Part shown: positions 1 through 64,000 of the stretch, one piece after another
How positions within the stretch are numbered: position 1 is the stretch's first letter
How the letters are laid out: each line of letters starts with the position of its first letter
From: Porphyromonas pasteri
GTDB lineage: Bacteria; Bacteroidota; Bacteroidia; Bacteroidales; Porphyromonadaceae
Assembly (NCBI RefSeq): GCF_014647755.1
Contig: NZ_BMPU01000002.1
Coordinates: 310,001-374,000 of the forward strand
Length of the DNA stretch: 64,000 nucleotides
Direction: 5' to 3'
The notes under the pieces: generated by a model
Told to the model about the DNA's origin: nothing
Seen by the model: the letters and a program-made list of their open reading frames with translations, nothing else
Database searches by the model: none
Position numbers and translations under genes: made by a program

Positions 1-566
1 TGGTTGGCACGGGTCAGGTCTTGCGGGGTCGCTTGGCGGATCTCTTCGCTGACCTCACGGATGAAGGAGTAGAGGAGCGCCTGGATATGGATGTGCAGGA
101 GTTCGTCACGGAAGAGGGGATTGGGCGAGTGACAAAGCTTGTAGATCTGCTGGTGGTAGATCTTGGTCACGCTCAGCGCTTCCTCGCTGAGGGTGTGGAT
201 GGGAGACTGGCGTACATAGTCCGCGATGCTCCATACCATGGTATTCAGCGCCTCGGTCGCCGCGATGAGCTCCCATGAGAGTCCCATAAGGACCAGATCG
301 GCATCGCTCGAGGCGAGGCATTCCTCGATGAGAGAGCCCTCTTGGTAGCTGAAGCTCTGCCCCTGCTTCAGGCGATACTGCAGGCCGTCGACCGTGATCA
401 GTGCTGCCCCTTGGCGGCAGTAGATCGCCATGCCGAAGCGCATGCGTGCGCCTATCATACGCTCGGGGAGCGTGTGCAGGCTATTGGCAAAGAGGAACTT
501 GTCATGGCAGTAGTCTATGCCAGGATCTCCCTTGAAGTCATTGGTCGTCCACTCGTGCGGCTGCAT
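1..566 (-). CDS. AraC-like transcriptional regulator, N-terminal part (cut by window edge)
   Basis: An open frame of 188 codons runs on the minus strand from an ATG at 566 to the left edge without a stop. The protein begins MQPHEWTTNDFKG and has the effector-binding, cupin-like organisation of many Bacteroidales AraC regulators: a beta-rich start (IYCRQGAALITVDGLQYRLKQGQSF in outline), then a helical linker rich in Leu, His and Tyr. The AraC helix-turn-helix would lie beyond the edge, so the family call is inferred from the N-terminal half only. It is transcribed away from murD, so a regulatory link to that operon is possible but not shown. Its real start could be slightly different because no clear ribosome-binding site is visible. 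Confidence 0.55.
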   Translation of the reverse strand, partial: MQPHEWTTNDFKGDPGIDYCHDKFLFANSLHTLPERMIGARMRFGMAIYCRQGAALITVDGLQYRLKQGQSFSYQEGSLIEECLASSDADLVLMGLSWELIAATEALNTMVWSIADYVRQSPIHTLSEEALSVTKIYHQQIYKLCHSPNPLFRDELLHIHIQALLYSFIREVSEEIRQATPQDLTRAN

Positions 567-891
567 CTTGTCTCGGTAATGTGTCGGGGCTGTATTTGTG
601 GGTGTAAAGGTAGGGGATATATGTGATATCTCGCTGTTGTCTAAATGTCGCATGGAGCGGGTAAAGCTCATCCTTTCTTCACATCGAGGGGGAGGGTGGG
701 GGAGAAAAAGCGACTATTTGCCCCCTCCGTGCAAAGGCGTATCGCTCCTTCCCCGCGCGAGTGCGCACGCATACAGCTTGCATATATGGGCGAAAATGAC
801 GAAAATTGTAGTCTAAAAGCAGGCTATGCGAGGTAGGGTGAAGAGGTCCTTTGCCCTACCTCCCATTGCACCCCATAGCAAGACAAATAAG
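567..891. other. Divergent intergenic region before murD
   Basis: I see no gene here. The region must hold the promoters of the AraC-like gene and of murD, but no convincing TAnnTTTG box was found. A short inverted repeat (aggtaggg at 831-838 with ccctacct at 854-861) lies just upstream of the murD start at 892 and would form a hairpin in the murD leader. There is no T-run after it, so it is not a standard terminator. Confidence 0.4.
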
Positions 892-2271
892 ATGATAGAA
901 GAGAAGTTCCAGGCCGTCGTCCTGGGCGCTGGCGAAAGTGGTGTCGGCGCAGCCCTATTATACCAGAGTCGTGGTATATCCGTCATGGTCTCGGACTACG
1001 GGCATATCGCCCCGAAGTACAAGCAGGAGCTCGAAGCCAATGGTATCCCCTACGAAGAGGGTAGCCATACTACAGAGCTCATCCTGCGTGCCGAGGAGAT
1101 CGTCAAGAGCCCTGGTATCCCCGAGAAGGCGCCTATCATGGTAGCTATCCGTGAGCGTGGCATCCCCGTCATCTCCGAGATCGAGCTGGCAGGTCGCTAC
1201 CTCAAGGGTAAGGTCATCGGTATCACGGGGAGCAATGGGAAGACCACGACGACGATGTGGCTGCACCACATCCTCACCGAGGCAGGTATGAAGCCCGCAC
1301 TGGCTGGGAACGTCGGCTTCAGCCTCGCCCGTCAGGTGATCCCCGACGAGCAGCCCGACTACTTCGTCGTCGAGCTGAGTAGCTTCCAGCTGGATGATAT
1401 GTACAAGTTCCGCGTGCATATCGCCCTCCTGATGAACATCACGCCCGACCACCTCGACCGCTATCACTACAACTTCGAGGAGTACGCTATGGCGAAGATG
1501 CGCATCCTGCAGAACCAGACCGCAGAGGATGCCTTCATCTATTGGGGTGAAGATGAGTTCGTCTCCCGCTACGTCATGAGCCACCAGCCCATGCCGATGC
1601 AGACGCTCTCCTTCCTGACCTATCCGCAGGTAGGCTCTGCAGCTGACAAGTCGGACGACAATATGATGCGCCTGCACTTCGACGGGAAGAGCTTTGAGTT
1701 CCCCATCGATCAGCTCGCACTCCAGGGGCCGCACAACCTGCAGAATGCTATGGCCGCCTCGATCGCAGCCCTGCGTCTCGGCGTCTCGCATGATGTCCTG
1801 AGACGTGCGCTCAGCGACTTCGTGAACGTGCCCCACCGCCTCGAGAAGGTCGGGGTACTCGATGGCGTGCGCTATATCAACGACTCCAAGGCCACCAACG
1901 TCAGCTCCACCTACTATGCTCTGCGGACGATGACCACGCCCTACGTGCTCATCCTCGGTGGCGAAGACAAGGGGAATGACTACATGGATATCACCGAGCT
2001 CATCACCTCTGGGGCGCGTGGGCTCGTCTTCCTCACGACCGACGTGCTGAAGCTGTACAAGAGCTTCCACGGCAAGGTGCCTCAGATCGCCTCGGCTCTC
2101 TCCATGGAGGAGGCTATCGCCCACGCTCGTGAGATGGCTCAGCCAGGCGACACCGTCCTGCTCTCTCCCGCCTGTGCGAGCTTCGACCTCTTCACCAGCT
2201 ACATCCATCGAGGCGACCGCTTCCGCGAAGTGGTACAGGGCCTGATCCAAGCTGAGGAGAAGCATGCCTAA
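892..2271 (+). CDS. murD: UDP-N-acetylmuramoylalanine--D-glutamate ligase
   Basis: This cytoplasmic enzyme adds D-glutamate to UDP-MurNAc-L-Ala in peptidoglycan precursor synthesis. The 459-residue product has the usual three Mur ligase parts: an N-terminal nucleotide-fold segment (LGAGESGVGAA near residue 12), the ATP-binding loop GSNGKTTTT near residue 113, and the MurD signatures HRLEKV, NDSKATN and GGEDKG in the C-terminal half. The length is close to the family norm of about 440-450. The start at 892 is chosen because MIEEKFQAVVLGAG begins the domain directly; an upstream ATG at 826 would add 22 residues unlike MurD. The last 8 bases overlap the start of ftsW, so the two are translationally coupled. 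Confidence is high. Confidence 0.95.
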   Translation: MIEEKFQAVVLGAGESGVGAALLYQSRGISVMVSDYGHIAPKYKQELEANGIPYEEGSHTTELILRAEEIVKSPGIPEKAPIMVAIRERGIPVISEIELAGRYLKGKVIGITGSNGKTTTTMWLHHILTEAGMKPALAGNVGFSLARQVIPDEQPDYFVVELSSFQLDDMYKFRVHIALLMNITPDHLDRYHYNFEEYAMAKMRILQNQTAEDAFIYWGEDEFVSRYVMSHQPMPMQTLSFLTYPQVGSAADKSDDNMMRLHFDGKSFEFPIDQLALQGPHNLQNAMAASIAALRLGVSHDVLRRALSDFVNVPHRLEKVGVLDGVRYINDSKATNVSSTYYALRTMTTPYVLILGGEDKGNDYMDITELITSGARGLVFLTTDVLKLYKSFHGKVPQIASALSMEEAIAHAREMAQPGDTVLLSPACASFDLFTSYIHRGDRFREVVQGLIQAEEKHA

Positions 2272-3544
2272 CGATCAGACGACCTCCCTCCAGCCGAAGG
2301 ACTCGTGGCTGCGCCGCATCTTCGCGGGCAACGGCCTCATGTGGGCACTCTACTTCGTGCTCGTCTTGGTCTCGCTCTACACCGTATCGAGCGCGCTGAG
2401 CTCGGAGATCTATAAGAGCCTCTCCGTCGGGCGACTGAATCCCATCCTCAAGCATGCGCTCATGCTCGCTATCGGTATCTGCTCGGCTATCTTGCTGAGC
2501 CGATGCTCGGGGCGCTTCTATCGCTATACCCTGCCACCGCTCTCGGCGCTCCTCATGGTGGGTCTCTTCTTTGCGCAGCTCCTCTTAGGGCAGAGCACCA
2601 ATGGGGCAGAGCGCTGGATCGACTTGGGCTTCATCACCATCCAGCCTGCCGAATTCCTGCGTGTCTATATCGTCATCTGGGGCGCTTATGTCGCAGGTAA
2701 GGATGTCGTGGAAGACCCGAGGAAGGAGCCTCGCTACTGGGCATACTGGGGATGGATCTTCATCCTCTCGATTATGGTGCTCTTGAGCAACCTGTCGACC
2801 TTCCTCATCATCTTCTCTTTCCTCTACCTCTACTCGTGGGTACTCAAGGCGCCTAAGCGCTTCATGTACCGCATCACGGCTATCGGTGCCATAGCGGTGG
2901 TCTTGGGTGGTGCCTACCTCTACTTAGCGCCCGAGAGCATGCTGCCTGGTCGTGCCGTCACGTGGCACAACCGTCTGCATGGCGCCGTCAAGGAGCGCGA
3001 AGACCGCTTCGCTATCACCGACGAGAACCGTCAGGAGCAGATGGGTCGCATGGCTATCGCCAACTCCAAGCTCGTCGGTCGTGGCCCAGGGAATAGCAAG
3101 CTGCGTGACTCCCTCTCGCAGGCCTACTCTGACTACCTCTACGCCATCATCATCGAGGAGTACGGCCTCCTCGGTCTGCTCTTCATCCCATCGCTCTATC
3201 TGGTGTGGATGCTCATCGGCTATCGTGAGGCGCGCAAGCAGACGAACGTCTTCCGCAGCAACCTCATCAAGGGCTTTGGCATCCTCTATCCGCTGCAGGC
3301 GCTGGTGAATATGATCGTCGCCTCGGGGATCATCACCACTGGGCAGACGCTCCCGCTCATCAGCTATGGGGGGTCGTCGATCCTCGCGACCAGCATCGCC
3401 TTCGGCATCATGATCGGCGCCTCGCGCGTCGATAAGCCCAAGCGTGAGCCCCATACGGAGGAGGCAGAGTTCACTGAGGTCACCGCGACCGAGGAGGTCG
3501 TGGAAGAGCCTCTCCCCGATACCGACACACAAGACTACGTATAG
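2264..3544 (+). CDS. ftsW: SEDS-family cell division protein FtsW (lipid II polymerase)
   Basis: FtsW is the polytopic inner-membrane glycan polymerase of the division septum. The 426-residue product has about ten hydrophobic segments and the SEDS signature ISYGGSSIL near residue 367, preceded by GQTLPL. The soluble N-terminus (MPNDQTTSLQPKDSW) and the acidic C-terminal tail rich in Glu and Thr are probably cytoplasmic. Its ATG lies inside the end of murD (8-base overlap) and murG starts 4 bases after its stop, so murD-ftsW-murG is one transcriptional unit. Placement between murD and murG is the standard order and separates it from the paralog RodA. Confidence 0.93.
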   Translation: MPNDQTTSLQPKDSWLRRIFAGNGLMWALYFVLVLVSLYTVSSALSSEIYKSLSVGRLNPILKHALMLAIGICSAILLSRCSGRFYRYTLPPLSALLMVGLFFAQLLLGQSTNGAERWIDLGFITIQPAEFLRVYIVIWGAYVAGKDVVEDPRKEPRYWAYWGWIFILSIMVLLSNLSTFLIIFSFLYLYSWVLKAPKRFMYRITAIGAIAVVLGGAYLYLAPESMLPGRAVTWHNRLHGAVKEREDRFAITDENRQEQMGRMAIANSKLVGRGPGNSKLRDSLSQAYSDYLYAIIIEEYGLLGLLFIPSLYLVWMLIGYREARKQTNVFRSNLIKGFGILYPLQALVNMIVASGIITTGQTLPLISYGGSSILATSIAFGIMIGASRVDKPKREPHTEEAEFTEVTATEEVVEEPLPDTDTQDYV

Positions 3545-3548
3545 AAAT

Positions 3549-4664
3549 ATGATCCAGCGAGCTATCATCAGCGGCGGTGGTACAGGGGGGCATATCTTCC
3601 CTGCCGTATCCATCGCCGAAGCCCTTCGCCGGCGCTACCCCGAGATCGATATCCTCTTCATCGGTGCCGAAGGGCGCATGGAGATGGAGCGTGTGCCCCA
3701 GGCGGGCTTCCCCATCCGCGGACTGAAGATCCGCGGCCTTGACCGCAAGCGCCTCTGGCGCAATGTGGGAGTCGTGCGAGACTTCCTGCGTGCGCTCATC
3801 ACGGCACGCGATATCATCCGTGACTTCCGCCCCGAGATCGTCATCGGCGTCGGGGGCTATGCCAGCGCACCTACGCTGAAGGCTGCACAGAGCCTCGGCA
3901 TCCCCACGCTCATCCAGGAGCAGAACTCTTATGCTGGCGTGACGAATAAGTTCCTCGCTCGCCGTGCCGACCGCATCTGCGTAGCGTACCCCGAGATGGA
4001 GCGCTTCTTCCCAAAGGATAAGATCGTGCTGACGGGGAATCCCCTGCGTCCTGCTATCGAGTATATGCAGGACGGGCTGCGCGAAGAGGCGCTGCGTCAC
4101 TTCGGCTTGCCAGCAGATACGAAGCGCGTCGTCGTCGTCATCGGCGGGAGTCTCGGCGCTCTGAGTATCAACGAGAGTATCGGTTCGCGCCTCGAGGAGT
4201 GGGCTCAGTCGGGTGTCGCCCTCATCTGGCAGACGGGTAAGGGCTTTGAAGCTAAGGCGCAGGAGCTCCTGAAGGCGTATGATTTCCCCGTCTACTCGTC
4301 GGCCTTCATCCAGCGTATGGATCTGGCTTATGCTGTGGCAGACGTCGTGGTGTCGCGTGCTGGTGCCAGCTCAATCTCCGAGCTGTGCTTCCTCGGCAAG
4401 CCTACCATCCTCGTCCCTTCGCCCAATGTAGCCGAAGACCATCAGACGAAGAACGCGCTGGCGCTCTCGACGCGCTCGGCCGCGCTCCTCATCCCCGACG
4501 ACAAGGCACGCGAAGAGCTGACGCCCCGCGCCATCGCCCTCGTGCAGGACGCTGCGCAGTGCGCTTCGCTCTCCGAAGAGATCCGCAAGCTCGCCCTCCC
4601 CGAGGCTGCTGACCGCATCGTCGACGAGGCTGAGCGCCTCGTGGCCTTCGCCCCCAAGCGATAG
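3549..4664 (+). CDS. murG: UDP-N-acetylglucosamine--MurNAc-pentapeptide transferase
   Basis: MurG is the peripheral inner-membrane glycosyltransferase that turns lipid I into lipid II. The 371-residue protein opens with the N-terminal glycine-rich loop GGGTGGHIFPA (residues 8-18), followed by GVGGYASAP, and has the donor-site motifs IGGSLGA and SRAGASSISE in the C-terminal domain. The start at 3549 is preferred because MIQRAIISGGGTGGH matches family starts; an upstream frame from 3444 would only read through the end of ftsW. It is the last gene of the unit. murC, ftsQ, ftsA and ftsZ, which often follow in Bacteroidetes, are absent and a strong hairpin follows instead. Confidence 0.95.
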   Translation: MIQRAIISGGGTGGHIFPAVSIAEALRRRYPEIDILFIGAEGRMEMERVPQAGFPIRGLKIRGLDRKRLWRNVGVVRDFLRALITARDIIRDFRPEIVIGVGGYASAPTLKAAQSLGIPTLIQEQNSYAGVTNKFLARRADRICVAYPEMERFFPKDKIVLTGNPLRPAIEYMQDGLREEALRHFGLPADTKRVVVVIGGSLGALSINESIGSRLEEWAQSGVALIWQTGKGFEAKAQELLKAYDFPVYSSAFIQRMDLAYAVADVVVSRAGASSISELCFLGKPTILVPSPNVAEDHQTKNALALSTRSAALLIPDDKAREELTPRAIALVQDAAQCASLSEEIRKLALPEAADRIVDEAERLVAFAPKR

Positions 4665-4691
4665 ACATCGTACTATAATAGCATATAAAAG

Positions 4692-4730
4692 AGCAGCGGC
4701 TGCGACCTCCGAGAGGTCGCAGCCGCTGCT
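4692..4730. terminator. Perfect 17-bp hairpin between murG and the barrel gene
   Basis: Arms 4692-4708 (agcagcggctgcgacct) and 4714-4730 are exact complements with a 5-base loop. It is flanked by ataaaa on the left and tatttg on the right, so it probably serves both convergent units. Confidence 0.85.
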
Positions 4731-4763
4731 GTATTTGTGAGCCTTACAGCTCGGGGACTTCAA

Positions 4764-5303
4764 TTAGAGCTTGAAGGTAACACCGAGGTTCAGGTTGTAG
4801 AAGCCGTAGCCGAGTTCAGCGAAGCCACCGATCTTCTCTGTGAAGAAGTAGCGACCACCGAGGAAGAGAGTCCAGTTGATGCCGCTGGTAGCAACAGATG
4901 CACCTGCATAGTCTGAGTTAGAGGATGCCGATGCGATATCGTAAGAGACCATCAGACCTGCGTAGGTGTCGAGCTTAGGAGCAAACTGATAGTGGAAAGC
5001 ACCACGACCACCGAGGGCGATGTAAGAAAACGTGCTCTTATAGGTGCCATAGGTATGGCTGCTTGCAGTATAACCTGCGAAGCCCCCTACAGAGATCGAA
5101 CCGTTGTTGCCGTTGATGAGGTTGTCAGCGACACCGTAGTCAAGGCTTACAGAGAGGGGAGGAATAGTGATGCCTGAGTAGTAAGAGCCGAGGCCGATAC
5201 CAGCGTTGATAGCCGTGGTACCCTTGTGGAATACTTCCTGTGCGTTAGCGAGGCTGACACTACCGATGAGAGCGAGTGCAGCAAGGAATACTTTCTTGAA
5301 CAT
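4764..5303 (-). CDS. Small outer-membrane beta-barrel protein
   Basis: This 179-residue protein starts with a clear signal peptide (MFKKVFLAALALIGSVSLANAQ, cut after AQ). The remainder alternates Gly, Tyr and Ser with amphipathic stretches and ends in ...YNLNLGVTFKL, the terminal aromatic/hydrophobic beta-strand typical of barrel proteins inserted by BamA. Predicted location is the outer membrane; its cargo or partner cannot be told. An upstream ATG at 5375 would place 24 extra residues before the signal peptide and overlap the promoter, so 5303 is chosen. It has its own promoter and is likely monocistronic. Confidence 0.75.
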   Translation of the reverse strand: MFKKVFLAALALIGSVSLANAQEVFHKGTTAINAGIGLGSYYSGITIPPLSVSLDYGVADNLINGNNGSISVGGFAGYTASSHTYGTYKSTFSYIALGGRGAFHYQFAPKLDTYAGLMVSYDIASASSNSDYAGASVATSGINWTLFLGGRYFFTEKIGGFAELGYGFYNLNLGVTFKL

Positions 5304-5372
5304 TAGGTTATAGGGATAAGTGAATTGTGAAATCGCGAGAGGAACTCTGGTGAATCCAAAGGCTCTGCGACG

Positions 5373-5403
5373 CAAAGATAGTAGTAAACCTTTAGAGAGC
5401 CAA
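5373..5403 (-). promoter_or_regulatory. Bacteroidetes-type promoter of the barrel gene
   Basis: On the minus strand TTG (5403-5401), a 20-base spacer and TATCTTTG (5380-5373) match the TTG-N19/20-TAnnTTTG pattern. This gives a leader of about 65 bases. Confidence 0.7.
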
Positions 5404-5454
5404 CTACACTCGATTAGGGCTGAGTGCGTTGCGTATCTCTAAAGGTCGGGGCGG

Positions 5455-6801
5455 TTACTTCGCTTCGCTCTTGGGGAGGAAGCGACTGAGGAGCATGTAG
5501 CCCACGACACCAGAGATGATCGTGCCGGCGAAGATACCGAGCTTAGCTTCGTTGAGGAGCTGTGCCATCTCGGGGCCATCGTAGGCGAGGTTCGCGATGA
5601 AGAGCGATACAGTGAAGCCAATACCGCCGAGGACGGCGAGGCTGATGAGGCGGGGGAGGTTCATGCCTTCGGGCCAAGCGCAGAGCTTCACGCGGATAGC
5701 CACGTAGGTGAAGAGGCTGATGCCGACGGTCTTCCCGAGGAAGAGGCCGAGGAAGATAGCCAGAGGCAGGCCTAAGAGCATGTCGGCAGAGACTCCTCCG
5801 AAGGACACGCCGGCATTGACGAAGGCGAAGAGGGGGAGGATGAAGTAGTCTACCAGAGGCTTGAGTGCGTGCTCAAGGGTCTGGACAGGGCTGATAGCCT
5901 GCCCTGCGGTGCTCTTGATCTCGGCGATGCGCTCGAGCTGGTCGTGCGAGAGGATGACTGCGCGCTCAGCCTCACGGGCTTCGGTAGAGAGGTCGCTGGT
6001 CTGCTCGTGGAGCTTGCGTGAGAGCTCGCGGATGTGGACCTTCGAGCCTGCGGGGATGCAGAGAGCTACGAGTACGCCAGCGATCGTGGGGTGGATACCT
6101 GACTGCAGGAAGAGTGCCCAGACGGCGATACCTGCGATGATATAGGGCTCAAGAGCGGTGACGCGCAGGCGACCGAGGAGGAGGAGAAGGGCGACGAGTG
6201 CGAGACCAATACCCAGGGGCAGGAGTGATACGCCCTTGCTATAGAAGAGGGCGATGACGATGATCCCGCCGATGTCGTCTGCTACAGCCAGTGTGGCGAG
6301 GAAGACGTACAGGCTCTTCGGTACACGGCCACCGAGGGAGCCGAGGACGGCCAGAGCGAAGGCGATATCCGTCGCCATGGGGATAGCGGCACCGAGGCTC
6401 TCAGGGTGGCTGGGCGATACGGCGAGGAAGAAGAGGACGGGGAAGACCATACCCCCGAGGGCAGCGATGACGGGGAGGATGGCTTTCTTGGGCGAAGAGA
6501 GTTCGCCGACGAGGAGCTCTTGCTTGATCTCCAGCCCGACGAGGAAGAAGAAGATCGCCATCAGGGCATCGTTGACGACCTGACTGATGGTCATCGTGTG
6601 GCCCATGTGGCGGAAGAGCTCAATGCCGCCGATGATGACCTGGACGGGGTAGTGGAGGAAGTGCCCGTAGCTGGTGCTCCAGGGGGAGTTCGCGATGGCT
6701 ACGGCGATGATGGTCGCCAGGAAGAGCAACATCGAGGGGTTGGGGCGCAAGGCCGAGAGACGCTGTCGTAGAGAGGGCCTTTGAGCGGGAGTCGTACTCA
6801 T
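5455..6801 (-). CDS. nhaA: Na+/H+ antiporter NhaA
   Basis: NhaA is an inner-membrane antiporter that exports sodium in exchange for protons and supports pH and salt homeostasis. The 448-residue protein has about twelve hydrophobic segments. Key family motifs are visible: MATDIAFALAVLG and LAVADDIGGIIVIALFY, which contain the paired aspartates of the ion site. FTVSLFIANLAY near the end is also typical. The length is slightly above the common 390-430 because of a long hydrophilic insertion rich in Glu and Arg (about residues 265-290). It sits 150 bases upstream of the barrel gene on the same strand but that gene has its own promoter. Confidence 0.93.
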   Translation of the reverse strand: MSTTPAQRPSLRQRLSALRPNPSMLLFLATIIAVAIANSPWSTSYGHFLHYPVQVIIGGIELFRHMGHTMTISQVVNDALMAIFFFLVGLEIKQELLVGELSSPKKAILPVIAALGGMVFPVLFFLAVSPSHPESLGAAIPMATDIAFALAVLGSLGGRVPKSLYVFLATLAVADDIGGIIVIALFYSKGVSLLPLGIGLALVALLLLLGRLRVTALEPYIIAGIAVWALFLQSGIHPTIAGVLVALCIPAGSKVHIRELSRKLHEQTSDLSTEAREAERAVILSHDQLERIAEIKSTAGQAISPVQTLEHALKPLVDYFILPLFAFVNAGVSFGGVSADMLLGLPLAIFLGLFLGKTVGISLFTYVAIRVKLCAWPEGMNLPRLISLAVLGGIGFTVSLFIANLAYDGPEMAQLLNEAKLGIFAGTIISGVVGYMLLSRFLPKSEAK

Positions 6802-6921
6802 CTTTGTTTTAGAGGTTTGTAATGAAGGTATTGCATCGTGCGTACTTCGGTGTTTGAGGACGATTCAATGCGAGGAAGAGCATGGCGAGGGGTGTGCCTG
6901 CTATGTCCCTGACCTATATCG

Positions 6922-6929
6922 CAAAGTTA
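6922..6929 (-). promoter_or_regulatory. Candidate -7 box for nhaA
   Basis: TAACTTTG on the minus strand fits the TAnnTTTG box and would give a leader of about 115 bases. No exact TTG is found 19-20 bases upstream, so support is moderate. Confidence 0.45.
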
Positions 6930-7160
6930 GCGCATTTACAGTAAACAGCCGTGATAAGACGCAGAAAGATGGTGCTTCGTCTCTCATGGAAAAGCCTGCG
7001 GAGCTAGCGGGCGTAGAGTGTGAGCACCTATAGGATAACGTGAGAGGGGCACGGGTTGTTCTACCACTATAAAATATCGTGCGCGCACATCGCACGCACG
7101 CGAGGGAAATACCCCCTCTGTAAGTGCTTGCAGTATAGGACTGTGCGGAGGGGTGATTCC

Positions 7161-7262
7161 GACCAGTACTGGTCGGCTTAGTGACCAGTACTGGTCGCGC
7201 CGTGGAGTAGTACTGGTTACTCATGCTGACCAGTACTGCTTTGACTGGTGACCAGTACTGGT
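7161..7262. repeat. Array of five ACC-N6-GGT palindromes, 22-23 bp apart
   Basis: Five units centred at 7167/8, 7189/90, 7211/2, 7234/5 and 7256/7 share the core AGTACT. The first two are perfect 14-bp palindromes (GACCAGTACTGGTC); the third and fourth have lost one arm in part. Spacing is 22, 22, 23, 22. The palindromes have no loop, so they suit a dimeric DNA-binding protein better than RNA hairpins. The array adjoins the 225-bp element that follows. A long minus-strand frame through this repeat is not believable as a gene. Confidence 0.85.
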
Positions 7263-7283
7263 TGCTTTTCCCCCTTCGCAAAG

Positions 7284-7508
7284 GTTGTTGCTCCGCATAG
7301 GGATAAAAGTTGCGGACGAGTGGCAGATAAGTTTGGACTACGTACGTGGCTCTAATAGCTTCGTACGTGGATCTTTGGGTTTGCGTGCGTGGTCTTTAAG
7401 ACTACGTGCGTAGATAGAAGAAAACCACTACGTGAAAGCGCTTTTTTCTTCACGAGAAGGACACTTTTTCCTCCGCTGGATAAGAGGAATACTCGCGATA
7501 AGGCGAAG
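7284..7508 (-). repeat. 225-bp dispersed intergenic element, copy 1 (inverted)
   Basis: The reverse complement of this stretch aligns without gaps over its whole length to 28350-28574, with about 26 mismatches by hand count (about 88% identity). It contains A-tracts (GAAGAAAAAAGCG), a degenerate CGT/AGTGG unit and the four-unit ACGT array at 7338-7413. At the same end in both copies an ACC-N6-GGT array follows. No terminal inverted repeats, target duplications or coding potential are visible. Confidence 0.85.
7338..7413 (-). repeat. Four-unit ACGT/ACGT array (21-22-21 spacing), copy A
   Basis: Units centred at 7343/4, 7364/5, 7386/7 and 7407/8 follow the form C(C/T)ACGT-ACGTAG with some drift, for example tttgcgtgcgtgg. 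The array spans exactly 76 bp, as do the four others in the window. A weaker fifth unit (ACT/ACGTGA) lies 22 bp further on at 7429/30. Confidence 0.85.
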
Positions 7509-7876
7509 GGCTTGCCTGATCACTTCGGAGAGGCATATCGGGGAGCTGGGCGTGCGATGCCTTAGTACGCTAAATAGAGGATAGGACTCGCGGCAACAGG
7601 CTCTCGTAGAGGCTCCGCGGGAGCGTGCGTGCTGCTATTGTGGCGAGGGGTATGGGAAGGGCTTCGCCGTAGGTGGAAGTGTGGGGTTTAGGAAGGGGCG
7701 GTATGCGCACCTCTATAATTGTGTGGTCGGGGCGATTTCGAGGGTTGATTTTTAGAAATATGGGAGGTGGGGAGTTGCGTGAATCTGTGTTTTGAGGTCC
7801 GCTCTTTACTGAAAAGTGTGTCAAGTTGCCTGCGGAATACTCAAAATTTTAGTCAAACGTCCATGTGTTTGACTGA

Positions 7877-7910
7877 TTTTTGCATGTTTAATGATAAAGT
7901 ACTACTTTTA
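7877..7910 (+). promoter_or_regulatory. Candidate promoter of the susC operon
   Basis: TTTTTG (7877-7882), a 20-base spacer and TACTTTTA (7903-7910) resemble the Bacteroidetes promoter except for a final A. It would give a leader of about 180 bases. Confidence 0.5.
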
Positions 7911-8016
7911 TAGTTGCTTCGGAGCGTATCCATTTCCCTATACTAATGCTAATTCACATATACAGAGGTCCCCCTTAGGGAGCTCCGTATCGTGCATTAT
8001 TGTGTGGATGCCCCGA

Positions 8017-8054
8017 ACCCACCCGTGCTCAGGCAGAGCGCCAGCGTGGTGGGT
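8017..8054 (+). promoter_or_regulatory. Structured leader upstream of susC
   Basis: ACCCACC (8017-8023) pairs with GGTGGGT (8048-8054), enclosing a smaller GCTC/GAGC stem. Together with an upstream stem near 7963-7984 this makes the roughly 180-base leader structured. It may control translation of the receptor gene; I do not recognise it as a known riboswitch. Confidence 0.4.
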
Positions 8055-8099
8055 ATGAGCGAAAGACAACGAGTAGAATAACAATACGATCGAGGTCGC

Positions 8100-11000
8100 A
8101 TGAGATTAGTTACAATGTTACTTGCGGGAGGGTGGTTCCTAAGCTCCATCGTCACCGCCCAGGCCGCTTCTCCCAGCCTGGCCACATCATCGGGAGGCTA
8201 TGCTACACAGCAGAACCCAACGTCTTCGCTGAACGTCTTCAGCGGTACCGTATATGATGAGAATGGCGACCCTATGCCACTCGTCACCGTCCAGATCTTG
8301 GGTCAGACAGGTGGCTTCATCACGGATAGCAAGGGGCACTTCGAGTTCAAGACGAAGAATGCCACCGAGCGCGTACGCGTCACCTTCATGGGCTACAAGG
8401 CCAAGGCCGTCACCCTGCGTGGTGGTACGCCCCAGCGCATCGACCTCGAGCCAGATAATCAGACGATCGAATCGGTAGTCGTCACCGGCTTCACGAAGAA
8501 GGATAAGAAGAGCTATACGGGGGCGCAGACGACTATCAAGTCAGAGCAGCTCCTCTCGGTAGGTACGAAGAATCTCCTGCAGGGCCTCGAGGCTTTCGTT
8601 CCTGGTCTGCAGGTCGTCCAGCAGAATAACCTCGGCTCGGACCCCAACGCACGCCCTGAGCTGAACCTTCGTGGTCGCGCTACCTTCTCGGGTGCAGCTA
8701 ACCTCCCGCTCTTCGTCGTCGACGGGGCGATCGTGGATGTCGAGTATATCTACGATATGGATATGAACACCATCGAGAGCGTCACCGTCCTCAAGGATGC
8801 CTCGGCCTCGGCGCTCTATGGTGCTAAGGCTGCTGCAGGGGTCATCGTCATCACGACGAAGCCTATCAGCGAGGGAGCTATCCGCGTGAACTATAGCGGT
8901 ACCCTGCGTCTCTCGATGCCTGACCTCAGCGACTACCACCTCCTCACGCCCCAGCAGAAGCTCCAGTATGAGGACTTGGCAGGCCTCTACAAGGCTGGTG
9001 GTACAGCGATGCTCCCCTCCTTTGACCAGCAGCATTTCAACGACCAGCGTCGTGACCGCGTCGTGCGTATGGTCCAGAGCGGTACGAATACCGACTGGCT
9101 CGCTAAGCCCCTGCGCACCGGTGTCTCACACTCCCACACGGTCAGTGCCGACGGGGGGGACAAGTATGTGCGCTACGGCCTCTCGCTCCGCTATGGCAAT
9201 GAGACGGGGGTCATGATGCAGTCCGCACGTGAGCGTCTCTCGGGGACCTTCAAGCTCTCCTACAACAAGCAGGGTAAGTTCTTCGCCTCGAATACGCTAA
9301 CGGTGAACCGCTCTACCTCGCAGGATCCCAGCTACGGCTCCTTCTCGAATTTCTCGAAGCAGAACCCCTACCAGTCGCCCTATGATGCGAATGGTGAGCT
9401 GCTCGCAAAGCTTGAGCACAACCTGGATAATCCGCTCTATGAAGCCTCTCTCGGGAGCTTCAACCGCGCTGGGAGTATGGACTTCCTGAATACGACGACG
9501 GCTCAGTACTGGGTCGATCGTAACCTCCGTATCGATGGGGACTTCTCCTTCACCACGCGCAATAACTACTCGCGTAGCTTCAAGTCGCCCCTCTCCTATA
9601 CATTCCGTAACGAGAGCGACCTGACGAAGAAGGGCTCGATGACCGAGAACCTCGGTCGTGGTCTGAGCTTCCTCGGTAAGCTGATGGTGTCCTACAACCG
9701 TACCTTCTTCGAGAAGCTCTACGTCACGTCGATGGCGGGCTCGAGCCTCGAGTCCACGACGGCGGACAACAGTAGCTATACCAGCCTCGGCTTCTACTCT
9801 GACGTCCTTGGGCACCCCAACTTCGCCCTCGGCTATGGTGGTAGTGCTCGTCCCTCGGGCTCTGAGTCGCTCGCTACGGCTGCCGGCTTCTTCTTCAACG
9901 GGAACGCCATCTACGACAACCGCTATTCGGTGGACGTCGTCTACCGCTACGAAGGCTCCTCGAAGTTCGGTAAGAACCAGCGCTTCGCTCCCTTCTGGTC
10001 TCTCGGTACGGCTTGGAACATCCACAATGAGAAGTTCTTCGAGGGCAATAAGAATATCCAGCTGCTCAAGCTCCGTGGGAGTATCGGGTATCTGGGGAAT
10101 ATCTCCTTCGACCCCTATCAGGCCCTCACGACCTATACCTATAACAATCGTATCAACTATATCGTAGGTGCTGGCTCCGTGCCCTTGGCTATCGGGAATC
10201 CCGAGCTGAAGTGGGAGCGTACGCTCAGCAAGAATGTCGGTCTTGACCTGACGCTCTTCAAGAATCGCTGGGACCTCACCTTCGATGCCTACCAGAAGAC
10301 GACGGACAACCTCCTGCTCGACGTCTCTCTCGCTCCCTCTATCGGTGCTGTCACCGCCCGTCAGAATGTAGGGGAGGTCGAGAACAATGGTATCGAGTTC
10401 CAGACGCGTGTCGTCCCCATCCAGACGAAGGACCTGCAGTGGTCGCTCTCGCTGAACTACTCCTACAACCGCAATAAGGTCAAGAAGGTGAGTGATGCTC
10501 TCAAGGCGCTCAACCAGAAGAACCTCGGTGTCGACTCCCTCAACCGTGGTACGAGACCCCTGCCTCTCTACGAGGAAGGTGAGTCCCTCACCGCTCTGAA
10601 GGTCGTCCCCTCAGCAGGTATCGACCCTGCTACTGGTCGTGAGATCTACATCAAGCGAGATGGTAGCTACACCTTCACCTATGATCCCAATGACCGTCGC
10701 GTCTTCGGCGACACATCACCTTGGGCCTATGGCTCGCTCACCTCGTACCTGATGTACAAGGGCTTTTCGCTGAATGCGAACTTCGGCTACTCCCTCGGCG
10801 CTACGGTCTACAACGCTACGCTCGCCTCTCGTGTAGAGGGTACAAAGAAGGAGCAGAATGCTGACCGTCGCGTCCTCGAGAGTCGCTGGAAGCAGGCTGG
10901 TGACGTCACCCGCTATCGTGACATTGCCTCTACGGAGAGCCCCTATCAGACGAGCCGCTTCATCCAGAAGGAATACTACTTCACGCTGCGTAGTCTCTCT

Positions 11001-11168
11001 CTGGCCTATGAGACCGAGGCCGCTTGGGTCAAGAAGCTCCATATGCGCCGTGCACGCGTCGAGCTCCTCACCAACGACCTCTTCTATCTCTCCACGGTCA
11101 AGCGTGAGCGTGGTCTGGACTATCCCTTTGCTCGCAGCGTAGAGATGTCTCTGCGTCTCTCCTTCTAA
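8100..11168 (+). CDS. SusC/RagA-family TonB-linked outer-membrane receptor
   Basis: This 1022-residue protein is an outer-membrane TonB-dependent transporter that imports oligosaccharides or, in RagA-type systems, peptides. It has a signal peptide (residues 1 to about 23), a carboxypeptidase-regulatory-like domain (FSGTVYDENGDPMPLVTVQI, about 47-125), then the SusC signature ESVVVTGF and a plug domain (about 130-240) with LFVVDGAIV and IESVTVLKDASASALYG. A long beta-barrel follows, ending in ARSVEMSLRLSF. The partner SusD-like lipoprotein starts about 20 bases downstream. The presence of metalloproteases in the same cluster suggests peptide uptake rather than glycans, but the substrate is inferred. 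Confidence 0.92.
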   Translation: MRLVTMLLAGGWFLSSIVTAQAASPSLATSSGGYATQQNPTSSLNVFSGTVYDENGDPMPLVTVQILGQTGGFITDSKGHFEFKTKNATERVRVTFMGYKAKAVTLRGGTPQRIDLEPDNQTIESVVVTGFTKKDKKSYTGAQTTIKSEQLLSVGTKNLLQGLEAFVPGLQVVQQNNLGSDPNARPELNLRGRATFSGAANLPLFVVDGAIVDVEYIYDMDMNTIESVTVLKDASASALYGAKAAAGVIVITTKPISEGAIRVNYSGTLRLSMPDLSDYHLLTPQQKLQYEDLAGLYKAGGTAMLPSFDQQHFNDQRRDRVVRMVQSGTNTDWLAKPLRTGVSHSHTVSADGGDKYVRYGLSLRYGNETGVMMQSARERLSGTFKLSYNKQGKFFASNTLTVNRSTSQDPSYGSFSNFSKQNPYQSPYDANGELLAKLEHNLDNPLYEASLGSFNRAGSMDFLNTTTAQYWVDRNLRIDGDFSFTTRNNYSRSFKSPLSYTFRNESDLTKKGSMTENLGRGLSFLGKLMVSYNRTFFEKLYVTSMAGSSLESTTADNSSYTSLGFYSDVLGHPNFALGYGGSARPSGSESLATAAGFFFNGNAIYDNRYSVDVVYRYEGSSKFGKNQRFAPFWSLGTAWNIHNEKFFEGNKNIQLLKLRGSIGYLGNISFDPYQALTTYTYNNRINYIVGAGSVPLAIGNPELKWERTLSKNVGLDLTLFKNRWDLTFDAYQKTTDNLLLDVSLAPSIGAVTARQNVGEVENNGIEFQTRVVPIQTKDLQWSLSLNYSYNRNKVKKVSDALKALNQKNLGVDSLNRGTRPLPLYEEGESLTALKVVPSAGIDPATGREIYIKRDGSYTFTYDPNDRRVFGDTSPWAYGSLTSYLMYKGFSLNANFGYSLGATVYNATLASRVEGTKKEQNADRRVLESRWKQAGDVTRYRDIASTESPYQTSRFIQKEYYFTLRSLSLAYETEAAWVKKLHMRRARVELLTNDLFYLSTVKRERGLDYPFARSVEMSLRLSF

Positions 11169-11189
11169 CCCTAAATGAGAAGTGTGTTT

Positions 11190-12638
11190 ATGAAGAAGAC
11201 AGCTTTATATATAGCCTTCGGAGCGCTTAGCCTTGCGGCTCTGCCTTCGTGCAATAAGTTCCTCGATGTCCAGCCTAAGGGTACCCTCCTGCAGGAAGTC
11301 CAGTTCTCTTCGCTCCAGGGGTACTACGATGCCTTCTATGGTGTCTACGGGACGATGGCTAAGTCGGACCTCTACGGGCAGCGTATGACGAATGGCTTCG
11401 TCGACGAGCTCGCTCAGATGTTTGGCTCTACGGGTGCGACCTCGACCTCAGTGAAGACCCGCGCTTACAACTACGCGGACGTGTCCGTGAAGTCCGAGAT
11501 CTACAGCCTGTGGCTCGGTCAGTACCAGGTCATCTCCTACGTCAATAATATCCTGGCGAACCTCGAGTCGCCCTCCTTCAGCAGCAGCCACCTCTCCCAG
11601 CTCAAGGGGGAGGCCCTCGGTCTGCGTGCCTTCCTGCACTTTGACCTCGTGCGCCTCTTTGCCGAGGACTACCAGAGAGGCAAGGACTCACGCGGTATCC
11701 CTTACTCGTATGACTTCAACCTCAAGAACCGTACGGTCTACACCGTCGCAGGGACCTATGAGAATATCCTCAAGGACCTCGACGAAGCTGAGCGCCTCCT
11801 CTCCGATATCGATGAGACGGTGAGCCTCGAGGGTACGCAGTCTACGGACTTCTGGTCACGCCGTGCCATCCACTTCAATAAGTATGCGGTCTACGCTACC
11901 AAGGCTCGTGTCTATCAGGCGATGGGGAACTCGGCAAAGGCCGCTGAATATGCTAAGAAGGTCACCGATCATACGGCGAGCTTCAAGCTCGCAGGTCGTA
12001 ACTCCTTCGAGTCTGTTCGCCGCTTCCCTGCTACGGGCGAGCTGATCTTCGGGCTCTATGCGAATAGCTTCCTCGATGACTTCGCTAATCGCTTCCTGAA
12101 GAATGTCGCTGGTACCGATGAGGGTGTCCAGGCACACAGCCGAAGCGTCCTCGATCAGCTCTATGCTGTCACAGGGGCGGCCGCGGGTGCTATCGACAAT
12201 CGTCAGGCAGCCTTCTATCGCAATGTAGATACCTACCAGCAGTTCATCCGCTTCGCGTCCAGCTCGGAGGAAGCTACGGCTGCAGCGACTGCGCAGCGTG
12301 GGCTGACCCTGATCCGTCTGCCAGAGATGTACTACATCCAGGCCGAAGCCCTCTACTCCTCTGATCCTACCGCAGCGCTTGCTGCTCTGAATAAGGTGCG
12401 CGAGAGCCGTGGTCTGAACGCCCTCACCTCGAGCGACCTGCCTACGCAGGTGGACTTCAAGGCAGAGCTTGTCAAGGAGTATATGCGTGAGATGCCAGGT
12501 GAGGGGCAGATATTCCCTGCGCTGAAGCACTTCAACTCCTCCTTCCTCGATCTCCTTGGGAGCAGTACGATCCAGCCCAGCTCCAGCATCTTTGTCCTGC
12601 CCTGGCCTACGGATGAGCTCACCTATGGTAATAAGTAA
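11190..12638 (+). CDS. SusD/RagB-family substrate-binding lipoprotein
   Basis: The 482-residue protein has a lipoprotein signal ending LAALPSC followed by NKFLDVQPKGTL, the classic SusD N-terminus. Helical TPR-like segments follow (LKGEALGLRAFLHFDLVRLF is typical; about residues 75-260), with RLPEMYYIQAEALY in the C-terminal half. It sits on the cell surface as a lid over the SusC-like receptor. MKKTALY at 11190 is chosen as the start because it begins the signal peptide; ATG 11175 is an in-frame alternative adding five residues. The C-terminus is shorter than in many SusD proteins and ends just after a PWPTDELTYGNK-like stretch. Confidence 0.9.
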   Translation: MKKTALYIAFGALSLAALPSCNKFLDVQPKGTLLQEVQFSSLQGYYDAFYGVYGTMAKSDLYGQRMTNGFVDELAQMFGSTGATSTSVKTRAYNYADVSVKSEIYSLWLGQYQVISYVNNILANLESPSFSSSHLSQLKGEALGLRAFLHFDLVRLFAEDYQRGKDSRGIPYSYDFNLKNRTVYTVAGTYENILKDLDEAERLLSDIDETVSLEGTQSTDFWSRRAIHFNKYAVYATKARVYQAMGNSAKAAEYAKKVTDHTASFKLAGRNSFESVRRFPATGELIFGLYANSFLDDFANRFLKNVAGTDEGVQAHSRSVLDQLYAVTGAAAGAIDNRQAAFYRNVDTYQQFIRFASSSEEATAAATAQRGLTLIRLPEMYYIQAEALYSSDPTAALAALNKVRESRGLNALTSSDLPTQVDFKAELVKEYMREMPGEGQIFPALKHFNSSFLDLLGSSTIQPSSSIFVLPWPTDELTYGNK

Positions 12639-12650
12639 AAGCCCACGACA

Positions 12651-13493
12651 ATGAACAGAAGATATTCACTGGCCTCGCTTGCCCTGGCCGCTCTCGGCCT
12701 CCTCAGCGCTTGCTCCAAGTCGGACATCTACGACGGAGAGTACAGCAAGGATGGCTACTACAATGAGTCACGTGTGATCTACTTCCCTAACTCGGGGGCA
12801 GATACCATCGTCGTACAGAACCTCGCCCTCCTCCAGGACAACAATGGGAAGGTCCCCTTGACCTTCGATGTGAACCTCCTCGGGAAGTTCTCCTCTTCGC
12901 CCCTGAGCTATAAGGTGGAGCTTGATAAGTCTCGCTCTACCGCTACGCCGGGTGAGCAGTTCGACGCGCTCCAGGATAGCTATACGATCCCCGCAGACTC
13001 CATCAAGGGCTCCTTCACCCTGCAGCTCAATCGCTCGAAGATTTCGACCGTGCAGCAGGAGAATGGGAAGTACATCGTCACTCGTGACGGTGTCCGTACC
13101 CTCCTTGATGCCCTCTCGGATATGAAGCCTGGTGACGTCCCCCTCCTGAAGTACGATACGATCACGCTGCATCTGTCTTCTACGGCAGACCTACGTACAG
13201 CGCTCGATAAGCGCAATACAGTCGTCCTCTGCGTGACGAATCAGCTCGAGATCCCCTTCTGGTGGAGCTTCTTCGAATATGTCTATCTCGGGAAGTATAG
13301 TGAGGGGAAGTACCGTATGCTCATCAATGCCTACGGCCTCCCCAAGAATGGGGTAGACCCTGTGCAGCAGGTATTCTATAGCCCTGACGTCAATATACTG
13401 TATCCCCTCCTGCTCCGCCTCGAGAAGTATATGGATGAGCATGGTGAGGAAAAGCCTAAAAAGCTGGTGGAGCTCCTATCTCAGTATCGCTAA
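12651..13493 (+). CDS. DUF4843 domain lipoprotein
   Basis: This 280-residue protein has a lipoprotein signal (LGLLSAC at residues 15-21) and then YDGEYSKDGYYNESRVIYFPNSGADT, the pattern seen in DUF4843 proteins encoded next to SusCD pairs. An Ig-like beta-rich region with YKVELDKSRSTATPGEQFD (about 85-105) follows. The role is unknown; location downstream of susD and surface lipidation suggest an accessory part of the uptake complex. It starts 12 bases after susD and lies 15 bases before the next gene, in one operon. Confidence 0.8.
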   Translation: MNRRYSLASLALAALGLLSACSKSDIYDGEYSKDGYYNESRVIYFPNSGADTIVVQNLALLQDNNGKVPLTFDVNLLGKFSSSPLSYKVELDKSRSTATPGEQFDALQDSYTIPADSIKGSFTLQLNRSKISTVQQENGKYIVTRDGVRTLLDALSDMKPGDVPLLKYDTITLHLSSTADLRTALDKRNTVVLCVTNQLEIPFWWSFFEYVYLGKYSEGKYRMLINAYGLPKNGVDPVQQVFYSPDVNILYPLLLRLEKYMDEHGEEKPKKLVELLSQYR

Positions 13494-13508
13494 CCTCACA
13501 GAGTACGA

Positions 13509-15005
13509 ATGAAGATGAATAAGATCTATAAGTCACTGGGCCTTCTCTTGGCCCTCTCACTCTTCTCCTCCTGCTACAAGGACCACTCGGTCAATGGCGA
13601 TCACCCTCTGGCCGTCGTCGAGGTAGCAGAGCCCATCGCCTCGGTGCAGACGGCTACCTTCGGTGAGGTCACCGTGATCAAGTCGCCCGCATATACCATC
13701 ACGACGGGCGCATCTGTGACGCCCTCCTATGAGTGGATCGTCGATGGCGTGGTCGTCTCTACGGAGAAGGACCTCTCCTATAGCCCTACGAGCTATGGTA
13801 AGCATGATGCCCGTCTGCGTATGTACACGCCTGATGGCTCCTACTTCTACCGCTTCACTATCGATGTGCCCTTCCGCTATGTCGATGGGCTGTACGTCCT
13901 GGCAAGCAACGAAGGGAAGACCATCCTCTCCTACCTGCCTGGTGGGGAGAAGACGGATGCCTTTGACCTCGATGCCTTCGGGCGAAGCAATCCTGCCATC
14001 GATATGACGGGGGATCCCCAGTCGATGGTCATCTACCGCTATGTCCCTGGTGCTGGTGCCTCTCGTGGCTATCTCGGTATTGCCCTCGGTCTCCCTACGC
14101 GCTACTACCGTGTGTCGGCTGACTCGCTGAAGGTCCTCACGCCTCGTATCTCCTTCACGAACCCCGTAGATTTCAGCCACGCCAGTGGCAATCAGGCTAC
14201 GGTCAAGGAGTACTTCATCTCGGGGGCTAACGTCTGGGAGATGGACAAGACGGCTACTGTCCCAGCTAAGAAGCAGAATGACCGTCTCACGCGCGTCGCC
14301 TCGGGCTACTCGCTCGCCCCGGCTATCGTGAACTGGCGTGCCTTGACGGGTACACGTATCAGTGAGGGGGTAGCCTTCTTCGATAATGCGGGGAGCAACC
14401 TCCTGTATGTGAGCTTTGGTTGGAAGGGTATCGTAAAGAAGGTGCGTACCTTTACGACGAGTGCCACCTCTGGTGATACTTCTGAGGAGAACCCCTTCAA
14501 GGATATGACGCTTATCGACATGAAGAGTGCTGGTGAAGGGAACTATACTTATAACTACACCCTGCTGCTGCTCAAGCGTAACACGGATAACAAGTACTTC
14601 GTCGCTCGCCTCACGGCTGGGGACTTCGCTCAGTCGCAGAATGTCGATGGTGCTACGGTCTCCATAGTTGAGTTCACCGAAGGCACGCCTACACATCTGC
14701 AGCCTAACCTCGGTGGTACGGCTGCGCTCGTAGCGACTGCGGACAAGGTGTACTTCTACAATATGGCGAACGCCACGGCGACGACCCACCCAGCTTGGAT
14801 CTCCCTCCCCGCAGGGCAGACGATTGCTTCGATGGCTCTCACGTCGGACAACCGCCTCTTCATCGGGGCTAACGGCACAGGCGCGGGTCTTGTCGGCTCG
14901 ATCTACAGCTACAATGTAGCGGGCATTACCCCCGTCCTCCTCAAGTCTGAGGAAGGTATCACGGGTAAGATCAAGCAGATCGTCTACCGTCAGTTCAATA
15001 ACTAA
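13509..15005 (+). CDS. PKD-like family lipoprotein
   Basis: The 498-residue protein has a lipoprotein signal (LALSLFSSC) followed by YKDHSVNGDHPL. Residues 60-130 form a PKD-like beta-sandwich (PSYEWIVDGVVVSTEKDLSY and RFTIDVPFRYVDGLYVL). The rest is beta-rich and may form a propeller, as repeated segments such as KVYFYNMANATATTHPAWISLP suggest. Such proteins accompany DUF4843 proteins and metalloproteases in Bacteroidetes SusCD loci and probably bind extracellular ligand. It is the last gene before a hairpin at 15012-15047. Confidence 0.75.
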   Translation: MKMNKIYKSLGLLLALSLFSSCYKDHSVNGDHPLAVVEVAEPIASVQTATFGEVTVIKSPAYTITTGASVTPSYEWIVDGVVVSTEKDLSYSPTSYGKHDARLRMYTPDGSYFYRFTIDVPFRYVDGLYVLASNEGKTILSYLPGGEKTDAFDLDAFGRSNPAIDMTGDPQSMVIYRYVPGAGASRGYLGIALGLPTRYYRVSADSLKVLTPRISFTNPVDFSHASGNQATVKEYFISGANVWEMDKTATVPAKKQNDRLTRVASGYSLAPAIVNWRALTGTRISEGVAFFDNAGSNLLYVSFGWKGIVKKVRTFTTSATSGDTSEENPFKDMTLIDMKSAGEGNYTYNYTLLLLKRNTDNKYFVARLTAGDFAQSQNVDGATVSIVEFTEGTPTHLQPNLGGTAALVATADKVYFYNMANATATTHPAWISLPAGQTIASMALTSDNRLFIGANGTGAGLVGSIYSYNVAGITPVLLKSEEGITGKIKQIVYRQFNN

Positions 15006-15011
15006 CATCAT

Positions 15012-15047
15012 GCCTCCTCTCCGCGCCCTACCCTGCGGGGAGGAGGC
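15012..15047 (+). terminator. Hairpin after the PKD-like gene
   Basis: Arms 15012-15024 and 15035-15047 form a 13-bp stem with one G-T pair. No T-run follows, so it may attenuate rather than stop transcription into the protease genes. Confidence 0.45.
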
Positions 15048-15207
15048 TCGCTCCTCCGTCGCCCCAGTAGCCTCTTCCTCTATGGATGAGGCTGCGGGGC
15101 TTCGGTCGTCCTTTGCGGCTTAGCCGAGAGAAGGGCGCACGGGAGGAGCAGGAGGCCCTTCAGCCTCACCCACCACTGAATCAAGTATCACACTATAATC
15201 CCCATCC

Positions 15208-17814
15208 ATGCACAAGAGTTGTATCCGATGCCTGCTCGTGGCTACTGCCATCTCTGCGGGCTCCCTCAGCCTCGCTGCGGCTCCCTCAGCTCTCTCTTCT
15301 CGCGCCTTCGGTGACGACACCAAGAAGGAGAAGAAGAAAGAAGAAGACAAGTACACGAAGTTCTTCAAGGACAAGAAGGTCGAGACCGCCCGCGGGAAGT
15401 TCGTTACCCTCCACAAGATCGATGGTAGCGTCTACCTCGAGCTCCCCACGAAGTACCTCGGCAAGGAGCTGATGATGGGTGCCAAGGTCACCTCGACCAC
15501 CGACCCCGATTATCTGGCTGTCGGCTCGATGAACTCCGCTCCTATCGTCTTCCGCTTCGAGAAGCAGGACAGCGTCATCGTCATGAAGGCACCCAACTCC
15601 ATCGTCTATCGCCGTGACGCTTCGCCCGAGCTGCAGAAGGCCCTCGAGCTGAACTACCGCGACCAGTCGGTAGAGTCCTTCACCCCCGAGGTGTACAAGG
15701 CTGATAGCTCCGCTGTCGTCCTGAAGATCAATTCGCTCGTCACGGAGTCCAGCCCCTTCTTCGAGATCGTCCCCTCGCAGCAAGGTCCCTTCAAGATCAC
15801 CTCTTCGCGCAATAGCAGCCTGACCTTCGTCAGGGGGCTGAAGTCCTTCGACTCCAACGCCAGCGTCCGTGTCGAGATGAACTTCTCTGTGAACGCTTCG
15901 CTCATGGGTGTGCTCACCGTGGCTAAGGATATGCCTCTGACTGCTGAGGTGACCTATACGATCCTCCCCGTAGAAGCCTCCAACGCCATCCCCCGCTTCG
16001 CTGATGCCCGCGTAGGCTATCAGACGACGCGCAAGGTCTCCTTCCCCGACTACCTCGACCAGAGTGAGCCCGTCTATCTGGCACACCGCTGGCAGCTCGT
16101 CCCCAAGGATAAGAAGGCCTACGCTAAGGGTCAGCTCACTGAGCCTGAGAAGAAGATTGTCTTCTATCTGGATAGCGCCTTCCCCTCCAGCTGGCAGCGC
16201 CCCATCCGTGAGGGTGTCCTTCGCTGGAACAAGGCCTTCGAAGCCGCTGGCTTCCGCAACGCTATCGAGGTACGCGACTTCCCCAAGAACGATAAGCAGT
16301 TCGATCCCGACAACCTCGAGTACTCTTGCATCCGCTACATCCCCAATAGCCAGGAGACGATCGCTGCGTCCAACTGGGCGGATCCCCGCACGGGTGAGAT
16401 CTTCAGCGGGAACCTCATGATCTATAATAATGTAGAGGCGCTCATGCACAAGCAGCGCTTCATCGGTACGGCTGCTGTCGACCCACAGGTGCGCTCGTCT
16501 CGTCTGCCACAGGCCCTCTTCGAAGAGTCGCTCTCGCAGCTCGTCACGCAGGAGATGGGGAGCGTCCTCGGTCTGCTGCACAACTATGCTGCTTCGGCAT
16601 CCTACACCACGGACCAGCTCCGCTCGGCTAAGTTCACGAAGGAATCGGGGCTCGCACCCTCTATCCTCGACGGTGTGACCTACAACTACCTCGCTCAGCC
16701 CTCTGACAAGGGGGTACGCCTCATCAACGACCAGCTCGGTGTCTACGACCTCTTCGCTATCGACTGGGGCTACCGCTACTTCGACCTCAAGGGTGATCCC
16801 GCTGCTGAGGCTAAGGAACTGCTGAGCCGCGTCGACAAGCGTGCTCGCGAGCCTTACCTCCGCTATGCTCCTGAGCAGCGCTACGCTGTCGACCCCACCG
16901 TCCGCACCGAAGACCTCGGTAACGATCCTATCAAGACGGCCGAGCTCACGATGAAGAACCTTGCCTTCATCCAGTCGAACCTCTCTAAGTGGATCACCAA
17001 CGACCCCGACAGCCGCAAGAAGAAGAGCCTCTATCTGGCTATCGTACAGGGCTACTACCTCCAGCTCAAGAATGCTATGAGCCTCGTCGGTGGTGTCGTC
17101 TGTCAGGAGAGCCGCCTCTCGACGAGCCTGCCCCGCTATCAGGTCGTGCCTAAGGCTAAGCAGCGCGAAGCCTTCCAGTGGCTCCTCCGTCAGGCTAAGG
17201 ACTTCCAGGGCAAGGCTGACCGCAACTTCGAGCGTAAGGGCTTCATCGACGTGAGCTACTACGATCAGCTCCTCGAGTACCTCATCAAGGATATCTATGA
17301 CCTGCGCTCACGTATCATCATCGCTTCGCAGGTAGACTCGAAGACGTACAGCCTCGGCGAATACTTCGACGACCTCTATCAGGCTACCTTCGCCTCGACC
17401 ATCGCTGGCAAGAGCCCCAACCACATGGAGCGTCTGATGCAGATCGCCTTCATCGACAAGTCTATCGCTGGTACGGTCAATCCCCGCAACGCTACGCCTG
17501 GTATGCCCTACAGCTTCGCCGGTGCACCCACCTCTGTCGGTGGCAAGCTCATCAGCCTCACCTCTACGACGGACTACAGCGATGCCCTCAAGTCTGGCCG
17601 CGTCAACTATGGTGGTGGCGACCCCTCGGCAAGTATCTATCCTATGGCCAACGTCCCTGCTCTCGACACGTCAGAGCAGTACATGTACGCTGCCCTTCTG
17701 AAGGTACGCCCCCTGCTCGAGCAGCGCGCCGCCTCTACGACGGACCGCACGCTCAAGGCCCACTACCAGACCTTGGCCTTCAAGGTCGCGAAGCTCCTCG
17801 ATGCTAAGAAATAG
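15208..17814 (+). CDS. Zinc-metalloprotease paralog with a degenerate active site
   Basis: This 868-residue exported protein matches the DUF5117/DUF4953 zinc-metalloprotease family along its length (signal peptide 1-25, Lys-rich linker, then the typical VYLELPTKYLGKELMMG and EGVLRWNKAFEAAGFRNAIEVRDFP). Where the neighbouring paralog has HEIGHTLGFMH (448-458), this protein reads QEMGSVLGLLH at the same residue numbers. Two of the three zinc-binding histidines (448, 452) are replaced by Gln and Ser, while Glu449 and His458 remain. It is therefore probably not an active protease; it may bind peptides or regulate its paralog. The gene starts about 200 bases after the lipoprotein operon and ends 11 bases before the intact paralog. 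Confidence 0.88.
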   Translation: MHKSCIRCLLVATAISAGSLSLAAAPSALSSRAFGDDTKKEKKKEEDKYTKFFKDKKVETARGKFVTLHKIDGSVYLELPTKYLGKELMMGAKVTSTTDPDYLAVGSMNSAPIVFRFEKQDSVIVMKAPNSIVYRRDASPELQKALELNYRDQSVESFTPEVYKADSSAVVLKINSLVTESSPFFEIVPSQQGPFKITSSRNSSLTFVRGLKSFDSNASVRVEMNFSVNASLMGVLTVAKDMPLTAEVTYTILPVEASNAIPRFADARVGYQTTRKVSFPDYLDQSEPVYLAHRWQLVPKDKKAYAKGQLTEPEKKIVFYLDSAFPSSWQRPIREGVLRWNKAFEAAGFRNAIEVRDFPKNDKQFDPDNLEYSCIRYIPNSQETIAASNWADPRTGEIFSGNLMIYNNVEALMHKQRFIGTAAVDPQVRSSRLPQALFEESLSQLVTQEMGSVLGLLHNYAASASYTTDQLRSAKFTKESGLAPSILDGVTYNYLAQPSDKGVRLINDQLGVYDLFAIDWGYRYFDLKGDPAAEAKELLSRVDKRAREPYLRYAPEQRYAVDPTVRTEDLGNDPIKTAELTMKNLAFIQSNLSKWITNDPDSRKKKSLYLAIVQGYYLQLKNAMSLVGGVVCQESRLSTSLPRYQVVPKAKQREAFQWLLRQAKDFQGKADRNFERKGFIDVSYYDQLLEYLIKDIYDLRSRIIIASQVDSKTYSLGEYFDDLYQATFASTIAGKSPNHMERLMQIAFIDKSIAGTVNPRNATPGMPYSFAGAPTSVGGKLISLTSTTDYSDALKSGRVNYGGGDPSASIYPMANVPALDTSEQYMYAALLKVRPLLEQRAASTTDRTLKAHYQTLAFKVAKLLDAKK

Positions 17815-17825
17815 ACTACCCGAAG

Positions 17826-20516
17826 ATGATCAATAGAAAGATAGCACTCCTCCTCTCCGTAGCGACCCTCACGCTGGCTCCTGCTACGGCCCATGCGGGG
17901 ATCTTCGACTTCCTCAAGCGGAAGAAGAAGCCCAAGACGGAGAAGGCACCCGAGAAGAGTGCCTACGAGAAGATCCTCACCGACAAGGCCATCGTCTCGG
18001 CTAAGGGCGACTTCCTCACCCTGCACAAGACGGACAATAAGCTCTACGTCGAGCTCCCTGTCAAGACCATCGGCAAGGAAATCCTCGTCGCCGTCACCCT
18101 CTCCTCCATCTCCAATCCTCAGCTCGGGATGGTCGGCTTCAAGAACTCCAACCCCGTGCACATGCGCTTCGCTCAGCGTGATAGCGCTATCGTGCTTGAG
18201 GCGGTGAACTCCGACCCCTACCTCACGGAGCAGCTGGAGAAGGAGCTTCGTCCGACCTTCGCTCCCAACTACACGGACCTCGCCCTCTATAAGTTCCCCA
18301 TCAAGGCGTGGAACAAGGATAAGTCCGCCGTCGTCTTCGACATCACCCCGCTCGTCACGCAGGATCAGAAGTACTTCCCGCTGATCGGGAAGAGCCTCGG
18401 CTCCTATCAGGTGCAGTCAAGCCTGCAGAGTGGCCTCAGCTACATCCGTGAGATCAAGGCCTTCGAGGACAATGTCTCCATCAAGATCGACCGTAGCTAC
18501 CGCATCACCCTCAACTCCTCGCGTGGGGGCAAGAGCCCGCTGAAGGACTACCCCGTGACTCTCGGGGCGACCTTTACCATCCTGCGCCTGCCTGAGGAGC
18601 CGATGACGCCCCGTCTGGCTGATACGCGTATCGGTGTCTTCCACATCTCGAAGAATGCTTACGACCCTGAGTCCAAGCAGATCGAGGCCGTACGCTTCGC
18701 TAAGCGCTGGCGCCTTGAGCCCTCGGATGTCGCTGCCTACAAGGCGGGTCAGCTCGTTCGCCCCAAGAAGCCCATCGTCTTCTACGTCGAGAATACCTTC
18801 CCCGCAGTGTGGAAGGCTGCGATGAAGGAGGGTACGCTGCGCTGGAACAAGGCCTTCGAGGCTATCGGCTTCAAGGACGCTATCGAGGTGCGTGACTTCC
18901 CCACGGATGACCCCAACTTCGACCCCGACAACCTCAAGTACAACTGTATCCGCTACGTGCCCATCGCTACGGAGAACGCTATGGGTCCCAGCTGGGCTGA
19001 CCCCCGTACGGGTGAGATCATCAATGCCTCGGTACTTGTCTGGAGTGATGTCTCGAAGCTGAACAACAACTGGCGCTTCGTCCAGACGGCTCAGGTTGAC
19101 CCCCTCGTCCGCGCGATGAAGCTCCCCGATACGCTGATGTCCAAGTCGCTCAAGTACGTCATCGCACACGAGATCGGCCACACCCTCGGCTTCATGCACA
19201 ACATGGCTGCATCGGCTGCATACTCTATCGATTCGCTCCGCTCACCCTCCTTCACGGCAGTGCACGGTACGACGCCCTCGATCATGGACTATGCGCGCTT
19301 CAACTATGTTGCCCAGCCCGAAGACCGTGCTGTGAGCCTCGACCCTCCCACCGTCGGTACGTACGATAAGTATGCTGTCGACTGGACCTACCGCTACTTC
19401 CCCGACAGCAAGGGTAATCCCATCGAGGAAGCTCGCTATCTCAATGAGCTTATTGAGAAGCATGCTGCTGATCCCGAGTACCGCTATGGTGTGCAGCAGG
19501 TCGGCGATTACCGCTACGACCCCTCTTCTATCGAGGAAGACCTGTCGAATGACCCTGTAGCTGCCAGCACCCTCGGGCTGAAGAACCTCAAGTACATCAT
19601 CGCTCATCTGGGCGAATGGTTCCCACGCGACGAGGAAGCTCAGCATCGTGCTACGCTCTACGAAGGTATCTCCGATCAGGCCCTGCGCTACGTCTCGAAT
19701 GTCTTCATCAACGTCCCTGGTATCTACCTCTATCAGACGAGCGAAGCCTCTGGTCTCCCTCGCTACAAGGTCGTGCCTAAGGCTCAGCAGAAGGCTTCGG
19801 CTATGTGGCTCCTCGACCAGGCCCTCTCTATCGACAGCCTGCGCAACGATGCGCTCGAGGCTACGATGGGTGAGCTGGGAGGCTCTTCGCCCTACGTCGT
19901 CGTCGGTGTTATGACGCGTGCTATGGCGATCCGCAATATCAACAACCTCTGCTTGAGCTACTACCTCGACTCGACGTCTTACTCTCCTATGGAGTATGCC
20001 GATGATGTCTATGCTCGTGTCTTTGCGAAGACCGAGGCGGGCCGTGAGGATCTCACTGCCGCTGAGAAGCAGCTGCAGGAGCTCTACGTCCGCTACATCA
20101 CCTCTTATACGGAGGATCTTGTAGCGAAGACCACGGGTCGCTCTGCTCTGACGATCGCTGAGCTTACGGGCCTTGCCAAGGCTGGTGAGCCTGTCCGTAC
20201 CGAGGGTATGAGCGATGAGGAGTTCATCGGCCTCTTGCCTAAGCTCCGCGGCTCGCACTTCTGCTCGCTGGATCACGACCATTCGGATGATCCGCTCACG
20301 AAGATCGATGCTGTCGGTTACCTCAACTTCGGGAATAGCTACGGTGAGCCTGCTGACCTCTTCACCTCTGCGATCAACATGACGGGCGACCTCTATCTGC
20401 CCCTGCAGTATCGCGCTGAAGAGCTGCTGAAGAAGGCCCTCGCCTCTGCGAAGAGCGAAAGCCTGCGCATGCACTACCAGACGCTCCTGCGCAAGCTCGA
20501 GAAGATCACGAAGTAG
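17826..20516 (+). CDS. Zinc-dependent metalloprotease (DUF5117/DUF4953 family)
   Basis: The 896-residue protein has a signal peptide (MINRKIALLLSVATLTLAP...AHA), a basic linker (KRKKKPKTEK) and a family-typical beta-rich N-terminal half. The catalytic motif HEIGHTLGFMH is at residues 448-458, followed by NMAASAAYSIDSLRSP and the Met-turn-like SIMDYARFNY. It should be an active periplasmic or surface zinc peptidase of the gluzincin/metzincin type, with Glu449 catalytic. Position after the SusCD operon suggests it cleaves peptides before or after import. It is closely related to the degenerate gene upstream and the two most likely arose by tandem duplication. Confidence 0.9.
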   Translation: MINRKIALLLSVATLTLAPATAHAGIFDFLKRKKKPKTEKAPEKSAYEKILTDKAIVSAKGDFLTLHKTDNKLYVELPVKTIGKEILVAVTLSSISNPQLGMVGFKNSNPVHMRFAQRDSAIVLEAVNSDPYLTEQLEKELRPTFAPNYTDLALYKFPIKAWNKDKSAVVFDITPLVTQDQKYFPLIGKSLGSYQVQSSLQSGLSYIREIKAFEDNVSIKIDRSYRITLNSSRGGKSPLKDYPVTLGATFTILRLPEEPMTPRLADTRIGVFHISKNAYDPESKQIEAVRFAKRWRLEPSDVAAYKAGQLVRPKKPIVFYVENTFPAVWKAAMKEGTLRWNKAFEAIGFKDAIEVRDFPTDDPNFDPDNLKYNCIRYVPIATENAMGPSWADPRTGEIINASVLVWSDVSKLNNNWRFVQTAQVDPLVRAMKLPDTLMSKSLKYVIAHEIGHTLGFMHNMAASAAYSIDSLRSPSFTAVHGTTPSIMDYARFNYVAQPEDRAVSLDPPTVGTYDKYAVDWTYRYFPDSKGNPIEEARYLNELIEKHAADPEYRYGVQQVGDYRYDPSSIEEDLSNDPVAASTLGLKNLKYIIAHLGEWFPRDEEAQHRATLYEGISDQALRYVSNVFINVPGIYLYQTSEASGLPRYKVVPKAQQKASAMWLLDQALSIDSLRNDALEATMGELGGSSPYVVVGVMTRAMAIRNINNLCLSYYLDSTSYSPMEYADDVYARVFAKTEAGREDLTAAEKQLQELYVRYITSYTEDLVAKTTGRSALTIAELTGLAKAGEPVRTEGMSDEEFIGLLPKLRGSHFCSLDHDHSDDPLTKIDAVGYLNFGNSYGEPADLFTSAINMTGDLYLPLQYRAEELLKKALASAKSESLRMHYQTLLRKLEKITK

Positions 20517-20540
20517 CCCTCTCGACTGCTCCTTTACCTA

Positions 20541-20589
20541 AAGTCCTCCCCTCATCTCTCTTGAAGAGTGAGGGGAGGACTTGTTTTTT
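20541..20589 (+). terminator. Terminator after the metalloprotease genes
   Basis: A 14-bp perfect stem (20541-20554 with 20569-20582) is followed by gttttttg. It overlaps the promoter of the next gene. Confidence 0.85.
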
Positions 20590-20608
20590 GTAGACTCGGC
20601 TAACTTTG
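20581..20608 (+). promoter_or_regulatory. Promoter of the barrel gene, placed for a nearly leaderless mRNA
   Basis: TTG (20581-20583), a 17-base spacer and TAACTTTG (20601-20608). The ATG of the gene is at 20614, about where transcription should start. Confidence 0.6.
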
Positions 20609-20613
20609 TATCC

Positions 20614-21297
20614 ATGAAACGTCTCTTCCTCTCCCTCTTGGCGTGCCTTATGTTTGCCTGTCTGGCCGAGGCGCAGCGCACGCACGACACCATTTATCTC
20701 AAGAATGGCTCGGTCCTTTATGGCCAGATCATCGAGGAGCTCCCAGATACGCAGGTGAAGATTCGCCTCCGTGATGGCTCCCTCCTCATCTGTCCCTACT
20801 CCGACTTAGAGCGTATCGAGTACTCCACGGGGCGACCTTCCTTCTATGAAGAGCCTCGTACACCTTATCTCAACTGGCATCTTGATGCGGGGTACCTTTT
20901 CGGCCCTTCTGAGCGCCAGCATGCTGGGGCGTTCGTGAGCTACGGGGCTCGCTTCAGCCGAGCTCTCTTCCTGGGTCTCGGTTCAGGCTTCTTGCGCGAT
21001 ATGGCTGAGTCGGCAGATCTAGTGATCCCCATCTATGGGCATCTGCGTGCTTACCTCCCTGTCCGTGGCCCGATCAAGCCCTTTGTGGACCTGCGTCCTG
21101 GCTATAGCTTCACTTTGGTGAATAGAGTCTCTGGCTTCTACGGCTCGGCCGTGGTAGGGCTTGATCTCTGGCGCTTCACTTGTGGCGTCGGGGTTAGCAC
21201 GGTGCGCAATTCCTCCGGCGGCGATCTTATGCTCGACCGAGAGGCTACTCCTTACAGAGCGACGGGCTTCACCCTGCGTATCGGTATGACCTTGTAG
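20614..21297 (+). CDS. Predicted outer-membrane barrel protein with an N-terminal nucleation domain
   Basis: The 227-residue protein starts with a signal peptide (MKRLFLSLLACLMFACLAEAQ). Residues 24-60 (DTIYLKNGSVLYGQIIEELP, then LRDGSLLICPY) form a small beta unit seen at the N-terminus of many Bacteroidetes exported proteins. From about 75 on, the sequence alternates Gly, aromatic and polar residues like an eight-stranded barrel and ends TLRIGMTL. Function is unknown. The start at 20614 is chosen over an ATG at 20581 because that upstream start lies in the promoter and would put 11 residues before the signal peptide. Confidence 0.7.
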   Translation: MKRLFLSLLACLMFACLAEAQRTHDTIYLKNGSVLYGQIIEELPDTQVKIRLRDGSLLICPYSDLERIEYSTGRPSFYEEPRTPYLNWHLDAGYLFGPSERQHAGAFVSYGARFSRALFLGLGSGFLRDMAESADLVIPIYGHLRAYLPVRGPIKPFVDLRPGYSFTLVNRVSGFYGSAVVGLDLWRFTCGVGVSTVRNSSGGDLMLDREATPYRATGFTLRIGMTL

Positions 21298-21332
21298 TGA
21301 GGGGCGGACGAAGCCCTCCCTCTATACAGCCT

Positions 21333-21373
21333 CCCGCCCTGATGAGCCTCAGCTCGTCAGGGCGGGGCTTTTT
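21333..21373 (+). terminator. Terminator after the barrel gene
   Basis: Stem 21333-21346 with 21353-21366 (14 bp, one G-T pair) followed by gcttttttg. Confidence 0.88.
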
Positions 21374-21376
21374 TGT

Positions 21377-21412
21377 GCGTCCTCACAGCTCGGCAGCGAG
21401 GACGCTTCTTTA
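21377..21412 (+). terminator. Second hairpin behind the first terminator
   Basis: GCGTCCTC (21377-21384) pairs with GAGGACGC (21398-21405), then ttcttta. Probably a back-up terminator. Confidence 0.5.
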
Positions 21413-21516
21413 CTGGACGATGTACGACCCACTATATATAATAGGTGCGCAGGTGTAGGCGATATCGTGCTTAGCTCGCGGGTATTTATTGCCTTCCCGT
21501 AGTGGAAGAGTTAGAT

Positions 21517-21592
21517 CCACGTGCGTAGTCCTTAGATCTACGTACGTAGTCTTTACGATTTACGTGCGAGGATATAAAGACTTGGTACGCGG
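21517..21592 (+). repeat. Four-unit ACGT/ACGT array (21-22-21 spacing), copy C
   Basis: Units centred at 21522/3, 21543/4, 21565/6 and 21586/7. The second is the perfect palindrome CTACGTACGTAG. A weaker unit (CCCGT/AGTGG) lies 22 bp upstream at 21500/1, as in the 225-bp elements. The rest of the 225-bp element is not recognisable here. Confidence 0.85.
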
Positions 21593-21956
21593 ATAGGGGA
21601 GTTGTCGTAGTGGTGCGAAGGTTTTTCGGTGGGTGCTTGCACTTTATCTTGTGCTTGGTAGAGGTTTTTTTCTGTGGGTATTTGGAGCTTGGATAGCTGC
21701 TGGATGGTGGGGCTGGCGTAGTGATAGGATCGAGATTCTTGTGCGCGGTTTTGGCTTTGTTAGAAGAGGGGAAAAGGGAGATCTTTGTACGGATTATGTG
21801 GTATATCTATGTGAATATAGATGGGAGTTATCCTGATATATTGATAATTTTACATACCTTTGCATGCTCTTTCGAAGTTCTGTCCATCGCTGAGAAGCTT
21901 GGGATAGAGGATGGAGGAGTCACTTACTGTACAATTTACTTTATATAAAAGACAGA
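21593..21956. other. AT-richer intergenic region before the fimbrillin-like cluster
   Basis: No gene is supported; short open frames between 21633 and 21948 lack a signal, a ribosome site or any recognisable sequence. TACCTTTG at 21855-21862 is a good -7 box for the small gene at 21957, although the -33 element is weak. Confidence 0.4.
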
Positions 21957-22124
21957 ATGAATATTAGAAGTCAGGTAGACGGACGTCTGCCATATACGGC
22001 GCCTTGTGCCGAACTATTTGCTCTTGCGGCTGCGAGCCCCAGCCTGCTGGTGAGCTTTAGCGCCAACTTCGATGAAGAGTTTGAAGATAAGCCTTTGGAT
22101 GAGGAGGATACTCCTCCCCTCTAA
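21957..22124 (+). CDS. Small protein preceding fimbrillin-like lipoprotein 1
   Basis: A 55-residue frame (ATG 21957, TAA 22122-22124) encodes a protein with the pattern GRLPYxAPCAExFxL, then LLVSFSANF and an acidic tail ending DTPPL. A paralog of the same pattern (58 residues) precedes the second fimbrillin-like gene at the equivalent place, which supports real coding. The N-terminal part resembles the abundant short Bacteroidales proteins with a Y-x-x-P-x-x-E-x-x-x-L core and an acidic C-terminus, whose role is unknown. It ends 10 bases before the lipoprotein start, so it is the first gene of the pair and probably co-translated. Confidence 0.65.
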   Translation: MNIRSQVDGRLPYTAPCAELFALAAASPSLLVSFSANFDEEFEDKPLDEEDTPPL

Positions 22125-22134
22125 TGTAAATGCA

Positions 22135-23298
22135 ATGATGATGAAGAAACTATTCCTTGCAGCACAGCTGCTCTTAGGTCTTGGCCTCACTTCGTGTGGT
22201 CAGGAAGATAGCCCCATTGTGCACCAGCGAGCCACGACAGGCGAGCGTATCACACTCTCTGTAGACTTTGCGCCAGAGGCAGAGTCTAATCCCCGTGCGA
22301 TGACTGTCACTTCTGGAGGGAGTGGGTTGCAAGCAACAAAAGATGATGTAAGCTTCGGCTTTACATATATGCTTTATCGCTTCACAAGAAAGGTGAATGC
22401 GAAAGCTGTCTTCTCTCAGGAGGCTACGGAGCCTGTTACCCTCGTCTTCTATCACGGCGGTAAGGCCTATCCTGTAGAGAGCCAGATCAGCCTCAAGAAT
22501 GTCAACGGCCACTATCGCGGTGATATCGAGGCGACACTCCCTGCAGCCCTCTCGGGTGTGACGCGCTCGGATATCGAGGTCGCTGGTGTCCTTGGTGCGA
22601 CAAGTGTCGATGCTACGACGGGGAAGGTTACGGTCACGGCTCCCCCCGCCATCGTCGAAGGCGAGGAGATGCAGACGATGCCGATGTACTTCCCGAAGAC
22701 GGCTCTTAGTGCAAGCTCTACCCACCTGACGGGGCTGCGCTTCAAGTTCCTCGGTGTGCTGGTCGTGATGCCAGTCGCCGTGAAAGCTGAAGGGTCCGTA
22801 TATCCAACCTCATTAAGGGTTGAGAACCAGGTCTTTACTCCCACGGTCTTTACCTTCGGCCCAGAGCGCTTCACGGAGTCTCAGGTAGAGGTAGATCTCT
22901 CTGCTGGTGGCCAGCCCACGCTGACACGTACGGCCAGCTCCACGTATGTACACCCCTTGCGTGAGACCGAGGTGCGCTCTGGTGACCAGCCGAAGACGCA
23001 TATCCTCTACGTCTTCCCCGTACCTGCCGCCAGCTATACATTCTATGTGCCTACGCTCTTTGGTACCTATTATCCGAAGGGCAATAAGGCTCACCAAAAG
23101 GAGTTTGTTATTCCTCGTTCCGCTACCACGATGACAGATGTCTTCCCAATGGGGTTACGTCTCATGGTGTATGATATGACGATAGCCTTCTACAATGGCG
23201 ATAACGGGCTGGGATACCAAAGGGGTGATAATCAGAAGACCGACTACTCCGTCTTCTCTGGACGTGATGTCGGGGAGAACGGCCGTAATGGCTGGTAG
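22135..23298 (+). CDS. Fimbrillin-like surface lipoprotein 1
   Basis: The 387-residue protein begins MMMKKLFLAAQ and has a lipobox ending LGLTSCGQED. The body is beta-rich with GERITLSVDFAPE near the start and VTLVFYHGG, GDIEATLPAALSGVT and MYFPKTALS in the middle, fitting the fimbrillin-A-like clan in which a lipidated precursor is exported and may be assembled on the cell surface. The family assignment is tentative. The region from about residue 110 to 210 is nearly the same as in the paralog at 23839, while both ends have diverged. ATG codons at 22135, 22138 and 22141 are possible starts. Confidence 0.65.
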   Translation: MMMKKLFLAAQLLLGLGLTSCGQEDSPIVHQRATTGERITLSVDFAPEAESNPRAMTVTSGGSGLQATKDDVSFGFTYMLYRFTRKVNAKAVFSQEATEPVTLVFYHGGKAYPVESQISLKNVNGHYRGDIEATLPAALSGVTRSDIEVAGVLGATSVDATTGKVTVTAPPAIVEGEEMQTMPMYFPKTALSASSTHLTGLRFKFLGVLVVMPVAVKAEGSVYPTSLRVENQVFTPTVFTFGPERFTESQVEVDLSAGGQPTLTRTASSTYVHPLRETEVRSGDQPKTHILYVFPVPAASYTFYVPTLFGTYYPKGNKAHQKEFVIPRSATTMTDVFPMGLRLMVYDMTIAFYNGDNGLGYQRGDNQKTDYSVFSGRDVGENGRNGW

Positions 23299-23334
23299 TC
23301 CTCCACTGCTTTAGCGCTTCTTGCGCTACATACA

Positions 23335-23382
23335 TCCACCCCTCAGATGTGCGATAGAGCACATCTGAGGGGTGGATCTTTT
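23335..23382 (+). terminator. Terminator with 18-bp perfect stem
   Basis: Arms 23335-23352 and 23359-23376 flank the loop gataga and are followed by tctttta. The same stem, with the loop reversed (tctatc), ends the paralogous gene at 25041-25080. Confidence 0.9.
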
Positions 23383-23648
23383 ATAGGGGTGGCTTGGTGA
23401 TGGATGGGGGGCTTCACTATTAGAGCGTGGCGCCATTCTGCCTCCTTCTGATGCGGTGTCTCTCTATGCTACTAAGGTTTATGCAGTGGATTTATACATT
23501 AATATACGAGATCAATATGCGAATATGAATGTTTTTGCCGTTCTTTGTGTTTGGCTTCTCCGCTTTTTGAGGCGCGGTTTCCTGAGAAATCCTGCACCAG
23601 CAGTGAGATGGAGCTAATTAAAGAACGGTTTGATTTAAATAATACGGA
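23383..23648. other. Intergenic region before the second pair
   Basis: Nothing recognisable beyond AT-rich sequence; no clear TAnnTTTG promoter was found, so the second pair may be transcribed from a non-standard promoter or by read-through. Confidence 0.35.
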
Positions 23649-23825
23649 ATGGAGTTTTCTACTTCCATAGCCGGACGTCTCCCCTACGAGGCGCCTTGTG
23701 CTGAACAATTTGATCTTACGACTGGAGGCGGGCATGATCTGCTGGTGATCTTCAGTACCTTATTCTCCGACGAGTTCGTCGATGACTTCTGGGGCACGGA
23801 CCTTGTCGATGAGCCCGCTCTCTAA
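23649..23825 (+). CDS. Small protein preceding fimbrillin-like lipoprotein 2
   Basis: A 58-residue frame (ATG 23649, TAA 23823-23825) has GRLPYEAPCAEQF, then DLLVIFSTLFSDEF and an acidic tail ending VDEPAL. It aligns position by position with the 55-residue protein at 21957 (Gly9, Arg10, Leu11, Pro12, Tyr13, Ala15, Pro16, Cys17, Ala18 and Glu19 of one correspond to the same numbers in the other). It has no signal peptide. It stops 13 bases before the lipoprotein start at 23839. Confidence 0.65.
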   Translation: MEFSTSIAGRLPYEAPCAEQFDLTTGGGHDLLVIFSTLFSDEFVDDFWGTDLVDEPAL

Positions 23826-23838
23826 CGTGATGACGTGT

Positions 23839-25002
23839 ATGATGAAGAAGTTACTTCTGGCAGTTCAGCTGCTCTTGGCCCTTACTCTCACCTCGTGTGG
23901 GAATGAAGATGCCCCCCTTACTCGTCAGCATGCCTCTGTGATGACGACCTCCGGCGAGCGTATCAAGCTCTCGGTGGGCTTTGACAATGGCGAAGGCTCT
24001 AAGGCCCGTGCGATGATGGTCTCCTCAGGTCTCTCGGACTTCATCCCTCAGGATGAGAAGGGCAGCGATAGCTTTGGCGAGTATCCATATCTGCGCTGGC
24101 GCCCTATGAGGAAAGAGACCAGTAAGGCGGTCTTTACCGGTGAAGCTACGGAGCCTGTGACCCTCGTTTTCTATCATGGCTCGGCTGCATACCCTGTAGC
24201 TGCTCAGATCAAGATTAAGAATGTAGGTGGTCGCTATCGTGGCGACATCGAGGCGGAGATCCCTGCAGCTCTCTCGGGTGTCACGCGCTCATCTATTGAG
24301 GTCGCTGGTGTACTCGGTGCTACGAGTGTCAATGCTACGACGGGGAAGGTTACGGTCTCGGCTCCCCCTGCTGTCCTTGAGGGGGAGGCGATGCAGAACC
24401 TCCCGATGTACTTCCCTAAGACGGCGCTTAGCACCAGCTCGGACGTGATCTCTGGGATTCAGTTTAAGTTCCTCGGGGTGCTTGTCCTCATTCCCACCTA
24501 TGCGACGAATACGACCTACGCCTTTACTCCAGAGGTCTTTACCTTTGGCACTTCGCGCTTCTCGGAGTCTGAGGTAGAGGTGGATCTCTCCGCAGGTGGT
24601 GCTCCCAAGTTGACGCGCACGGCTAATTCGACCTATATACACCCCCTTCGTGAGACAGTCATGGGGGGTACCAAGGTGAAGGAGAAGATGCATGTCCTCT
24701 ACGTCTATCCTATGGATCTGGGGGTGATCACGCCAGTCTTCCCTACGATCTATGGTACCTACTATCCTATGGTCGGCAATCAGTATGACAAGGCTCAGGC
24801 TAAGAAGTTTGTGATCCCTCGCCTGAGTAATATCAATATCCAGCAGTTCCCTCAAGGCGGTCGTGCCGTCGTCTATGATATGTCGATGATCTACTTTAAT
24901 GGGAATAATGGCAACGGCAGCTTTATCGGAGATAACTCGGGTACGGTCTACAGCGTCTTCTCGGGCCGAGCTGTGGACTTTAACCGCCGTCGAGGCTGGT
25001 AG
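23839..25002 (+). CDS. Fimbrillin-like surface lipoprotein 2
   Basis: This 387-residue paralog of the preceding lipoprotein begins MMKKLLLAVQLLLALTLTSCGNED with the lipid-attachment Cys at about 21. GERIKLSVGF, VTLVFYHGSAAYPV, GDIEAEIPAALSGVT and MYFPKTALS repeat the first protein. Residues 60-90 (WRPMRKETSKAVF in outline) and the last third differ. It probably is a surface protein or fimbria-like subunit; the exact role is not known. ATG 23830 is an alternative start. It is followed by the twin of the previous terminator. Confidence 0.65.
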   Translation: MMKKLLLAVQLLLALTLTSCGNEDAPLTRQHASVMTTSGERIKLSVGFDNGEGSKARAMMVSSGLSDFIPQDEKGSDSFGEYPYLRWRPMRKETSKAVFTGEATEPVTLVFYHGSAAYPVAAQIKIKNVGGRYRGDIEAEIPAALSGVTRSSIEVAGVLGATSVNATTGKVTVSAPPAVLEGEAMQNLPMYFPKTALSTSSDVISGIQFKFLGVLVLIPTYATNTTYAFTPEVFTFGTSRFSESEVEVDLSAGGAPKLTRTANSTYIHPLRETVMGGTKVKEKMHVLYVYPMDLGVITPVFPTIYGTYYPMVGNQYDKAQAKKFVIPRLSNINIQQFPQGGRAVVYDMSMIYFNGNNGNGSFIGDNSGTVYSVFSGRAVDFNRRRGW

Positions 25003-25040
25003 TCCCTTCCTTACATAGGGTGTATTTAGCCCCTCCCTTT

Positions 25041-25086
25041 CCACCCCTCAGATGTGCTCTATCGCACATCTGAGGGGTGGCTCTTT
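25041..25086 (+). terminator. Terminator with 17-bp perfect stem (loop inverted)
   Basis: Arms 25041-25057 and 25064-25080, loop tctatc, then ctcttttg. The stem is identical to that at 23336-23375. Confidence 0.9.
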
Positions 25087-25096
25087 TGTCGGAGGC

Positions 25097-25126
25097 TTGG
25101 TGATGTGACTTTATTTGGTACCTTTG
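25097..25126 (+). promoter_or_regulatory. Promoter of a possible RNA gene
   Basis: TTG (25097-25099), 19 bases, TACCTTTG (25119-25126): a full match to the consensus, with no gene behind it for 550 bases. Confidence 0.7.
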
Positions 25127-25131
25127 CTTGT

Positions 25132-25650
25132 GGAGTGCAACGGATACTCTTTGTCTCTTCGTATGATTGAGAAGGGCTTGGAGTGATGTGACTCCTACGG
25201 GCTACCCAATTTGGAGGGTAGGCTGCTACGTGTTCATTGTTGTTTCATCCAATTTGCATTGCTTATGACAAGACCGCTTACGTCTTCACATGCACGCTAT
25301 GAGACACCACGCTGCCGCCACCATCGCCGCCATTATTAAGTGTCCTCCCAGCGGGAAGCGACTGCGGTCGCAACCGTGATGGCGAGGACTAAGCAGAGGG
25401 GCACCCTGTCGTAGGGCCCCCGTTGGTCAGCAGAATAGTATCAAAATAGAGTGTGTGGCTCGCCCTTAGTGGCGAGTGTCTTGTGCTTCGTGCCCCTGTG
25501 AAGGTCCACGGAGTTATCCTAAGGAGTTGCCCTTGAGGTGCCGTATGGTGCCTTGGGGGCAATCCATTTTATGACCCTTAGCCAGCTCTCGGTAGGGTGC
25601 AGGAGGACGGGCGAAGGCCTGTAGCATAGCGCTCTCGGGCGCTTTTCGTT
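25132..25650 (+). ncRNA. Candidate structured RNA, about 500 bases, of unknown family
   Basis: The stretch runs from a consensus promoter to a terminator-like hairpin (agcgc at 25628-25632 with gcgct at 25639-25643, then tttcgtt) and has no convincing reading frame. It holds many local stems: ggagt/actcc (25180-25195), ctaccc/gggtag (25202-25221), gcgac/gtcgc near 25357-25370, gggg..ccct/aggg..cccc (25398-25420), ctcgcc/ggcgag (25459-25476) and ttgccc..ggtgcc/ggtgcc..gggcaa (25527-25562). GGGGCAC near 25400 could also pair with GTGCCCC near 25490. I looked for hallmarks of RNase P RNA, tmRNA and SRP RNA and did not find them. It could instead be a long leader of the next gene. Confidence 0.4.
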
Positions 25651-25680
25651 ATCTTTGTGTGAAGCAACCCTTTAGCAGAT

Positions 25681-27735
25681 ATGTTCTCATTCTCCATTAA
25701 AAAGATCGTCCAAGGGCAGGCGTTCCGTGTGCTCTTGGCCTTCGCTCTCTTGGCCTTCGTCATCATGCTCCTGGCGCCCCGTAATAGGAGCTTCCAGTAT
25801 GCCTTCAGCGAAGGTAAGCCTTGGTCGTACGACCTCATCACGGCGCCGTACGACTTCCCCATCTACAAGTCGGCCGAGCAGCTACGTATGGAGCAGGACA
25901 GCATCCGTCAGGAGACGCTGCCCGTGTACACGTACAATGCGGAGCTCCTGCCCCGCAAGCTCAATCAGCTGCACGACGACTACGAGCGGAGCTTCAGCAA
26001 GACGCTGCCACGTGAGTACTACAACTTCCTCAAGGAAGAGCTGCGTCAGTACTACACCCGAGGTATGGTGCAGGCTACGACACTCTCTTCGCTCAAGGAC
26101 GAGGGGCATCTGGAGATCAACCTGCTCGGGGCGGACAATGTGCTCTCGCGTACGCCTATCACGACCTTCTATAGTCTGAAGGAAGTGTATGATATGATCT
26201 TCGCTCATGCGGAGAAGGCGGGGCTGCAGCGCTCGGAGCTGCAGAAGCTCAGCGTCGCCTCTTACCTCGAGGACAACGTGCGCTACGACAAGGAGTACAC
26301 GGCGAAGGTGCTGGATGATGCCTTGTCCAGCCTCTCAGCCTCTACGGGGATGGTGCAGCAGGGCGAGCGTATCATCGACCGTGGGGAGATCGTCACGCCA
26401 CATATCTATAATATCCTGCGCTCGTACAACATCGAGCAGGTCAATCGCCTCGGCGGAGATACCGCCTCGATCATCAACGTCGGGCTCTTCCTCTATCTGC
26501 TACTGCTCTTCTCGATCCTCGGCATTTACCTTCTGCTCTTCTGCAAGCCCTTTCTCCAGCAGCCACGCAACCTGATCTTGCTGATCTTGCTCCTCTTTGC
26601 CTTCGTTGCACTGACGGAGCTGCAGGCTCGCACAAATCTCTTCCCCATTCAGGTGATCCCGTATGTGATGCTTCTCATCCTGCTGCGTGCATTCTTCGGG
26701 AGCCATCTGGCGCTGAATACCTATCTCTTCACGATCCTTGCCTCAGCATACTTTGTGCCTTCGGATCCGCTGTCCTTCATCTTCATCCAGCTCTCGGCGG
26801 GCTTCACGGCGCTCTTCTCACTGCAGAGCTTGACGTCGCGCGGGCAGATCATCCGTGCCGCCTTCCTCGTCTTCCTCGTCTATATCGGCGCCTCGATGAT
26901 CGTCGAGTGGGGGCATGAAGGAGCTATCTCACGCGGCTACTGGATCCAGCTCTTACTCTATGGGGTGAACCTCATCTTCCTGATGTTCTCCTATATCTTC
27001 GCCTTCATCGTCGAGCGTATCTTCGGCTATGTGTCGAGCGTGCGTCTGGTCGAGCTGAGTGATACGAATATGCCGCTGCTGCAGGAGCTGTCGGAGATCG
27101 CTCCAGGGACCTTCCAGCACTCGTACCAAGTCTCTATCCTCGCGACGGCTGCCGCTACGAAGATCGGTGCAGATGCCCAGCTCATCCGTACAGGGGCGCT
27201 CTACCACGATATCGGGAAGATGCTCCACCCTGAGTTCTTCACGGAGAATTCGGCTGCGAACAACCCCCACAAGTACCTCACCTACCACGAGAGTGCGCGC
27301 GCCATCATCCGCCACGTCCTCGACGGGATCACGCTGGCGCAGAAGCACAGCCTGCCCGATCCCGTCATTGAGTTCATCCGCACGCACCACGGGCGCAGCA
27401 CCACGCGCTACTTCTACAATTCGTATTCGAACGAGCATCCCGACGAGGTCGTCGACCCAGAGCCCTTCACCTATCCAGGGCCTAACCCCTACACCAAGGA
27501 GCAGGGGATCCTCATGCTCGCCGACAGTGTAGAGGCCGCCAGCCGTAGTCTCGGCGAGTACACCGAGGAGGGCATCCGCAGCCTCATCGCTAAGATCGTC
27601 GATGGTATCGTCTCCGAAGGGCTGCTGAACGATACGCCGCTTACCTTCCACGATATACAGGAGATCAAGGAAGTCTTCTACCTCAAGCTCAAGACGATGT
27701 ACCACGCGCGCATCGCTTACCCCGACAAGAAGTAG
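25681..27735 (+). CDS. 7TM-HD domain phosphodiesterase (PgpH-like)
   Basis: The 684-residue inner-membrane protein has an N-terminal TM segment (LLAFALLAFVIMLLAP), an extracytoplasmic domain (about 40-255), a block of seven TM helices (about 265-445) and a C-terminal HD domain. The HD motif is in GALYHDIGKMLHPEFF near residue 505, with THHGRSTTRYFY and LADSVEAASRSL downstream. PgpH proteins of this architecture hydrolyse cyclic di-AMP; that activity is inferred here from domain order. TATCTTTG at 25650-25657 is a likely -7 box. The shikimate kinase gene begins 1 base after its stop. Confidence 0.9.
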   Translation: MFSFSIKKIVQGQAFRVLLAFALLAFVIMLLAPRNRSFQYAFSEGKPWSYDLITAPYDFPIYKSAEQLRMEQDSIRQETLPVYTYNAELLPRKLNQLHDDYERSFSKTLPREYYNFLKEELRQYYTRGMVQATTLSSLKDEGHLEINLLGADNVLSRTPITTFYSLKEVYDMIFAHAEKAGLQRSELQKLSVASYLEDNVRYDKEYTAKVLDDALSSLSASTGMVQQGERIIDRGEIVTPHIYNILRSYNIEQVNRLGGDTASIINVGLFLYLLLLFSILGIYLLLFCKPFLQQPRNLILLILLLFAFVALTELQARTNLFPIQVIPYVMLLILLRAFFGSHLALNTYLFTILASAYFVPSDPLSFIFIQLSAGFTALFSLQSLTSRGQIIRAAFLVFLVYIGASMIVEWGHEGAISRGYWIQLLLYGVNLIFLMFSYIFAFIVERIFGYVSSVRLVELSDTNMPLLQELSEIAPGTFQHSYQVSILATAAATKIGADAQLIRTGALYHDIGKMLHPEFFTENSAANNPHKYLTYHESARAIIRHVLDGITLAQKHSLPDPVIEFIRTHHGRSTTRYFYNSYSNEHPDEVVDPEPFTYPGPNPYTKEQGILMLADSVEAASRSLGEYTEEGIRSLIAKIVDGIVSEGLLNDTPLTFHDIQEIKEVFYLKLKTMYHARIAYPDKK

Positions 27736-27736
27736 T

Positions 27737-28267
27737 ATGCACGCCCCCATCTTCCTCGTCGGCTTTATGGGCTCGGGCAAGAGCACCATCGGGCGCCATC
27801 TGGCCGAAGCCCTCGGGCGGCGCTTCATCGATACGGATGTCTTCGTCGAGACGCGCTTCCGCCAGCGCATCACGGATATGTTCGCCGAGCACGGCGAAGC
27901 GGTCTTCCGTCGTCGTGAGCGTATGGCTATCGAGGAGCTGATGAGTATGCCCGATACCGTCTTCGCTACGGGAGGCGGGCTGCCGTGCTATACCGATACG
28001 ATGGATCACCTACTGGAGGCGGGGCGCGTCATCTACCTGCGCTGCTCGACGCCCATCCTCGCTGCTCGCCTCGAGCTGTGCAAGCGCACACGTCCGACGA
28101 TACGCGACAAGAGTGGGGAAGAGCTCCTTGCCTTCGTGCAGGACACCCTCGCTGTGCGCGAGCCTATCTATAGCCGTGCGCACCGTATCTGCGAGATTGA
28201 TCACGTAGATACGCCGCAGAAGGAGCAGCTCTTTGCCCTCGAGCTGGCGAAGGAGCTCGTACACTAA
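27737..28267 (+). CDS. aroK: Shikimate kinase
   Basis: This cytoplasmic enzyme phosphorylates shikimate in aromatic amino-acid synthesis. The 176-residue protein has the P-loop GFMGSGKSTIG (residues 9-19), the shikimate-binding DTDVFVETRF (about 34-43), FRRRERMAI and GGGLPCY near 78. Length and motifs are standard. It is packed directly behind the HD-domain gene, a pairing with no evident functional link, and is followed by a terminator at 28288. Confidence 0.93.
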   Translation: MHAPIFLVGFMGSGKSTIGRHLAEALGRRFIDTDVFVETRFRQRITDMFAEHGEAVFRRRERMAIEELMSMPDTVFATGGGLPCYTDTMDHLLEAGRVIYLRCSTPILAARLELCKRTRPTIRDKSGEELLAFVQDTLAVREPIYSRAHRICEIDHVDTPQKEQLFALELAKELVH

Positions 28268-28287
28268 GCCCGCATAAGCATACAGCT

Positions 28288-28324
28288 ACGCCCCACCGAT
28301 AGCACTTGTCTGTCGGTGGGGCGT
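28288..28324 (+). terminator. Terminator after aroK
   Basis: Perfect 12-bp stem (28288-28299 with 28313-28324); the following tract gcttattt is only moderately T-rich. Confidence 0.75.
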
Positions 28325-28349
28325 GCTTATTTGTCGGCTCCCTTCTTCG

Positions 28350-28574
28350 CTTCGCCTTATCACAAGTATTCCTCTTATTCAGCGGAGAAAAAAGCATCGT
28401 TCTCGTGAAGAAAAAAGCGTCTTCCCGTAGTGGTATTCTTCTATCTATGCACGTAGTCTTAAAGACCAGGCACGTCAATCCAAATATCCCCGTACGTAGA
28501 TATTAGGACCACGTACGTAGTCCAAACTTATCTGCTACTCGTCCACAACTTTTATACCTACGCGGAGCAACAAC
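28350..28574 (+). repeat. 225-bp dispersed intergenic element, copy 2
   Basis: Same length as, and about 88% identical by hand alignment to, the reverse complement of 7284-7508. In order it has cttcgccttatc, two A-tracts 23 bp apart (aaaaaa at 28388 and 28411), a degenerate unit CCCGT/AGTGG at 28428/9, the four-unit ACGT array, then tccaaacttatctg and gcggagcaacaac. An ACC-N6-GGT array starts 20 bases further on. No reading frame is plausible. Confidence 0.85.
28445..28520 (+). repeat. Four-unit ACGT/ACGT array (21-22-21 spacing), copy B
   Basis: Units centred at 28450/1, 28471/2, 28493/4 and 28514/5. The last (CCACGTACGTAG) is nearly perfect; the second (CCAGGCACGTCA) is worn. Confidence 0.85.
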
Positions 28575-28594
28575 CCAATATGGGCCTGCAGGGC

Positions 28595-28719
28595 GACCAG
28601 TAGTGGTCGATGCGCTGACCACTATAGGTTACTACTACGAACCTATAGTGGTCGACTCGTGAACCACTATTGGTTTGCACCCCACACCAATAGTGGTTCG
28701 AGCGTAGACGAGTATTGGT
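28595..28719. repeat. Array of six ACC-N6-GGT units, 22-23 bp apart
   Basis: Centres at 28601/2, 28623/4, 28646/7, 28668/9, 28691/2 and 28713/4. The outer ACC and GGT are kept while the six inner bases vary (AGTAGT, ACTATA, TATAGT, ACTATT, AATAGT); the last unit has a damaged left arm. In the copy at 7161 the inner bases are all AGTACT. Confidence 0.85.
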
Positions 28720-28923
28720 TTCGGCCACCTCCCTATAGTACTTCATCTGCGAGGTGCTATAAATACCTGCCTCGCCTATCGCTGTGAGCGCATTGAGCGT
28801 GAGGACAAAGGTGCTCTCCAGAGTGGGGCATCTTGCCGAGGAAATCGCTTACGGCTGGTAGCTACTTCCTCGATCTACCCTCGGCTTCTGAGGTGGCTGT
28901 CTTGCCGCTTTCTGCGGATTCGT

Positions 28924-28954
28924 TTGGTGGAAACGGAAATTAGGTGTATCTTTG
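28924..28954 (+). promoter_or_regulatory. Promoter of the tRNA-Arg pair
   Basis: TTG (28924-28926), 20 bases, TATCTTTG (28947-28954). Confidence 0.8.
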
Positions 28955-28992
28955 CAAGCGAAATCTTTAGAGAGTCCTCTCGAGAAGTGAAT

Positions 28993-29069
28993 GGCTCCGT
29001 AGCTCAACTGAATAGAGCATCTGACTACGGATCAGAAGGTTACAGGTTTGAATCCTGTCGGGGTCACCA
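28993..29069 (+). tRNA. tRNA-Arg (ACG), first copy
   Basis: A 77-base cloverleaf with anticodon ACG in the loop CTACGGA between TCTGA and TCAGA, T-loop TTTGAAT, and an encoded CCA end. The acceptor stem has two wobble pairs (G2-T71, T4-G69). Confidence 0.95.
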
Positions 29070-29104
29070 CGGAGAGATGAGACGATACTACTAAAGGACG
29101 GAAT

Positions 29105-29181
29105 GGCTCCGTAGCTCAACTGAATAGAGCATCTGACTACGGATCAGAAGGTTACAGGTTTGAATCCTGTCGGGGTCACCA
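29105..29181 (+). tRNA. tRNA-Arg (ACG), second copy
   Basis: Identical to the copy at 28993 over all 77 bases and separated from it by 35 bases; the two are probably cut from one transcript. Confidence 0.95.
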
Positions 29182-29189
29182 CAAGAAGA

Positions 29190-29228
29190 AGCGCCGTACT
29201 ACCACGAGGTAGTACGGCGCTTTCGCTT
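29190..29228 (+). terminator. Terminator of the tRNA-Arg unit
   Basis: Perfect 14-bp stem (29190-29203 with 29208-29221), tetraloop acga, then ttcgcttt. Confidence 0.88.
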
Positions 29229-29244
29229 TGTAGGCCCGCTCCAC

Positions 29245-29745
29245 CTATGCGGTGGGGCGGGTCTTTTCGTATAGGTCGGGCAGGCAGATCTCCAAGAGAT
29301 CGAGGACGTGCTCGAAGCCTTCCGCCCCACCATAGTAGGGATCGGGGACGTGGTCGCGTGGGCTGCGCTCGCTCCACTCGGGGAGGAGGCTGACCTTGCG
29401 TGCCAGCTCTTCGGTGGGTGCCAGCTCCAGTAGGCGCTCCCGATTCGCTTCGTCCATACCGATGATATAGTCGAAGTGGAAGAAGTCCTCGTAGGTGATG
29501 GGACGGGAGCGACTCTCGAGGGAGTAGCCCCGACGGGCGGCGTGGGCACGCATACGCCCGTCGGGGAGCTCGCCTTCGTGGTGAGCGATGAGGCCCGCGG
29601 AGTCGATCTCGTAGTCGCCTTCGGCGCCCTGACTCGCTACGTAGTGGCGGAAGAGTCCTTCGGCTGATGGGCTGCGGCAGATGTTGCCGAGGCAGACGAA
29701 GAGGACACGTACAGGGCGGGAGGGCTGTGGACTCACGTGGGGCAT
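29245..29745 (-). CDS. Low-molecular-weight protein-tyrosine phosphatase
   Basis: This cytoplasmic phosphatase removes phosphate from tyrosine residues. The 166-residue protein has the P-loop VCLGNICRSPSAEG (Cys18, Arg24 in outline), the family's DSAGL, and the general-acid loop VPDPYYGG near residue 134. In Bacteroidetes such enzymes can act on exopolysaccharide kinases, but no such gene is nearby. Its start is one base after the stop of the fucosidase gene, so it is the last gene of the hflX-hemH-fucosidase unit. Confidence 0.92.
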   Translation of the reverse strand: MPHVSPQPSRPVRVLFVCLGNICRSPSAEGLFRHYVASQGAEGDYEIDSAGLIAHHEGELPDGRMRAHAARRGYSLESRSRPITYEDFFHFDYIIGMDEANRERLLELAPTEELARKVSLLPEWSERSPRDHVPDPYYGGAEGFEHVLDLLEICLPDLYEKTRPTA

Positions 29746-29746
29746 A

Positions 29747-31819
29747 CTACTCGATGCTTAGGTCGCCGAGGGTGACGCGCCCACCCTGGCCGACGATCGC
29801 CTCAGCGACGAAGCGGATGCGTGAGCCCGAGGTACCTGCGGGGAGCAGGACTTCCTGGGGGATGGGGTTATTCTGGATGTTGTCGAAGTTGCCCGAAGCG
29901 ACCTTCTGCCCGTCGACGTAGATGCTGTAGGAGCGCACGTGGCCCGAGGCATCACGCTGCTGAGAGGGCGTGTAGATGAGCTTCTGGATGGGACGTGCGT
30001 CCTCGAAGAGCAGCTCGAGTGAAGTCTGCCCAGCTTCGAGCGTGACCGTCGTGTAGCCGTTGCCGTCGAGCAGCGCCTTGCGGTCATCAGCGCCCAGCGA
30101 AGGCGTCTGGATCTGTGAGGCTGCGAAGCCGAGGCGCTTGGTCGTCTCAGGGCGGTCCTTATTGGTCGACGTAGAGACGCGGGCGCGGATCGTAGCGTGG
30201 TCATCGCTGAGGGTGAAGGGACCCTTATAGCGCTGCCAGCCCTTGGGGTGCTTGGTCTTAGCATCCTCGATAGCGTACTCGATGACGACGTCTGGCGTGA
30301 CGGAGGTGATGTGCACCTTGTCGCTCTCGTCACGACGGATCTTGGGAGCCTCGAGCACCTCAGGGGTGAGGTAAGCTGCGATCTCGGCGATGCAGACGGG
30401 GCCACGTGCCTCCTCGAAGGTGACGCGCAGGCTCTTCGTCTCTACGGGAGCGAAGCGGATGATACGCTTGTAGCCGATGGTCGTCAGGCTATCGGAGGTA
30501 GCGACGGGCTCGAAGACACCGGGGCTCGTCTCCGTCTCGATGCGGAAGCGCTTGACACGCTGCCCGAGGGCGATGTACTCCTGCAAGACGAGGGTGTTGA
30601 GGCGTGTGGGGCGAGAGAAGCGGTAGAAGAGGTAGCCGCTCGTCACGCCGTCAGCCATAGCCCAGTAGGTCTTCGTCTTGCCGTCGTTGGAGAGGTTGGG
30701 GGCGAACTTCTTATCACCGCTACGGAGGTTCGATGCGGTGACAGCGACGCCACGGAGCTTGTTGTCACGGAAGGCCTCCTTCAGATGGTCGTGCCAAGCG
30801 ATGAGGCGCGTAGAGTCCTCAGCAGGGATGCGGCCGTGTAGGTCGATGGGGCAGTTCAAGAGGAGGTTGGCATTGCGACCGACGCTCTGGTAGTAGAGGC
30901 GGACGAGGTTAGCCACGGAGCGGACCTGATGGTCTTCGCGGGGGTGGTAGAACCATCCTGGGCGGATGCTCACGTCGACTTCGCCAGGGAGCCACTGCTT
31001 AGCGTCCTCCATACCCCACTGAGCTTCGCTGTAGTGCTTCGCCTTGTCCTCGTCGTACATGGCCCAGTTGGTCTCGCCAGCCCAGCCCTGCTCGTTGCCT
31101 ATCCAGCGGATCGTGGGCACGGTACCGCCGAAGATCATGATGTCCTTATTATTCTTGCGGAGCATCTTCGAGGCGTCCTCATAGAGGTAGTAGCTCTTGG
31201 GGTCGATCTGACGCGTGGAGTCTGCGCCGCCGTACCAGCCGTTACCGCCGTTGGCACCGTCGAACCAGTATTCGAAGAGCTTGCCATACTGCGTGGTGAG
31301 CTCCTTGATCTGCTCGTGGAAGGTCTTCTGATACTCGGGCTGACCGTAGTACTGGCTATTGCGGTCCCATGGGGAGAGGTAGAGGCCGAAGAGCAGGCCG
31401 TGCTTGCGGCACGACTCGCTGAGCTCGCGGACGAGGTCGCCATGCCCATCCTTCCAAGGGCTGTTCTTCACCGAGTACTCGGTGGTCTTCGTGGGCCAGA
31501 GGCAGAAGCCGTCGTGGTGCTTGGCGGTGAGGATGACCCCCTTCATGCCGGCACGCTTGAGCGTGCGCACCCACTGCTCGGTGTCGAGGCGCTCGGGGGC
31601 GAAGGTCTTAGCGGGAGTGTTGCCATAGCCCCACTCGAGGTCGTTGAAGGTGTTGAGGCCGAAGTGCACGAAGGCGTAAGTCTCCAGCTCCTGCCACTCG
31701 ATCTGGGCGCGTGTAGGGACGGGGTGGACTGGGGCGGGTGCTTTGCTCTGTGCCGTGCCCCCAATGGGGAGGCTGAGGGCGAGGAGTAGAGATGCGATCC
31801 CAGCGGTTAGCTTCTTCAT
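29747..31819 (-). CDS. Alpha-L-fucosidase, GH29 family, exported
   Basis: The 690-residue protein has a signal peptide (MKKLTAGIASLLLALSLPIGGTAQ) and a GH29 barrel (about residues 30-340): FVHFGLNTFNDLEWGYG, LTAKHHDGFCLWPTKTTEYSVK and FEYWFDGANGG, which carries the catalytic Asp nucleophile. The C-terminal half has F5/8-type-C-like carbohydrate-binding modules (about 350-470 and 580-690) separated by a chitobiase-like domain. It should remove fucose from host glycans in the periplasm or at the surface. The start at 31819 is preferred over 31870, which adds 17 residues before the signal peptide. It lies 19 bases after hemH. Confidence 0.9.
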   Translation of the reverse strand: MKKLTAGIASLLLALSLPIGGTAQSKAPAPVHPVPTRAQIEWQELETYAFVHFGLNTFNDLEWGYGNTPAKTFAPERLDTEQWVRTLKRAGMKGVILTAKHHDGFCLWPTKTTEYSVKNSPWKDGHGDLVRELSESCRKHGLLFGLYLSPWDRNSQYYGQPEYQKTFHEQIKELTTQYGKLFEYWFDGANGGNGWYGGADSTRQIDPKSYYLYEDASKMLRKNNKDIMIFGGTVPTIRWIGNEQGWAGETNWAMYDEDKAKHYSEAQWGMEDAKQWLPGEVDVSIRPGWFYHPREDHQVRSVANLVRLYYQSVGRNANLLLNCPIDLHGRIPAEDSTRLIAWHDHLKEAFRDNKLRGVAVTASNLRSGDKKFAPNLSNDGKTKTYWAMADGVTSGYLFYRFSRPTRLNTLVLQEYIALGQRVKRFRIETETSPGVFEPVATSDSLTTIGYKRIIRFAPVETKSLRVTFEEARGPVCIAEIAAYLTPEVLEAPKIRRDESDKVHITSVTPDVVIEYAIEDAKTKHPKGWQRYKGPFTLSDDHATIRARVSTSTNKDRPETTKRLGFAASQIQTPSLGADDRKALLDGNGYTTVTLEAGQTSLELLFEDARPIQKLIYTPSQQRDASGHVRSYSIYVDGQKVASGNFDNIQNNPIPQEVLLPAGTSGSRIRFVAEAIVGQGGRVTLGDLSIE

Positions 31820-31838
31820 AAAGGGTAGGATGGGTGGA

Positions 31839-32960
31839 TTAATATTTGTATTTGCGCTGATTCTCTGCACTGAGGAGTGCTGAGGGCTCAGCTATCGTTT
31901 TGTCAAGTAGGGTGCTGAGGGCAGTGACGAAGGCCGTACTGCTATTGAGGCAGGGGATGTAGGTGAAGCTCTTGCCTCCTGCCTCGAGGAAGTCCGCACG
32001 GCCCTGATCGTTGATCTCCTGGATCGTCTCCAGGCAGTCGCAGACGAAGCCGGGGCAGACGACGGCGATGCGCTCGGCACCTTCGCGGGCGAACTCCTTC
32101 ACGCGGCGTGCCATATACGGCTGGAGCCAGTCGTGGAAGCCCAAGCGGGACTGATAGACCAGCTCGACGCGCTCTGGCTCGAGGCCGAGGTCCTCAGCGA
32201 GGTAGCGTCTTGTCTCCTCGCACTGCAGGCGGTAGCAGTCCTCCTCGCCGTGGCGCTCATGCCAAGTGCGGCGGTCAGCGCAGTGGGTGGAGTGGCCGTT
32301 GTGCTCACGACACGCCTTCGGGATGTGAGAGAGCGGTATGCCATGCATCGAGATGACGAGGCGGTCAAAGGGCTCCGTGAGATACTCGCGGACGCTATCG
32401 GCTAAGGCCGTGCGGTAGGCCGTCTCCCCGTAGAAGGGTGCTTGCAGACGCAGGCGCATGGGGCGCAGACCGAGGCGACGGATCTCCTCGAGGGCGAAGG
32501 CCACGGCGGTCTCATAGCTGCTGCGTGCGTAGTGGGGATAGAGTGGGACGATGACGACCTCCTCGATGTCGGGGAGGGCGGCCAAGGCCTCTAAGGCTTC
32601 GCCCGTACCTGGGTGGCCGTAGCGCATCCCTACCGCCACGGGCTCACGGCGTAGCTCGGTGAGCTGCTGGGCTATCGAGGCGGAGTGGGAGATGAGCGGG
32701 AAGTTCTGCGCATCGGCATCCCATATCGTGCGGTAGTGCGCAGCGGACTTCGGCGCACGACGGGGTACGACGAGGTGATGGACGAGGAAGTAGCGCAGCG
32801 GATAGCTGATCCCGATGATGCGGCGGTCCATGAGGAAGGTGTGCAAGTAGTCGCGCACGTCAGGGACGGACGGGGAGTCGGGGGAGCCTAAGTTCAGGAG
32901 GAGCGTGGCGCGCTTGGCGGGGAACTCCGCTCCAAAGAGGCAGGGGCGTGTCGTCCTCAT
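31839..32960 (-). CDS. hemH: Ferrochelatase
   Basis: HemH inserts iron into protoporphyrin IX to form heme. The 373-residue protein has LLLNLGSPDSPSVPDVRDYL at the start, YPHYARSSYETAV, the conserved ISMHGIP with the catalytic His (about residue 215), YQSRLGFHDWLQPY and FVCDCLETIQEI. The C-terminus CLNSSTAFV is typical. Porphyromonas species are commonly heme-dependent yet can keep hemH to metallate acquired porphyrin; that is general knowledge, not shown here. It is the second gene of a minus-strand unit, 27 bases after hflX. Confidence 0.94.
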   Translation of the reverse strand: MRTTRPCLFGAEFPAKRATLLLNLGSPDSPSVPDVRDYLHTFLMDRRIIGISYPLRYFLVHHLVVPRRAPKSAAHYRTIWDADAQNFPLISHSASIAQQLTELRREPVAVGMRYGHPGTGEALEALAALPDIEEVVIVPLYPHYARSSYETAVAFALEEIRRLGLRPMRLRLQAPFYGETAYRTALADSVREYLTEPFDRLVISMHGIPLSHIPKACREHNGHSTHCADRRTWHERHGEEDCYRLQCEETRRYLAEDLGLEPERVELVYQSRLGFHDWLQPYMARRVKEFAREGAERIAVVCPGFVCDCLETIQEINDQGRADFLEAGGKSFTYIPCLNSSTAFVTALSTLLDKTIAEPSALLSAENQRKYKY

Positions 32961-32987
32961 CTCTTGGGGGCTGAGGGGAAAGACGTA

Positions 32988-34220
32988 CTAAGCTTCATCG
33001 CCTTCGGCCAGGGTGTAGTCCTGGAAGAGGAAGTCATTGTAGGGGAAGCGCTGCACGTGGATCTCACGGGCGCGGTCATAGAGGAGCTGCTTCAGTTCTT
33101 CGATCCCCTCGCCTGTGCGAGCGGAGATGAAGCAGCAGCCCTGCTCACCGAGCTTCGCCATCCACGTCTGCTGCAGCTCTTCGCGGCTGATATTGCGGCG
33201 GGTGCGCTCGCCGAGGTCGTCGGCATCACGCTCCTCGAAGGTGAAGGCGTCGATCTTATTGAAGACGAGGATCGTCGGCTGGTCGATGCCAGCGTTGATC
33301 TCGCGCAGCGTCGAGGAGACGACCTCGATATGCTCCTCGAAGTTGGGGTGGGCGATGTCCACCACGTGTAGGAGGAGGTCCGCCTCACGCACCTCGTCGA
33401 GCGTGCTCTTGAAGGACTCGATGAGCTCCGTAGGGAGCTTGCGGATGAAGCCCACGGTGTCGGAGAGGAGGAAGGGGAGGTTGTGGACGATGACCTTACG
33501 GACGGTCGTGTCGAGCGTAGCGAAGAGCTTGTTCTCGGCGAAGACCTCACTCTTCGACAGCACGTTCATCAGCGTGGACTTCCCTACGTTGGTATAGCCG
33601 ACGAGGGCGACGCGGACGAGCTTGCCACGGTTCTTGCGCTGCATCGACATCTGGCGGTCGATGACCTTCAGCTCGGCCTTGAGGTGGGCGATACGGTCCT
33701 GGATGATACGGCGGTCGGTCTCGAGCTGCGTCTCCCCAGGGCCGCGCATCCCTACGCCCCCACGCTGGCGCTCCAGGTGCGTCCACAGGCGGGTCAGTCG
33801 GGGGAGCATATAGCGATACTGAGCCAGCTCGACCTGCGTCTTAGCGTAGGCCGTGGTAGCTCGGGAGGCAAAGATATCGAGGATGAGGCTGGTGCGGTCA
33901 AGGATCTTGACCTTCAGTGCCTGCTCAATGTTGCGAAGCTGCTTGGGGCTGAGCTCGTCGTCGAAGATCACGATACCGATCTCATTCTCCTCGACGAAGA
34001 GGCGGATTTCCTCCAGTTTGCCCTTACCGACGAAGGTGACGGAGTGGGGCTGGTCGAGGCGCTGGGTGAAGCGACGTACGGCTCGCACACCAGCTGTGGA
34101 GGAGAGGAAGTCCAGCTCGTCGAGATATTCGCGTGCCTGCTCCTCGTTTTGGTTCTTAGTGATGAGCCCGACGAGGACCGCTTCCTCGCTCTTGGCTTCA
34201 GTGATGATAAACTCTCTCAT
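32988..34220 (-). CDS. hflX: Ribosome-associated GTPase HflX
   Basis: HflX binds the 50S ribosomal subunit and splits stalled ribosomes. The 410-residue protein has the N-terminal HflX domain (RFTQRLDQPHSVTFVGKGKLEE, about residues 50-75, and VIFDDELSPKQLRNIE), the glycine-rich GGVGMRGPGETQLETDRR, and a G domain with GYTNVGKSTL (G1), DTVGFIRKLP (G3) and FNKID (G4). A C-terminal segment ends at DYTLAEGDEA. The ATG at 34220 is just 7 bases past the putative -7 box. It heads the unit hflX-hemH-fucosidase-phosphatase. Confidence 0.94.
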   Translation of the reverse strand: MREFIITEAKSEEAVLVGLITKNQNEEQAREYLDELDFLSSTAGVRAVRRFTQRLDQPHSVTFVGKGKLEEIRLFVEENEIGIVIFDDELSPKQLRNIEQALKVKILDRTSLILDIFASRATTAYAKTQVELAQYRYMLPRLTRLWTHLERQRGGVGMRGPGETQLETDRRIIQDRIAHLKAELKVIDRQMSMQRKNRGKLVRVALVGYTNVGKSTLMNVLSKSEVFAENKLFATLDTTVRKVIVHNLPFLLSDTVGFIRKLPTELIESFKSTLDEVREADLLLHVVDIAHPNFEEHIEVVSSTLREINAGIDQPTILVFNKIDAFTFEERDADDLGERTRRNISREELQQTWMAKLGEQGCCFISARTGEGIEELKQLLYDRAREIHVQRFPYNDFLFQDYTLAEGDEA

Positions 34221-34226
34221 ACTCTA

Positions 34227-34234
34227 CAAAAATA
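34227..34234 (-). promoter_or_regulatory. Candidate -7 box of hflX
   Basis: TATTTTTG on the minus strand. The start codon would be within about two bases of the transcription start. No clear TTG upstream was found. Confidence 0.45.
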
Positions 34235-34450
34235 CGATAATATATAAGGAGTTCGCCCAGCGTTACATCACCGTGTCCGAAAGCTCGGTGCTGGGCACTC
34301 TACGACCGCTTGCTCTTCTCTCCCTGTCTTATGCGGGCGACACCTCCGAAGCGTGTGCGCCTCCCTCCACAAGAAAGATCCTTCTCCAGCGCAAGAAAAA
34401 GGGCCGTCTGAGCTGAGAAAAGCTTGCCAAATCACTGGAAATAGTTTGAT

Positions 34451-34526
34451 CCACGTACCTGGTCTTATCATCTACGTACGTAGTCCATAGGATCATCGTG
34501 CGTAGACCTTAAATCCACGTACGTAG
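34451..34526 (+). repeat. Four-unit ACGT/ACGT array (21-22-21 spacing), copy D
   Basis: Units centred at 34456/7, 34477/8, 34499/500 and 34520/1. Upstream (about 34375-34440) A-tracts and agcgcaagaaaaag/gagaaaagc resemble the 225-bp element in the same order, so this is probably a more diverged copy. No ACC-N6-GGT array follows. Confidence 0.85.
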
Positions 34527-34619
34527 ACAAAGAAATAGCTCGCTTGTTTCGACAGAGTAGCACTACGGATCGGGAGCTTTTGCACCGGCTCTTCGAGCGA
34601 ATGCTTGTAGTGAAATGGA

Positions 34620-34658
34620 CAGCGCCCGCACCGAGTCGATGGCTCGGTGCGGGCGCTG
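34620..34658 (-). terminator. Terminator of the small lipoprotein gene
   Basis: Perfect 16-bp GC-rich stem (34620-34635 with 34643-34658) downstream of the minus-strand gene; the T-tract after it is weak. Confidence 0.75.
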
Positions 34659-34681
34659 TGATAGGGTAGAGTGGGAGATGC

Positions 34682-35170
34682 TTACTTCTTCGACTTGAGG
34701 TGAGCGGTGAAGCGCTTAGCGTTGTCCGTGGGGTTGAAGGTCATCGTGCCAGCCTGTATATCGACGGCAGCATCGGCCTCGAGGCGGTTGATGATGGTCT
34801 CGACCTCGGTGCCCCTGATGCTGCGCGCTACGTCGGAGGAGTAGCTGGGGCGGCTGAGGTGGACGACGCCATTGCGGTAGACGTAGCTGGTAGACATCGT
34901 AGCAGAGAGCTCGCGCTTCTTGGTCTGAGAGCCCCCATCCTGGATCTTCTGGGTGAACTTACCATAGCCGACCTCGATGGAGGCCTGACCCTTGCGGATG
35001 AAGGAGATGGTGACGTCGATCGTCGTCGTGGTGCCACCCGAGGTGGTCGTGAGGTTGGGGATGGTCCAGACTGTGCTGGTGAGGGCATCCGTTTCGGGCT
35101 CTGAGGAGCAAGCCGAGAGGCCGAGAATCGCCCCGAAGGCGAGGAGTAAAAGAGTGGTGAATCGCTTCAT
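34682..35170 (-). CDS. Hypothetical lipoprotein
   Basis: The 162-residue protein has a lipoprotein signal (MKRFTTLLLLAFGAILGLSAC) and then SSEPETDALTSTVWTIPNLTT. The body is beta-rich with many Ser and Thr and looks like a single small beta-sandwich or lipocalin-like fold, comparable to other Bacteroidales lipoproteins that start with a TVW or TW motif. No function can be assigned. It stands alone between array copy D and the divergent OmpA-family pair. Confidence 0.7.
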   Translation of the reverse strand: MKRFTTLLLLAFGAILGLSACSSEPETDALTSTVWTIPNLTTTSGGTTTTIDVTISFIRKGQASIEVGYGKFTQKIQDGGSQTKKRELSATMSTSYVYRNGVVHLSRPSYSSDVARSIRGTEVETIINRLEADAAVDIQAGTMTFNPTDNAKRFTAHLKSKK

Positions 35171-35349
35171 CTGTGGTTTACTATTATATATTGTCTGTGG
35201 TCACAAAGAAAGGGCGCAGCAAGCGAACGCCCGATGGACTACTCTTCTAACGCTTGATTATAAGGGAATTGCATATCGTGGGCGATAGTGTGAATTGTGA
35301 AAAAGTTGGACTTGTGATCTGCATAAGTATTCTGGTAGAAAAAATCGGT

Positions 35350-35357
35350 TAACTTTG
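35350..35357 (+). promoter_or_regulatory. -7 box of the OmpA-family pair
   Basis: TAACTTTG; about 20 bases upstream is ttctgg in place of an exact TTG. The leader would be about 40 bases. Confidence 0.6.
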
Positions 35358-35402
35358 CATCATCCCTATATACGCTAACTCGCTTAATAGTATAGTTAAA
35401 TT

Positions 35403-36536
35403 ATGAATCTCAAGTACTCGCTGCTGGTCTTAGCAGGGATCTCTTCCCTGGCCGCACAGGCTCAGACCTCGCAGCCCACAACGATCGAAGCTCCCGCTCA
35501 CCGTGTAGCTTTCGCTCACGAGCCCGGAGCTAACTACTTCATCTCGCTCGCCGGTGGTGTAGGCGCTATGTTCCTCGAAGGAAACAACACGCCCAAGCTC
35601 ACCGACCGTCTCTCTTGGACGGCAGCTCTCTCTCTCGGTAAGTGGCACAACCCTTACTACGCTACTCGTCTGAAGGTCGTCGGAGGTGAAGCTTACACCT
35701 ACAGCAAGCTCAACTCTGCGCTTCGCAACGACAACTACTTCGTCGGTGGTCACTATGACTTCATGTTCGATGTAGTGAACTTCTTCTCTACCTACAACCC
35801 CAACCGCGTATTCCACATCATTCCTTACGTAGGGGTAGGCTATGAGTACAAGTTCAACCACACGGTAGCAGGTCTGCCCAACACGCACGCTGCTACGGCT
35901 AACGGTGGTCTCCAGCTGTCCTTCCACGTCGCTCCCCGCGTCAACATCTTCGTCGAGGGTGAAGCTACGTACAACGGCTTCCACATCCGTAAGTCTTACG
36001 CTCCTGACTTCTCCAACGCATTCCGCGTATCTGCTATCGCAGGTCTGACCTTCAACGTCGGTCGTCAGGGCTTCGCTCCTGTTGAGCCCCTCGATCAGGC
36101 TTACATCGATGGCCTGCAGTCTCAGATCAACGCCCTGCGTGCTGAGAACGCTGAGCTCGCTAAGCGCCCCGAAAAGTGCCCCGAACTGGAAGTCGCAGCT
36201 CCTGTGGCTAACGACCGCTTCGTAGCTGATAAGTCTATCCTCTTCGCACAGGGTAAGTCTGCTGTCAGCAACGACCAGCTCATCACCGTCTTCGACGCTG
36301 CTGAATTCGTCAACAAGGGCGAAGGTGAACTCGTCGTCACGGGTTATGTAGCTAAGAACGAAAGCCGCTTCGCAGGCCTCGCCGAAAAGCGTGCTAAGGC
36401 TGTCGCTACCCTCCTGACGGAGAAGTATGGCGTATCAGCTGATAAGATCACCGTCGAATGGAAGGAAGCTGGTGAAGCTCCTTATAGCGCTGACCAGCAG
36501 GGCTGGAACCGCGTTGTGATCATTCGCTCTAAGTAA
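35403..36536 (+). CDS. OmpA-family outer-membrane protein, first of a tandem pair
   Basis: The 377-residue protein has a signal peptide (MNLKYSLLVLAGISSLAAQAQ), an N-terminal eight-stranded barrel (about 30-225), a short coiled coil (QSQINALRAENAELAKRP, about 240-257), and a C-terminal OmpA domain. It resembles Pgm6/Pgm7 of P. gingivalis, which form a heterotrimeric OmpA-like complex. The peptidoglycan-binding loop usually reads G(H/Y)xD; here it is TGYVAKN, so the Asp is absent, while EKRAKAV keeps the Arg. The next gene has the normal loop. The two genes are 28 bases apart. Confidence 0.9.
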   Translation: MNLKYSLLVLAGISSLAAQAQTSQPTTIEAPAHRVAFAHEPGANYFISLAGGVGAMFLEGNNTPKLTDRLSWTAALSLGKWHNPYYATRLKVVGGEAYTYSKLNSALRNDNYFVGGHYDFMFDVVNFFSTYNPNRVFHIIPYVGVGYEYKFNHTVAGLPNTHAATANGGLQLSFHVAPRVNIFVEGEATYNGFHIRKSYAPDFSNAFRVSAIAGLTFNVGRQGFAPVEPLDQAYIDGLQSQINALRAENAELAKRPEKCPELEVAAPVANDRFVADKSILFAQGKSAVSNDQLITVFDAAEFVNKGEGELVVTGYVAKNESRFAGLAEKRAKAVATLLTEKYGVSADKITVEWKEAGEAPYSADQQGWNRVVIIRSK

Positions 36537-36564
36537 TCACCTCAAGTCAAGACATTCAATTCTA

Positions 36565-37734
36565 ATGAAGACGAAAATAATGACGCTTGCACTCTGCGCT
36601 CTTGCAGCCACGAGTGCCCTGCAGGCTCAGGAGCCCGCTCAGCAGCCTTCGCACAAGACTGCCTTCGTCAAGGATGGTGCGGCACACTGGTTCCTCGAAC
36701 TCGGGGACGCTGCTACCCTCAGCCTCGGCGGTTACAACTACGACGTCAAGTTCGGCGATCGCGTTAGCTTCATCAACCCTAACCTCGCTATCGGTCGCTG
36801 GGTAACTCCCGCCTTCGGGATGCGCCTCCAGCTCCAGGGTGGTAAGCTCTACGACTATATCTCGAACCTCACTCCGGGGGCACCATACCTCCGCACTGAC
36901 GTCATCTACGGCTCCGCTCAGTATGACTTCATGCTTGACGTCATCAACTACTTCGCTCCTTACAAGGAGGATCGCTTCTTCCACCTCATTCCCTTCGTAG
37001 GGGTTGGTGTGGGCTACAAGCATCAGGCGGAAGTCCTTGGTGTCAAGGATAACAGCCACCGCTTCGGTCCTCAGGCTGACGCTGGTCTTCAGCTGAAGTT
37101 CCGCCTCGCTCGCTCCGTTGACTTCAACCTCGAAGGTAAGGTCACGGCTACCGACCTGCGTCTCCCCTCTGCGGGTGAAGCTCGTGTAGCTGGTACGGCA
37201 AGCGAAAACTTCAGCAACGCCAGCTTCATCGCTCAGGCTGGTGCTTCGCTCACCTTCCACCTCGGTCGCAAGGAGTTCGAAGCTATCACGCCTAACGATC
37301 CCGCTCTCATCGCTGACCTCAACGGCCAGATCAACGCTCTCCGTGCAGAGAACGCTGAGCTCGCTAAGCGCCCTGTCAACTGCCCTGACGTAGAAGTCCC
37401 CGTAGCTGACTCTAAGGTCATCGGTAACGTGATCTACTTCCGTATCAACAGCGCTGTCGTCGACAAGAACCAGATGGTCAACGTCTACAACATCGCCGAA
37501 TACGCTAAGAGCAACACCGAGACGATCACGCTCGTTGGTTATGCTGACCGCCAGACTGGTAACCCTGCTTACAACCTCGCTCTCTCTAAGCGTCGTGCAG
37601 AAGCTGTCGCTGACATCCTCGTCAAGAAGTACGGCATCTCTCGCGATCGTCTGAAGATCGACTGGAAGGGTGACACGGTACAGCCTTACAACGAAAACGT
37701 TTGGAACCGTATCGTCCTCATGAGCGCTGAGTAA
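36565..37734 (+). CDS. OmpA-family outer-membrane protein, second of a tandem pair
   Basis: The 389-residue protein parallels the first: signal peptide (ending ATSALQAQ), barrel domain (about 30-235), coiled coil with the same NALRAENAELAKRP, and C-terminal OmpA domain. Here the loop is VGYADRQTGNPAYN with the Asp and SKRRAEAV with the Arg, so this partner should anchor to peptidoglycan through diaminopimelate. Both probably tie the outer membrane to the wall and are abundant. A strong terminator follows at 37784. Confidence 0.92.
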   Translation: MKTKIMTLALCALAATSALQAQEPAQQPSHKTAFVKDGAAHWFLELGDAATLSLGGYNYDVKFGDRVSFINPNLAIGRWVTPAFGMRLQLQGGKLYDYISNLTPGAPYLRTDVIYGSAQYDFMLDVINYFAPYKEDRFFHLIPFVGVGVGYKHQAEVLGVKDNSHRFGPQADAGLQLKFRLARSVDFNLEGKVTATDLRLPSAGEARVAGTASENFSNASFIAQAGASLTFHLGRKEFEAITPNDPALIADLNGQINALRAENAELAKRPVNCPDVEVPVADSKVIGNVIYFRINSAVVDKNQMVNVYNIAEYAKSNTETITLVGYADRQTGNPAYNLALSKRRAEAVADILVKKYGISRDRLKIDWKGDTVQPYNENVWNRIVLMSAE

Positions 37735-37783
37735 TCCTCGCTCATAGCTCCCTAAGGTGAGCCCTGTCGCTCACCGCCCAACG

Positions 37784-37826
37784 CCCGCCCTCGGCTGACC
37801 ACAGCGTCGCCGAGGGCGGGCTCTTT
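37784..37826 (+). terminator. Terminator of the OmpA-family pair
   Basis: Perfect 12-bp stem (37784-37795 with 37809-37820) followed by ctctttta. Confidence 0.88.
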
Positions 37827-37893
37827 TATGTCGATCCGTGGGGGAGTACCCCTTTGGGGTAGGGGAGTCGGCAGAGCCTTCTTCGCTGCCTGC

Positions 37894-37924
37894 TTGCTTA
37901 GTTGGGGGCAATGTCTTATCTTTG
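37894..37924 (+). promoter_or_regulatory. Promoter of tRNA-Gln
   Basis: TTG (37894-37896), 20 bases, TATCTTTG (37917-37924). Confidence 0.75.
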
Positions 37925-37967
37925 CACCGCATTCTCCGCCCCTGCTGGGGTGGGCGAGTGATTAGGC

Positions 37968-38038
37968 TGTCTCGTGGTGTAATGGTAGCACAACAGGTTT
38001 TGGTTCTGTTTGTCAAGGTTCGAATCCTTGCGAGACAA
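37968..38038 (+). tRNA. tRNA-Gln (TTG)
   Basis: A 71-base cloverleaf with acceptor TGTCTCG/CGAGACA, anticodon TTG in the loop TTTTGGT, and T-loop TTCGAAT. The CCA end is not encoded. Confidence 0.93.
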
Positions 38039-38046
38039 CAAGCCTC

Positions 38047-38077
38047 TTGGTAGTGTGATGAGAAATATGTATCTTTG
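38047..38077 (+). promoter_or_regulatory. Promoter of tRNA-Asp/tRNA-Pro
   Basis: TTG (38047-38049), 20 bases, TATCTTTG (38070-38077), between tRNA-Gln and tRNA-Asp. Confidence 0.75.
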
Positions 38078-38110
38078 CACCATCAAAAGGCAAACGGCCA
38101 AGTCAAGTAC

Positions 38111-38187
38111 GGTGTGGTAGTTCAGCTGGTTAGAATACCTGCCTGTCACGCAGGGGGTCGCGGGTTCGAGTCCCGTCCATACCGCCA
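38111..38187 (+). tRNA. tRNA-Asp (GTC)
   Basis: A 77-base cloverleaf, acceptor GGTGTGG/CCATACC, anticodon GTC between CCTGC and GCAGG, with an encoded CCA. Confidence 0.95.
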
Positions 38188-38253
38188 GAAGGAGCTGTGT
38201 CCCCTTCTCCACGAGGAGGAGTGAGCACAGCTTCTCTTCCGAAAAGCCAAGCT

Positions 38254-38328
38254 CGGGATGTAGCGCAGTCCGGTTAGCGCACCTGCTTTGGGAGCAGGGG
38301 GTCCCAGGTTCGAATCCTGGTATCCCGA
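38254..38328 (+). tRNA. tRNA-Pro (TGG)
   Basis: A 75-base cloverleaf, acceptor CGGGATG/TATCCCG, anticodon TGG in the loop TTTGGGA, T-loop TTCGAAT. CCA is not encoded, in contrast to tRNA-Asp next to it. Confidence 0.95.
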
Positions 38329-38335
38329 CACAAGT

Positions 38336-38378
38336 AAGGAGGTCTGATGTAGAGCACTACGTCAGACCTCCTTCGTTT
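38336..38378 (+). terminator. Terminator of the Asp/Pro tRNA unit
   Basis: A 15-bp stem with one wobble pair (38336-38350 with 38359-38373), then cgttt. Confidence 0.85.
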
Positions 38379-38467
38379 ATATCATCTCCGAGAGGGTGGG
38401 CTTCAGCACCGATGTCGTACCTTTACGCCGTGAGGCCGTCGCCTCCATCCCTCTCTCCAATAGACTA

Positions 38468-40075
38468 ATGAAGCAAGAATCACGTATGATCGCCAAGACA
38501 CTGCAGGCCCTGGAGCCCGTCTTGGCACAAGAACTCGAGGCCCTCGGGGCTACCGATATCGAGCAGGGGCGCCGTATGGTCTCCTTCACAGGGGACAAGA
38601 AGGTGCTCTATCGTGCGAACTATCGTCTGCGCACGGCCCTGCGCATCCTCCTGCCTATCGCCTCCTTCCGCGCCAATGACCCCGATGAGCTCTATCGTCA
38701 GCTCAAGCGTCTGGACTGGAGCGAGTGGATGCAGGCTGGTGACACCTTTGCCTTCGACACCGTCGTCTACTCAGAGACCTTCACCCATAGTAAATATGTC
38801 GGCTACCGCGCTAAGGACGCCCTCGTCGACTTCTTCACCGAGCGTGGGGAGAAGCGCCCTATGGTGCGTCTGGACAATCCCGACCGCCTCTTCCATATCC
38901 ATATCTCGCACGATGAGGTGACGCTGGCACTCGATAGCTCGGGTGAGAGCCTGCACAAGCGTGGCTGGAGAGCAGCACAGACGGAGGCTCCGCTGAGCGA
39001 AGTCCTCGCCGCTGGTATCCTGCTGCTGGCTGGCTGGCAGGGTGAGACGGACTTCATCGATCCCATGTGTGGCTCGGGGACATTCCTCATCGAGGCAGCC
39101 CTCATCGCCCGTGGTATCGCCCCAGGCTCCTTCCGTAAGAGCTTCGCCTTCCAGCGCTGGGCGGACTATGATCCCGCCCTCTTTGCTGATGTAGAGGCCG
39201 AGTGCCGTGAGCTGAAGCCCTTCGAGCACCATATCTATGGCTCGGATAGCTCTATCGAGGCGGTGAAGGTAGCACGTCACAACGTCCGCACGGCAGGCCT
39301 TGCCGACCTCATCACCGTCAGCCATCGTGCTATGCAGGATTGTCCTGCTCCCGAGGCTCCCGCCCTCATCGTCACGAACCCGCCCTACGGCGAGCGTCTG
39401 CGTCTGCGTGATGGCGAGGAGCTCTACCGCATGATCGGCGAGCGCCTCAAGCATAACTATGCCGGCTCGACGGCTTGGATCTTGGCCTACAAGCTCGAGC
39501 ACTTCGATAAGATCGGTCTGCGCCACAGTGACCGCATCAAGATGCTCAACGGCTCGCTGGAGTGTGAGCTGCGTGCTTACACCCTCTTCGCTGGTAAGCG
39601 AGAGGACTTCAAGCGTGCTGGTGGCGAAGGCGAAGAGGAGCGTGCTCCTCGTGCTCCCCGCCCCGAGCGTGAGCGTGGCCCTCGCACCGAGAAGCCCCGT
39701 CGCTTTGACCGTCCCCGCCGTGAGGATCGCCGCGAAGGTGGCCGTCGTGATGGTGATCGTCCCAGCTTCTCTGATCGTCCCCGTCGCGAAGATCGCCGCG
39801 AAGGAGGCCGTCGTGAGGGTGATCGTCCCGGCTTCTCTGATCGTCTACGTCGTGAAGATCGCCGCGAAGGAGGCCGTCGTGATGGTGATCGTCCGAGCTT
39901 CTCCGACCGCCCACGCCGCGAAGATCGCCGTGAAGGAGGCCGTCCCGCGAAAAAAAATGAAGGGGGATTGTGGCCTAATGATCGCTTCCGCTACCGCGAT
40001 GAAGAGGGGCGTGAACATATTAGGAATAAGCGCTCTAAGCATATCCAGACCTTCTCTGGAGGTGGCGATGAGTAG
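38468..40075 (+). CDS. THUMP-domain class I methyltransferase (RlmL-like 23S rRNA G2445 enzyme) with repeat-rich basic tail
   Basis: The cytoplasmic protein has 535 residues from ATG 38468. The N-terminal half is a THUMP-type RNA-binding region (about 20-170). The methyltransferase follows with motif I DPMCGSGTFLIEAAL (near residue 198) and NPPYGERL near 305, both typical of N2-guanine methyltransferases of the RlmL kind. After residue 385 comes a disordered tail rich in Arg, Asp, Glu and Gly, with 3.6 copies of a 22-residue unit (RPRREDRREGGRRDGDRPSF is its first 20 residues). Such tails bind RNA. Another start at 38486 (MIAKTLQAL) is possible. The first ATG of the frame (38396) lies inside the presumed promoter. 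Confidence 0.9.
   Translation: MKQESRMIAKTLQALEPVLAQELEALGATDIEQGRRMVSFTGDKKVLYRANYRLRTALRILLPIASFRANDPDELYRQLKRLDWSEWMQAGDTFAFDTVVYSETFTHSKYVGYRAKDALVDFFTERGEKRPMVRLDNPDRLFHIHISHDEVTLALDSSGESLHKRGWRAAQTEAPLSEVLAAGILLLAGWQGETDFIDPMCGSGTFLIEAALIARGIAPGSFRKSFAFQRWADYDPALFADVEAECRELKPFEHHIYGSDSSIEAVKVARHNVRTAGLADLITVSHRAMQDCPAPEAPALIVTNPPYGERLRLRDGEELYRMIGERLKHNYAGSTAWILAYKLEHFDKIGLRHSDRIKMLNGSLECELRAYTLFAGKREDFKRAGGEGEEERAPRAPRPERERGPRTEKPRRFDRPRREDRREGGRRDGDRPSFSDRPRREDRREGGRREGDRPGFSDRLRREDRREGGRRDGDRPSFSDRPRREDRREGGRPAKKNEGGLWPNDRFRYRDEEGREHIRNKRSKHIQTFSGGGDE
39710..39946 (+). repeat. 66-bp in-frame tandem repeat, 3.6 copies
   Basis: Units start at 39710, 39776, 39842 and 39908, exactly 66 bp apart, each coding for 22 residues. 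Differences are mostly synonymous or D/E and S/G swaps. Confidence 0.9.
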
Positions 40076-40117
40076 CCACTGATAGCGGAGTTTGCAGCCA
40101 CCACTTGGGCCTGGCAT

Positions 40118-40147
40118 TTGGTAGTATCAAATTTTGTTGTACCTTTG
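40118..40147 (+). promoter_or_regulatory. Promoter of the tRNA-Leu pair
   Basis: TTG (40118-40120), 19 bases, TACCTTTG (40140-40147). Confidence 0.8.
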
Positions 40148-40163
40148 CAGTGCAAACAGGTCA

Positions 40164-40246
40164 GCCCAGGTGGCGGAATTGGTAGACGCGCTCGTTTCAG
40201 GTGCGAGTGTTCAAAAGACGTGCAGGTTCGATTCCTGTCCTGGGCA
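40164..40246 (+). tRNA. tRNA-Leu (CAG)
   Basis: An 83-base class II tRNA with acceptor GCCCAGG/CCTGGGC, anticodon CAG in the loop TTCAGGT, a variable arm and T-loop TTCGATT. No encoded CCA. Confidence 0.93.
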
Positions 40247-40287
40247 CAGCCTTGACGCACAGCGTCCTCAGTTTGCAAGCTTCAAAT

Positions 40288-40371
40288 ACGCGGGTGGTGA
40301 AATTGGTAGACACGCTACTTTGAGGGGGTAGTGCCGGTTACGGCGTGTGAGTTCAAATCTCATCCCGCGTA
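40288..40371 (+). tRNA. tRNA-Leu (GAG)
   Basis: An 84-base class II tRNA with perfect acceptor ACGCGGG/CCCGCGT, anticodon GAG in the loop TTGAGGG, a long variable arm and T-loop TTCAAAT. No encoded CCA. It lies 41 bases behind tRNA-Leu (CAG). Confidence 0.93.
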
Positions 40372-40385
40372 CAAAGAAAGAGAGT

Positions 40386-40425
40386 GAGACTCCTCGAGAA
40401 GTAATTCTTGAGGAGTCTCTTCGTT
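40386..40425 (+). terminator. Terminator of the tRNA-Leu unit
   Basis: A 15-bp stem with one wobble pair (40386-40400 with 40405-40419), loop gtaa, then ttcgttt. It stands 28 bases before ispE. Confidence 0.85.
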
Positions 40426-40452
40426 TATGCATACATGTCGATACGTACTACG

Positions 40453-41271
40453 ATGATCGTCTATCCTAATGCAAAGCTCAACCTTGGGCTCTTCGTCACG
40501 GGGCGCCGCTCCGATGGCTATCACCTACTGGAGACTGCCTTTCTCCCTGTACCGCTATGCGACACGCTGGAGCTCGAGCCCACTGATGCCGATGAAGACG
40601 AACTCATCGTCACGGGTGGGGTAGAGACAGGAGCCCTGCAGGACAACCTCGTCCTACGCGCCGTACGCGCCCTGCGTCAGCTGCGCTCCTTCCCCTCAGT
40701 ACGCCTCCGCCTAACCAAGCAGATCCCCTCGGGAGCGGGCATGGGTGGCGGATCAGCGGACGCTTCCTTTACCCTAACTGCTATCAATGAGCTGTGCTCG
40801 CTCGGCCTCTCTACCGAGGAGCTGGAGGCCATCGCCCTCACGCTCGGCGCCGATTGCCCCATCTTCGTGCGCAATCAGCCAGCCGTAGGGCGAGGTATCG
40901 GCGAAGTCCTTACTCCCCTTGCTCTCGATCTCAAGGGCTATCACCTCACCATCGTCAAGCCTCCCATCCATATCTCTACGGCAGAGGCTTTCCGTGGGCT
41001 CCTCCCGCTCAAGCCCGTAGCGACTCCTATCGAGAAGCTTGTTGCTCGCCCCGTAGCGGAGTGGCGTGACTGCCTCTTCAATGACTTCGAGCCAAGCCTC
41101 TTCCCTCATCATCCCGTCCTCTCGGAGATCAAGGACGAGCTCTATGCCTTGGGCGCAGACTTCGCTCTGATGACGGGCTCGGGTGCAGCGCTCTACGCCC
41201 TGTCACGTCAGCCCCTCCAGCTCGACTCCCTCCGCCGTGCGGACTACTTCCTCTACGAGGGGAAGCTTTAA
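40453..41271 (+). CDS. ispE: 4-diphosphocytidyl-2-C-methyl-D-erythritol kinase
   Basis: IspE is the cytoplasmic GHMP kinase of the non-mevalonate isoprenoid pathway. The 272-residue protein starts MIVYPNAKLNLGLFV, the usual opening of Bacteroidetes IspE, and has PSGAGMGGGSADA (ATP loop, near 94-106), ADCPIFV and the C-terminal GSGAALYALS. An ATG at 40435 would add six residues and is less typical. cbiA starts 24 bases later, so the two may be co-transcribed although their pathways are unrelated. Confidence 0.94.
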   Translation: MIVYPNAKLNLGLFVTGRRSDGYHLLETAFLPVPLCDTLELEPTDADEDELIVTGGVETGALQDNLVLRAVRALRQLRSFPSVRLRLTKQIPSGAGMGGGSADASFTLTAINELCSLGLSTEELEAIALTLGADCPIFVRNQPAVGRGIGEVLTPLALDLKGYHLTIVKPPIHISTAEAFRGLLPLKPVATPIEKLVARPVAEWRDCLFNDFEPSLFPHHPVLSEIKDELYALGADFALMTGSGAALYALSRQPLQLDSLRRADYFLYEGKL

Positions 41272-41295
41272 CGATCCTTCACCAAGACCTTCCTT

Positions 41296-42609
41296 ATGAC
41301 TTCTACATCCATTCCCCAGCTCCTCGTGGCAGCTGGCTCGTCGGGCAGTGGCAAGACGACCTTCACGCTCGGCCTACTGCGTGCGCTCAAGCGTCGTGGC
41401 CTCGCCGTGCAGAGCTTCAAGTGCGGGCCCGACTATATCGACCCAAAGTTCCACCAGCTCTCCAGCGGTCGCCCCTCTATCAATCTTGACCTTTTCATGA
41501 TGAGCCCCGAGCATATGCGTGCGGTCTATGCACGCCACACGCAGGAGGCTGATGCCGTCGTCCTCGAGGGGGTGATGGGGCTGTATGATGGCTATGTGCG
41601 TATGCATGGCTCGTCGGCCGAGGTCGCTAAGACCGTGGGCATCCCGACGGTACTGCTGGTCGATGCGCGCTCCTCCGCCTATTCCGTCGGGGCACTCCTC
41701 TACGGCTTCAAGCACTTCCGTCAGGATACGGAGGTCGTCGGGGTGGTCTTCAATCGCGTGGCCTCGGAGAATCACTACCGCTTCCTGCGTGAGGCTGCCG
41801 AAGATGCTGGGGTCATTCCCCTCGGCTATATCCCGAAGACAAAGCTCCTCGAAGTGCCATCACGCCACCTTGGCCTCTCACTCCGCGAGCTGCAGGAGCT
41901 GGATGCGCTCCCTGAAGATGTGGCAGCGCTCATCGAGAAGCACGTCGATGTGGATCGCCTGCTCGAGGCTTGTATGCGCCCTCGCCCCGCAGTCCCTGCG
42001 GAGGAAGCTGTGCCTACGTCCGCCCCTGGGCGCAAGATCGCCGTTGCCCGTGACGAAGCGTTCAACTTCATCTACGAGGAGAATATCCGCGCACTCGCTG
42101 CACAGGGCGAAGTATCCTTCTTTTCTCCGCTCAAGGATGAGGCACTTCCCGAGTGCGACCTCCTCTACCTGCCTGGTGGCTATCCGGAGTTTTACCTCAG
42201 CGAGCTGGCCGCGGCCGAGCGCTCGCGTAGCTCTATCGCTGCCTATGCCGCTGCTGGCGGGCGTGTCTTAGCCGAATGTGGGGGGATGATGTATCTCTGT
42301 CGTACTATCCGTGATGAGGAGGGGAAGGCCTACCCGATGTGTGGTGTGCTGGATCAAGAGGCTACGATGGAGGGGATGCGTCTGCGCTTAGGTTACCGCA
42401 AGCTCCGTCTTGGGGGACGCGAATACCGCGGGCATGAGTTCCACTACTCGTCCATCGTATCTCAGGAGGTCGGCGAAGAGACGGTCGGTGAGCAACTGAC
42501 AGCGCGTGACGAAGTCGCACCGACGCTCCTCTATCACCGTGGCAATGTGCTGGCGGGCTATACCCACCTCTACTTCGCTGAGCAAGATCCCTTCGCGCTC
42601 TTCTCCTAA
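41296..42609 (+). CDS. cbiA: Cobyrinic acid a,c-diamide synthase
   Basis: CbiA/CobB amidates two side chains of cobyrinate in cobalamin synthesis, using ATP and glutamine. The 437-residue protein has the Walker A AAGSSGSGKTTF (residues 12-23), FKCGPDYIDPKFH, EGVMGLYDG, and a C-terminal glutamine amidotransferase domain with LPGGYPEF and the nucleophile Cys in LAECGGMMYL. The HFHY-like EFHYSSI near the end is typical. No other cobalamin gene is in the window, so the pathway may be scattered or partial. Confidence 0.92.
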   Translation: MTSTSIPQLLVAAGSSGSGKTTFTLGLLRALKRRGLAVQSFKCGPDYIDPKFHQLSSGRPSINLDLFMMSPEHMRAVYARHTQEADAVVLEGVMGLYDGYVRMHGSSAEVAKTVGIPTVLLVDARSSAYSVGALLYGFKHFRQDTEVVGVVFNRVASENHYRFLREAAEDAGVIPLGYIPKTKLLEVPSRHLGLSLRELQELDALPEDVAALIEKHVDVDRLLEACMRPRPAVPAEEAVPTSAPGRKIAVARDEAFNFIYEENIRALAAQGEVSFFSPLKDEALPECDLLYLPGGYPEFYLSELAAAERSRSSIAAYAAAGGRVLAECGGMMYLCRTIRDEEGKAYPMCGVLDQEATMEGMRLRLGYRKLRLGGREYRGHEFHYSSIVSQEVGEETVGEQLTARDEVAPTLLYHRGNVLAGYTHLYFAEQDPFALFS

Positions 42610-42667
42610 GCTTTCCATCCCCTTTACGGCGCCCCTTTGCTTTCTTCTCTAAGGGGAGGTGGTGCGA

Positions 42668-42768
42668 ACCTATATTGGTCGGCGGGCGAACCAATATAGG
42701 TCAAGTATATCCACCTATATAGCTTAGCATATCGACCTATATAGCTTCACCCGCCGAACAATATAGGT
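42668..42768. repeat. Array of five ACC-N6-GGT units, 22-23 bp apart, without a 225-bp element
   Basis: Centres at 42673/4, 42695/6, 42718/9, 42740/1 and 42762/3 (spacing 22, 23, 22, 22). Inner hexamers are TATATT, AATATA, TATATA, TATATA and AATATA. Two units end GCT instead of GGT. The array follows cbiA directly and no ACGT array is nearby. Confidence 0.85.
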
Positions 42769-42838
42769 CCATATCACTACCCTCTAATGGGGGGGGCATG
42801 CGACTTCCGATAGAGAGGGGAGATCCCTCGTTACTTCT

Positions 42839-42872
42839 ACGCCAGTAGCGGCCTTAGAGCTGCTACTGGCGT
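42839..42872 (+). terminator. Hairpin between cbiA and the DUF4954 gene
   Basis: Perfect 11-bp stem (42839-42849 with 42862-42872) followed by ttgtgtgt. Possible terminator of the ispE-cbiA transcript. Confidence 0.55.
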
Positions 42873-42957
42873 TTGTGTGTCTATGGGAGCCTGTCGGGGT
42901 GGTGGGAGCTTGCTCGGAGGCTGGGCCATGCTGGGGAGACTACTTATGGAAAGTCTG

Positions 42958-42965
42958 TACATTTG
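42958..42965 (+). promoter_or_regulatory. Candidate -7 box of the DUF4954 gene
   Basis: TACATTTG, 27 bases before the start codon. The -33 region has no exact TTG. Confidence 0.5.
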
Positions 42966-42992
42966 TGGTGTACTTTTATAAATGTATAGGCA

Positions 42993-44996
42993 ATGAGCAC
43001 TGCACTTCATAAAGAATACCGCCCGCTGACGGCTGAAGAGATCAGCGTCCTGCGTGAGCACGCCAACTCCGCCGACGACTGGAGCCAGGTCTGGGTCAAG
43101 GAAGGCTTCGTCCCCCGCTACATCCTCAACACGCACTTCTCGGGCTGGGTCCGCCTGGGGCTCTTCGAGAAGACCTTTGACCTACCTGGGGGTATCTCAA
43201 AGCACTCTGGACTCTACTACACCTACCTGCACAATGTCGAGGTCGGCGACAACTGCTGCATCGAGCATGTCAATAACTATATCGCCAACTACACCATCGG
43301 CGAAGAGTCCTTCATCAGCAACGTCGATACTATCCTCGTCGACGGCGAGACGACCTTCGGCAATGGCGTCGAGGTCTCCGTCCTCAATGAGACGGGCGGG
43401 CGTGAGGTGCTGAGCTACGACCAGCTCTCAGCGCACGAAGCCTACTTCATGGCGATCTACCGCCACCGTCCTGCGCTCATCTCGGAGCTGCGCCACCTCA
43501 TCTGGGGCTATATCGATGGCTTGCGCTCCGCCCACGGCACGATCGGTGCCCATGCGCATATCACGGATGTGGGGAATATCACGAATGTGAAGATCGGCCC
43601 CTACGCCAGCATCATCGGCACGCGTCGCCTCTACAACGGGAGTATCAATAGCGTGAAGGAAGCGCCTGTCAGCCTTGGCTACAGCGTCATCTGTACGGAC
43701 TTCATCATCTCCTCGGGCTCAAGCGTGCAGAGTGGCACGGCGCTCTCCCGCTGCTTCATCGGGCAGGCGTGTACACTCGCTCATGGCTATTCCGCCTCGG
43801 ACTCGCTCTTCTTCAGCAACTGCCACGAGGAGAATGGCGAGGCGTGTGCGATCTTCGCTGGACCCTTCACCGTGACGCACCACAAGTCTACGCTACTCAT
43901 CGCCAGCCAGTTCTCCTTCATGAACGCTGGCTCGGGCTCGAATCAGAGCAACCACATGTACAAGCTCGGCCCCATCCATCAGGGCATCATGGAGCGCGGT
44001 GCGAAGACTTCGTCCGACTCCTACATCCTCTGGCCCGCGCGTATCGGTGCCTTCTCGCTCGTCATGGGGCGTCACACCACGCACCCCGACCTATCGAACC
44101 TCCCCTTCTCCTACCTCATCGAGTCGTGCGATACGACCTTCCTCATCCCTGGGGTCAACCTCAAGAGTGTGGGGACGATCCGCGATGCGCAGAAGTGGCC
44201 CCGCCGTGATGCGCGCACCGACCCGCACCGCCTTGACCAGATCAACTACAACCTCCTGAGCCCCTATACCATCCAGAAGATGCTCAACGGGCGCACCATC
44301 CTCACCGAGCTAAGGCGTGTCGCTGGCGCCACCTCCGAGATCTACTCCTACCAGAGTGCAAAGATCAAGGCCTCCTCGCTCCGTAAGGGGATCCACTACT
44401 ACGAGCTGGCGATCCATAAGTTCCTCGGCAACTCGCTCATCAAGCGTCTCGAGGGTGTCGCCTGCACCTCTATCGAAGTCGTGCGCCAAGCCCTACAGCC
44501 CCGCACATCCATCGGACACGGGGATTGGGTCGACCTCTCGGGCCTCATCGCACCGAAGGCCGAGATCCTTCGCATCATCGAGGACATCGAGATGCGCCGC
44601 ATCGAGGCTATCGGTGAGCTACAGCAGCGCCTTGCCGACCTGCATCTCCACTACTACGAGTACGAATGGACGTGGGCGTATGATAAGATCCAGGAGTTCT
44701 ATGGTATCGACCTTACGGAGGTGACGGCAGAGCAGATCGCCGAACTCGTCGAGCGCTGGCGTAGCTCGGTCGTCGAGCTGGACCGCGAGCTCTATGCCGA
44801 TGCGAAGAAGGAATTCTCCCTCTCGGCGATGACGGGCTTCGGTGCCGATGGCGATGAGCGTGTGCAGGCGCAGGACTTCGAGGAGGTCCGTGGCGACTTC
44901 GACAGCAATACCTATGTGAAGTCCATCCTCCAGCATATCGAGGAGAAGAGTGCTCTCGGCGAAGAGCTACTCGGTCGCCTCGCACCGCTGCGCTAA
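42993..44996 (+). CDS. DUF4954 family protein (beta-helix, unknown role)
   Basis: The 667-residue cytoplasmic protein begins MSTALHKEYRPLTAEE. Residues 70-400 hold many short hexapeptide-like beta-helix rungs (VGDNCCIEHVNNYIANYTIG, then IGPYASIIGTRRLYNG), as in left-handed beta-helix acyl- and nucleotidyl-transferases. The C-terminal third is helical (residues about 420-660) and Glu-rich. This matches the DUF4954 family of Bacteroidetes, which has no known function; a sugar-nucleotide or acyltransferase role would be a guess. It has its own promoter and terminator. Confidence 0.8.
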   Translation: MSTALHKEYRPLTAEEISVLREHANSADDWSQVWVKEGFVPRYILNTHFSGWVRLGLFEKTFDLPGGISKHSGLYYTYLHNVEVGDNCCIEHVNNYIANYTIGEESFISNVDTILVDGETTFGNGVEVSVLNETGGREVLSYDQLSAHEAYFMAIYRHRPALISELRHLIWGYIDGLRSAHGTIGAHAHITDVGNITNVKIGPYASIIGTRRLYNGSINSVKEAPVSLGYSVICTDFIISSGSSVQSGTALSRCFIGQACTLAHGYSASDSLFFSNCHEENGEACAIFAGPFTVTHHKSTLLIASQFSFMNAGSGSNQSNHMYKLGPIHQGIMERGAKTSSDSYILWPARIGAFSLVMGRHTTHPDLSNLPFSYLIESCDTTFLIPGVNLKSVGTIRDAQKWPRRDARTDPHRLDQINYNLLSPYTIQKMLNGRTILTELRRVAGATSEIYSYQSAKIKASSLRKGIHYYELAIHKFLGNSLIKRLEGVACTSIEVVRQALQPRTSIGHGDWVDLSGLIAPKAEILRIIEDIEMRRIEAIGELQQRLADLHLHYYEYEWTWAYDKIQEFYGIDLTEVTAEQIAELVERWRSSVVELDRELYADAKKEFSLSAMTGFGADGDERVQAQDFEEVRGDFDSNTYVKSILQHIEEKSALGEELLGRLAPLR

Positions 44997-45049
44997 GGAG
45001 ACGATACGACGACGCCCCGCAGAGCTTCGGCTACGGGGCGGGGAAAAGA

Positions 45050-45096
45050 CACGGAGCGAATCATTGGGGACAATGATTCGCTCCGTGTGCTTTTTG
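45050..45096. terminator. Bidirectional terminator between DUF4954 and rarA
   Basis: Perfect 16-bp stem (45050-45065 with 45072-45087), loop ggggac, then tgctttttg on the plus side; gtctttt follows on the minus side. A weaker GC-rich hairpin lies at 45012-45040. Confidence 0.88.
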
Positions 45097-45106
45097 TAGT
45101 GGGGCC

Positions 45107-46417
45107 TTACTTCTCGGGCTCTTTCGGGGGCGTGAAGCGGCCTTGCCAGCGCGAGCGCTGACGCTCCATCATCTTCGCCTCGGCACCGTTGGACTCGTCC
45201 GACTGCCAGAAGCGCTCCCGCCCGATGCTCTCGGGGAGGTAGGCTTGCTGTACGAAGTGTCCTGGGTAGTCGTGCGAGTAGCGGTAGCCTTCGCCGTAGC
45301 CCAGGTCCTTCATTAGCTCCGTGGGCGCATTACGCAGGTGGAGCGGTACGGGGAGGTTGCCCGTCTGCTTGACGAAGGCGAGGGCGCGGTTGATCGCCAT
45401 ATAGGCGCTATTGCTCTTCTCGCTACAAGCTAAGTAGATGACCGTCTCGGCCAAGGGGATGCGTCCCTCGGGCCAGCCGATGCGCTCGAGGGTCTCGGCG
45501 CAGGAGGTGGCGAGTAGGAGGGCATTGGGGTTAGCAAGGCCAATGTCTTCGGCGGCGGAGATCATCAGTCGGCGTGCGATGAACGAGGGGTCTTCGCCCC
45601 CCTCGATGAGGCGTGCGAGCCAATAGATAGCGGCGTCGGGGTCACTTCCTCGGATGCTCTTGATGAGTGCCGAGGCGATGTCGTAGTGGAGTTCACCGCC
45701 CTTATCGAAGGCCAAGGGATTCGTCTGCACGCGCTGGCTGACCAGTTCGTCGGTGACCTGAAGTGGGTCGGAGGTCGTCGATAGGGCGACCAGCTCGAGG
45801 ATATTCAGCGCACGGCGTGCGTCACCACCAGCGTAGCGTAGGAGTGCAGCGGTCTCGGTGAGCTCGATGTGGCGCTGCGAGAGGAGTTCATCGGTCGTGA
45901 TGGCGTGCTGCAGGAGGCCGATGATCTCCTCGCTGGAGAGGGGACTCAGCGTGTAGACCTGACAGCGGGAGAGGAGCGGACGGATGACCTCGAAACTGGG
46001 GTTCTCCGTCGTGGCGCCGATGAGCGTGACGATACCTTGCTCCACAGCCGCCAGGAGGGAGTCCTGCTGGCTCTTGCTGAAGCGATGGATTTCATCGATG
46101 AAGAGGATGGGGCGTACCGACGAGCCGAAGATCCCGCTCTGCTCACTCTGGATGCGCTCCAGCACCTCACGCACATCCTTGACGCCCGAGTGGACGGCAC
46201 TTAGCGAGTAGAAGGCGGTGTCGAGGCTGCGGGCGATGATCTCCGAGAGTGTCGTCTTGCCCACTCCTGGAGGGCCCCAGAAGATCAGCGACGGGAGGCG
46301 CTGCTGCTCGATCATAGGGCGTAAGATACCCTGCGGCCCGACGAGGTGGGACTGGCCGAAGTAGTGCTCGAGGCTCGTCGGGCGCATGCGCTCGGCCAGC
46401 GGCTTGAGGGTGGTCAT
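45107..46417 (-). CDS. rarA: Replication-associated recombination protein A (RarA/MgsA AAA+ ATPase)
   Basis: RarA is an AAA+ ATPase that acts at stalled replication forks. The 436-residue protein has [19 protein letters not shown], Walker [10 protein letters not shown] (about 49-57), Walker [16 protein letters not shown], sensor [11 protein letters not shown] and the arginine finger region RPLLSRC, followed by a C-terminal tetramerisation part with [24 protein letters not shown]. All are hallmarks of the family. It is the last gene of the six-gene minus-strand unit, 27 bases after the glycosyltransferase. Confidence 0.95.
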
Positions 46418-46444
46418 AGGCGGGAGTGGGCTGGTAGGCGGGGG

Positions 46445-47482
46445 TTATTGAGGGAGGTCGCTGTAGCGTCGGCGTCCACGGAGGTAGTACTGCACCAGGA
46501 GGCTGTAGGGCTTCATCAGGCTGGTGGGGAGGGGACGGACGGTCTTAGCGATATTCTCCTTGCGCACCTCTTCGTAGCGCTGGCGCTTGATCATAAAGCA
46601 GCGCCAGCCCTCGAGGACGGCGTAGCAGTGACGGGGCTTGAGCTGAAGGAGGTAGACAAGGGCAGCGAAGACGTCGAGAAGGAAGCGGCAGAGCAGCACG
46701 CGGTGCAGGCGGGGTGCGGGGAGGTTCTTGTAGATCATCAGGAGGTTGTTCCTGAAGTTGAGGAAGACCTTCCTTGGGCTCTCTGCCGAGAGGCTGGCAC
46801 CACCGACGTGGTAGACGACCGAGGTGGGGGCGAAGGCAATGCGATGCCCGCGGGCATTGAGTCGCCAGCACAGGTCGATCTCCTCCTGATGGGCGAAGAA
46901 GACCGTATCCAGCCCGCCGACCTCGAGATAGACGTCACGGCGGATGATGAGGCAGGCGCCCGATGCCCAGAAGAGATCCGTGGGGGTAGCGTACTGCCCG
47001 TGGTCCTCCTCGAGCGTGCCGAAGAGACGGCCACGGCAGAAGGGATAGCCCAGTGAGTCGATGAAGCCACCAGCGGCACCGGCGTACTCGAAGCTCTTCG
47101 GGTCACGCTGTGCACGGATGGTCGGCTGGACAGCTGCGATCGTGGGGTCGGAGGCGAGGAGGCGGAGGGGCTCATCGAGCCAGCCTCGGCTGAGCTCGAC
47201 GTCGCTATTCAGGAGGACGACGGTCTTGTAGTCCAGCTCGGCGATGGCCTTGTTGTAGCCCGCTGCGAAGCCGTGGTTCTCGGTGAAGAGGTGGAGGCGC
47301 ACCTCGGGATAGTGCTCGCGGACGAAGGCCACGGAGTCGTCCGTCGAGCCATTGTCTACGATGATGAGGTCTGCGCCTGCGGGGGTGTGTTGCACCCAAG
47401 AGGGGAGGAACGTCTCCAGGAGGCTACGGCCATTCCAGTTAAGGACGAGGACGGCCACCTCGGCGTGTGTGGTAGGATGCAT
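46445..47482 (-). CDS. Family 2 glycosyltransferase
   Basis: The 345-residue protein has a GT-A fold with VAVLVLNWNGRSLLETFL at the start, IIVDNGSTDDSV (about 40-51), the metal-binding LLNSDVELS (D-x-D variant near residue 92), and HQEEIDLCWRLNARG. A hydrophobic C-terminal segment (FLLDVFAALVYLLQL) may be membrane-attached. It resembles rhamnosyltransferase-like enzymes of surface glycan synthesis; the acceptor is unknown. It follows the acyltransferase by 14 bases, so a role in the outer-membrane envelope is plausible. Confidence 0.88.
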   Translation of the reverse strand: MHPTTHAEVAVLVLNWNGRSLLETFLPSWVQHTPAGADLIIVDNGSTDDSVAFVREHYPEVRLHLFTENHGFAAGYNKAIAELDYKTVVLLNSDVELSRGWLDEPLRLLASDPTIAAVQPTIRAQRDPKSFEYAGAAGGFIDSLGYPFCRGRLFGTLEEDHGQYATPTDLFWASGACLIIRRDVYLEVGGLDTVFFAHQEEIDLCWRLNARGHRIAFAPTSVVYHVGGASLSAESPRKVFLNFRNNLLMIYKNLPAPRLHRVLLCRFLLDVFAALVYLLQLKPRHCYAVLEGWRCFMIKRQRYEEVRKENIAKTVRPLPTSLMKPYSLLVQYYLRGRRRYSDLPQ

Positions 47483-47496
47483 AGCGTGTAGTATAG

Positions 47497-48456
47497 TTAG
47501 TTGTCTTGCTCAGAGTCAAGGAGTGCTTGGAGTCGGGCACTGCGCACGGCCTCGGGGTAGTTCTCGAGGGGGCGCTTCCAGCGCTTATGCGACCAGAGCC
47601 AGGCTGCAGGGTCGCGCTGGATATTTGCCTCCAGCATGCGGGCATAGCGCTCGGTGACGGTATAGATGGGCAGGTCGCCCTCCGCAGGGTCGTAGATAGG
47701 CACATAGTGCCCTACGAACTGGATGGGGCTCCTTCGCTCAATGTCGAAGTAGAAGATAGGTAGGCGGTACTTCTTCCCGAGGCGCTCGATGCCGTCGAGG
47801 ATCGCTGTCGGCTGGTGGAGGAAGTCGGTGAAGTAGGTGGCGTGACCGATGCCCGGGGCTTGGTCCGTGATCATCGCGACGAACCAGTGACGGCCGTCCT
47901 TGGCACGTACATACTCGACGATGTGGCGTGCGATCTTGTCCTTGGCGACGAGGCGTGCGCCGAAGCGCTGGCGTTGCTCAGCGAAGAGGCGGTCAAGGGG
48001 CTTGCTCTTCAGCGGTCGGTAGACCTGATCCATGCTGTAGCCGATGGTGGTGAGCTGGATCTGCCCTGTGGAGAAGAGCTCCCAGTTGCCGTAGTGCCCG
48101 AGGGCGACGAGCACGCAGTCATACTCCTTCGCTGCCTCCACGAGGGGGGAGAGGTCGGGCATGATGAAGTGCTCCGTGGTGAGGCGCTCGGGGCTCTGGT
48201 GCAGGAGCTTCGGCGTGGAGAGGAAGTTGTAGGCGAACTGCAGGTAGAAGTCCCGCTCGATCTGTCGCAGCTCCTCTGTTGTCTTCTCGGGGAAGCTACG
48301 GAAGAGATTGCCTCGCACGACGGCACGGCGATAGCCCACGACGCGCCCGATGAGGAAGGCGGTCGCATGGCACAGCGCGTGGATGACCGCCCACGGCAGG
48401 CGTGCCAAGAGGCCGAAGAGGCCGCGAAGGAGGTGGTAGGTCAGCTGCTCAGTCAT
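47497..48456 (-). CDS. LpxL/HtrB-like lysophospholipid or lipid A acyltransferase
   Basis: This inner-membrane acyltransferase of 319 residues starts MTEQLTYHLLRGLFGLLARLP and has an N-terminal TM region. GHYGNWELF (near residue 118) is the H-x4-E catalytic motif of the LpxL family; MITDQAPG and GIGHATYFTDF further on are also characteristic. It most likely adds a secondary acyl chain to lipid A. The start 48456 lies 13 bases after the mtaB stop; a longer frame from 48576 would overlap mtaB by more than 100 bases and encode Arg/Ser-rich sequence, so it is rejected. Confidence 0.88.
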   Translation of the reverse strand: MTEQLTYHLLRGLFGLLARLPWAVIHALCHATAFLIGRVVGYRRAVVRGNLFRSFPEKTTEELRQIERDFYLQFAYNFLSTPKLLHQSPERLTTEHFIMPDLSPLVEAAKEYDCVLVALGHYGNWELFSTGQIQLTTIGYSMDQVYRPLKSKPLDRLFAEQRQRFGARLVAKDKIARHIVEYVRAKDGRHWFVAMITDQAPGIGHATYFTDFLHQPTAILDGIERLGKKYRLPIFYFDIERRSPIQFVGHYVPIYDPAEGDLPIYTVTERYARMLEANIQRDPAAWLWSHKRWKRPLENYPEAVRSARLQALLDSEQDN

Positions 48457-48469
48457 CTCTCGTACGTGC

Positions 48470-49780
48470 TCAATAGACGAAGGTCCCCGACTCGTCGAGG
48501 TGCTGTGGGGTGATCCGTGTCGTCGTGCCGATAGCCGCCTCATCGTAGGGCTGCGCCACACGGATATAGTTCTCACTGTGGCCCATCATACGGCCGTCAT
48601 AGTTGCCGTGCTCCCAGATGACCGTCAGCTCACGACCGAGGTTGGCACGGTAGAAGGTCTGCAGACGCTCCTCGGAGAGGTGGGCCAGACGCTGGCTACG
48701 CTTGTGCTTGTCGCGGGGCGTGACGGCATGCTCGATGGAGAGGGCTGCCGTGCCTTCGCGCTCCGAATAGCTGAAGACGTGGAGCTGGGAGAAGGGTAGA
48801 CCCTCGAGGAACTGATAGCACTCCTCGAAGTAGCGCTCCTCTTCGCCACGTGTGCCGACGATGACGTCCACGCCGATGAAGGCATGGGGCATCAGCTCAC
48901 GGATCAGCTCCACACGGGAGCGGAAGAGTGCTGTGTCGTAGCGGCGCTTCATCAGGCGGAGGACTTCGTCACTGCCGCTCTGTAGGGGGATGTGGAAGTG
49001 GGGGGCGATGCGCCGTGAGGTGGCCGAGTAGCGGATGATCTCTTCGCTGAGGAGGTTGGGCTCGATGGAGCCGATGCGGAAGCGCTCGATACCCTCGACT
49101 TCATCCAGTGCCTTGACGAGCGAGAAGAAGTCTTCGCCTGGATGGCCCTTGCCGAAGTCCCCGATATTGACGCCCGTCAGCACGATCTCGCGAGCACCTT
49201 CGCAGGCGATGCGCTCGGCTTCGGCGACGATCTCGGCGATCGAGCCGCTACGGCTTCGTCCTCGGGCCTTGGGGATGGTGCAGTAGGTGCAGTGGTAGTC
49301 ACAGCCGTCCTGTACCTTGAGGAAGTGGCGCGTGCGCTCGTCGGAGGACGAGCTGAGGCGGAAGGTGCGTATGTCCTTCGTGCGCCCTCTTACGATGCTG
49401 GCACCCGCATCACGTGGGCGCTCCAGATCGAGGTAGTCGGCGATGTCGAGCTTCTTCTCCGATCCGATGACCAGATGGACGCCCTCGATGTCTGCGATCT
49501 CCTCGGGGCTGAGCTGGGCATAGCAGCCCGTCACGACGACGAAGGAGCCAGGATGCTCGCGGGCAGCCTTGCGGATCATCGTGCGGCACTTCTTGTCCGC
49601 CAGCTCCGTCACCGAGCAGGTGTTGATGACGCAGATGTCGGCTACCTCTCTCGGACGCACGCTCCGCACCCCTTGGGCAAGCAACGAGCGCCCGATGGTC
49701 GACGTCTCGGCGAAGTTGAGCTTACAGCCGAGGGTGTAGTAGGCGGCTTTCTTGTCTTCGAAGACAGAGGTGTCGGTCAT
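48470..49780 (-). CDS. mtaB: tRNA t6A37 C2-methylthiotransferase
   Basis: MtaB is a radical-SAM enzyme that converts t6A to ms2t6A at position 37 of certain tRNAs. The 436-residue protein has the N-terminal MTTase domain with three cluster cysteines (TLGCKLNFAE, INTCSVTELA, VTGCYAQL), the radical-SAM motif CDYHCTYC (near 155), and PNLLSEEII. The C-terminal TRAM domain covers about 370-436. The first residue overlaps the end of the small membrane-protein gene by 4 bases (ATGA), so they are translationally coupled. Confidence 0.94.
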   Translation of the reverse strand: MTDTSVFEDKKAAYYTLGCKLNFAETSTIGRSLLAQGVRSVRPREVADICVINTCSVTELADKKCRTMIRKAAREHPGSFVVVTGCYAQLSPEEIADIEGVHLVIGSEKKLDIADYLDLERPRDAGASIVRGRTKDIRTFRLSSSSDERTRHFLKVQDGCDYHCTYCTIPKARGRSRSGSIAEIVAEAERIACEGAREIVLTGVNIGDFGKGHPGEDFFSLVKALDEVEGIERFRIGSIEPNLLSEEIIRYSATSRRIAPHFHIPLQSGSDEVLRLMKRRYDTALFRSRVELIRELMPHAFIGVDVIVGTRGEEERYFEECYQFLEGLPFSQLHVFSYSEREGTAALSIEHAVTPRDKHKRSQRLAHLSEERLQTFYRANLGRELTVIWEHGNYDGRMMGHSENYIRVAQPYDEAAIGTTTRITPQHLDESGTFVY

Positions 49781-50184
49781 CGCTTGGGTCGGAAGAGAAG
49801 GCGGAGATAAGGGTTAGTGGAGAGCATCAGCGAGACCCCCAGCCCCGTATAGAAGCCTGTGACGAAGGAGTGGGGCACGAGGTCAAGGGCGCGCAGGGTG
49901 ATGCCGAGGGTGATCATGCCCGCCATGATGATCCACGAGGAGGGCGTGAAGCACTGGTACCAGCGCAGGGTACCTTCGGCTCGCTGTCCAAGGGAGGTAA
50001 GATTACGCTTCACGACACGGGGGAAGATGAAGCCGGCGAAGAAAGCCAAGCTCCCGATGAGCCAGAGGATGCTCACGAGGATATTCGTCTCGCTGGGCCA
50101 GTTCACCAGGCCAATGCGCAGGACATTGACCCCAGCGATGAGCCAGAGTAGGGCAGCGAGCCCATAGAGCTGACGATGAGTCAT
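49777..50184 (-). CDS. Small integral membrane protein, unknown function
   Basis: The 135-residue protein has four hydrophobic segments: YGLAALLWLIAGVNVLRIGL (about 6-25), ILVSILWLIGSLAFFAGFIF (about 33-52), WIIMAGMITLGITLRALDLV (about 83-102) and FVTGFYTGLGVSLMLSTNPY (about 106-125). It ends LRLLFRPKR, a cytoplasmic basic tail. I do not recognise a family. The start at 50184 is chosen because the upstream 73 codons of the frame are Pro/Ser/Arg-rich and overlap the preceding gene. It is coupled to mtaB. Confidence 0.7.
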   Translation of the reverse strand: MTHRQLYGLAALLWLIAGVNVLRIGLVNWPSETNILVSILWLIGSLAFFAGFIFPRVVKRNLTSLGQRAEGTLRWYQCFTPSSWIIMAGMITLGITLRALDLVPHSFVTGFYTGLGVSLMLSTNPYLRLLFRPKR

Positions 50185-50212
50185 CAGAGGTGGGTGACTG
50201 AAGGGTGTGGGG

Positions 50213-50596
50213 TTAAGCTTCGTCGGTCCACTCGATATCGAAGGACTGAAGCTGGAGGTCTTCGTCGTGAAGCCCCTCGGTCGTGGCCTCTGTGTGGTGA
50301 GCGTGCGTGGTTCCTGCCTCGGCGGCAGTGGGCTCATCGCCTGCGAGGGCGGTGTCGGAGACCTCGAGGATGGTCTGGCGCAGGGCCTCTGAGACCTTCG
50401 CAAAGTCCTCTTCGTAGATGAAGATACGGTGACGCTCGAGCTTACCTTCGCTCTCCTTGAGCTTGGTCTCTGAGAGCACGATGTACTTATTGCCCTTGCT
50501 GTCGAGCTTAGCGTCTATGTAATAGTATCTGGTCCCGGCCTTGAGCTTACGTGAGGCCAAAAGGGTTGATCCTCCCCAATCTTTATCCATACTCAT
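50213..50596 (-). CDS. DUF3276 (PUR-alpha-like) nucleic-acid-binding protein
   Basis: The 127-residue protein begins MSMDKDWGGSTLLASRKLKAGTRYYYIDAK (first ATG; MDKDWG at 50590 is equally possible). The PUR repeat segments (RYYYIDAKLDSKGNKYIVLSETK, about 23-45, and RHRIFIYEEDFAKV) match bacterial PUR proteins, which bind DNA and RNA as dimers. The tail (about 85-127) is rich in Glu, His and Thr and is probably disordered. It is the first gene of the minus-strand unit leading to rarA. Confidence 0.88.
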   Translation of the reverse strand: MSMDKDWGGSTLLASRKLKAGTRYYYIDAKLDSKGNKYIVLSETKLKESEGKLERHRIFIYEEDFAKVSEALRQTILEVSDTALAGDEPTAAEAGTTHAHHTEATTEGLHDEDLQLQSFDIEWTDEA

Positions 50597-50826
50597 AAGT
50601 GATCAATTCTTTTTTATACGCTACGAAGTTACGCAAATACCTCCATTGTCCTGCGGGCGGACGGCCCCGCCCTCGTAGGGGTGTCGCTCAGCTTCTCGCC
50701 TGCTTGTAGCTCTGCTCTGCTATTCGTCCTCCCGCCCGCGCACTACGTCTATTCCTCCCGATGACTACAGGGATAATTCGCCCCGACTATGGATTTTCTC
50801 CCGCAGCACCGCTGTATTTTCTCTGT

Positions 50827-50902
50827 CCACGCACGTAGATTTATCGTCCACGTACCTAAACCCTATCATCTCCGCACGTAGTCCTAATATCTACGTACGT
50901 GG
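50827..50902 (+). repeat. Four-unit ACGT/ACGT array (21-22-21 spacing), copy E
   Basis: Units centred at 50832/3, 50853/4, 50875/6 and 50896/7. A single palindrome-like stretch ccaatctatataggttgg follows at 50932-50949, recalling the second array type. Confidence 0.85.
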
Positions 50903-51417
50903 ACGAAGAAAATCTCCTACTGCTCCGCAGTCCAATCTATATAGGTTGGTAACAAAATCTCTATGGAAAGCACTGCATATTACGGGATCTTCATTCCTGA
51001 ATCAATATAGCTATCTCTCTGCCTTGGCGAAGGAAAGTGGTTTATCCCTTTATTGCAGTATATAGCTGTATTGAGCCGATGTAGCTAGATAAGTTTGCGA
51101 ATGTTGAAACAACGTGGCCGTGGTATGACTACTGATTGGAGATATAGTAGGAGTTGTAAAACGGGGTGTGTCTATATTTATTGTGGGCGAATGGGCTTTC
51201 TGTTTATGAATAGTTATATCTTTGTGGGAGTTGAAAATGAAAGAATCACGCAAGGATGGAGGGATAATCAAGCTCTTCTTGAACCCACTAAAACCCACTA
51301 ATTAATTAAGAGTCGGGCTGGTTTCCTTTGAATATCCCAGGCTATCATAAAGTCCCTTTTGTAATACTTCTATGGAGAGCCAAGTGTGCATTTACCTTCA
51401 AGTAAAGAGATACAATT
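50903..51417. other. Start of an AT-richer island
   Basis: The base composition changes visibly at about 50930. No gene is supported: two overlapping open frames of 68 and 82 codons on opposite strands (51050-51301) have low-complexity, His/Thr-rich or unremarkable sequence and no ribosome site. No direct repeat or tRNA that could be an attachment site was found. Confidence 0.4.
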
Positions 51418-53709
51418 ATGAAGCTTAAGATGTATATCAGTAGAAAAATTTATAGTCTTTCAGTTATGGGGTTGCTTCTATGTGGTATAGGAGTGGCGCA
51501 GGTTTTGCCACTACGAGGCCCAGAGAATGTGGAAGAGCCCATTGTGGAGGGAGTGAGTGATAGCTCTGTGTACCGAGTTAAGGCGACAGTGTCTCTCGCG
51601 AATATCATTGAGCAGATGAATTACTGCTATATGGCTCTTACTAACATCATAAATAGTAAGTCTATGCTTCAGTATGAGTCAGAGCTGGATCAGCTAATCA
51701 ATAATCTGGCGGTAGAGAACATTGCTGATCTCGATGAAATCGCAGAATTTCGAGAAGACTTGATGTCCGTGACCAGTGATCTCGCTATAAATGAAGAGGA
51801 GCGTAAGGTCTTGCGTAGACTAAATACGATTCGACGAGATAATGTCAAGTATCAAGCGATATCAAATGCGCTGTCTATGCCTATGCTTCTTGTTCCAGGA
51901 GCAGGTGGTTCTGTAGCTTCAGCGCCACAGCTCGCTTTTTATACGCTTCTTTCTGCTGCTCGTTCTGCCGTTGACTATACAGTCCAAGGTAATCAGCTGC
52001 AAGCAGAAGAAATTCAAAGCTTTTGGGAACTGAGAAAGAGAGATTTGGAGTCCTTTAAGAATTTGCGCCTTGAGGCATTTCGTTTATTGGTTCAGCTGTA
52101 TAAAAAGTACAACCTTAAAGAAAGTGATCGCCTAACGGAGCGAACTGCTCTCTTGTTTTCAAACATTATCCAAGAGGGGGATGCATCTAAGCGCTTGCGC
52201 TTGCTCCTAGATAATAAGCAGACCTATGCTAACTTTATTGATTGGGATTATTATGTAGGTATGGCTTATCTGGATATTAAGCAGAATGCAGAAGCGTGCC
52301 GTTATCTCCATAGCTATATTGACAGAAGGCAGGCAACGCCTCTCTTCCGTATTGATAGTAAACTTGGAATATCTGCACTTACTCTCTTGACTTATGATGC
52401 AGGGCTATCAACGGGGGCAAAAATGGATATGCTAACGTTGGCTAAGAATAACTTGCCCGAAAATGGAGCTAGTTTGAATCAGATAGCGCTGTTGTATCGA
52501 CTGCTGGGGCAGAGCAATGAAGGCTTTGATCTTTTGCGTAGGGGGCTAGATAACGAGCGTACGACAGATAAAGATTTGCTGGTGTGGACTATTGTCCAGG
52601 GGATATCTGTAGCTCGCCCAGATGCTGTGTCTCTTAAGACGATTGATAGAGCTGTCAAGTCTACTTCGGATATCAGTTTGAATAGCTATCTCAGCTATTT
52701 GGCTGCATCAAATATCGGTGGGCTACCCAAGGAATTGAGTACTCTAATCTCTTTTGATAAGTTTGCTTCACGACATTTCTGGGGCAATGGATACGTTTGG
52801 CTTGCTGGACCTAAGCTAGATTATGATAATATCTTATTGAATATTAACTCAAATAGATACCAGTTAGATGTTTCTGATATAGAGGTTTATCGGATGAGAA
52901 TTGGTGGAGGGAGCGTTAAAATTCGAGAGATGGTATCCCAATATGAAGGTGCTGTGACCCGAGAAGAGTTAGAAGATGAGTTTGATTTCTTCAAGAGCTA
53001 TCCTAAGGCCATCCCTGTGTTATTTCATCCGCTTCAAGATGATGTCAGTTATATCGTTCGCCGAAATATCGACTTTAATACTCTTACGCCCGGTAGTAGC
53101 CTTCACGATAAGCTGAGTGTTTATGGGGAACTATCAGAGGATGAGCTACAGGATATTAAGGAATACTGTGAGGACCATCAGAGTAAAGCTCAGGGAATCC
53201 AACTCAAGCTGAAAGATAATACCCGATGGTTTGGGTATTATCTTTGGAACTCTGTGGCATCTCCAGAGCCAATGAGATATCTGAACTATGACGTAGCAAA
53301 GCTACAGCGTGGTCGTCCTTATAGCCCAGAAGATCTGACTTTTGAGGTGAGCTTGAAATTGAATGACATGTCGAGTGACTCTATCAAGATGCCTTATAAG
53401 CCTCTAGTTCCTTATGGAGAAGAAGGTGAATTCATAGTACTTAAGTGGAAGGGTCCACAGGATTTGATACTGACATATAAGTATACAAGTAACCCCAAGA
53501 AAATGACCCTATATAGTATGCAGTTTGAGAATGTCCATAGAGATGTCTTGAACTACAAGATATATGATAGCCGAGTTCGCTTGGATAGAGTAGATATGAA
53601 AGAGACTTCGTTCTTCTCTGGGGTCGCTTCTTTCTTTGCTGGTGTCTTTGCTGGTATTGGCTCTTTCTTTGCTGCAATTTGGGGGTGGATCGCAGGCCTT
53701 TTCTCTTAG
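51418..53709 (+). CDS. Large exported protein with helical repeats and hydrophobic C-terminus, unknown
   Basis: I do not recognise this 763-residue protein. It has a probable signal peptide (IYSLSVMGLLLCGIGVAQ, residues 12-29), then a helical region (about 55-240) with many Glu, Arg and Leu. Segments near 275-430 look like TPR-type helix pairs (YVGMAYLDIKQNAEACRYL and QIALLYRLLGQSNEGFDLL). The middle and C-terminal part is beta-rich. The last 35 residues (SFFSGVASFFAGVFAGIGSF, then AAIWGWIAGLF) are strongly hydrophobic with regular Gly and Phe, like a membrane anchor or pore-lining helix. Codon use and AT content differ from the surroundings. The downstream nuclease gene is 76 bases away. Confidence 0.75.
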   Translation: MKLKMYISRKIYSLSVMGLLLCGIGVAQVLPLRGPENVEEPIVEGVSDSSVYRVKATVSLANIIEQMNYCYMALTNIINSKSMLQYESELDQLINNLAVENIADLDEIAEFREDLMSVTSDLAINEEERKVLRRLNTIRRDNVKYQAISNALSMPMLLVPGAGGSVASAPQLAFYTLLSAARSAVDYTVQGNQLQAEEIQSFWELRKRDLESFKNLRLEAFRLLVQLYKKYNLKESDRLTERTALLFSNIIQEGDASKRLRLLLDNKQTYANFIDWDYYVGMAYLDIKQNAEACRYLHSYIDRRQATPLFRIDSKLGISALTLLTYDAGLSTGAKMDMLTLAKNNLPENGASLNQIALLYRLLGQSNEGFDLLRRGLDNERTTDKDLLVWTIVQGISVARPDAVSLKTIDRAVKSTSDISLNSYLSYLAASNIGGLPKELSTLISFDKFASRHFWGNGYVWLAGPKLDYDNILLNINSNRYQLDVSDIEVYRMRIGGGSVKIREMVSQYEGAVTREELEDEFDFFKSYPKAIPVLFHPLQDDVSYIVRRNIDFNTLTPGSSLHDKLSVYGELSEDELQDIKEYCEDHQSKAQGIQLKLKDNTRWFGYYLWNSVASPEPMRYLNYDVAKLQRGRPYSPEDLTFEVSLKLNDMSSDSIKMPYKPLVPYGEEGEFIVLKWKGPQDLILTYKYTSNPKKMTLYSMQFENVHRDVLNYKIYDSRVRLDRVDMKETSFFSGVASFFAGVFAGIGSFFAAIWGWIAGLFS

Positions 53710-53785
53710 CCTATACTCAGGAAGTTACTATCCTTGTATAGCTTGTGGGTTTATTTTATAAAGCAAGATAATAGCCTCGCATTTG

Positions 53786-54631
53786 ATGGGTAGTCGTGTC
53801 TTTCTGCAAATAGTCGCTTTGTTGTTCCTACTTATACAAAGCTTGTTTGCTCAAAGTAACCCTGTTAATGTAAGTTATCGCCAACCTCAAGATGGTAGGC
53901 GAATAGCTGATATAATAGAGTTACCCAGTTATCCTAAAGAAAAGGGTGGGGCTTTGATCTTTCACAAAGGGTATACCGTGTTTTATAGCTCTCGTTATGG
54001 TATCCCTCTATGGGTCGCTTGGGAAATTAACCCAGATCGAGTTAGGAGCGTTGAGAGACGATCTGGATATGGCTTCTTCCCTGATCCCGCTCTTCCAGAT
54101 TCTTTGCAAACCAATCAGAAAGAATATAATCGCACTGGTTATGATAAGGGACATATGTGTCCAGCTAATGATAACACAGGGAGTGCTGAGCTAATGCGGG
54201 AATGCCATTATGCTTCAAATCTGGCTCCCCAGCGAAAGGAACTCAATCGCTCTGGAGGGACGTGGTTTAACGTGGAGCAGGAGTGTACAAAGTTTGTGAA
54301 GCGAGAGGGGAAGAAGTTGTATGTTATTTGTGGTCCTATCATAGAGCATTCAACATTATCAGCACGGCAAAGACTAAATGGAAGATCTGCCTATACGCCC
54401 AAGCACTTCTTTAAGGTCATGATGTATGAAGATGGAGGTGTTCGCTATGGTATGGGATTGATTTTTAACCAATGGAACCACATGGTGGCAAAGCCAATAA
54501 GGGAAGTGGAGACTATGGTTGGCTTTAATTTCTTTATGAACTTACCTGCTCGAGAACAGGATAAGTTTGAGCGTAGCGTTGGGGATAATGCTCTTTTTAG
54601 GGGGATTAAGCGTAATGCAAGAATAGAATAG
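53786..54631 (+). CDS. Secreted DNA/RNA non-specific endonuclease (NUC1 family)
   Basis: The 281-residue protein has a signal peptide (MGSRVFLQIVALLFLLIQSLFAQ) and a beta-beta-alpha-metal nuclease domain (about 50-265). The catalytic motif is YDKGHMCPANDN (near residues 116-127), a DRGH variant with the general-base His, and the metal-binding Asn lies in the family's following helix (CHYASNLAPQ). It should cut extracellular or periplasmic DNA and RNA for nucleotide salvage or attack on competitors. The ATG at 53786 is used rather than the TTG at 53783. It is AT-rich like the preceding gene. Confidence 0.9.
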   Translation: MGSRVFLQIVALLFLLIQSLFAQSNPVNVSYRQPQDGRRIADIIELPSYPKEKGGALIFHKGYTVFYSSRYGIPLWVAWEINPDRVRSVERRSGYGFFPDPALPDSLQTNQKEYNRTGYDKGHMCPANDNTGSAELMRECHYASNLAPQRKELNRSGGTWFNVEQECTKFVKREGKKLYVICGPIIEHSTLSARQRLNGRSAYTPKHFFKVMMYEDGGVRYGMGLIFNQWNHMVAKPIREVETMVGFNFFMNLPAREQDKFERSVGDNALFRGIKRNARIE

Positions 54632-54669
54632 GAGGTATTAATCCTATGCTTAAGTAGCTCTGCAAAGGG

Positions 54670-54705
54670 TACCAGTGATAGCCCAGCGCTATCGCTGGTA
54701 TTTCA
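54670..54705 (+). terminator. Terminator of the nuclease gene
   Basis: A 13-bp stem with one wobble pair (54670-54682 with 54688-54700), loop ccagc, then tttcatt. Confidence 0.75.
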
Positions 54706-54810
54706 TTATCTGGGGCTTGTGTGAAAAGTCGTTGTTGTGCGGAATCTACTCTCTTCAAACGGAGGGCTCGTCGTATCTTTGCAGTATGTGAGGGTGCATT
54801 TATCATCTTA

Positions 54811-54890
54811 ATGATGCAAGCTGCGCCTTCAAATGATGCAAGCTGCACCTTCAAACGATGCAAGCTCAGAAGATCAAATGATGCAAGCTA
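54811..54890 (+). repeat. Four tandem 22/23-bp repeats with internal start codons
   Basis: The unit atgatgcaagct begins at 54811, 54833, 54855 (acgatg) and 54878 (spacing 22, 22, 23). Three copies carry ATGATG. TATCTTTG at 54774-54781 would start the transcript just upstream. Confidence 0.8.
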
Positions 54891-55108
54891 CCAAGCGTAA
54901 GCTCAGTGCACAGGAGACGGAGCGACTCGTTTGCTGCTTCTGCTCCGAATGGCGGACAGCTCAAGAGATAGCTGACTACCTACATCGGACAAAGGATCAT
55001 GTGAGAAATGTAATCCTACCTCGCCTCCTCAAGCAAGGCGTGCTTGAGCAAAGGTTCTCTGTAAAACGGCATCCCAATCAGCAATATAGAGCGGGACGAG
55101 AAGAATAG
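54878..55108 (+). CDS. Small winged-helix protein, possibly the remnant of an AlbA_2-type ATPase
   Basis: From ATG 54878 the protein has 76 residues; starting in the second repeat (54833) would give 91. The sequence WRTAQEIADYLHRTKDHVRN followed by VILPRLLKQGVLEQRF and HPNQQYRAG resembles the C-terminal winged-helix of AlbA_2 (Schlafen-like) ATP-binding proteins, where a helix-turn-helix is followed by a short wing and a Q-x-Y ending. Free-standing, it may bind DNA or simply be a leftover of a longer gene. The gene stops 62 bases before the acyl-CoA ligase. Confidence 0.5.
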   Translation: MMQATKRKLSAQETERLVCCFCSEWRTAQEIADYLHRTKDHVRNVILPRLLKQGVLEQRFSVKRHPNQQYRAGREE

Positions 55109-55111
55109 GCT

Positions 55112-55119
55112 AAATTTGT
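55112..55119 (+). promoter_or_regulatory. Candidate -7 box of the acyl-CoA ligase gene
   Basis: TAAATTTG just after the winged-helix gene; leader about 45 bases. No exact TTG upstream. Confidence 0.5.
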
Positions 55120-55170
55120 AAGAGAATTAGCGGGGCATCCCACCCCGACCACACTTGTATAGACAGACCA

Positions 55171-56994
55171 ATGACACCTCCATACCCTAAGTATCACCTG
55201 GCGGAGTTCCCCCACCAGTTCCGTGTACGCTACCCAGGCAAGACCATTATGCGCTACTACAACAAGCATAATGAGCGCTGGGAGAAGCTCAATGGCGAGC
55301 AGGTCGCTAACCTCTGCCTCTCGGCAGCCAAGGGCTTGGCTTACCTGCAGATCCAGACGGGCGACCGTATCGCGATCTATTCGCCCAACCGTGTGGGCTG
55401 CATCACTACCGAGCTGGGTATCTTCATGATGCGTGCCGTCTCGGTGCCCCTCTACGCGACGAGTACGCCCGATCAGGTGCAGTTCATCGTGGAGGATGCT
55501 GGCGTCGAGACGATGTTCGTCGGCGGTCAGTTCCAGTACAACAATGCCTATGAGGTGCAGCAGCGTGGCGGGTCTCTTCGCCGTCTGATCATCTTCGACA
55601 ACGAGGTGGTGCTGGCCCCTGGGGACACGACCTCGATGTACTACGATGAGTTCGTGCGACGTGGGGACTCCGTCTCCTATGAGAACAAGGCGAACGTCAC
55701 GGCAAGCCAAGCGCTGGCTACCGACCTGGCGGTCATCATCTACACCTCCGGTACGACGGGTAAGAGCAAGGGCGTGATGCTGCATCATAGCAACTTCATA
55801 GAGCAGCTCTATGCGCATCAGATCAAGTACCCCTTCATCACGAATCGCGATGTCTCGATGTGCTTCCTCCCGCTGAATCACATCCTCGAGAAGGCGTGGA
55901 GCTACCTCTGCCTCAGTATGGGCTGTCAGGTGGCTGTCCTCAGCGACCCGAAGCGTATCCTTGAGGCGCTGCCTATGGTGCGCCCCTCGATGATGGGCAA
56001 TGTGCCCCGCTTCTGGGAGAAGGTATATATCGGTGTGCAGGACAAGATCAATCGCTCGCCCAAGCCCCTGCGCTATGTCCTTCGCCACGCTATCCAGGTA
56101 GGGGATCGCTACTTCTTCGACTTCGTGAACGAGGGGAAGAAGGCGCCACTCTACCTCAAGCTCCTCTACAAGGTCTACGATAAGACGCTCTTTGCGAAGG
56201 TGAAGAAGGCTATCGGTATCCAGCGTGGCCGCTTCTTCCCCACGGCAGGGGCTTCGGTCTCGCCCGAGATCCTGCGCTTCCTGCGCTCGATCAATGTACC
56301 TATGTGTGTGGGCTATGGGCTGTCGGAGACGACGGCGACGGTGTCCTCCCAGCCTATGGTGGGCTTTGACCTTGAGTCCATCGGTACGATCATGCCCGCT
56401 CTCGAGGTGAAGATCGATCCCGAGACGAGTGAGATCCTCATCAAGGGCCCGACGGTGACGACGGGCTACTACAATAATCCCGAGGCCAACGCTGAGGCGT
56501 TCACCGAAGACGGCTTCTTCCGCACGGGGGATGCTGGTCGTATGGAGAATGGTGTGCTCTACTTCACGGAGCGTATCAAGGACCTCTTTAAGACTGCCAA
56601 CGGTAAGTACATCGCTCCGCAGATGCTCGAGGGCTTGCTCACGGTCGATCCGCTCTTCGAGCAGGTGGCTATCATCGCTGACGGGTATAAGTTCGTCAGT
56701 GCGCTCATCTACCCCAACTGGGAGGTGCTGCGCCGTGAGGCTGCCGAGCGTGGCGTGTCTCGTGACCTCAGCGAAGAGGAGCTCAGCAAGCAGCATGAGG
56801 TACACCGCCTCGTGATGGCGCACGTAGAGGCTGCTCTCAGCTCTGTAGCGCAGTATGAGAAGGTGAAGAAATTCCACCTGATGACGACGCCCTTCACGCT
56901 GGAGAGCGGCGAGCTGACCAATACACTCAAGCTACGCCGTAAGGTCGTCGCTGAGCACTACGCCAGCGAGATCGCCCACATGTACGAGGAGTAG
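55171..56994 (+). CDS. AMP-dependent long-chain acyl-CoA synthetase (FadD15-like)
   Basis: The 607-residue peripheral membrane enzyme activates fatty acids with ATP and CoA. It has the AMP-binding motif YTSGTTGKSKGVML (residues about 191-204), FLPLNHILEKAWSY, the adenylate-binding GYGLSETTATV near 376-386, TGDAGRMENGVLYFTERIKDLFKTANGKYIAP near the end of the N-domain, and a C-terminal domain lacking long insertions. The length fits the bacterial FadD15 branch. It may serve lipid uptake or membrane-lipid remodelling. Confidence 0.93.
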   Translation: MTPPYPKYHLAEFPHQFRVRYPGKTIMRYYNKHNERWEKLNGEQVANLCLSAAKGLAYLQIQTGDRIAIYSPNRVGCITTELGIFMMRAVSVPLYATSTPDQVQFIVEDAGVETMFVGGQFQYNNAYEVQQRGGSLRRLIIFDNEVVLAPGDTTSMYYDEFVRRGDSVSYENKANVTASQALATDLAVIIYTSGTTGKSKGVMLHHSNFIEQLYAHQIKYPFITNRDVSMCFLPLNHILEKAWSYLCLSMGCQVAVLSDPKRILEALPMVRPSMMGNVPRFWEKVYIGVQDKINRSPKPLRYVLRHAIQVGDRYFFDFVNEGKKAPLYLKLLYKVYDKTLFAKVKKAIGIQRGRFFPTAGASVSPEILRFLRSINVPMCVGYGLSETTATVSSQPMVGFDLESIGTIMPALEVKIDPETSEILIKGPTVTTGYYNNPEANAEAFTEDGFFRTGDAGRMENGVLYFTERIKDLFKTANGKYIAPQMLEGLLTVDPLFEQVAIIADGYKFVSALIYPNWEVLRREAAERGVSRDLSEEELSKQHEVHRLVMAHVEAALSSVAQYEKVKKFHLMTTPFTLESGELTNTLKLRRKVVAEHYASEIAHMYEE

Positions 56995-57042
56995 CCTCGA
57001 CACCCTGATACAGAATATAAATACAAGAATTAGATACAGACG

Positions 57043-57489
57043 ATGAACTATTGGTTCGAATGCAAAGTTTCCTACGAGCGCCAGGCCGACTCGATGGGTA
57101 TGAAGAAGGTTTCCGAAAGCTACCTGGTAGATGCCCTCTCCTTCACAGAGGCAGAGAAGCGTATCATTAAGGAGATTAGACCCTTCGTTTCGGTCGGTGA
57201 GCTGGAGGTGGTGAACATCCGCCGTGCGCGTATCGCTGAGCTCTTCCTCAACGATGAGGCCGAGGACGACCGCTACTTCCGTGCTAAGGTGAACTTCATC
57301 ACCGTTGATGAGAAGAGTGGCTCGGAGAAGAAGACTTCCGCTACGATGATCGTCAAGTCCGATTCGCTGCCTAACGCTGTCACCGAGCTGAAGGCTCAGC
57401 TCGATAGCCAGATGGCCAGCTACGAGATCGCTGCAGTCACCGACACGCAGATCTTAGACGTCTTCCAATATGAAGCCCCTGAGAAGTGA
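57043..57489 (+). CDS. DUF4494 family protein
   Basis: The 148-residue protein starts MNYWFECKVSYERQADSMG, the family's typical opening (WFE.KV.Y). It is a two-layer alpha/beta protein with two similar halves: EAEKRIIKEIRPFV (about 38-51) and an analogous NAVTELKAQLDSQM near the end. No catalytic motif and no signal peptide are seen, so it is a cytoplasmic protein of unknown role. It is strongly linked to YggS in this genome: its 3' end overlaps the yggS start by 20 bases. Confidence 0.85.
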   Translation: MNYWFECKVSYERQADSMGMKKVSESYLVDALSFTEAEKRIIKEIRPFVSVGELEVVNIRRARIAELFLNDEAEDDRYFRAKVNFITVDEKSGSEKKTSATMIVKSDSLPNAVTELKAQLDSQMASYEIAAVTDTQILDVFQYEAPEK

Positions 57490-58171
57490 GGATATAGCTG
57501 AGCGCCTCGATAAGATACGCTCTACGCTGACGGGTGGGGCACGGCTGGTGGCCGTGTCGAAGTTCCACCCTGCGGAGTATATCGAGATGGCGCACGCTGC
57601 AGGCCAGCGTCTCTTCGGCGAGAGCCGTGTGCAGGAGCTGGTAGAGAAGTGGGAGGGCCTCCGTGAGCGCTATCCCGACCTCGTCTGGCACTTCATCGGG
57701 CCGCTGCAGACGAACAAGGTGAAGTACATCGCTCCCTTCATCCATATGATCGAGAGCGTCACCTCTGAGCGTCTCCTTCTGGAGATATGCCGTCAGGCCC
57801 AGCGTGTGGGGCGCACCATCCCCATCCTCCTCGAGGTGCATGTAGCCCGTGAGGAGACGAAGAGTGGCTTCTCCCCCGATGAGCTACGTGAGCTCCTCGG
57901 GCGCATCGCTTCGAGCCCCGAGACGTATCGTGGCGTCGCTCTCCATGGTCTGATGGCTATGGCGAGCAATGTCGATGATGAGGCTGTCATCCGTGGTGAG
58001 TTCGCTGCGGTGCATCGTCTCTTCGACGAGATCCGCTCCTCGGGAGTGCTCCTCCAGCCCGAGCTCTTCACCGAGCTCTCTATGGGTATGAGTGGAGACT
58101 ATCCGCTGGCGCTCCGTGAGGGCGCTACCCTGGTGCGTGTCGGCTCCGCTATCTTCGGAGACCGCGCATAG
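57470..58171 (+). CDS. YggS-family pyridoxal-phosphate homeostasis protein
   Basis: This 233-residue cytoplasmic protein binds pyridoxal phosphate and buffers it. It has the PLP lysine in LVAVSKFHPAEYIE (residue about 31), FGESRVQE, HFIGPLQTNKVK and the phosphate-site MGMSGDYPLAL with RVGSAIFG at the C-terminus. All are diagnostic. It overlaps DUF4494 in another frame. The S41 protease follows 71 bases later. Confidence 0.93.
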   Translation: MKPLRSEDIAERLDKIRSTLTGGARLVAVSKFHPAEYIEMAHAAGQRLFGESRVQELVEKWEGLRERYPDLVWHFIGPLQTNKVKYIAPFIHMIESVTSERLLLEICRQAQRVGRTIPILLEVHVAREETKSGFSPDELRELLGRIASSPETYRGVALHGLMAMASNVDDEAVIRGEFAAVHRLFDEIRSSGVLLQPELFTELSMGMSGDYPLALREGATLVRVGSAIFGDRA

Positions 58172-58242
58172 TATATATCGAGGTGTCTTCGCCCCGCTGC
58201 CCAGCGTGGAGAGGACTCCTACCTCAATTTAGCAATCCATCT

Positions 58243-59955
58243 ATGACTTACTGGACGAAGATCCTGAGCCTCGCGCTCGGCCTACTCCTCCTCACGCCTG
58301 CGTCGGCTCAGACGAAGGGCAAGGAAGAGAAGAAGAAGGATAATAAGTTTAGCTACGTGCAGGCTGTCGATATCTTCGGCTCCTCACTGGCGCTCCTCGA
58401 CCGCCACTTTGTCGACTCCATCGATATCAAGCGTCTGAGCCGTATCGGCTTGGACGGTATGCTCGAGAGCCTCGACCCCTATACCGAGTACTATTCGTCG
58501 GAGGATACCGACAAGCTCCGTCTCCTGACGACTGGGGCTTATGGCGGTATCGGGTCGGTCATCTCGCAGCGCCCCGATAGCACGATCATCATCAACGACC
58601 CCATGGAGGGTATGCCCGCTGCGCAGGCCGGTCTGCGTGCTGGTGACGTCATCCTCGAGGTCGATGGTCAGGACTTCCGTAAGTCGACCAGCGATAAGGT
58701 GAGTGCCGCCCTCAAGGGTACGCCAGGGAGCAAGATCGTGCTCCTCATCCAGCGTCCAGGAGAGTCGAAGCCTCGCCGTATCGAGTTCCGCCGTCAGAAG
58801 ATTCAGGTCAGCCCCGTGCCTTACTATGGTGTCATCGGGAAGGATATGGGCTATATCTCCCTCACGGGCTTCCCCAATACGGCAGCCGCTGAGGTGAAGA
58901 AGGCCTTCCTTGACCTCAAGTCCAAGCACCAGCTCCGTGGGCTCATCCTTGACCTGCGCGACAATGGTGGTGGGCTCATCGACGAAGCCATCAAGATCGT
59001 CAACTTCTTCGTCCCCGCAGGCGAGGAGGTCGTGACGACGCGTGGCCGCAATGCCCGCCGTCAGGAGGTCGTCTATCGCACGACCGACAAGCCTCTCGAC
59101 ACGCAGATCCCCATCGCAGTGCTCATCAATGGGCAGTCAGCCTCGGCCTCCGAGATCGTGAGCGGTGCTCTGCAAGATCTCGATCGCGCTGTCGTCATGG
59201 GCGTCAAGAGCTATGGTAAGGGCCTTGTGCAGACGACGATGCAGCTCCCCTATGACGGGACGATCAAGCTCACGACGGCGAAGTACTACATCCCCAGCGG
59301 TCGCTGTATCCAGCGCATCAACTACCAGTCGCTGCGTGAGGGTAAGGGCGCTACGATCCTGCCTGACAGCCTGACGAAGGTCTTTCACACGCGAGCAGGC
59401 CGTGAGGTCCGTGATGCTGGTGGTATCCTCCCCGACATAGCTCTCACGAATGACTCGCTGCCCACGATGGTGTACTACCTGCGTGTCAATAACGATGCCT
59501 TCGACTGGATCACGGACTATGTGCGCAGCCACCGCACGATCGCTTCGCCCCGTGACTTTAAGCTCACGGATGCAGACTATGCCTCCTTCTCTAATCACAT
59601 GATCGAGAAGAAGTTCGACTACGACCGCCAGAGTGGCAAGGAGCTGAAGAAGCTGGAGGACTTGGCGAAGTTCGAGGGCTATTACAACAAGAGTCGTGAG
59701 GCCTTCGAGGCGCTGAAGAAGCTCCTCGTCCCCGACCTCAAGCACGACCTCGAGGAGCATCGTCCCTTCATCGAGCAGTATCTGACGGGGGCTATCCTCA
59801 CCCGCTACTATTACAATCGAGGGGCGCTGGAGCGCAGCGTCGCCGAGGACAAGATGGTGCGTGCCGCAGAGGATCTCCTCGCAGATCCCGCACGCTACAC
59901 GAAGGTCCTGAGCCGCCCCGAGGCTAAGACCGCTGCTACCCCTACAGCGAAGTAG
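58243..59955 (+). CDS. C-terminal processing peptidase, S41 family
   Basis: The 570-residue exported protease has a signal peptide (MTYWTKILSLALGLLLLTPASAQ), a Lys-rich linker, an N-terminal helical domain, a PDZ domain (about 85-165; GIGSVISQRPDSTIIINDP and AGDVILEVDGQDF), and the S41 core. The catalytic Ser lies in NGQSASASEIVSGAL and the Lys in MGVKSYGKGLVQT, both canonical. A long C-terminal helical domain follows. It likely trims periplasmic proteins; CtpA-like enzymes of Porphyromonas act in envelope maintenance. The start at 58243 is the signal-peptide Met; a longer frame from 58183 adds 20 unrelated residues. Confidence 0.92.
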   Translation: MTYWTKILSLALGLLLLTPASAQTKGKEEKKKDNKFSYVQAVDIFGSSLALLDRHFVDSIDIKRLSRIGLDGMLESLDPYTEYYSSEDTDKLRLLTTGAYGGIGSVISQRPDSTIIINDPMEGMPAAQAGLRAGDVILEVDGQDFRKSTSDKVSAALKGTPGSKIVLLIQRPGESKPRRIEFRRQKIQVSPVPYYGVIGKDMGYISLTGFPNTAAAEVKKAFLDLKSKHQLRGLILDLRDNGGGLIDEAIKIVNFFVPAGEEVVTTRGRNARRQEVVYRTTDKPLDTQIPIAVLINGQSASASEIVSGALQDLDRAVVMGVKSYGKGLVQTTMQLPYDGTIKLTTAKYYIPSGRCIQRINYQSLREGKGATILPDSLTKVFHTRAGREVRDAGGILPDIALTNDSLPTMVYYLRVNNDAFDWITDYVRSHRTIASPRDFKLTDADYASFSNHMIEKKFDYDRQSGKELKKLEDLAKFEGYYNKSREAFEALKKLLVPDLKHDLEEHRPFIEQYLTGAILTRYYYNRGALERSVAEDKMVRAAEDLLADPARYTKVLSRPEAKTAATPTAK

Positions 59956-59959
59956 TGCG

Positions 59960-60508
59960 ATGAAGAAAATCTTTTGCCCCAAGTGCGATACGGCAATCCC
60001 TCTGAGGAGGGAGCGTATCGAGGAGCTGCAGGCCTCGGGAGAGGATCGCCTCTCGATCATCTGCCCGCAGTGCACGCATCAGCTCAACCTGCGTCTGCGC
60101 TTGCCTTCGGCTAAGAGCACGAAGCGACAAGAGCAGCGCACCTCCGTCGGGCATATCATCGTGGTGGAGAATGTCTTCGGCTATAAGCAGCTCTTCCCCC
60201 TCTACGTCGGGGTGAATGCCATCGGCCGTCGAAATAAGGATACCGCTACGGATATCCCTGTCATCACCTCCGACCCCAGTATGGACCGCCATCATGCGAT
60301 CATCAAGGTCACCGAGGGGCGTACGGGGAAGCTCCGCTTCGCTGTGGCAGATGACGATAGCCGTGTGGGGACCTTCCTCGCAGGCGAGCTTCTCGCCCCG
60401 AAGGAGTGGCGCTACCTCCAGCCTGGAGACGTGCTCACGCTCGGCGCTACCTCCATTATCTTCAGCGACGAACCTCTCCCCGAAGATCCCACCATCGAGG
60501 AGTCGTAG
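59960..60508 (+). CDS. FHA-domain protein with N-terminal zinc ribbon
   Basis: The 182-residue protein begins with a zinc ribbon (CPKC at residues 6-9 and CPQC at 35-38), followed by a basic linker and a forkhead-associated domain (about 70-170; VGVNAIGRR and DPSMDRHHAIIKVTE, then GTFLAGELL). FHA domains bind phosphothreonine, so a Ser/Thr kinase signalling partner is expected, but none is in the window. It lies 4 bases after the S41 protease. Confidence 0.85.
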   Translation: MKKIFCPKCDTAIPLRRERIEELQASGEDRLSIICPQCTHQLNLRLRLPSAKSTKRQEQRTSVGHIIVVENVFGYKQLFPLYVGVNAIGRRNKDTATDIPVITSDPSMDRHHAIIKVTEGRTGKLRFAVADDDSRVGTFLAGELLAPKEWRYLQPGDVLTLGATSIIFSDEPLPEDPTIEES

Positions 60509-60718
60509 CTTGCGTCTTCCCTCTCCACTCGCGGGGCCAGCGAGCTACGCTCACCGCTCTCGTTGTGGTGGACGATTTTTTACGTCTGCATAGTATAGTG
60601 GGTTGCTTATGTGCGTATTTTTTGCTTACTTTGCAGACCGATTGTAGAGTCCTCCTGAGGGAGGTGAAGATACAAGTCGCTGATTACGTTAGAAATAACA
60701 AACTAAAATATAAGAGTA

Positions 60719-60970
60719 ATGTCAAAGATTTGTCAGATTACAGGTAAGAAAGCCCTGGTCGGCAACAATGTCTCGCACTCCAATCGCAAGACAAAGCGCC
60801 GCTTCGAAGTCAACCTGTTTACCAAGAAGTTCTTCTGGCCAGAAGAAGGGTGCTGGATCGTCCTGAAGGTGTCTGCCGCAGGCCTCCGCCTCATCAACAA
60901 GATCGGTCTCGATGCCGCTGTGCGTCAGGCTGCAAACAATGGCTACCTAAGTGAAATCAAAGTAAAGTAG
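60719..60970 (+). CDS. rpmB: 50S ribosomal protein L28
   Basis: The 83-residue protein [20 protein letters not shown]... with [13 protein letters not shown] is a standard L28. It heads the L28-L33-DUF4295 unit. A -7-like TTACTTTG stands at about 60626; the leader would be about 85 bases. Confidence 0.97.
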
Positions 60971-60980
60971 TAGGAAGATC

Positions 60981-61169
60981 ATGGCAAAGAAAGCTAAAGG
61001 AAACAGAGTACAGGTCATCCTCGAGTGCACCGAGCACAAGGAGAGTGGTATGCCAGGGACGTCCCGCTACATCACGACCAAGAACAGAAAGAATACGACC
61101 GAGCGTCTTGAGCTGAGAAAGTACAACCCCATCCTCAAGCGTATGACGGTCCATAAGGAAATCAAGTAA
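60981..61169 (+). CDS. rpmG: 50S ribosomal protein L33
   Basis: The 62-residue protein starts [20 protein letters not shown] and contains [20 protein letters not shown] and a basic C-terminus. It has a single Cys in the ECTEHK segment and lacks the zinc-binding pairs, so it is the zinc-free L33 type. It follows rpmB by 10 bases. Confidence 0.96.
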
Positions 61170-61187
61170 TCACGAGGAGACAAGACA

Positions 61188-61337
61188 ATGGCAAAGAAAG
61201 CAGTCGCATCATTCAAGAAGGCCGACGGTCGTACCTACTCTAAGGTCATCAAGATGGTCAAGTCCCCTAAGACGGGTGCTTACATCTTCCAGGAAGAGAT
61301 GGTCCCCAACGAAGCCGTCAAGGAGTTCTTCTCTTAA
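61188..61337 (+). CDS. DUF4295 small basic protein
   Basis: A 49-residue frame (MAKKAVASFKKADGRTYSKV at the start, ending VKEFFS) lies 18 bases after rpmG. DUF4295 proteins follow rpmB-rpmG in many Bacteroidetes and are very basic, so they are thought to be ribosome-associated. It is followed by a terminator. Confidence 0.9.
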   Translation: MAKKAVASFKKADGRTYSKVIKMVKSPKTGAYIFQEEMVPNEAVKEFFS

Positions 61338-61418
61338 TCGAACGAACTTCGTCGGGTGCTCTGCCCTCACTATAGAGGTTGCACCCACCGCCGCTACCCG
61401 AGTGTAGCAAACACCTAC

Positions 61419-61462
61419 AAGAGGCTGCCCTATGCAATGCAAGCGGGCAGCCTCTTATCTTT
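61419..61462 (+). terminator. Terminator of the L28-L33 unit
   Basis: Perfect 12-bp stem (61419-61430 with 61445-61456), then atctttt. Confidence 0.85.
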
Positions 61463-61537
61463 TCGAGACCTCCGAGTTAACTCCCCTCACCGCGCCTCTA
61501 TCAGCTGCGGTGCCGACCCTATAAAGCAGAGATCTTC

Positions 61538-62932
61538 ATGTCTACGCAGGTAGAAAAAAACACCGAGCGCATTGAGCGCTTAGCTCACGAGCGCATCCCA
61601 CGCCTCCTCATTCACTATGGTGTCCCAGCTATTGTGGGGACGATGGTCAACGCGCTCTACAGCGTCGTCGACCGCATCTTCATCGGGCAGGGCGTCAGCG
61701 AATTTGCTATCACGGGGCTGGCTCTGACCTTCCCTATCCTGATCTTCATCCAAGCCTTCGGTATGCTTATCGGCGTCGGGGCTTCATCTCGTGTGTCCAT
61801 CCTCCTCGGCGAGAACAAGCACGATCAGGCCGAGCGTATCCTGAGTAATGCCCTCCTGCTGACTCTGGTCACGCAGGTGCTGACCTTAGTGCCGGTGATG
61901 ATCTGGCTCGACGATATCCTCCGAGCTCTGGGGGCTAACGACCGCACGCTCCCCTTCGCCTACGACTATCTGAAGATCATGATCCCGGGGAATATCTTCT
62001 CGACGCTCTGCTTCAGCTTCAATGCGATCATGCGTGCTTCGGGCTATCCCTACAAGGCGATGATCACGATGCTCATCGGGGCAGGGCTCAATACGCTCCT
62101 CGATGCGCTCTTCATCTATGGCTTTGACTGGGGTATTGAGGGGGCTGCTTGGGCTACGGTGATCGCTATGGCTGTGTCGTCAGCGTTTGTGATGCAGCAC
62201 TTCCTCAGCAGCAAGAGCGAGGTGCAGTTCCGCCGACGCAATATGCGCCTCTCCTCCGAGCAGATCCTGGCGATCCTCTCTATCGGTATGTCGCCCTTCT
62301 TCCTGCAGCTCCTCAGTAGTGGTATCGCCTTCCTCATCAACTCTACCTTGGCTCGCTATGCGGAGAACTCTCTGATGGCTGACCGAGCGGTGGGGGCTTA
62401 TGGGATCATCAATAGCGCGGCCCTTGTGGGCTTTATGTTCATGCTCGGTATCGCTCAGGGAATGCAGCCCATCGTGGGCTACAACTACGGAGCCCGTGCG
62501 ATGGACCGTGTGCGTCAGGCCTTCAAGATCTGCTCGTCTACGAACTTCGGTATCGGTGCTTTCGTGACTATCGTAGCGGTGGTGGCACCAGGCTTGATCG
62601 CCTCACTCTTCACCAGCTCTCCTGAGATGATCGAGGCCTCGGTGCATGCGCTACGCCTCTGTCTCTATGGCTTTGCCTTCGTAGGCTTCCAGGTCACGGC
62701 TACGCAGTTCTTCCAGAGTATCGGCTTCGGGGGGAAGGCGCTTCTCTTGAGTCTCTCTCGGCAGATCCTCTTCCTCCTGCCTGCGCTCTTCCTCTTCCCG
62801 CTGCTCTGGGGCTCTACGGGTGTATGGCTCGCTATGCCCTTCTCGGACATCGCTGCAGGGGTGCTGGGGATGATCCTGATGTACTATCAGTTCAAGATCT
62901 TCGACCGTAAGTTCGGCTCCGAGGGGCTCTAA
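61538..62932 (+). CDS. MATE family multidrug efflux transporter
   Basis: The 464-residue inner-membrane protein has twelve hydrophobic segments in two six-helix halves, beginning LIHYGVPAIVGTMVNALYSVVDRIFIGQGV, the usual MATE opening. It probably exports drugs or metabolites with H+ or Na+; the substrate is not known. The start MSTQVEKNTERIERLAHE is a short cytoplasmic N-terminus. The metallophosphoesterase gene starts 27 bases later. Confidence 0.92.
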   Translation: MSTQVEKNTERIERLAHERIPRLLIHYGVPAIVGTMVNALYSVVDRIFIGQGVSEFAITGLALTFPILIFIQAFGMLIGVGASSRVSILLGENKHDQAERILSNALLLTLVTQVLTLVPVMIWLDDILRALGANDRTLPFAYDYLKIMIPGNIFSTLCFSFNAIMRASGYPYKAMITMLIGAGLNTLLDALFIYGFDWGIEGAAWATVIAMAVSSAFVMQHFLSSKSEVQFRRRNMRLSSEQILAILSIGMSPFFLQLLSSGIAFLINSTLARYAENSLMADRAVGAYGIINSAALVGFMFMLGIAQGMQPIVGYNYGARAMDRVRQAFKICSSTNFGIGAFVTIVAVVAPGLIASLFTSSPEMIEASVHALRLCLYGFAFVGFQVTATQFFQSIGFGGKALLLSLSRQILFLLPALFLFPLLWGSTGVWLAMPFSDIAAGVLGMILMYYQFKIFDRKFGSEGL

Positions 62933-62959
62933 GGTCGCACGCCACTTTCCCTTTATACT

Positions 62960-64000
62960 ATGGTTTATTTGTATTCGGTCCTCTGCTGCCTCTTCCTCTT
63001 CCCGTACCTCGGGTGGCGCGCAGGGCAAGTGCTGGGGCCGCGCCTGCGCCGCGCCTTCTGGGGCTTGCTGGTGCTGATCTTTGTGCTCTTCTCCATCGCG
63101 CTCCTCATCCATCGCCGCTTCGAGGCCGACTGGATGAGTGCCGTGATGAATGGTAGCGTGTATATCTTCTTCTCTACGATGTACGCTACGGCGGTCGTCG
63201 TCGGGGTGAATATCCTACGCTATATCGATGCGCGCACGCTCAAGCTTTACGCTTCGGCTCGCCCTGCGGTAAAGCAGGGGATGAAGGTCATTGTCTTCAT
63301 CGCTGCTCTTGCCGTCTTCTTCACGACGATGGTCATCGGCCACCGCAATGTGCGCTACCCGCGCGTCATGTATCAGAAGTACACCGTCAAGCGTCTAGTG
63401 CCCGAAGGGGCACAGCCCGAGAAGCGCATGCGTCTGGTCTTCTTCTCCGACCTGCATATCGGCGAAGCGATGACGCCCGACTATATCGCTCGTGCGGTGA
63501 AGCTCATCCAAGACCAGCAGCCTGACCTCATCCTCTGCGGTGGGGACTTCATCGATCACCGCGCCGTCTACGCTTATGATCCGCGCGTGATGGCTTCGCT
63601 CCGCTCACTCCATGCGCCTCTGGGTGTGTACTACGTCTTGGGAAATCACGAATATCGTGACGATCTGGAGGCCAATATCCGCTGGGTTTCCGAGGTCGGT
63701 GGTACGCTCCTTCGCGACAGTATCGCCTTCCCTGGGGATGGCCCGCTTACGCTCATCGGGCGTGATGACTGGGTGAATGGCAACCGAAAGCCCTTCGAGG
63801 TCATCGCCAACGAAGCGGATCCCTTGCGCGGACCCGTCGTGCTCATGGAGCATACGCCCGCCTCGATAGATAGCATCGGCGATAGCCCCGTGGACCTCAT
63901 CCTCTGTGGTCATACCCACGGCGGACAGATCTGGCCCGGCCAACTGATGGTCTGGTGGCGCTACGGCATGGTCTCGGGTACGCGCCCTGTGGGTGAGCGT
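62960..64000 (+). CDS. Membrane-anchored metallophosphoesterase (cut by window edge)
   Basis: 347 codons are visible from ATG 62960 to the right edge with no stop. Residues 1-125 contain about four TM helices (for example VYLYSVLCCLFLFPYLGW, LLVLIFVLFSIALLIH and VIVFIAALAVFFTTMVIGH). The catalytic domain follows, with FFSDLHIGE (near 157), GGDFIDH (about 193), LGNHEYR (about 227) and CGHTHGGQIWPG (about 316), all metal-binding motifs of the calcineurin-like family. Active site location is likely periplasmic. Membrane-tethered enzymes of this kind often act on lipid or cell-wall precursors; the substrate is unknown. Confidence 0.9.
   Translation, partial: MVYLYSVLCCLFLFPYLGWRAGQVLGPRLRRAFWGLLVLIFVLFSIALLIHRRFEADWMSAVMNGSVYIFFSTMYATAVVVGVNILRYIDARTLKLYASARPAVKQGMKVIVFIAALAVFFTTMVIGHRNVRYPRVMYQKYTVKRLVPEGAQPEKRMRLVFFSDLHIGEAMTPDYIARAVKLIQDQQPDLILCGGDFIDHRAVYAYDPRVMASLRSLHAPLGVYYVLGNHEYRDDLEANIRWVSEVGGTLLRDSIAFPGDGPLTLIGRDDWVNGNRKPFEVIANEADPLRGPVVLMEHTPASIDSIGDSPVDLILCGHTHGGQIWPGQLMVWWRYGMVSGTRPVGER

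Follow-up and report, generated by a model that had tools for sequence, protein, structure and literature searches.

Dispersed palindrome arrays of fixed pitch beside a non-autonomous IS5-type element in Porphyromonas pasteri

Introduction

REP and REPIN sequences are dispersed palindromes mobilised by a Y1 (RAYT) transposase, CRISPR arrays consist of repeats of about 21-48 bp that alternate with unique spacers of about the same length and are accompanied by cas genes, and plasmid iterons comprise about five sites at a spacing of about 22 bp. The arrays described below resemble REP sequences in being dispersed palindromes, CRISPR in having regular repeats with spacers, and iterons in having about five sites at about 22 bp. 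They differ from all three in that the unit itself is a palindrome, the spacers are 10-11 bp long, about 100 chromosomal places are occupied, and the word changes between species.

Systems of the Noc/SlmA type have a cognate DNA-binding protein and sites that are depleted at the terminus. For Noc, about 70 palindromic sites are described (PMC4331003). Noc and SlmA sites are, like the arrays here, short palindromes scattered over the chromosome, but they are described as separate and discrete, whereas here four or five units lie at each place, with a fixed pitch and a changing word. Noc is the nearest functional analogy for the arrays, which is not a family assignment.

In P. gingivalis, BrickBuilt is a minisatellite within an IS5-type MITE, with tandem 23-nt repeats and 19 copies, and the main text describing it never uses the word "palindrome" (PMC4596501). 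It shares with the present locus its dispersed and intergenic location, IS5-type ends and tandem repeats. A palindrome forms the centre of its unit, AGAYCATARTATCCTCTCRTRTG, which is seen in the relative G025 as an array of pitch 23, fitting the array pattern. Nevertheless, BrickBuilt has 19 copies against about 100 here, and its repeats are enclosed between a leader and a tail, whereas here most arrays are solitary and have five units. According to Table 2 of the same paper, ISPg4 ends in GAGACTGTTGCA ... CGCAACAGTCTC, and the ends of the MITE reported here match both ISPg4 and MITEPgRS (MITE464), with GAGACTGTTGCA ... CGCAACAGTCTC or TGCAACGGTCTC. MITEPgRS is described there as holding 41-nt repeats, unlike the element here, and the likeness concerns the ends. 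We found no description of fixed-pitch palindrome arrays of such kind among open-access titles and abstract openings, subscription journals lying mostly outside the search, and the fixed-pitch, free-word class was not found in the literature searched, which was mostly open-access.

Results

A pair of inverted copies belongs to a family of about 100

The window, i.e. the whole stretch of 64,000 nucleotides analysed (C2:310001-374000), lies in a draft genome (G000) of 2,166,795 bases in 9 unordered contigs. It contains the following features.

7144..7281, no strand: GTAC-class array of five palindromes with inverted flanks, ACCAGTACTGGT-like (match of profile R1, C2:317144-317281, both strands)
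7162, 7184, 7206, 7229 and 7251, no strand: units of the GTAC-class array, read from the sequence
7282..7603, plus strand: copy 1 of the IS5-type MITE, full length (alignment of about 100 copies, end tables)
7282 (left end, AGGTTGTTGC) and 7603 (last base of the right end, CGGCAACAGGCTC), plus strand: ends of MITE copy 1 (end tables)
7283/7284..7508, plus strand: MITE core, the 225-bp element of the original prediction (blastn, motif scan, alignment)
7338..7438, plus strand: ACGTACGT-type array within the MITE core, five units in 21-24-bp steps, the fifth weak (partly by eye)
28350..28574, minus strand: core of MITE copy 2, the tail being absent (26 of 225 mismatches to copy 1, unlike sequence beyond)
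28596..28719, no strand: six-unit ACC-N6-GGT array with mixed words and a pitch of 22-23, beside MITE copy 2 (sequence reading)
34405..34530 (approximate), no strand: diverged solo ACGTACGT-type array (word-blind scans)
42649..42787, no strand: TATA-class array of five palindromes, without MITE (match of profile R1, C2:352649-352787)

Two 225-bp copies had been predicted to align end to end in inverted orientation with about 26 mismatches, and we counted exactly 26 in 225, without gaps, between the reverse complement of 7284-7508 and 28350-28574. The ACGT-type array with a weak fifth unit is likewise present; in the ACGTACGT-type array of the core, the centres at 7344, 7365 and 7408 were computed and the other two units were placed by eye. 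The window ORF list has no gene inside the 225-bp element, as had been claimed, and the two-part composite, this element plus a separate ACC-N6-GGT array, is borne out. The second array does lie on the same side of both copies, but it is not a fixed part of the element, since such arrays stand alone at many other places.

The genome search proposed with the original prediction, run as a blastn of 7161-7508 (225-bp core included) against the own genome, gave at least 42 rows, at least 40 of which represent the core, counting the query itself, with identities of 89-100% (best 40 of 194 candidates). With up to 3 mismatches allowed, a 23-base core motif has 109 sites and its reversed control none, which confirms the proposed dispersal. 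The genome carries about 100 MITE copies; 100 rows were aligned, 95 of them distinct after removal of repeats. The core had no blastn match in 60 relatives, nor did a 20-base core pattern match in a wider contig search from which the own genome may be left out. In the window, Rfam matched nothing besides tRNAs; two tandem tRNA-Arg (acg) genes, apparently identical, lie at 28993-29069 and 29105-29181.

The 225-bp stretch is very probably the body of a MITE

An alignment of all copies, also proposed earlier as a way to define the ends, was made with the 100 rows and revealed common ends. Conservation runs from AGGTTGTTGCTCCG at the left, past 7508 and over about 95 more bases, to CGGCAACAGTCTC, giving a full length of about 321 bp. 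The originally proposed extent of 225 bp thus holds for the conserved core, but the element continues beyond 7508 for these further conserved bases (7509-7603), which as a query had at least 40 matches in the own genome (best 40 of 79 candidates). The right end is CGGCAACAGTCTC-like and readable in 58 of the 95 distinct copies. The left end still reads GAGACTGTTGC in L114, L141 and L155, is one base off in L130 and L132, and has drifted to AGGTTGTTGC in most copies.

The element had been described as lacking target duplications. Exact 5-bp repeats just outside the ends do occur, in a minority: 6 of the 57 copies with both ends carry one (1.5 in shuffled pairs), including 3 of the 5 with near-intact ends (L114, L130, L155), and 51 of the 57 have none. 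These counts come from a table of 24 offset/length combinations, in which other readings show a comparably modest excess, a 4-bp one at another offset being about equal (6 vs 1.7).

DDE_Tnp_1 has three matches in the own genome. Two of them, L191 and L192, are open frames with GAGACCATTGC ends, and the third has two stops and no GAGACCATTGC end; the transposase of L191, the only one scanned, has DUF772 and DDE domains. The terminal inverted repeats of the MITE are like those of the resident IS, the intact IS ends differing at 2 of 11 bases. In the own genome we found no transposase gene bounded by exact GAGACTGTTGC ends; the intact IS copies end in GAGACCATTGC. The element has many copies, as expected of MITE-type dispersal, and the window ORF list places no transposase gene inside it. 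Common IS5-type ends and terminal repeats, without a transposase gene, indicate a non-autonomous IS5-type element (MITE), and the 225-bp stretch is very probably its body. The earlier statement that the element has no terminal repeats and is not a standard MITE does not hold, since IS5-type terminal repeats lie at its true ends. An IS5-type transposase would move the MITE in trans, and this part of the finding is ordinary transposon biology.

We also observed a second MITE-like module of about 130-150 bp, TGAGACCATTGCGCAAG ... CTTGCGCAATGGTCTCA, with ends like those of the resident IS, to the left of the array at L005, L006, L008, L014, L015, L020, L053 and L054.

ACC-N6-GGT arrays are independent intergenic elements

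The own genome has 200 strict ACC-N6-GGT pairs at a distance of 22 bp, compared with one for the reversed control. At the loci around these pairs, the arrays prove to be independent elements, each in unique intergenic surroundings; a typical array has five 12-bp palindromes at a 22-23-bp pitch, enclosed by inverted G/A-rich flanks. Among the loci read, 121 five-slot arrays were counted with a template of 22- and 23-bp steps; 10 are tied to the MITE and the 111 others are distinct, 64 belonging to a TATA class (ACCTATATAGGT-like) and 47 to a GTAC class (ACCAGTACTGGT). A possible sixth unit is seen in 41 of the 111, which leaves 70 clean pentads, and a template-free chain count gave 3 to 9 slots per array, with five as the mode (33 of 79). 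A profile built from 21 pentads had at least 156 matches in the own genome, both strands counted (best 150 of 869 candidates).

Once oriented, 46 of the 47 GTAC pentads have exactly one 23-bp step, in the second or third interval, and 46 fit one frame when turned alike. Their flanks carry AGGGGGnAAAAgcA at one end and its complement at the other (inverted), and the information fades about 20 bp outside. With units of 12 bp and partly conserved spacers of 10-11 bp, the arrays do not have the repeat and spacer layout of CRISPR.

None of the 111 arrays is overlapped by a gene called with our own simple gene finder. After removal of 24 arrays without a called gene on one side and of 13 duplicates, 74 remained, with 49 tandem, 20 divergent and 5 convergent gene pairs as neighbours. 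Array positions relative to gene ends (79 five-prime, 50 three-prime) resemble the window baseline of 20 to 16, and the orientation of GTAC arrays is not clearly related to the flanking genes (35 same, 51 opposite). A further array word, approximately AAACGAATAGTCGTTTG, was seen beside ACC arrays in L205, L191, L016 and L051, and at C2:187087-215269 TATA and GTAC pentads are paired, about 200 bp apart, four times within 30 kb.

The composite arises where MITE or IS copies meet arrays

At least two ACC-type units lie within 130 bp to the left in 43 of the 87 MITE copies whose left end is readable. On the right, one or more ACC-type units accompany 33 of the 57 copies in which both ends are present, and 18 of the 57 have units on both sides. 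Many MITE copies have in common a left array that is built of AGCTATATAGCT words and has similar spacers; in a sub-lineage of the MITE this array seems to travel with the element. An intact IS and several MITE copies sit inside ACC-N6-GGT arrays, having inserted into their units; in L191, as judged by eye, the IS splits an array unit (...GACCTATAT, IS, TATATAGCT...) and is flanked by a 5-bp TATAT repeat. The composite look is that of the MITE and the related IS lying in or next to an independent, dispersed five-palindrome array. A BrickBuilt-like layout, i.e. repeats bounded by IS5-type ends, does not describe most pentads, which are solo and have no such ends; the left arrays common to many MITE copies, and nothing else here, come nearest to it.

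Arrays with the same pitch and other words occur in the genus

We scanned for at least three similar palindromes of any word, with even or odd centres, at any pitch of 13-40 bp. In 972,762 bases from 20 same-genus relatives this gave 15 arrays, with pitches of 22 bp (10 arrays), 23 bp (2), 21 bp (1), 26 bp (1) and 34 bp (1), overlapping hits having been reduced to the longest and then to the pitch nearest 22, a slight bias toward 22. One Markov-2 shuffle of the relatives' DNA plus the window gave none. The 13 arrays at 21-23 bp come from G009 (4), G025 (3), G011 (2), G014 (2), G006 (1) and G012 (1), where stretches of G009, G021, G025 and G010 had partly been chosen to cover profile hits and one of the 13, L287, was known beforehand. 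Their words differ (AAACGTCTAGACGTTT, CAAACTATATAGTTTG, AAACGTATACGTTT, GAAACTGGAGTTTC, ACCTAC-N-GTAGGT), some being AT-rich and weak (L289 at 13915, L290, L297). The two arrays outside this pitch look CRISPR-like (L320) and coding-like (L299) by eye. No array at 21-23 bp was found in 14 of the 20 relatives, several of them with little sequence scanned. The similarity filter is conservative, as it misses the window arrays at 7162 and 28596 as well as L327; a scan without word similarity gives hits at many pitches, the shuffled control included. Across words, the common feature is a pitch of about two helical turns, the palindrome length ranging from about 12 to 18 bp.

Searches tied to the word reach less far. 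Against 26 genus genomes, the array profile had weak matches in G025 (11), G021 (5), G010 (2) and G009 (1) and no match in the remaining 21 genus relatives, G014 among them. Strict ACC-N6-GGT pairs at 22 bp number 1-5 in 7 of 60 relatives and are absent from the other 53.

G014 is the closest relative by the single protein compared (DUF4954, 86% identity), and its arrays surfaced only through its own word. When up to 3 mismatches are allowed, this 13-nt word forms 362 adjacent pairs at a distance of 23 bp, where the control has 1, and one outer pair has 89 sites, some sharing one array (control 0). Of 36 arrays read, 29 have four slots, 4 have five and 3 have three, and their G-run/A-run flanks are similar by eye. 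The TATA-class array at 42649-42787 lies upstream of a DUF4954 gene (42993-44996), and G014 has a five-unit array upstream of the same gene; the loci of this gene in 20 other relatives showed no array upstream when searched for even-centred palindromes. Matches (at least 45% identity) to the 64 genes beside the 36 G014 arrays were found for 11 of 164 array-flanking genes and for 5 of 106 controls, two of these five being duplicates of flanking genes. Ten of the 11 have the array on the same gene end in G014, with ten of its 36 arrays involved. Orthologous array positions are nevertheless not convincingly above chance, because about one fifth of large gaps may hold an array (estimated from 3 of 17 in the window).

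Outside the genus, word-blind scans found no array in 100,000 bases of E. coli K-12 or in 102,427 bases of three order-level relatives, and none at 21-23 bp in 180,000 bases of three family-level relatives, where L327 appeared under looser scans only. Among 80 Bacteroidales-type loci (612,878 bases), one array has a pitch of 22 (L478) and one of 36. L478, in a locus titled uncultured Bacteroides, consists of seven units at a 22-bp pitch with the core CACGCGTG. In the order-level relative G047, a genome 61% complete, we counted five ACC-N6-GGT pairs at a distance of 22 bp, against none in the control; a word-blind check for at least three units in its loci L177, L184, L187 and L189 found a weak array in L187 only. 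Three array patterns had no match in viral contigs.

Folding and covariation

Folding as RNA predicts every one of the 46 oriented GTAC and the 25 TATA pentads to be more stable than its shuffles (mean z about -8, 20 shuffles each), which is not independent evidence, because the repeated palindromes alone would largely give it. In the TATA class, spacers 1 and 4 are reverse complements of each other in 7 of 25 arrays, against a mean of 1.0 after shuffling (p 0.0015; 0.0135 with partners randomly flipped). No covariation was found in spacers 2/3, in the flanks or in the whole GTAC class. On alignment A1, in which both classes are mixed, the hairpin register is 74.6% paired with a covariation score of 0.301, compared to 0.10-0.13 for other slides.

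Discussion

The question raised by this finding is the purpose of a hundred-copy array of fixed 22-base pitch for which related species use different words. The arrays might be double-stranded platforms for protein binding, a putative role to which we give somewhat less than an even chance. The pitch is kept across species while word and length change, which favours such a platform: 13 of the 15 word-blind arrays lie at 21-23 bp with different words, and the orientation of GTAC arrays is not clearly related to genes. About five protein dimers would sit on each array, on one face of the helix, and the platforms would bear a loose resemblance to the palindromic sites at which the nucleoid-occlusion proteins Noc and SlmA bind, except that those are scattered and these clustered. 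Against this role, several unrelated array words occur in one genome, so that one protein could not bind all of them, the spacer 1/4 covariation of the TATA class is not predicted by a site model, and 14 of the 20 relatives sampled lack an array at 21-23 bp in the DNA scanned. The combined reading, a MITE beside protein-binding arrays, is equally tentative, because it cannot exceed its weaker half, the platform.

In an extended and rather doubtful form of this proposal, the genus would carry an unnamed class of elements with four or five palindromes at a 22-23-bp pitch and about a hundred copies per genome in the two species counted. The word would turn over while the geometry and the G/A-rich inverted flanks persist, each platform would be occupied by some five dimers of a DNA-binding protein that evolves fast and serves the whole chromosome, for instance in organising the nucleoid or controlling division, and the platforms would be landing sites exploited by IS5-type elements.

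An equal rival to the platform, with the same less-than-even standing, is that the arrays are selfish hairpin repeats without host function that spread like REP/REPIN or MITE, a copying enzyme keeping them regular and each word family being its own lineage. The arrays are indeed dispersed and intergenic, have inverted-repeat ends, occur as families of copies of a word and host IS and MITE insertions; long hairpins are predicted for all those tested, and the word is completely different between sister species. However, we identified neither an enzyme that would copy the arrays nor a target duplication beside them, the stability z stems largely from the repeated palindromes, and hairpin formation does not explain why the pitch stays at two turns while the word and its length are free.

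It is improbable that the arrays act as RNA, being transcribed into long hairpins that control neighbours or terminate transcription. The strong predicted hairpins and the spacer 1/4 covariation of the TATA class fit this role, but the latter could also be produced by template switching at quasi-palindromes, covariation is not seen in spacers 2/3, in the flanks or in the GTAC class, the GTAC arrays have no consistent orientation to genes, and Rfam matches only tRNAs in the window. Slightly less probable still are plain minisatellites generated by slippage or template switching, without dispersal of the unit or function. Unit number does vary in the left arrays of the MITE, and BrickBuilt repeat numbers are described as varying between strains (PMC4596501), but free arrays mostly have five units here and four in 29 of the 36 G014 arrays, one frame fits 46 of the 47 GTAC arrays, and the flanks are common to different loci. 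That the window holds the only two copies, as one larger segmental duplication, an outcome named with the original prediction, can be dismissed, as about 100 copies are dispersed in the genome and the flanking DNA and array words differ between the two.

If the arrays bind protein, as under the platform proposal, they would constitute a chromosome-scale system in Bacteroidales, and the turnover of the word between sister species would offer a natural series in which to follow how protein and DNA co-evolve. As selfish elements, they would be a class of dispersed repeats, characterised by its geometry more than its sequence, that escapes sequence searches.

The DUF4954 protein is 86% identical to that of G014, but its identity to those of other members of the genus is about 53% or less, and Bacteroides-type proteins reach 66-67% (best segment); these identities may reflect exchange or replacement of the gene. 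Three contigs have a core copy of the MITE no more than about 650 bases from their start (C2:597-619, C3:592-614, C6:627-649); such copies may break assemblies, and it looks as if repeats had stopped assembly there.
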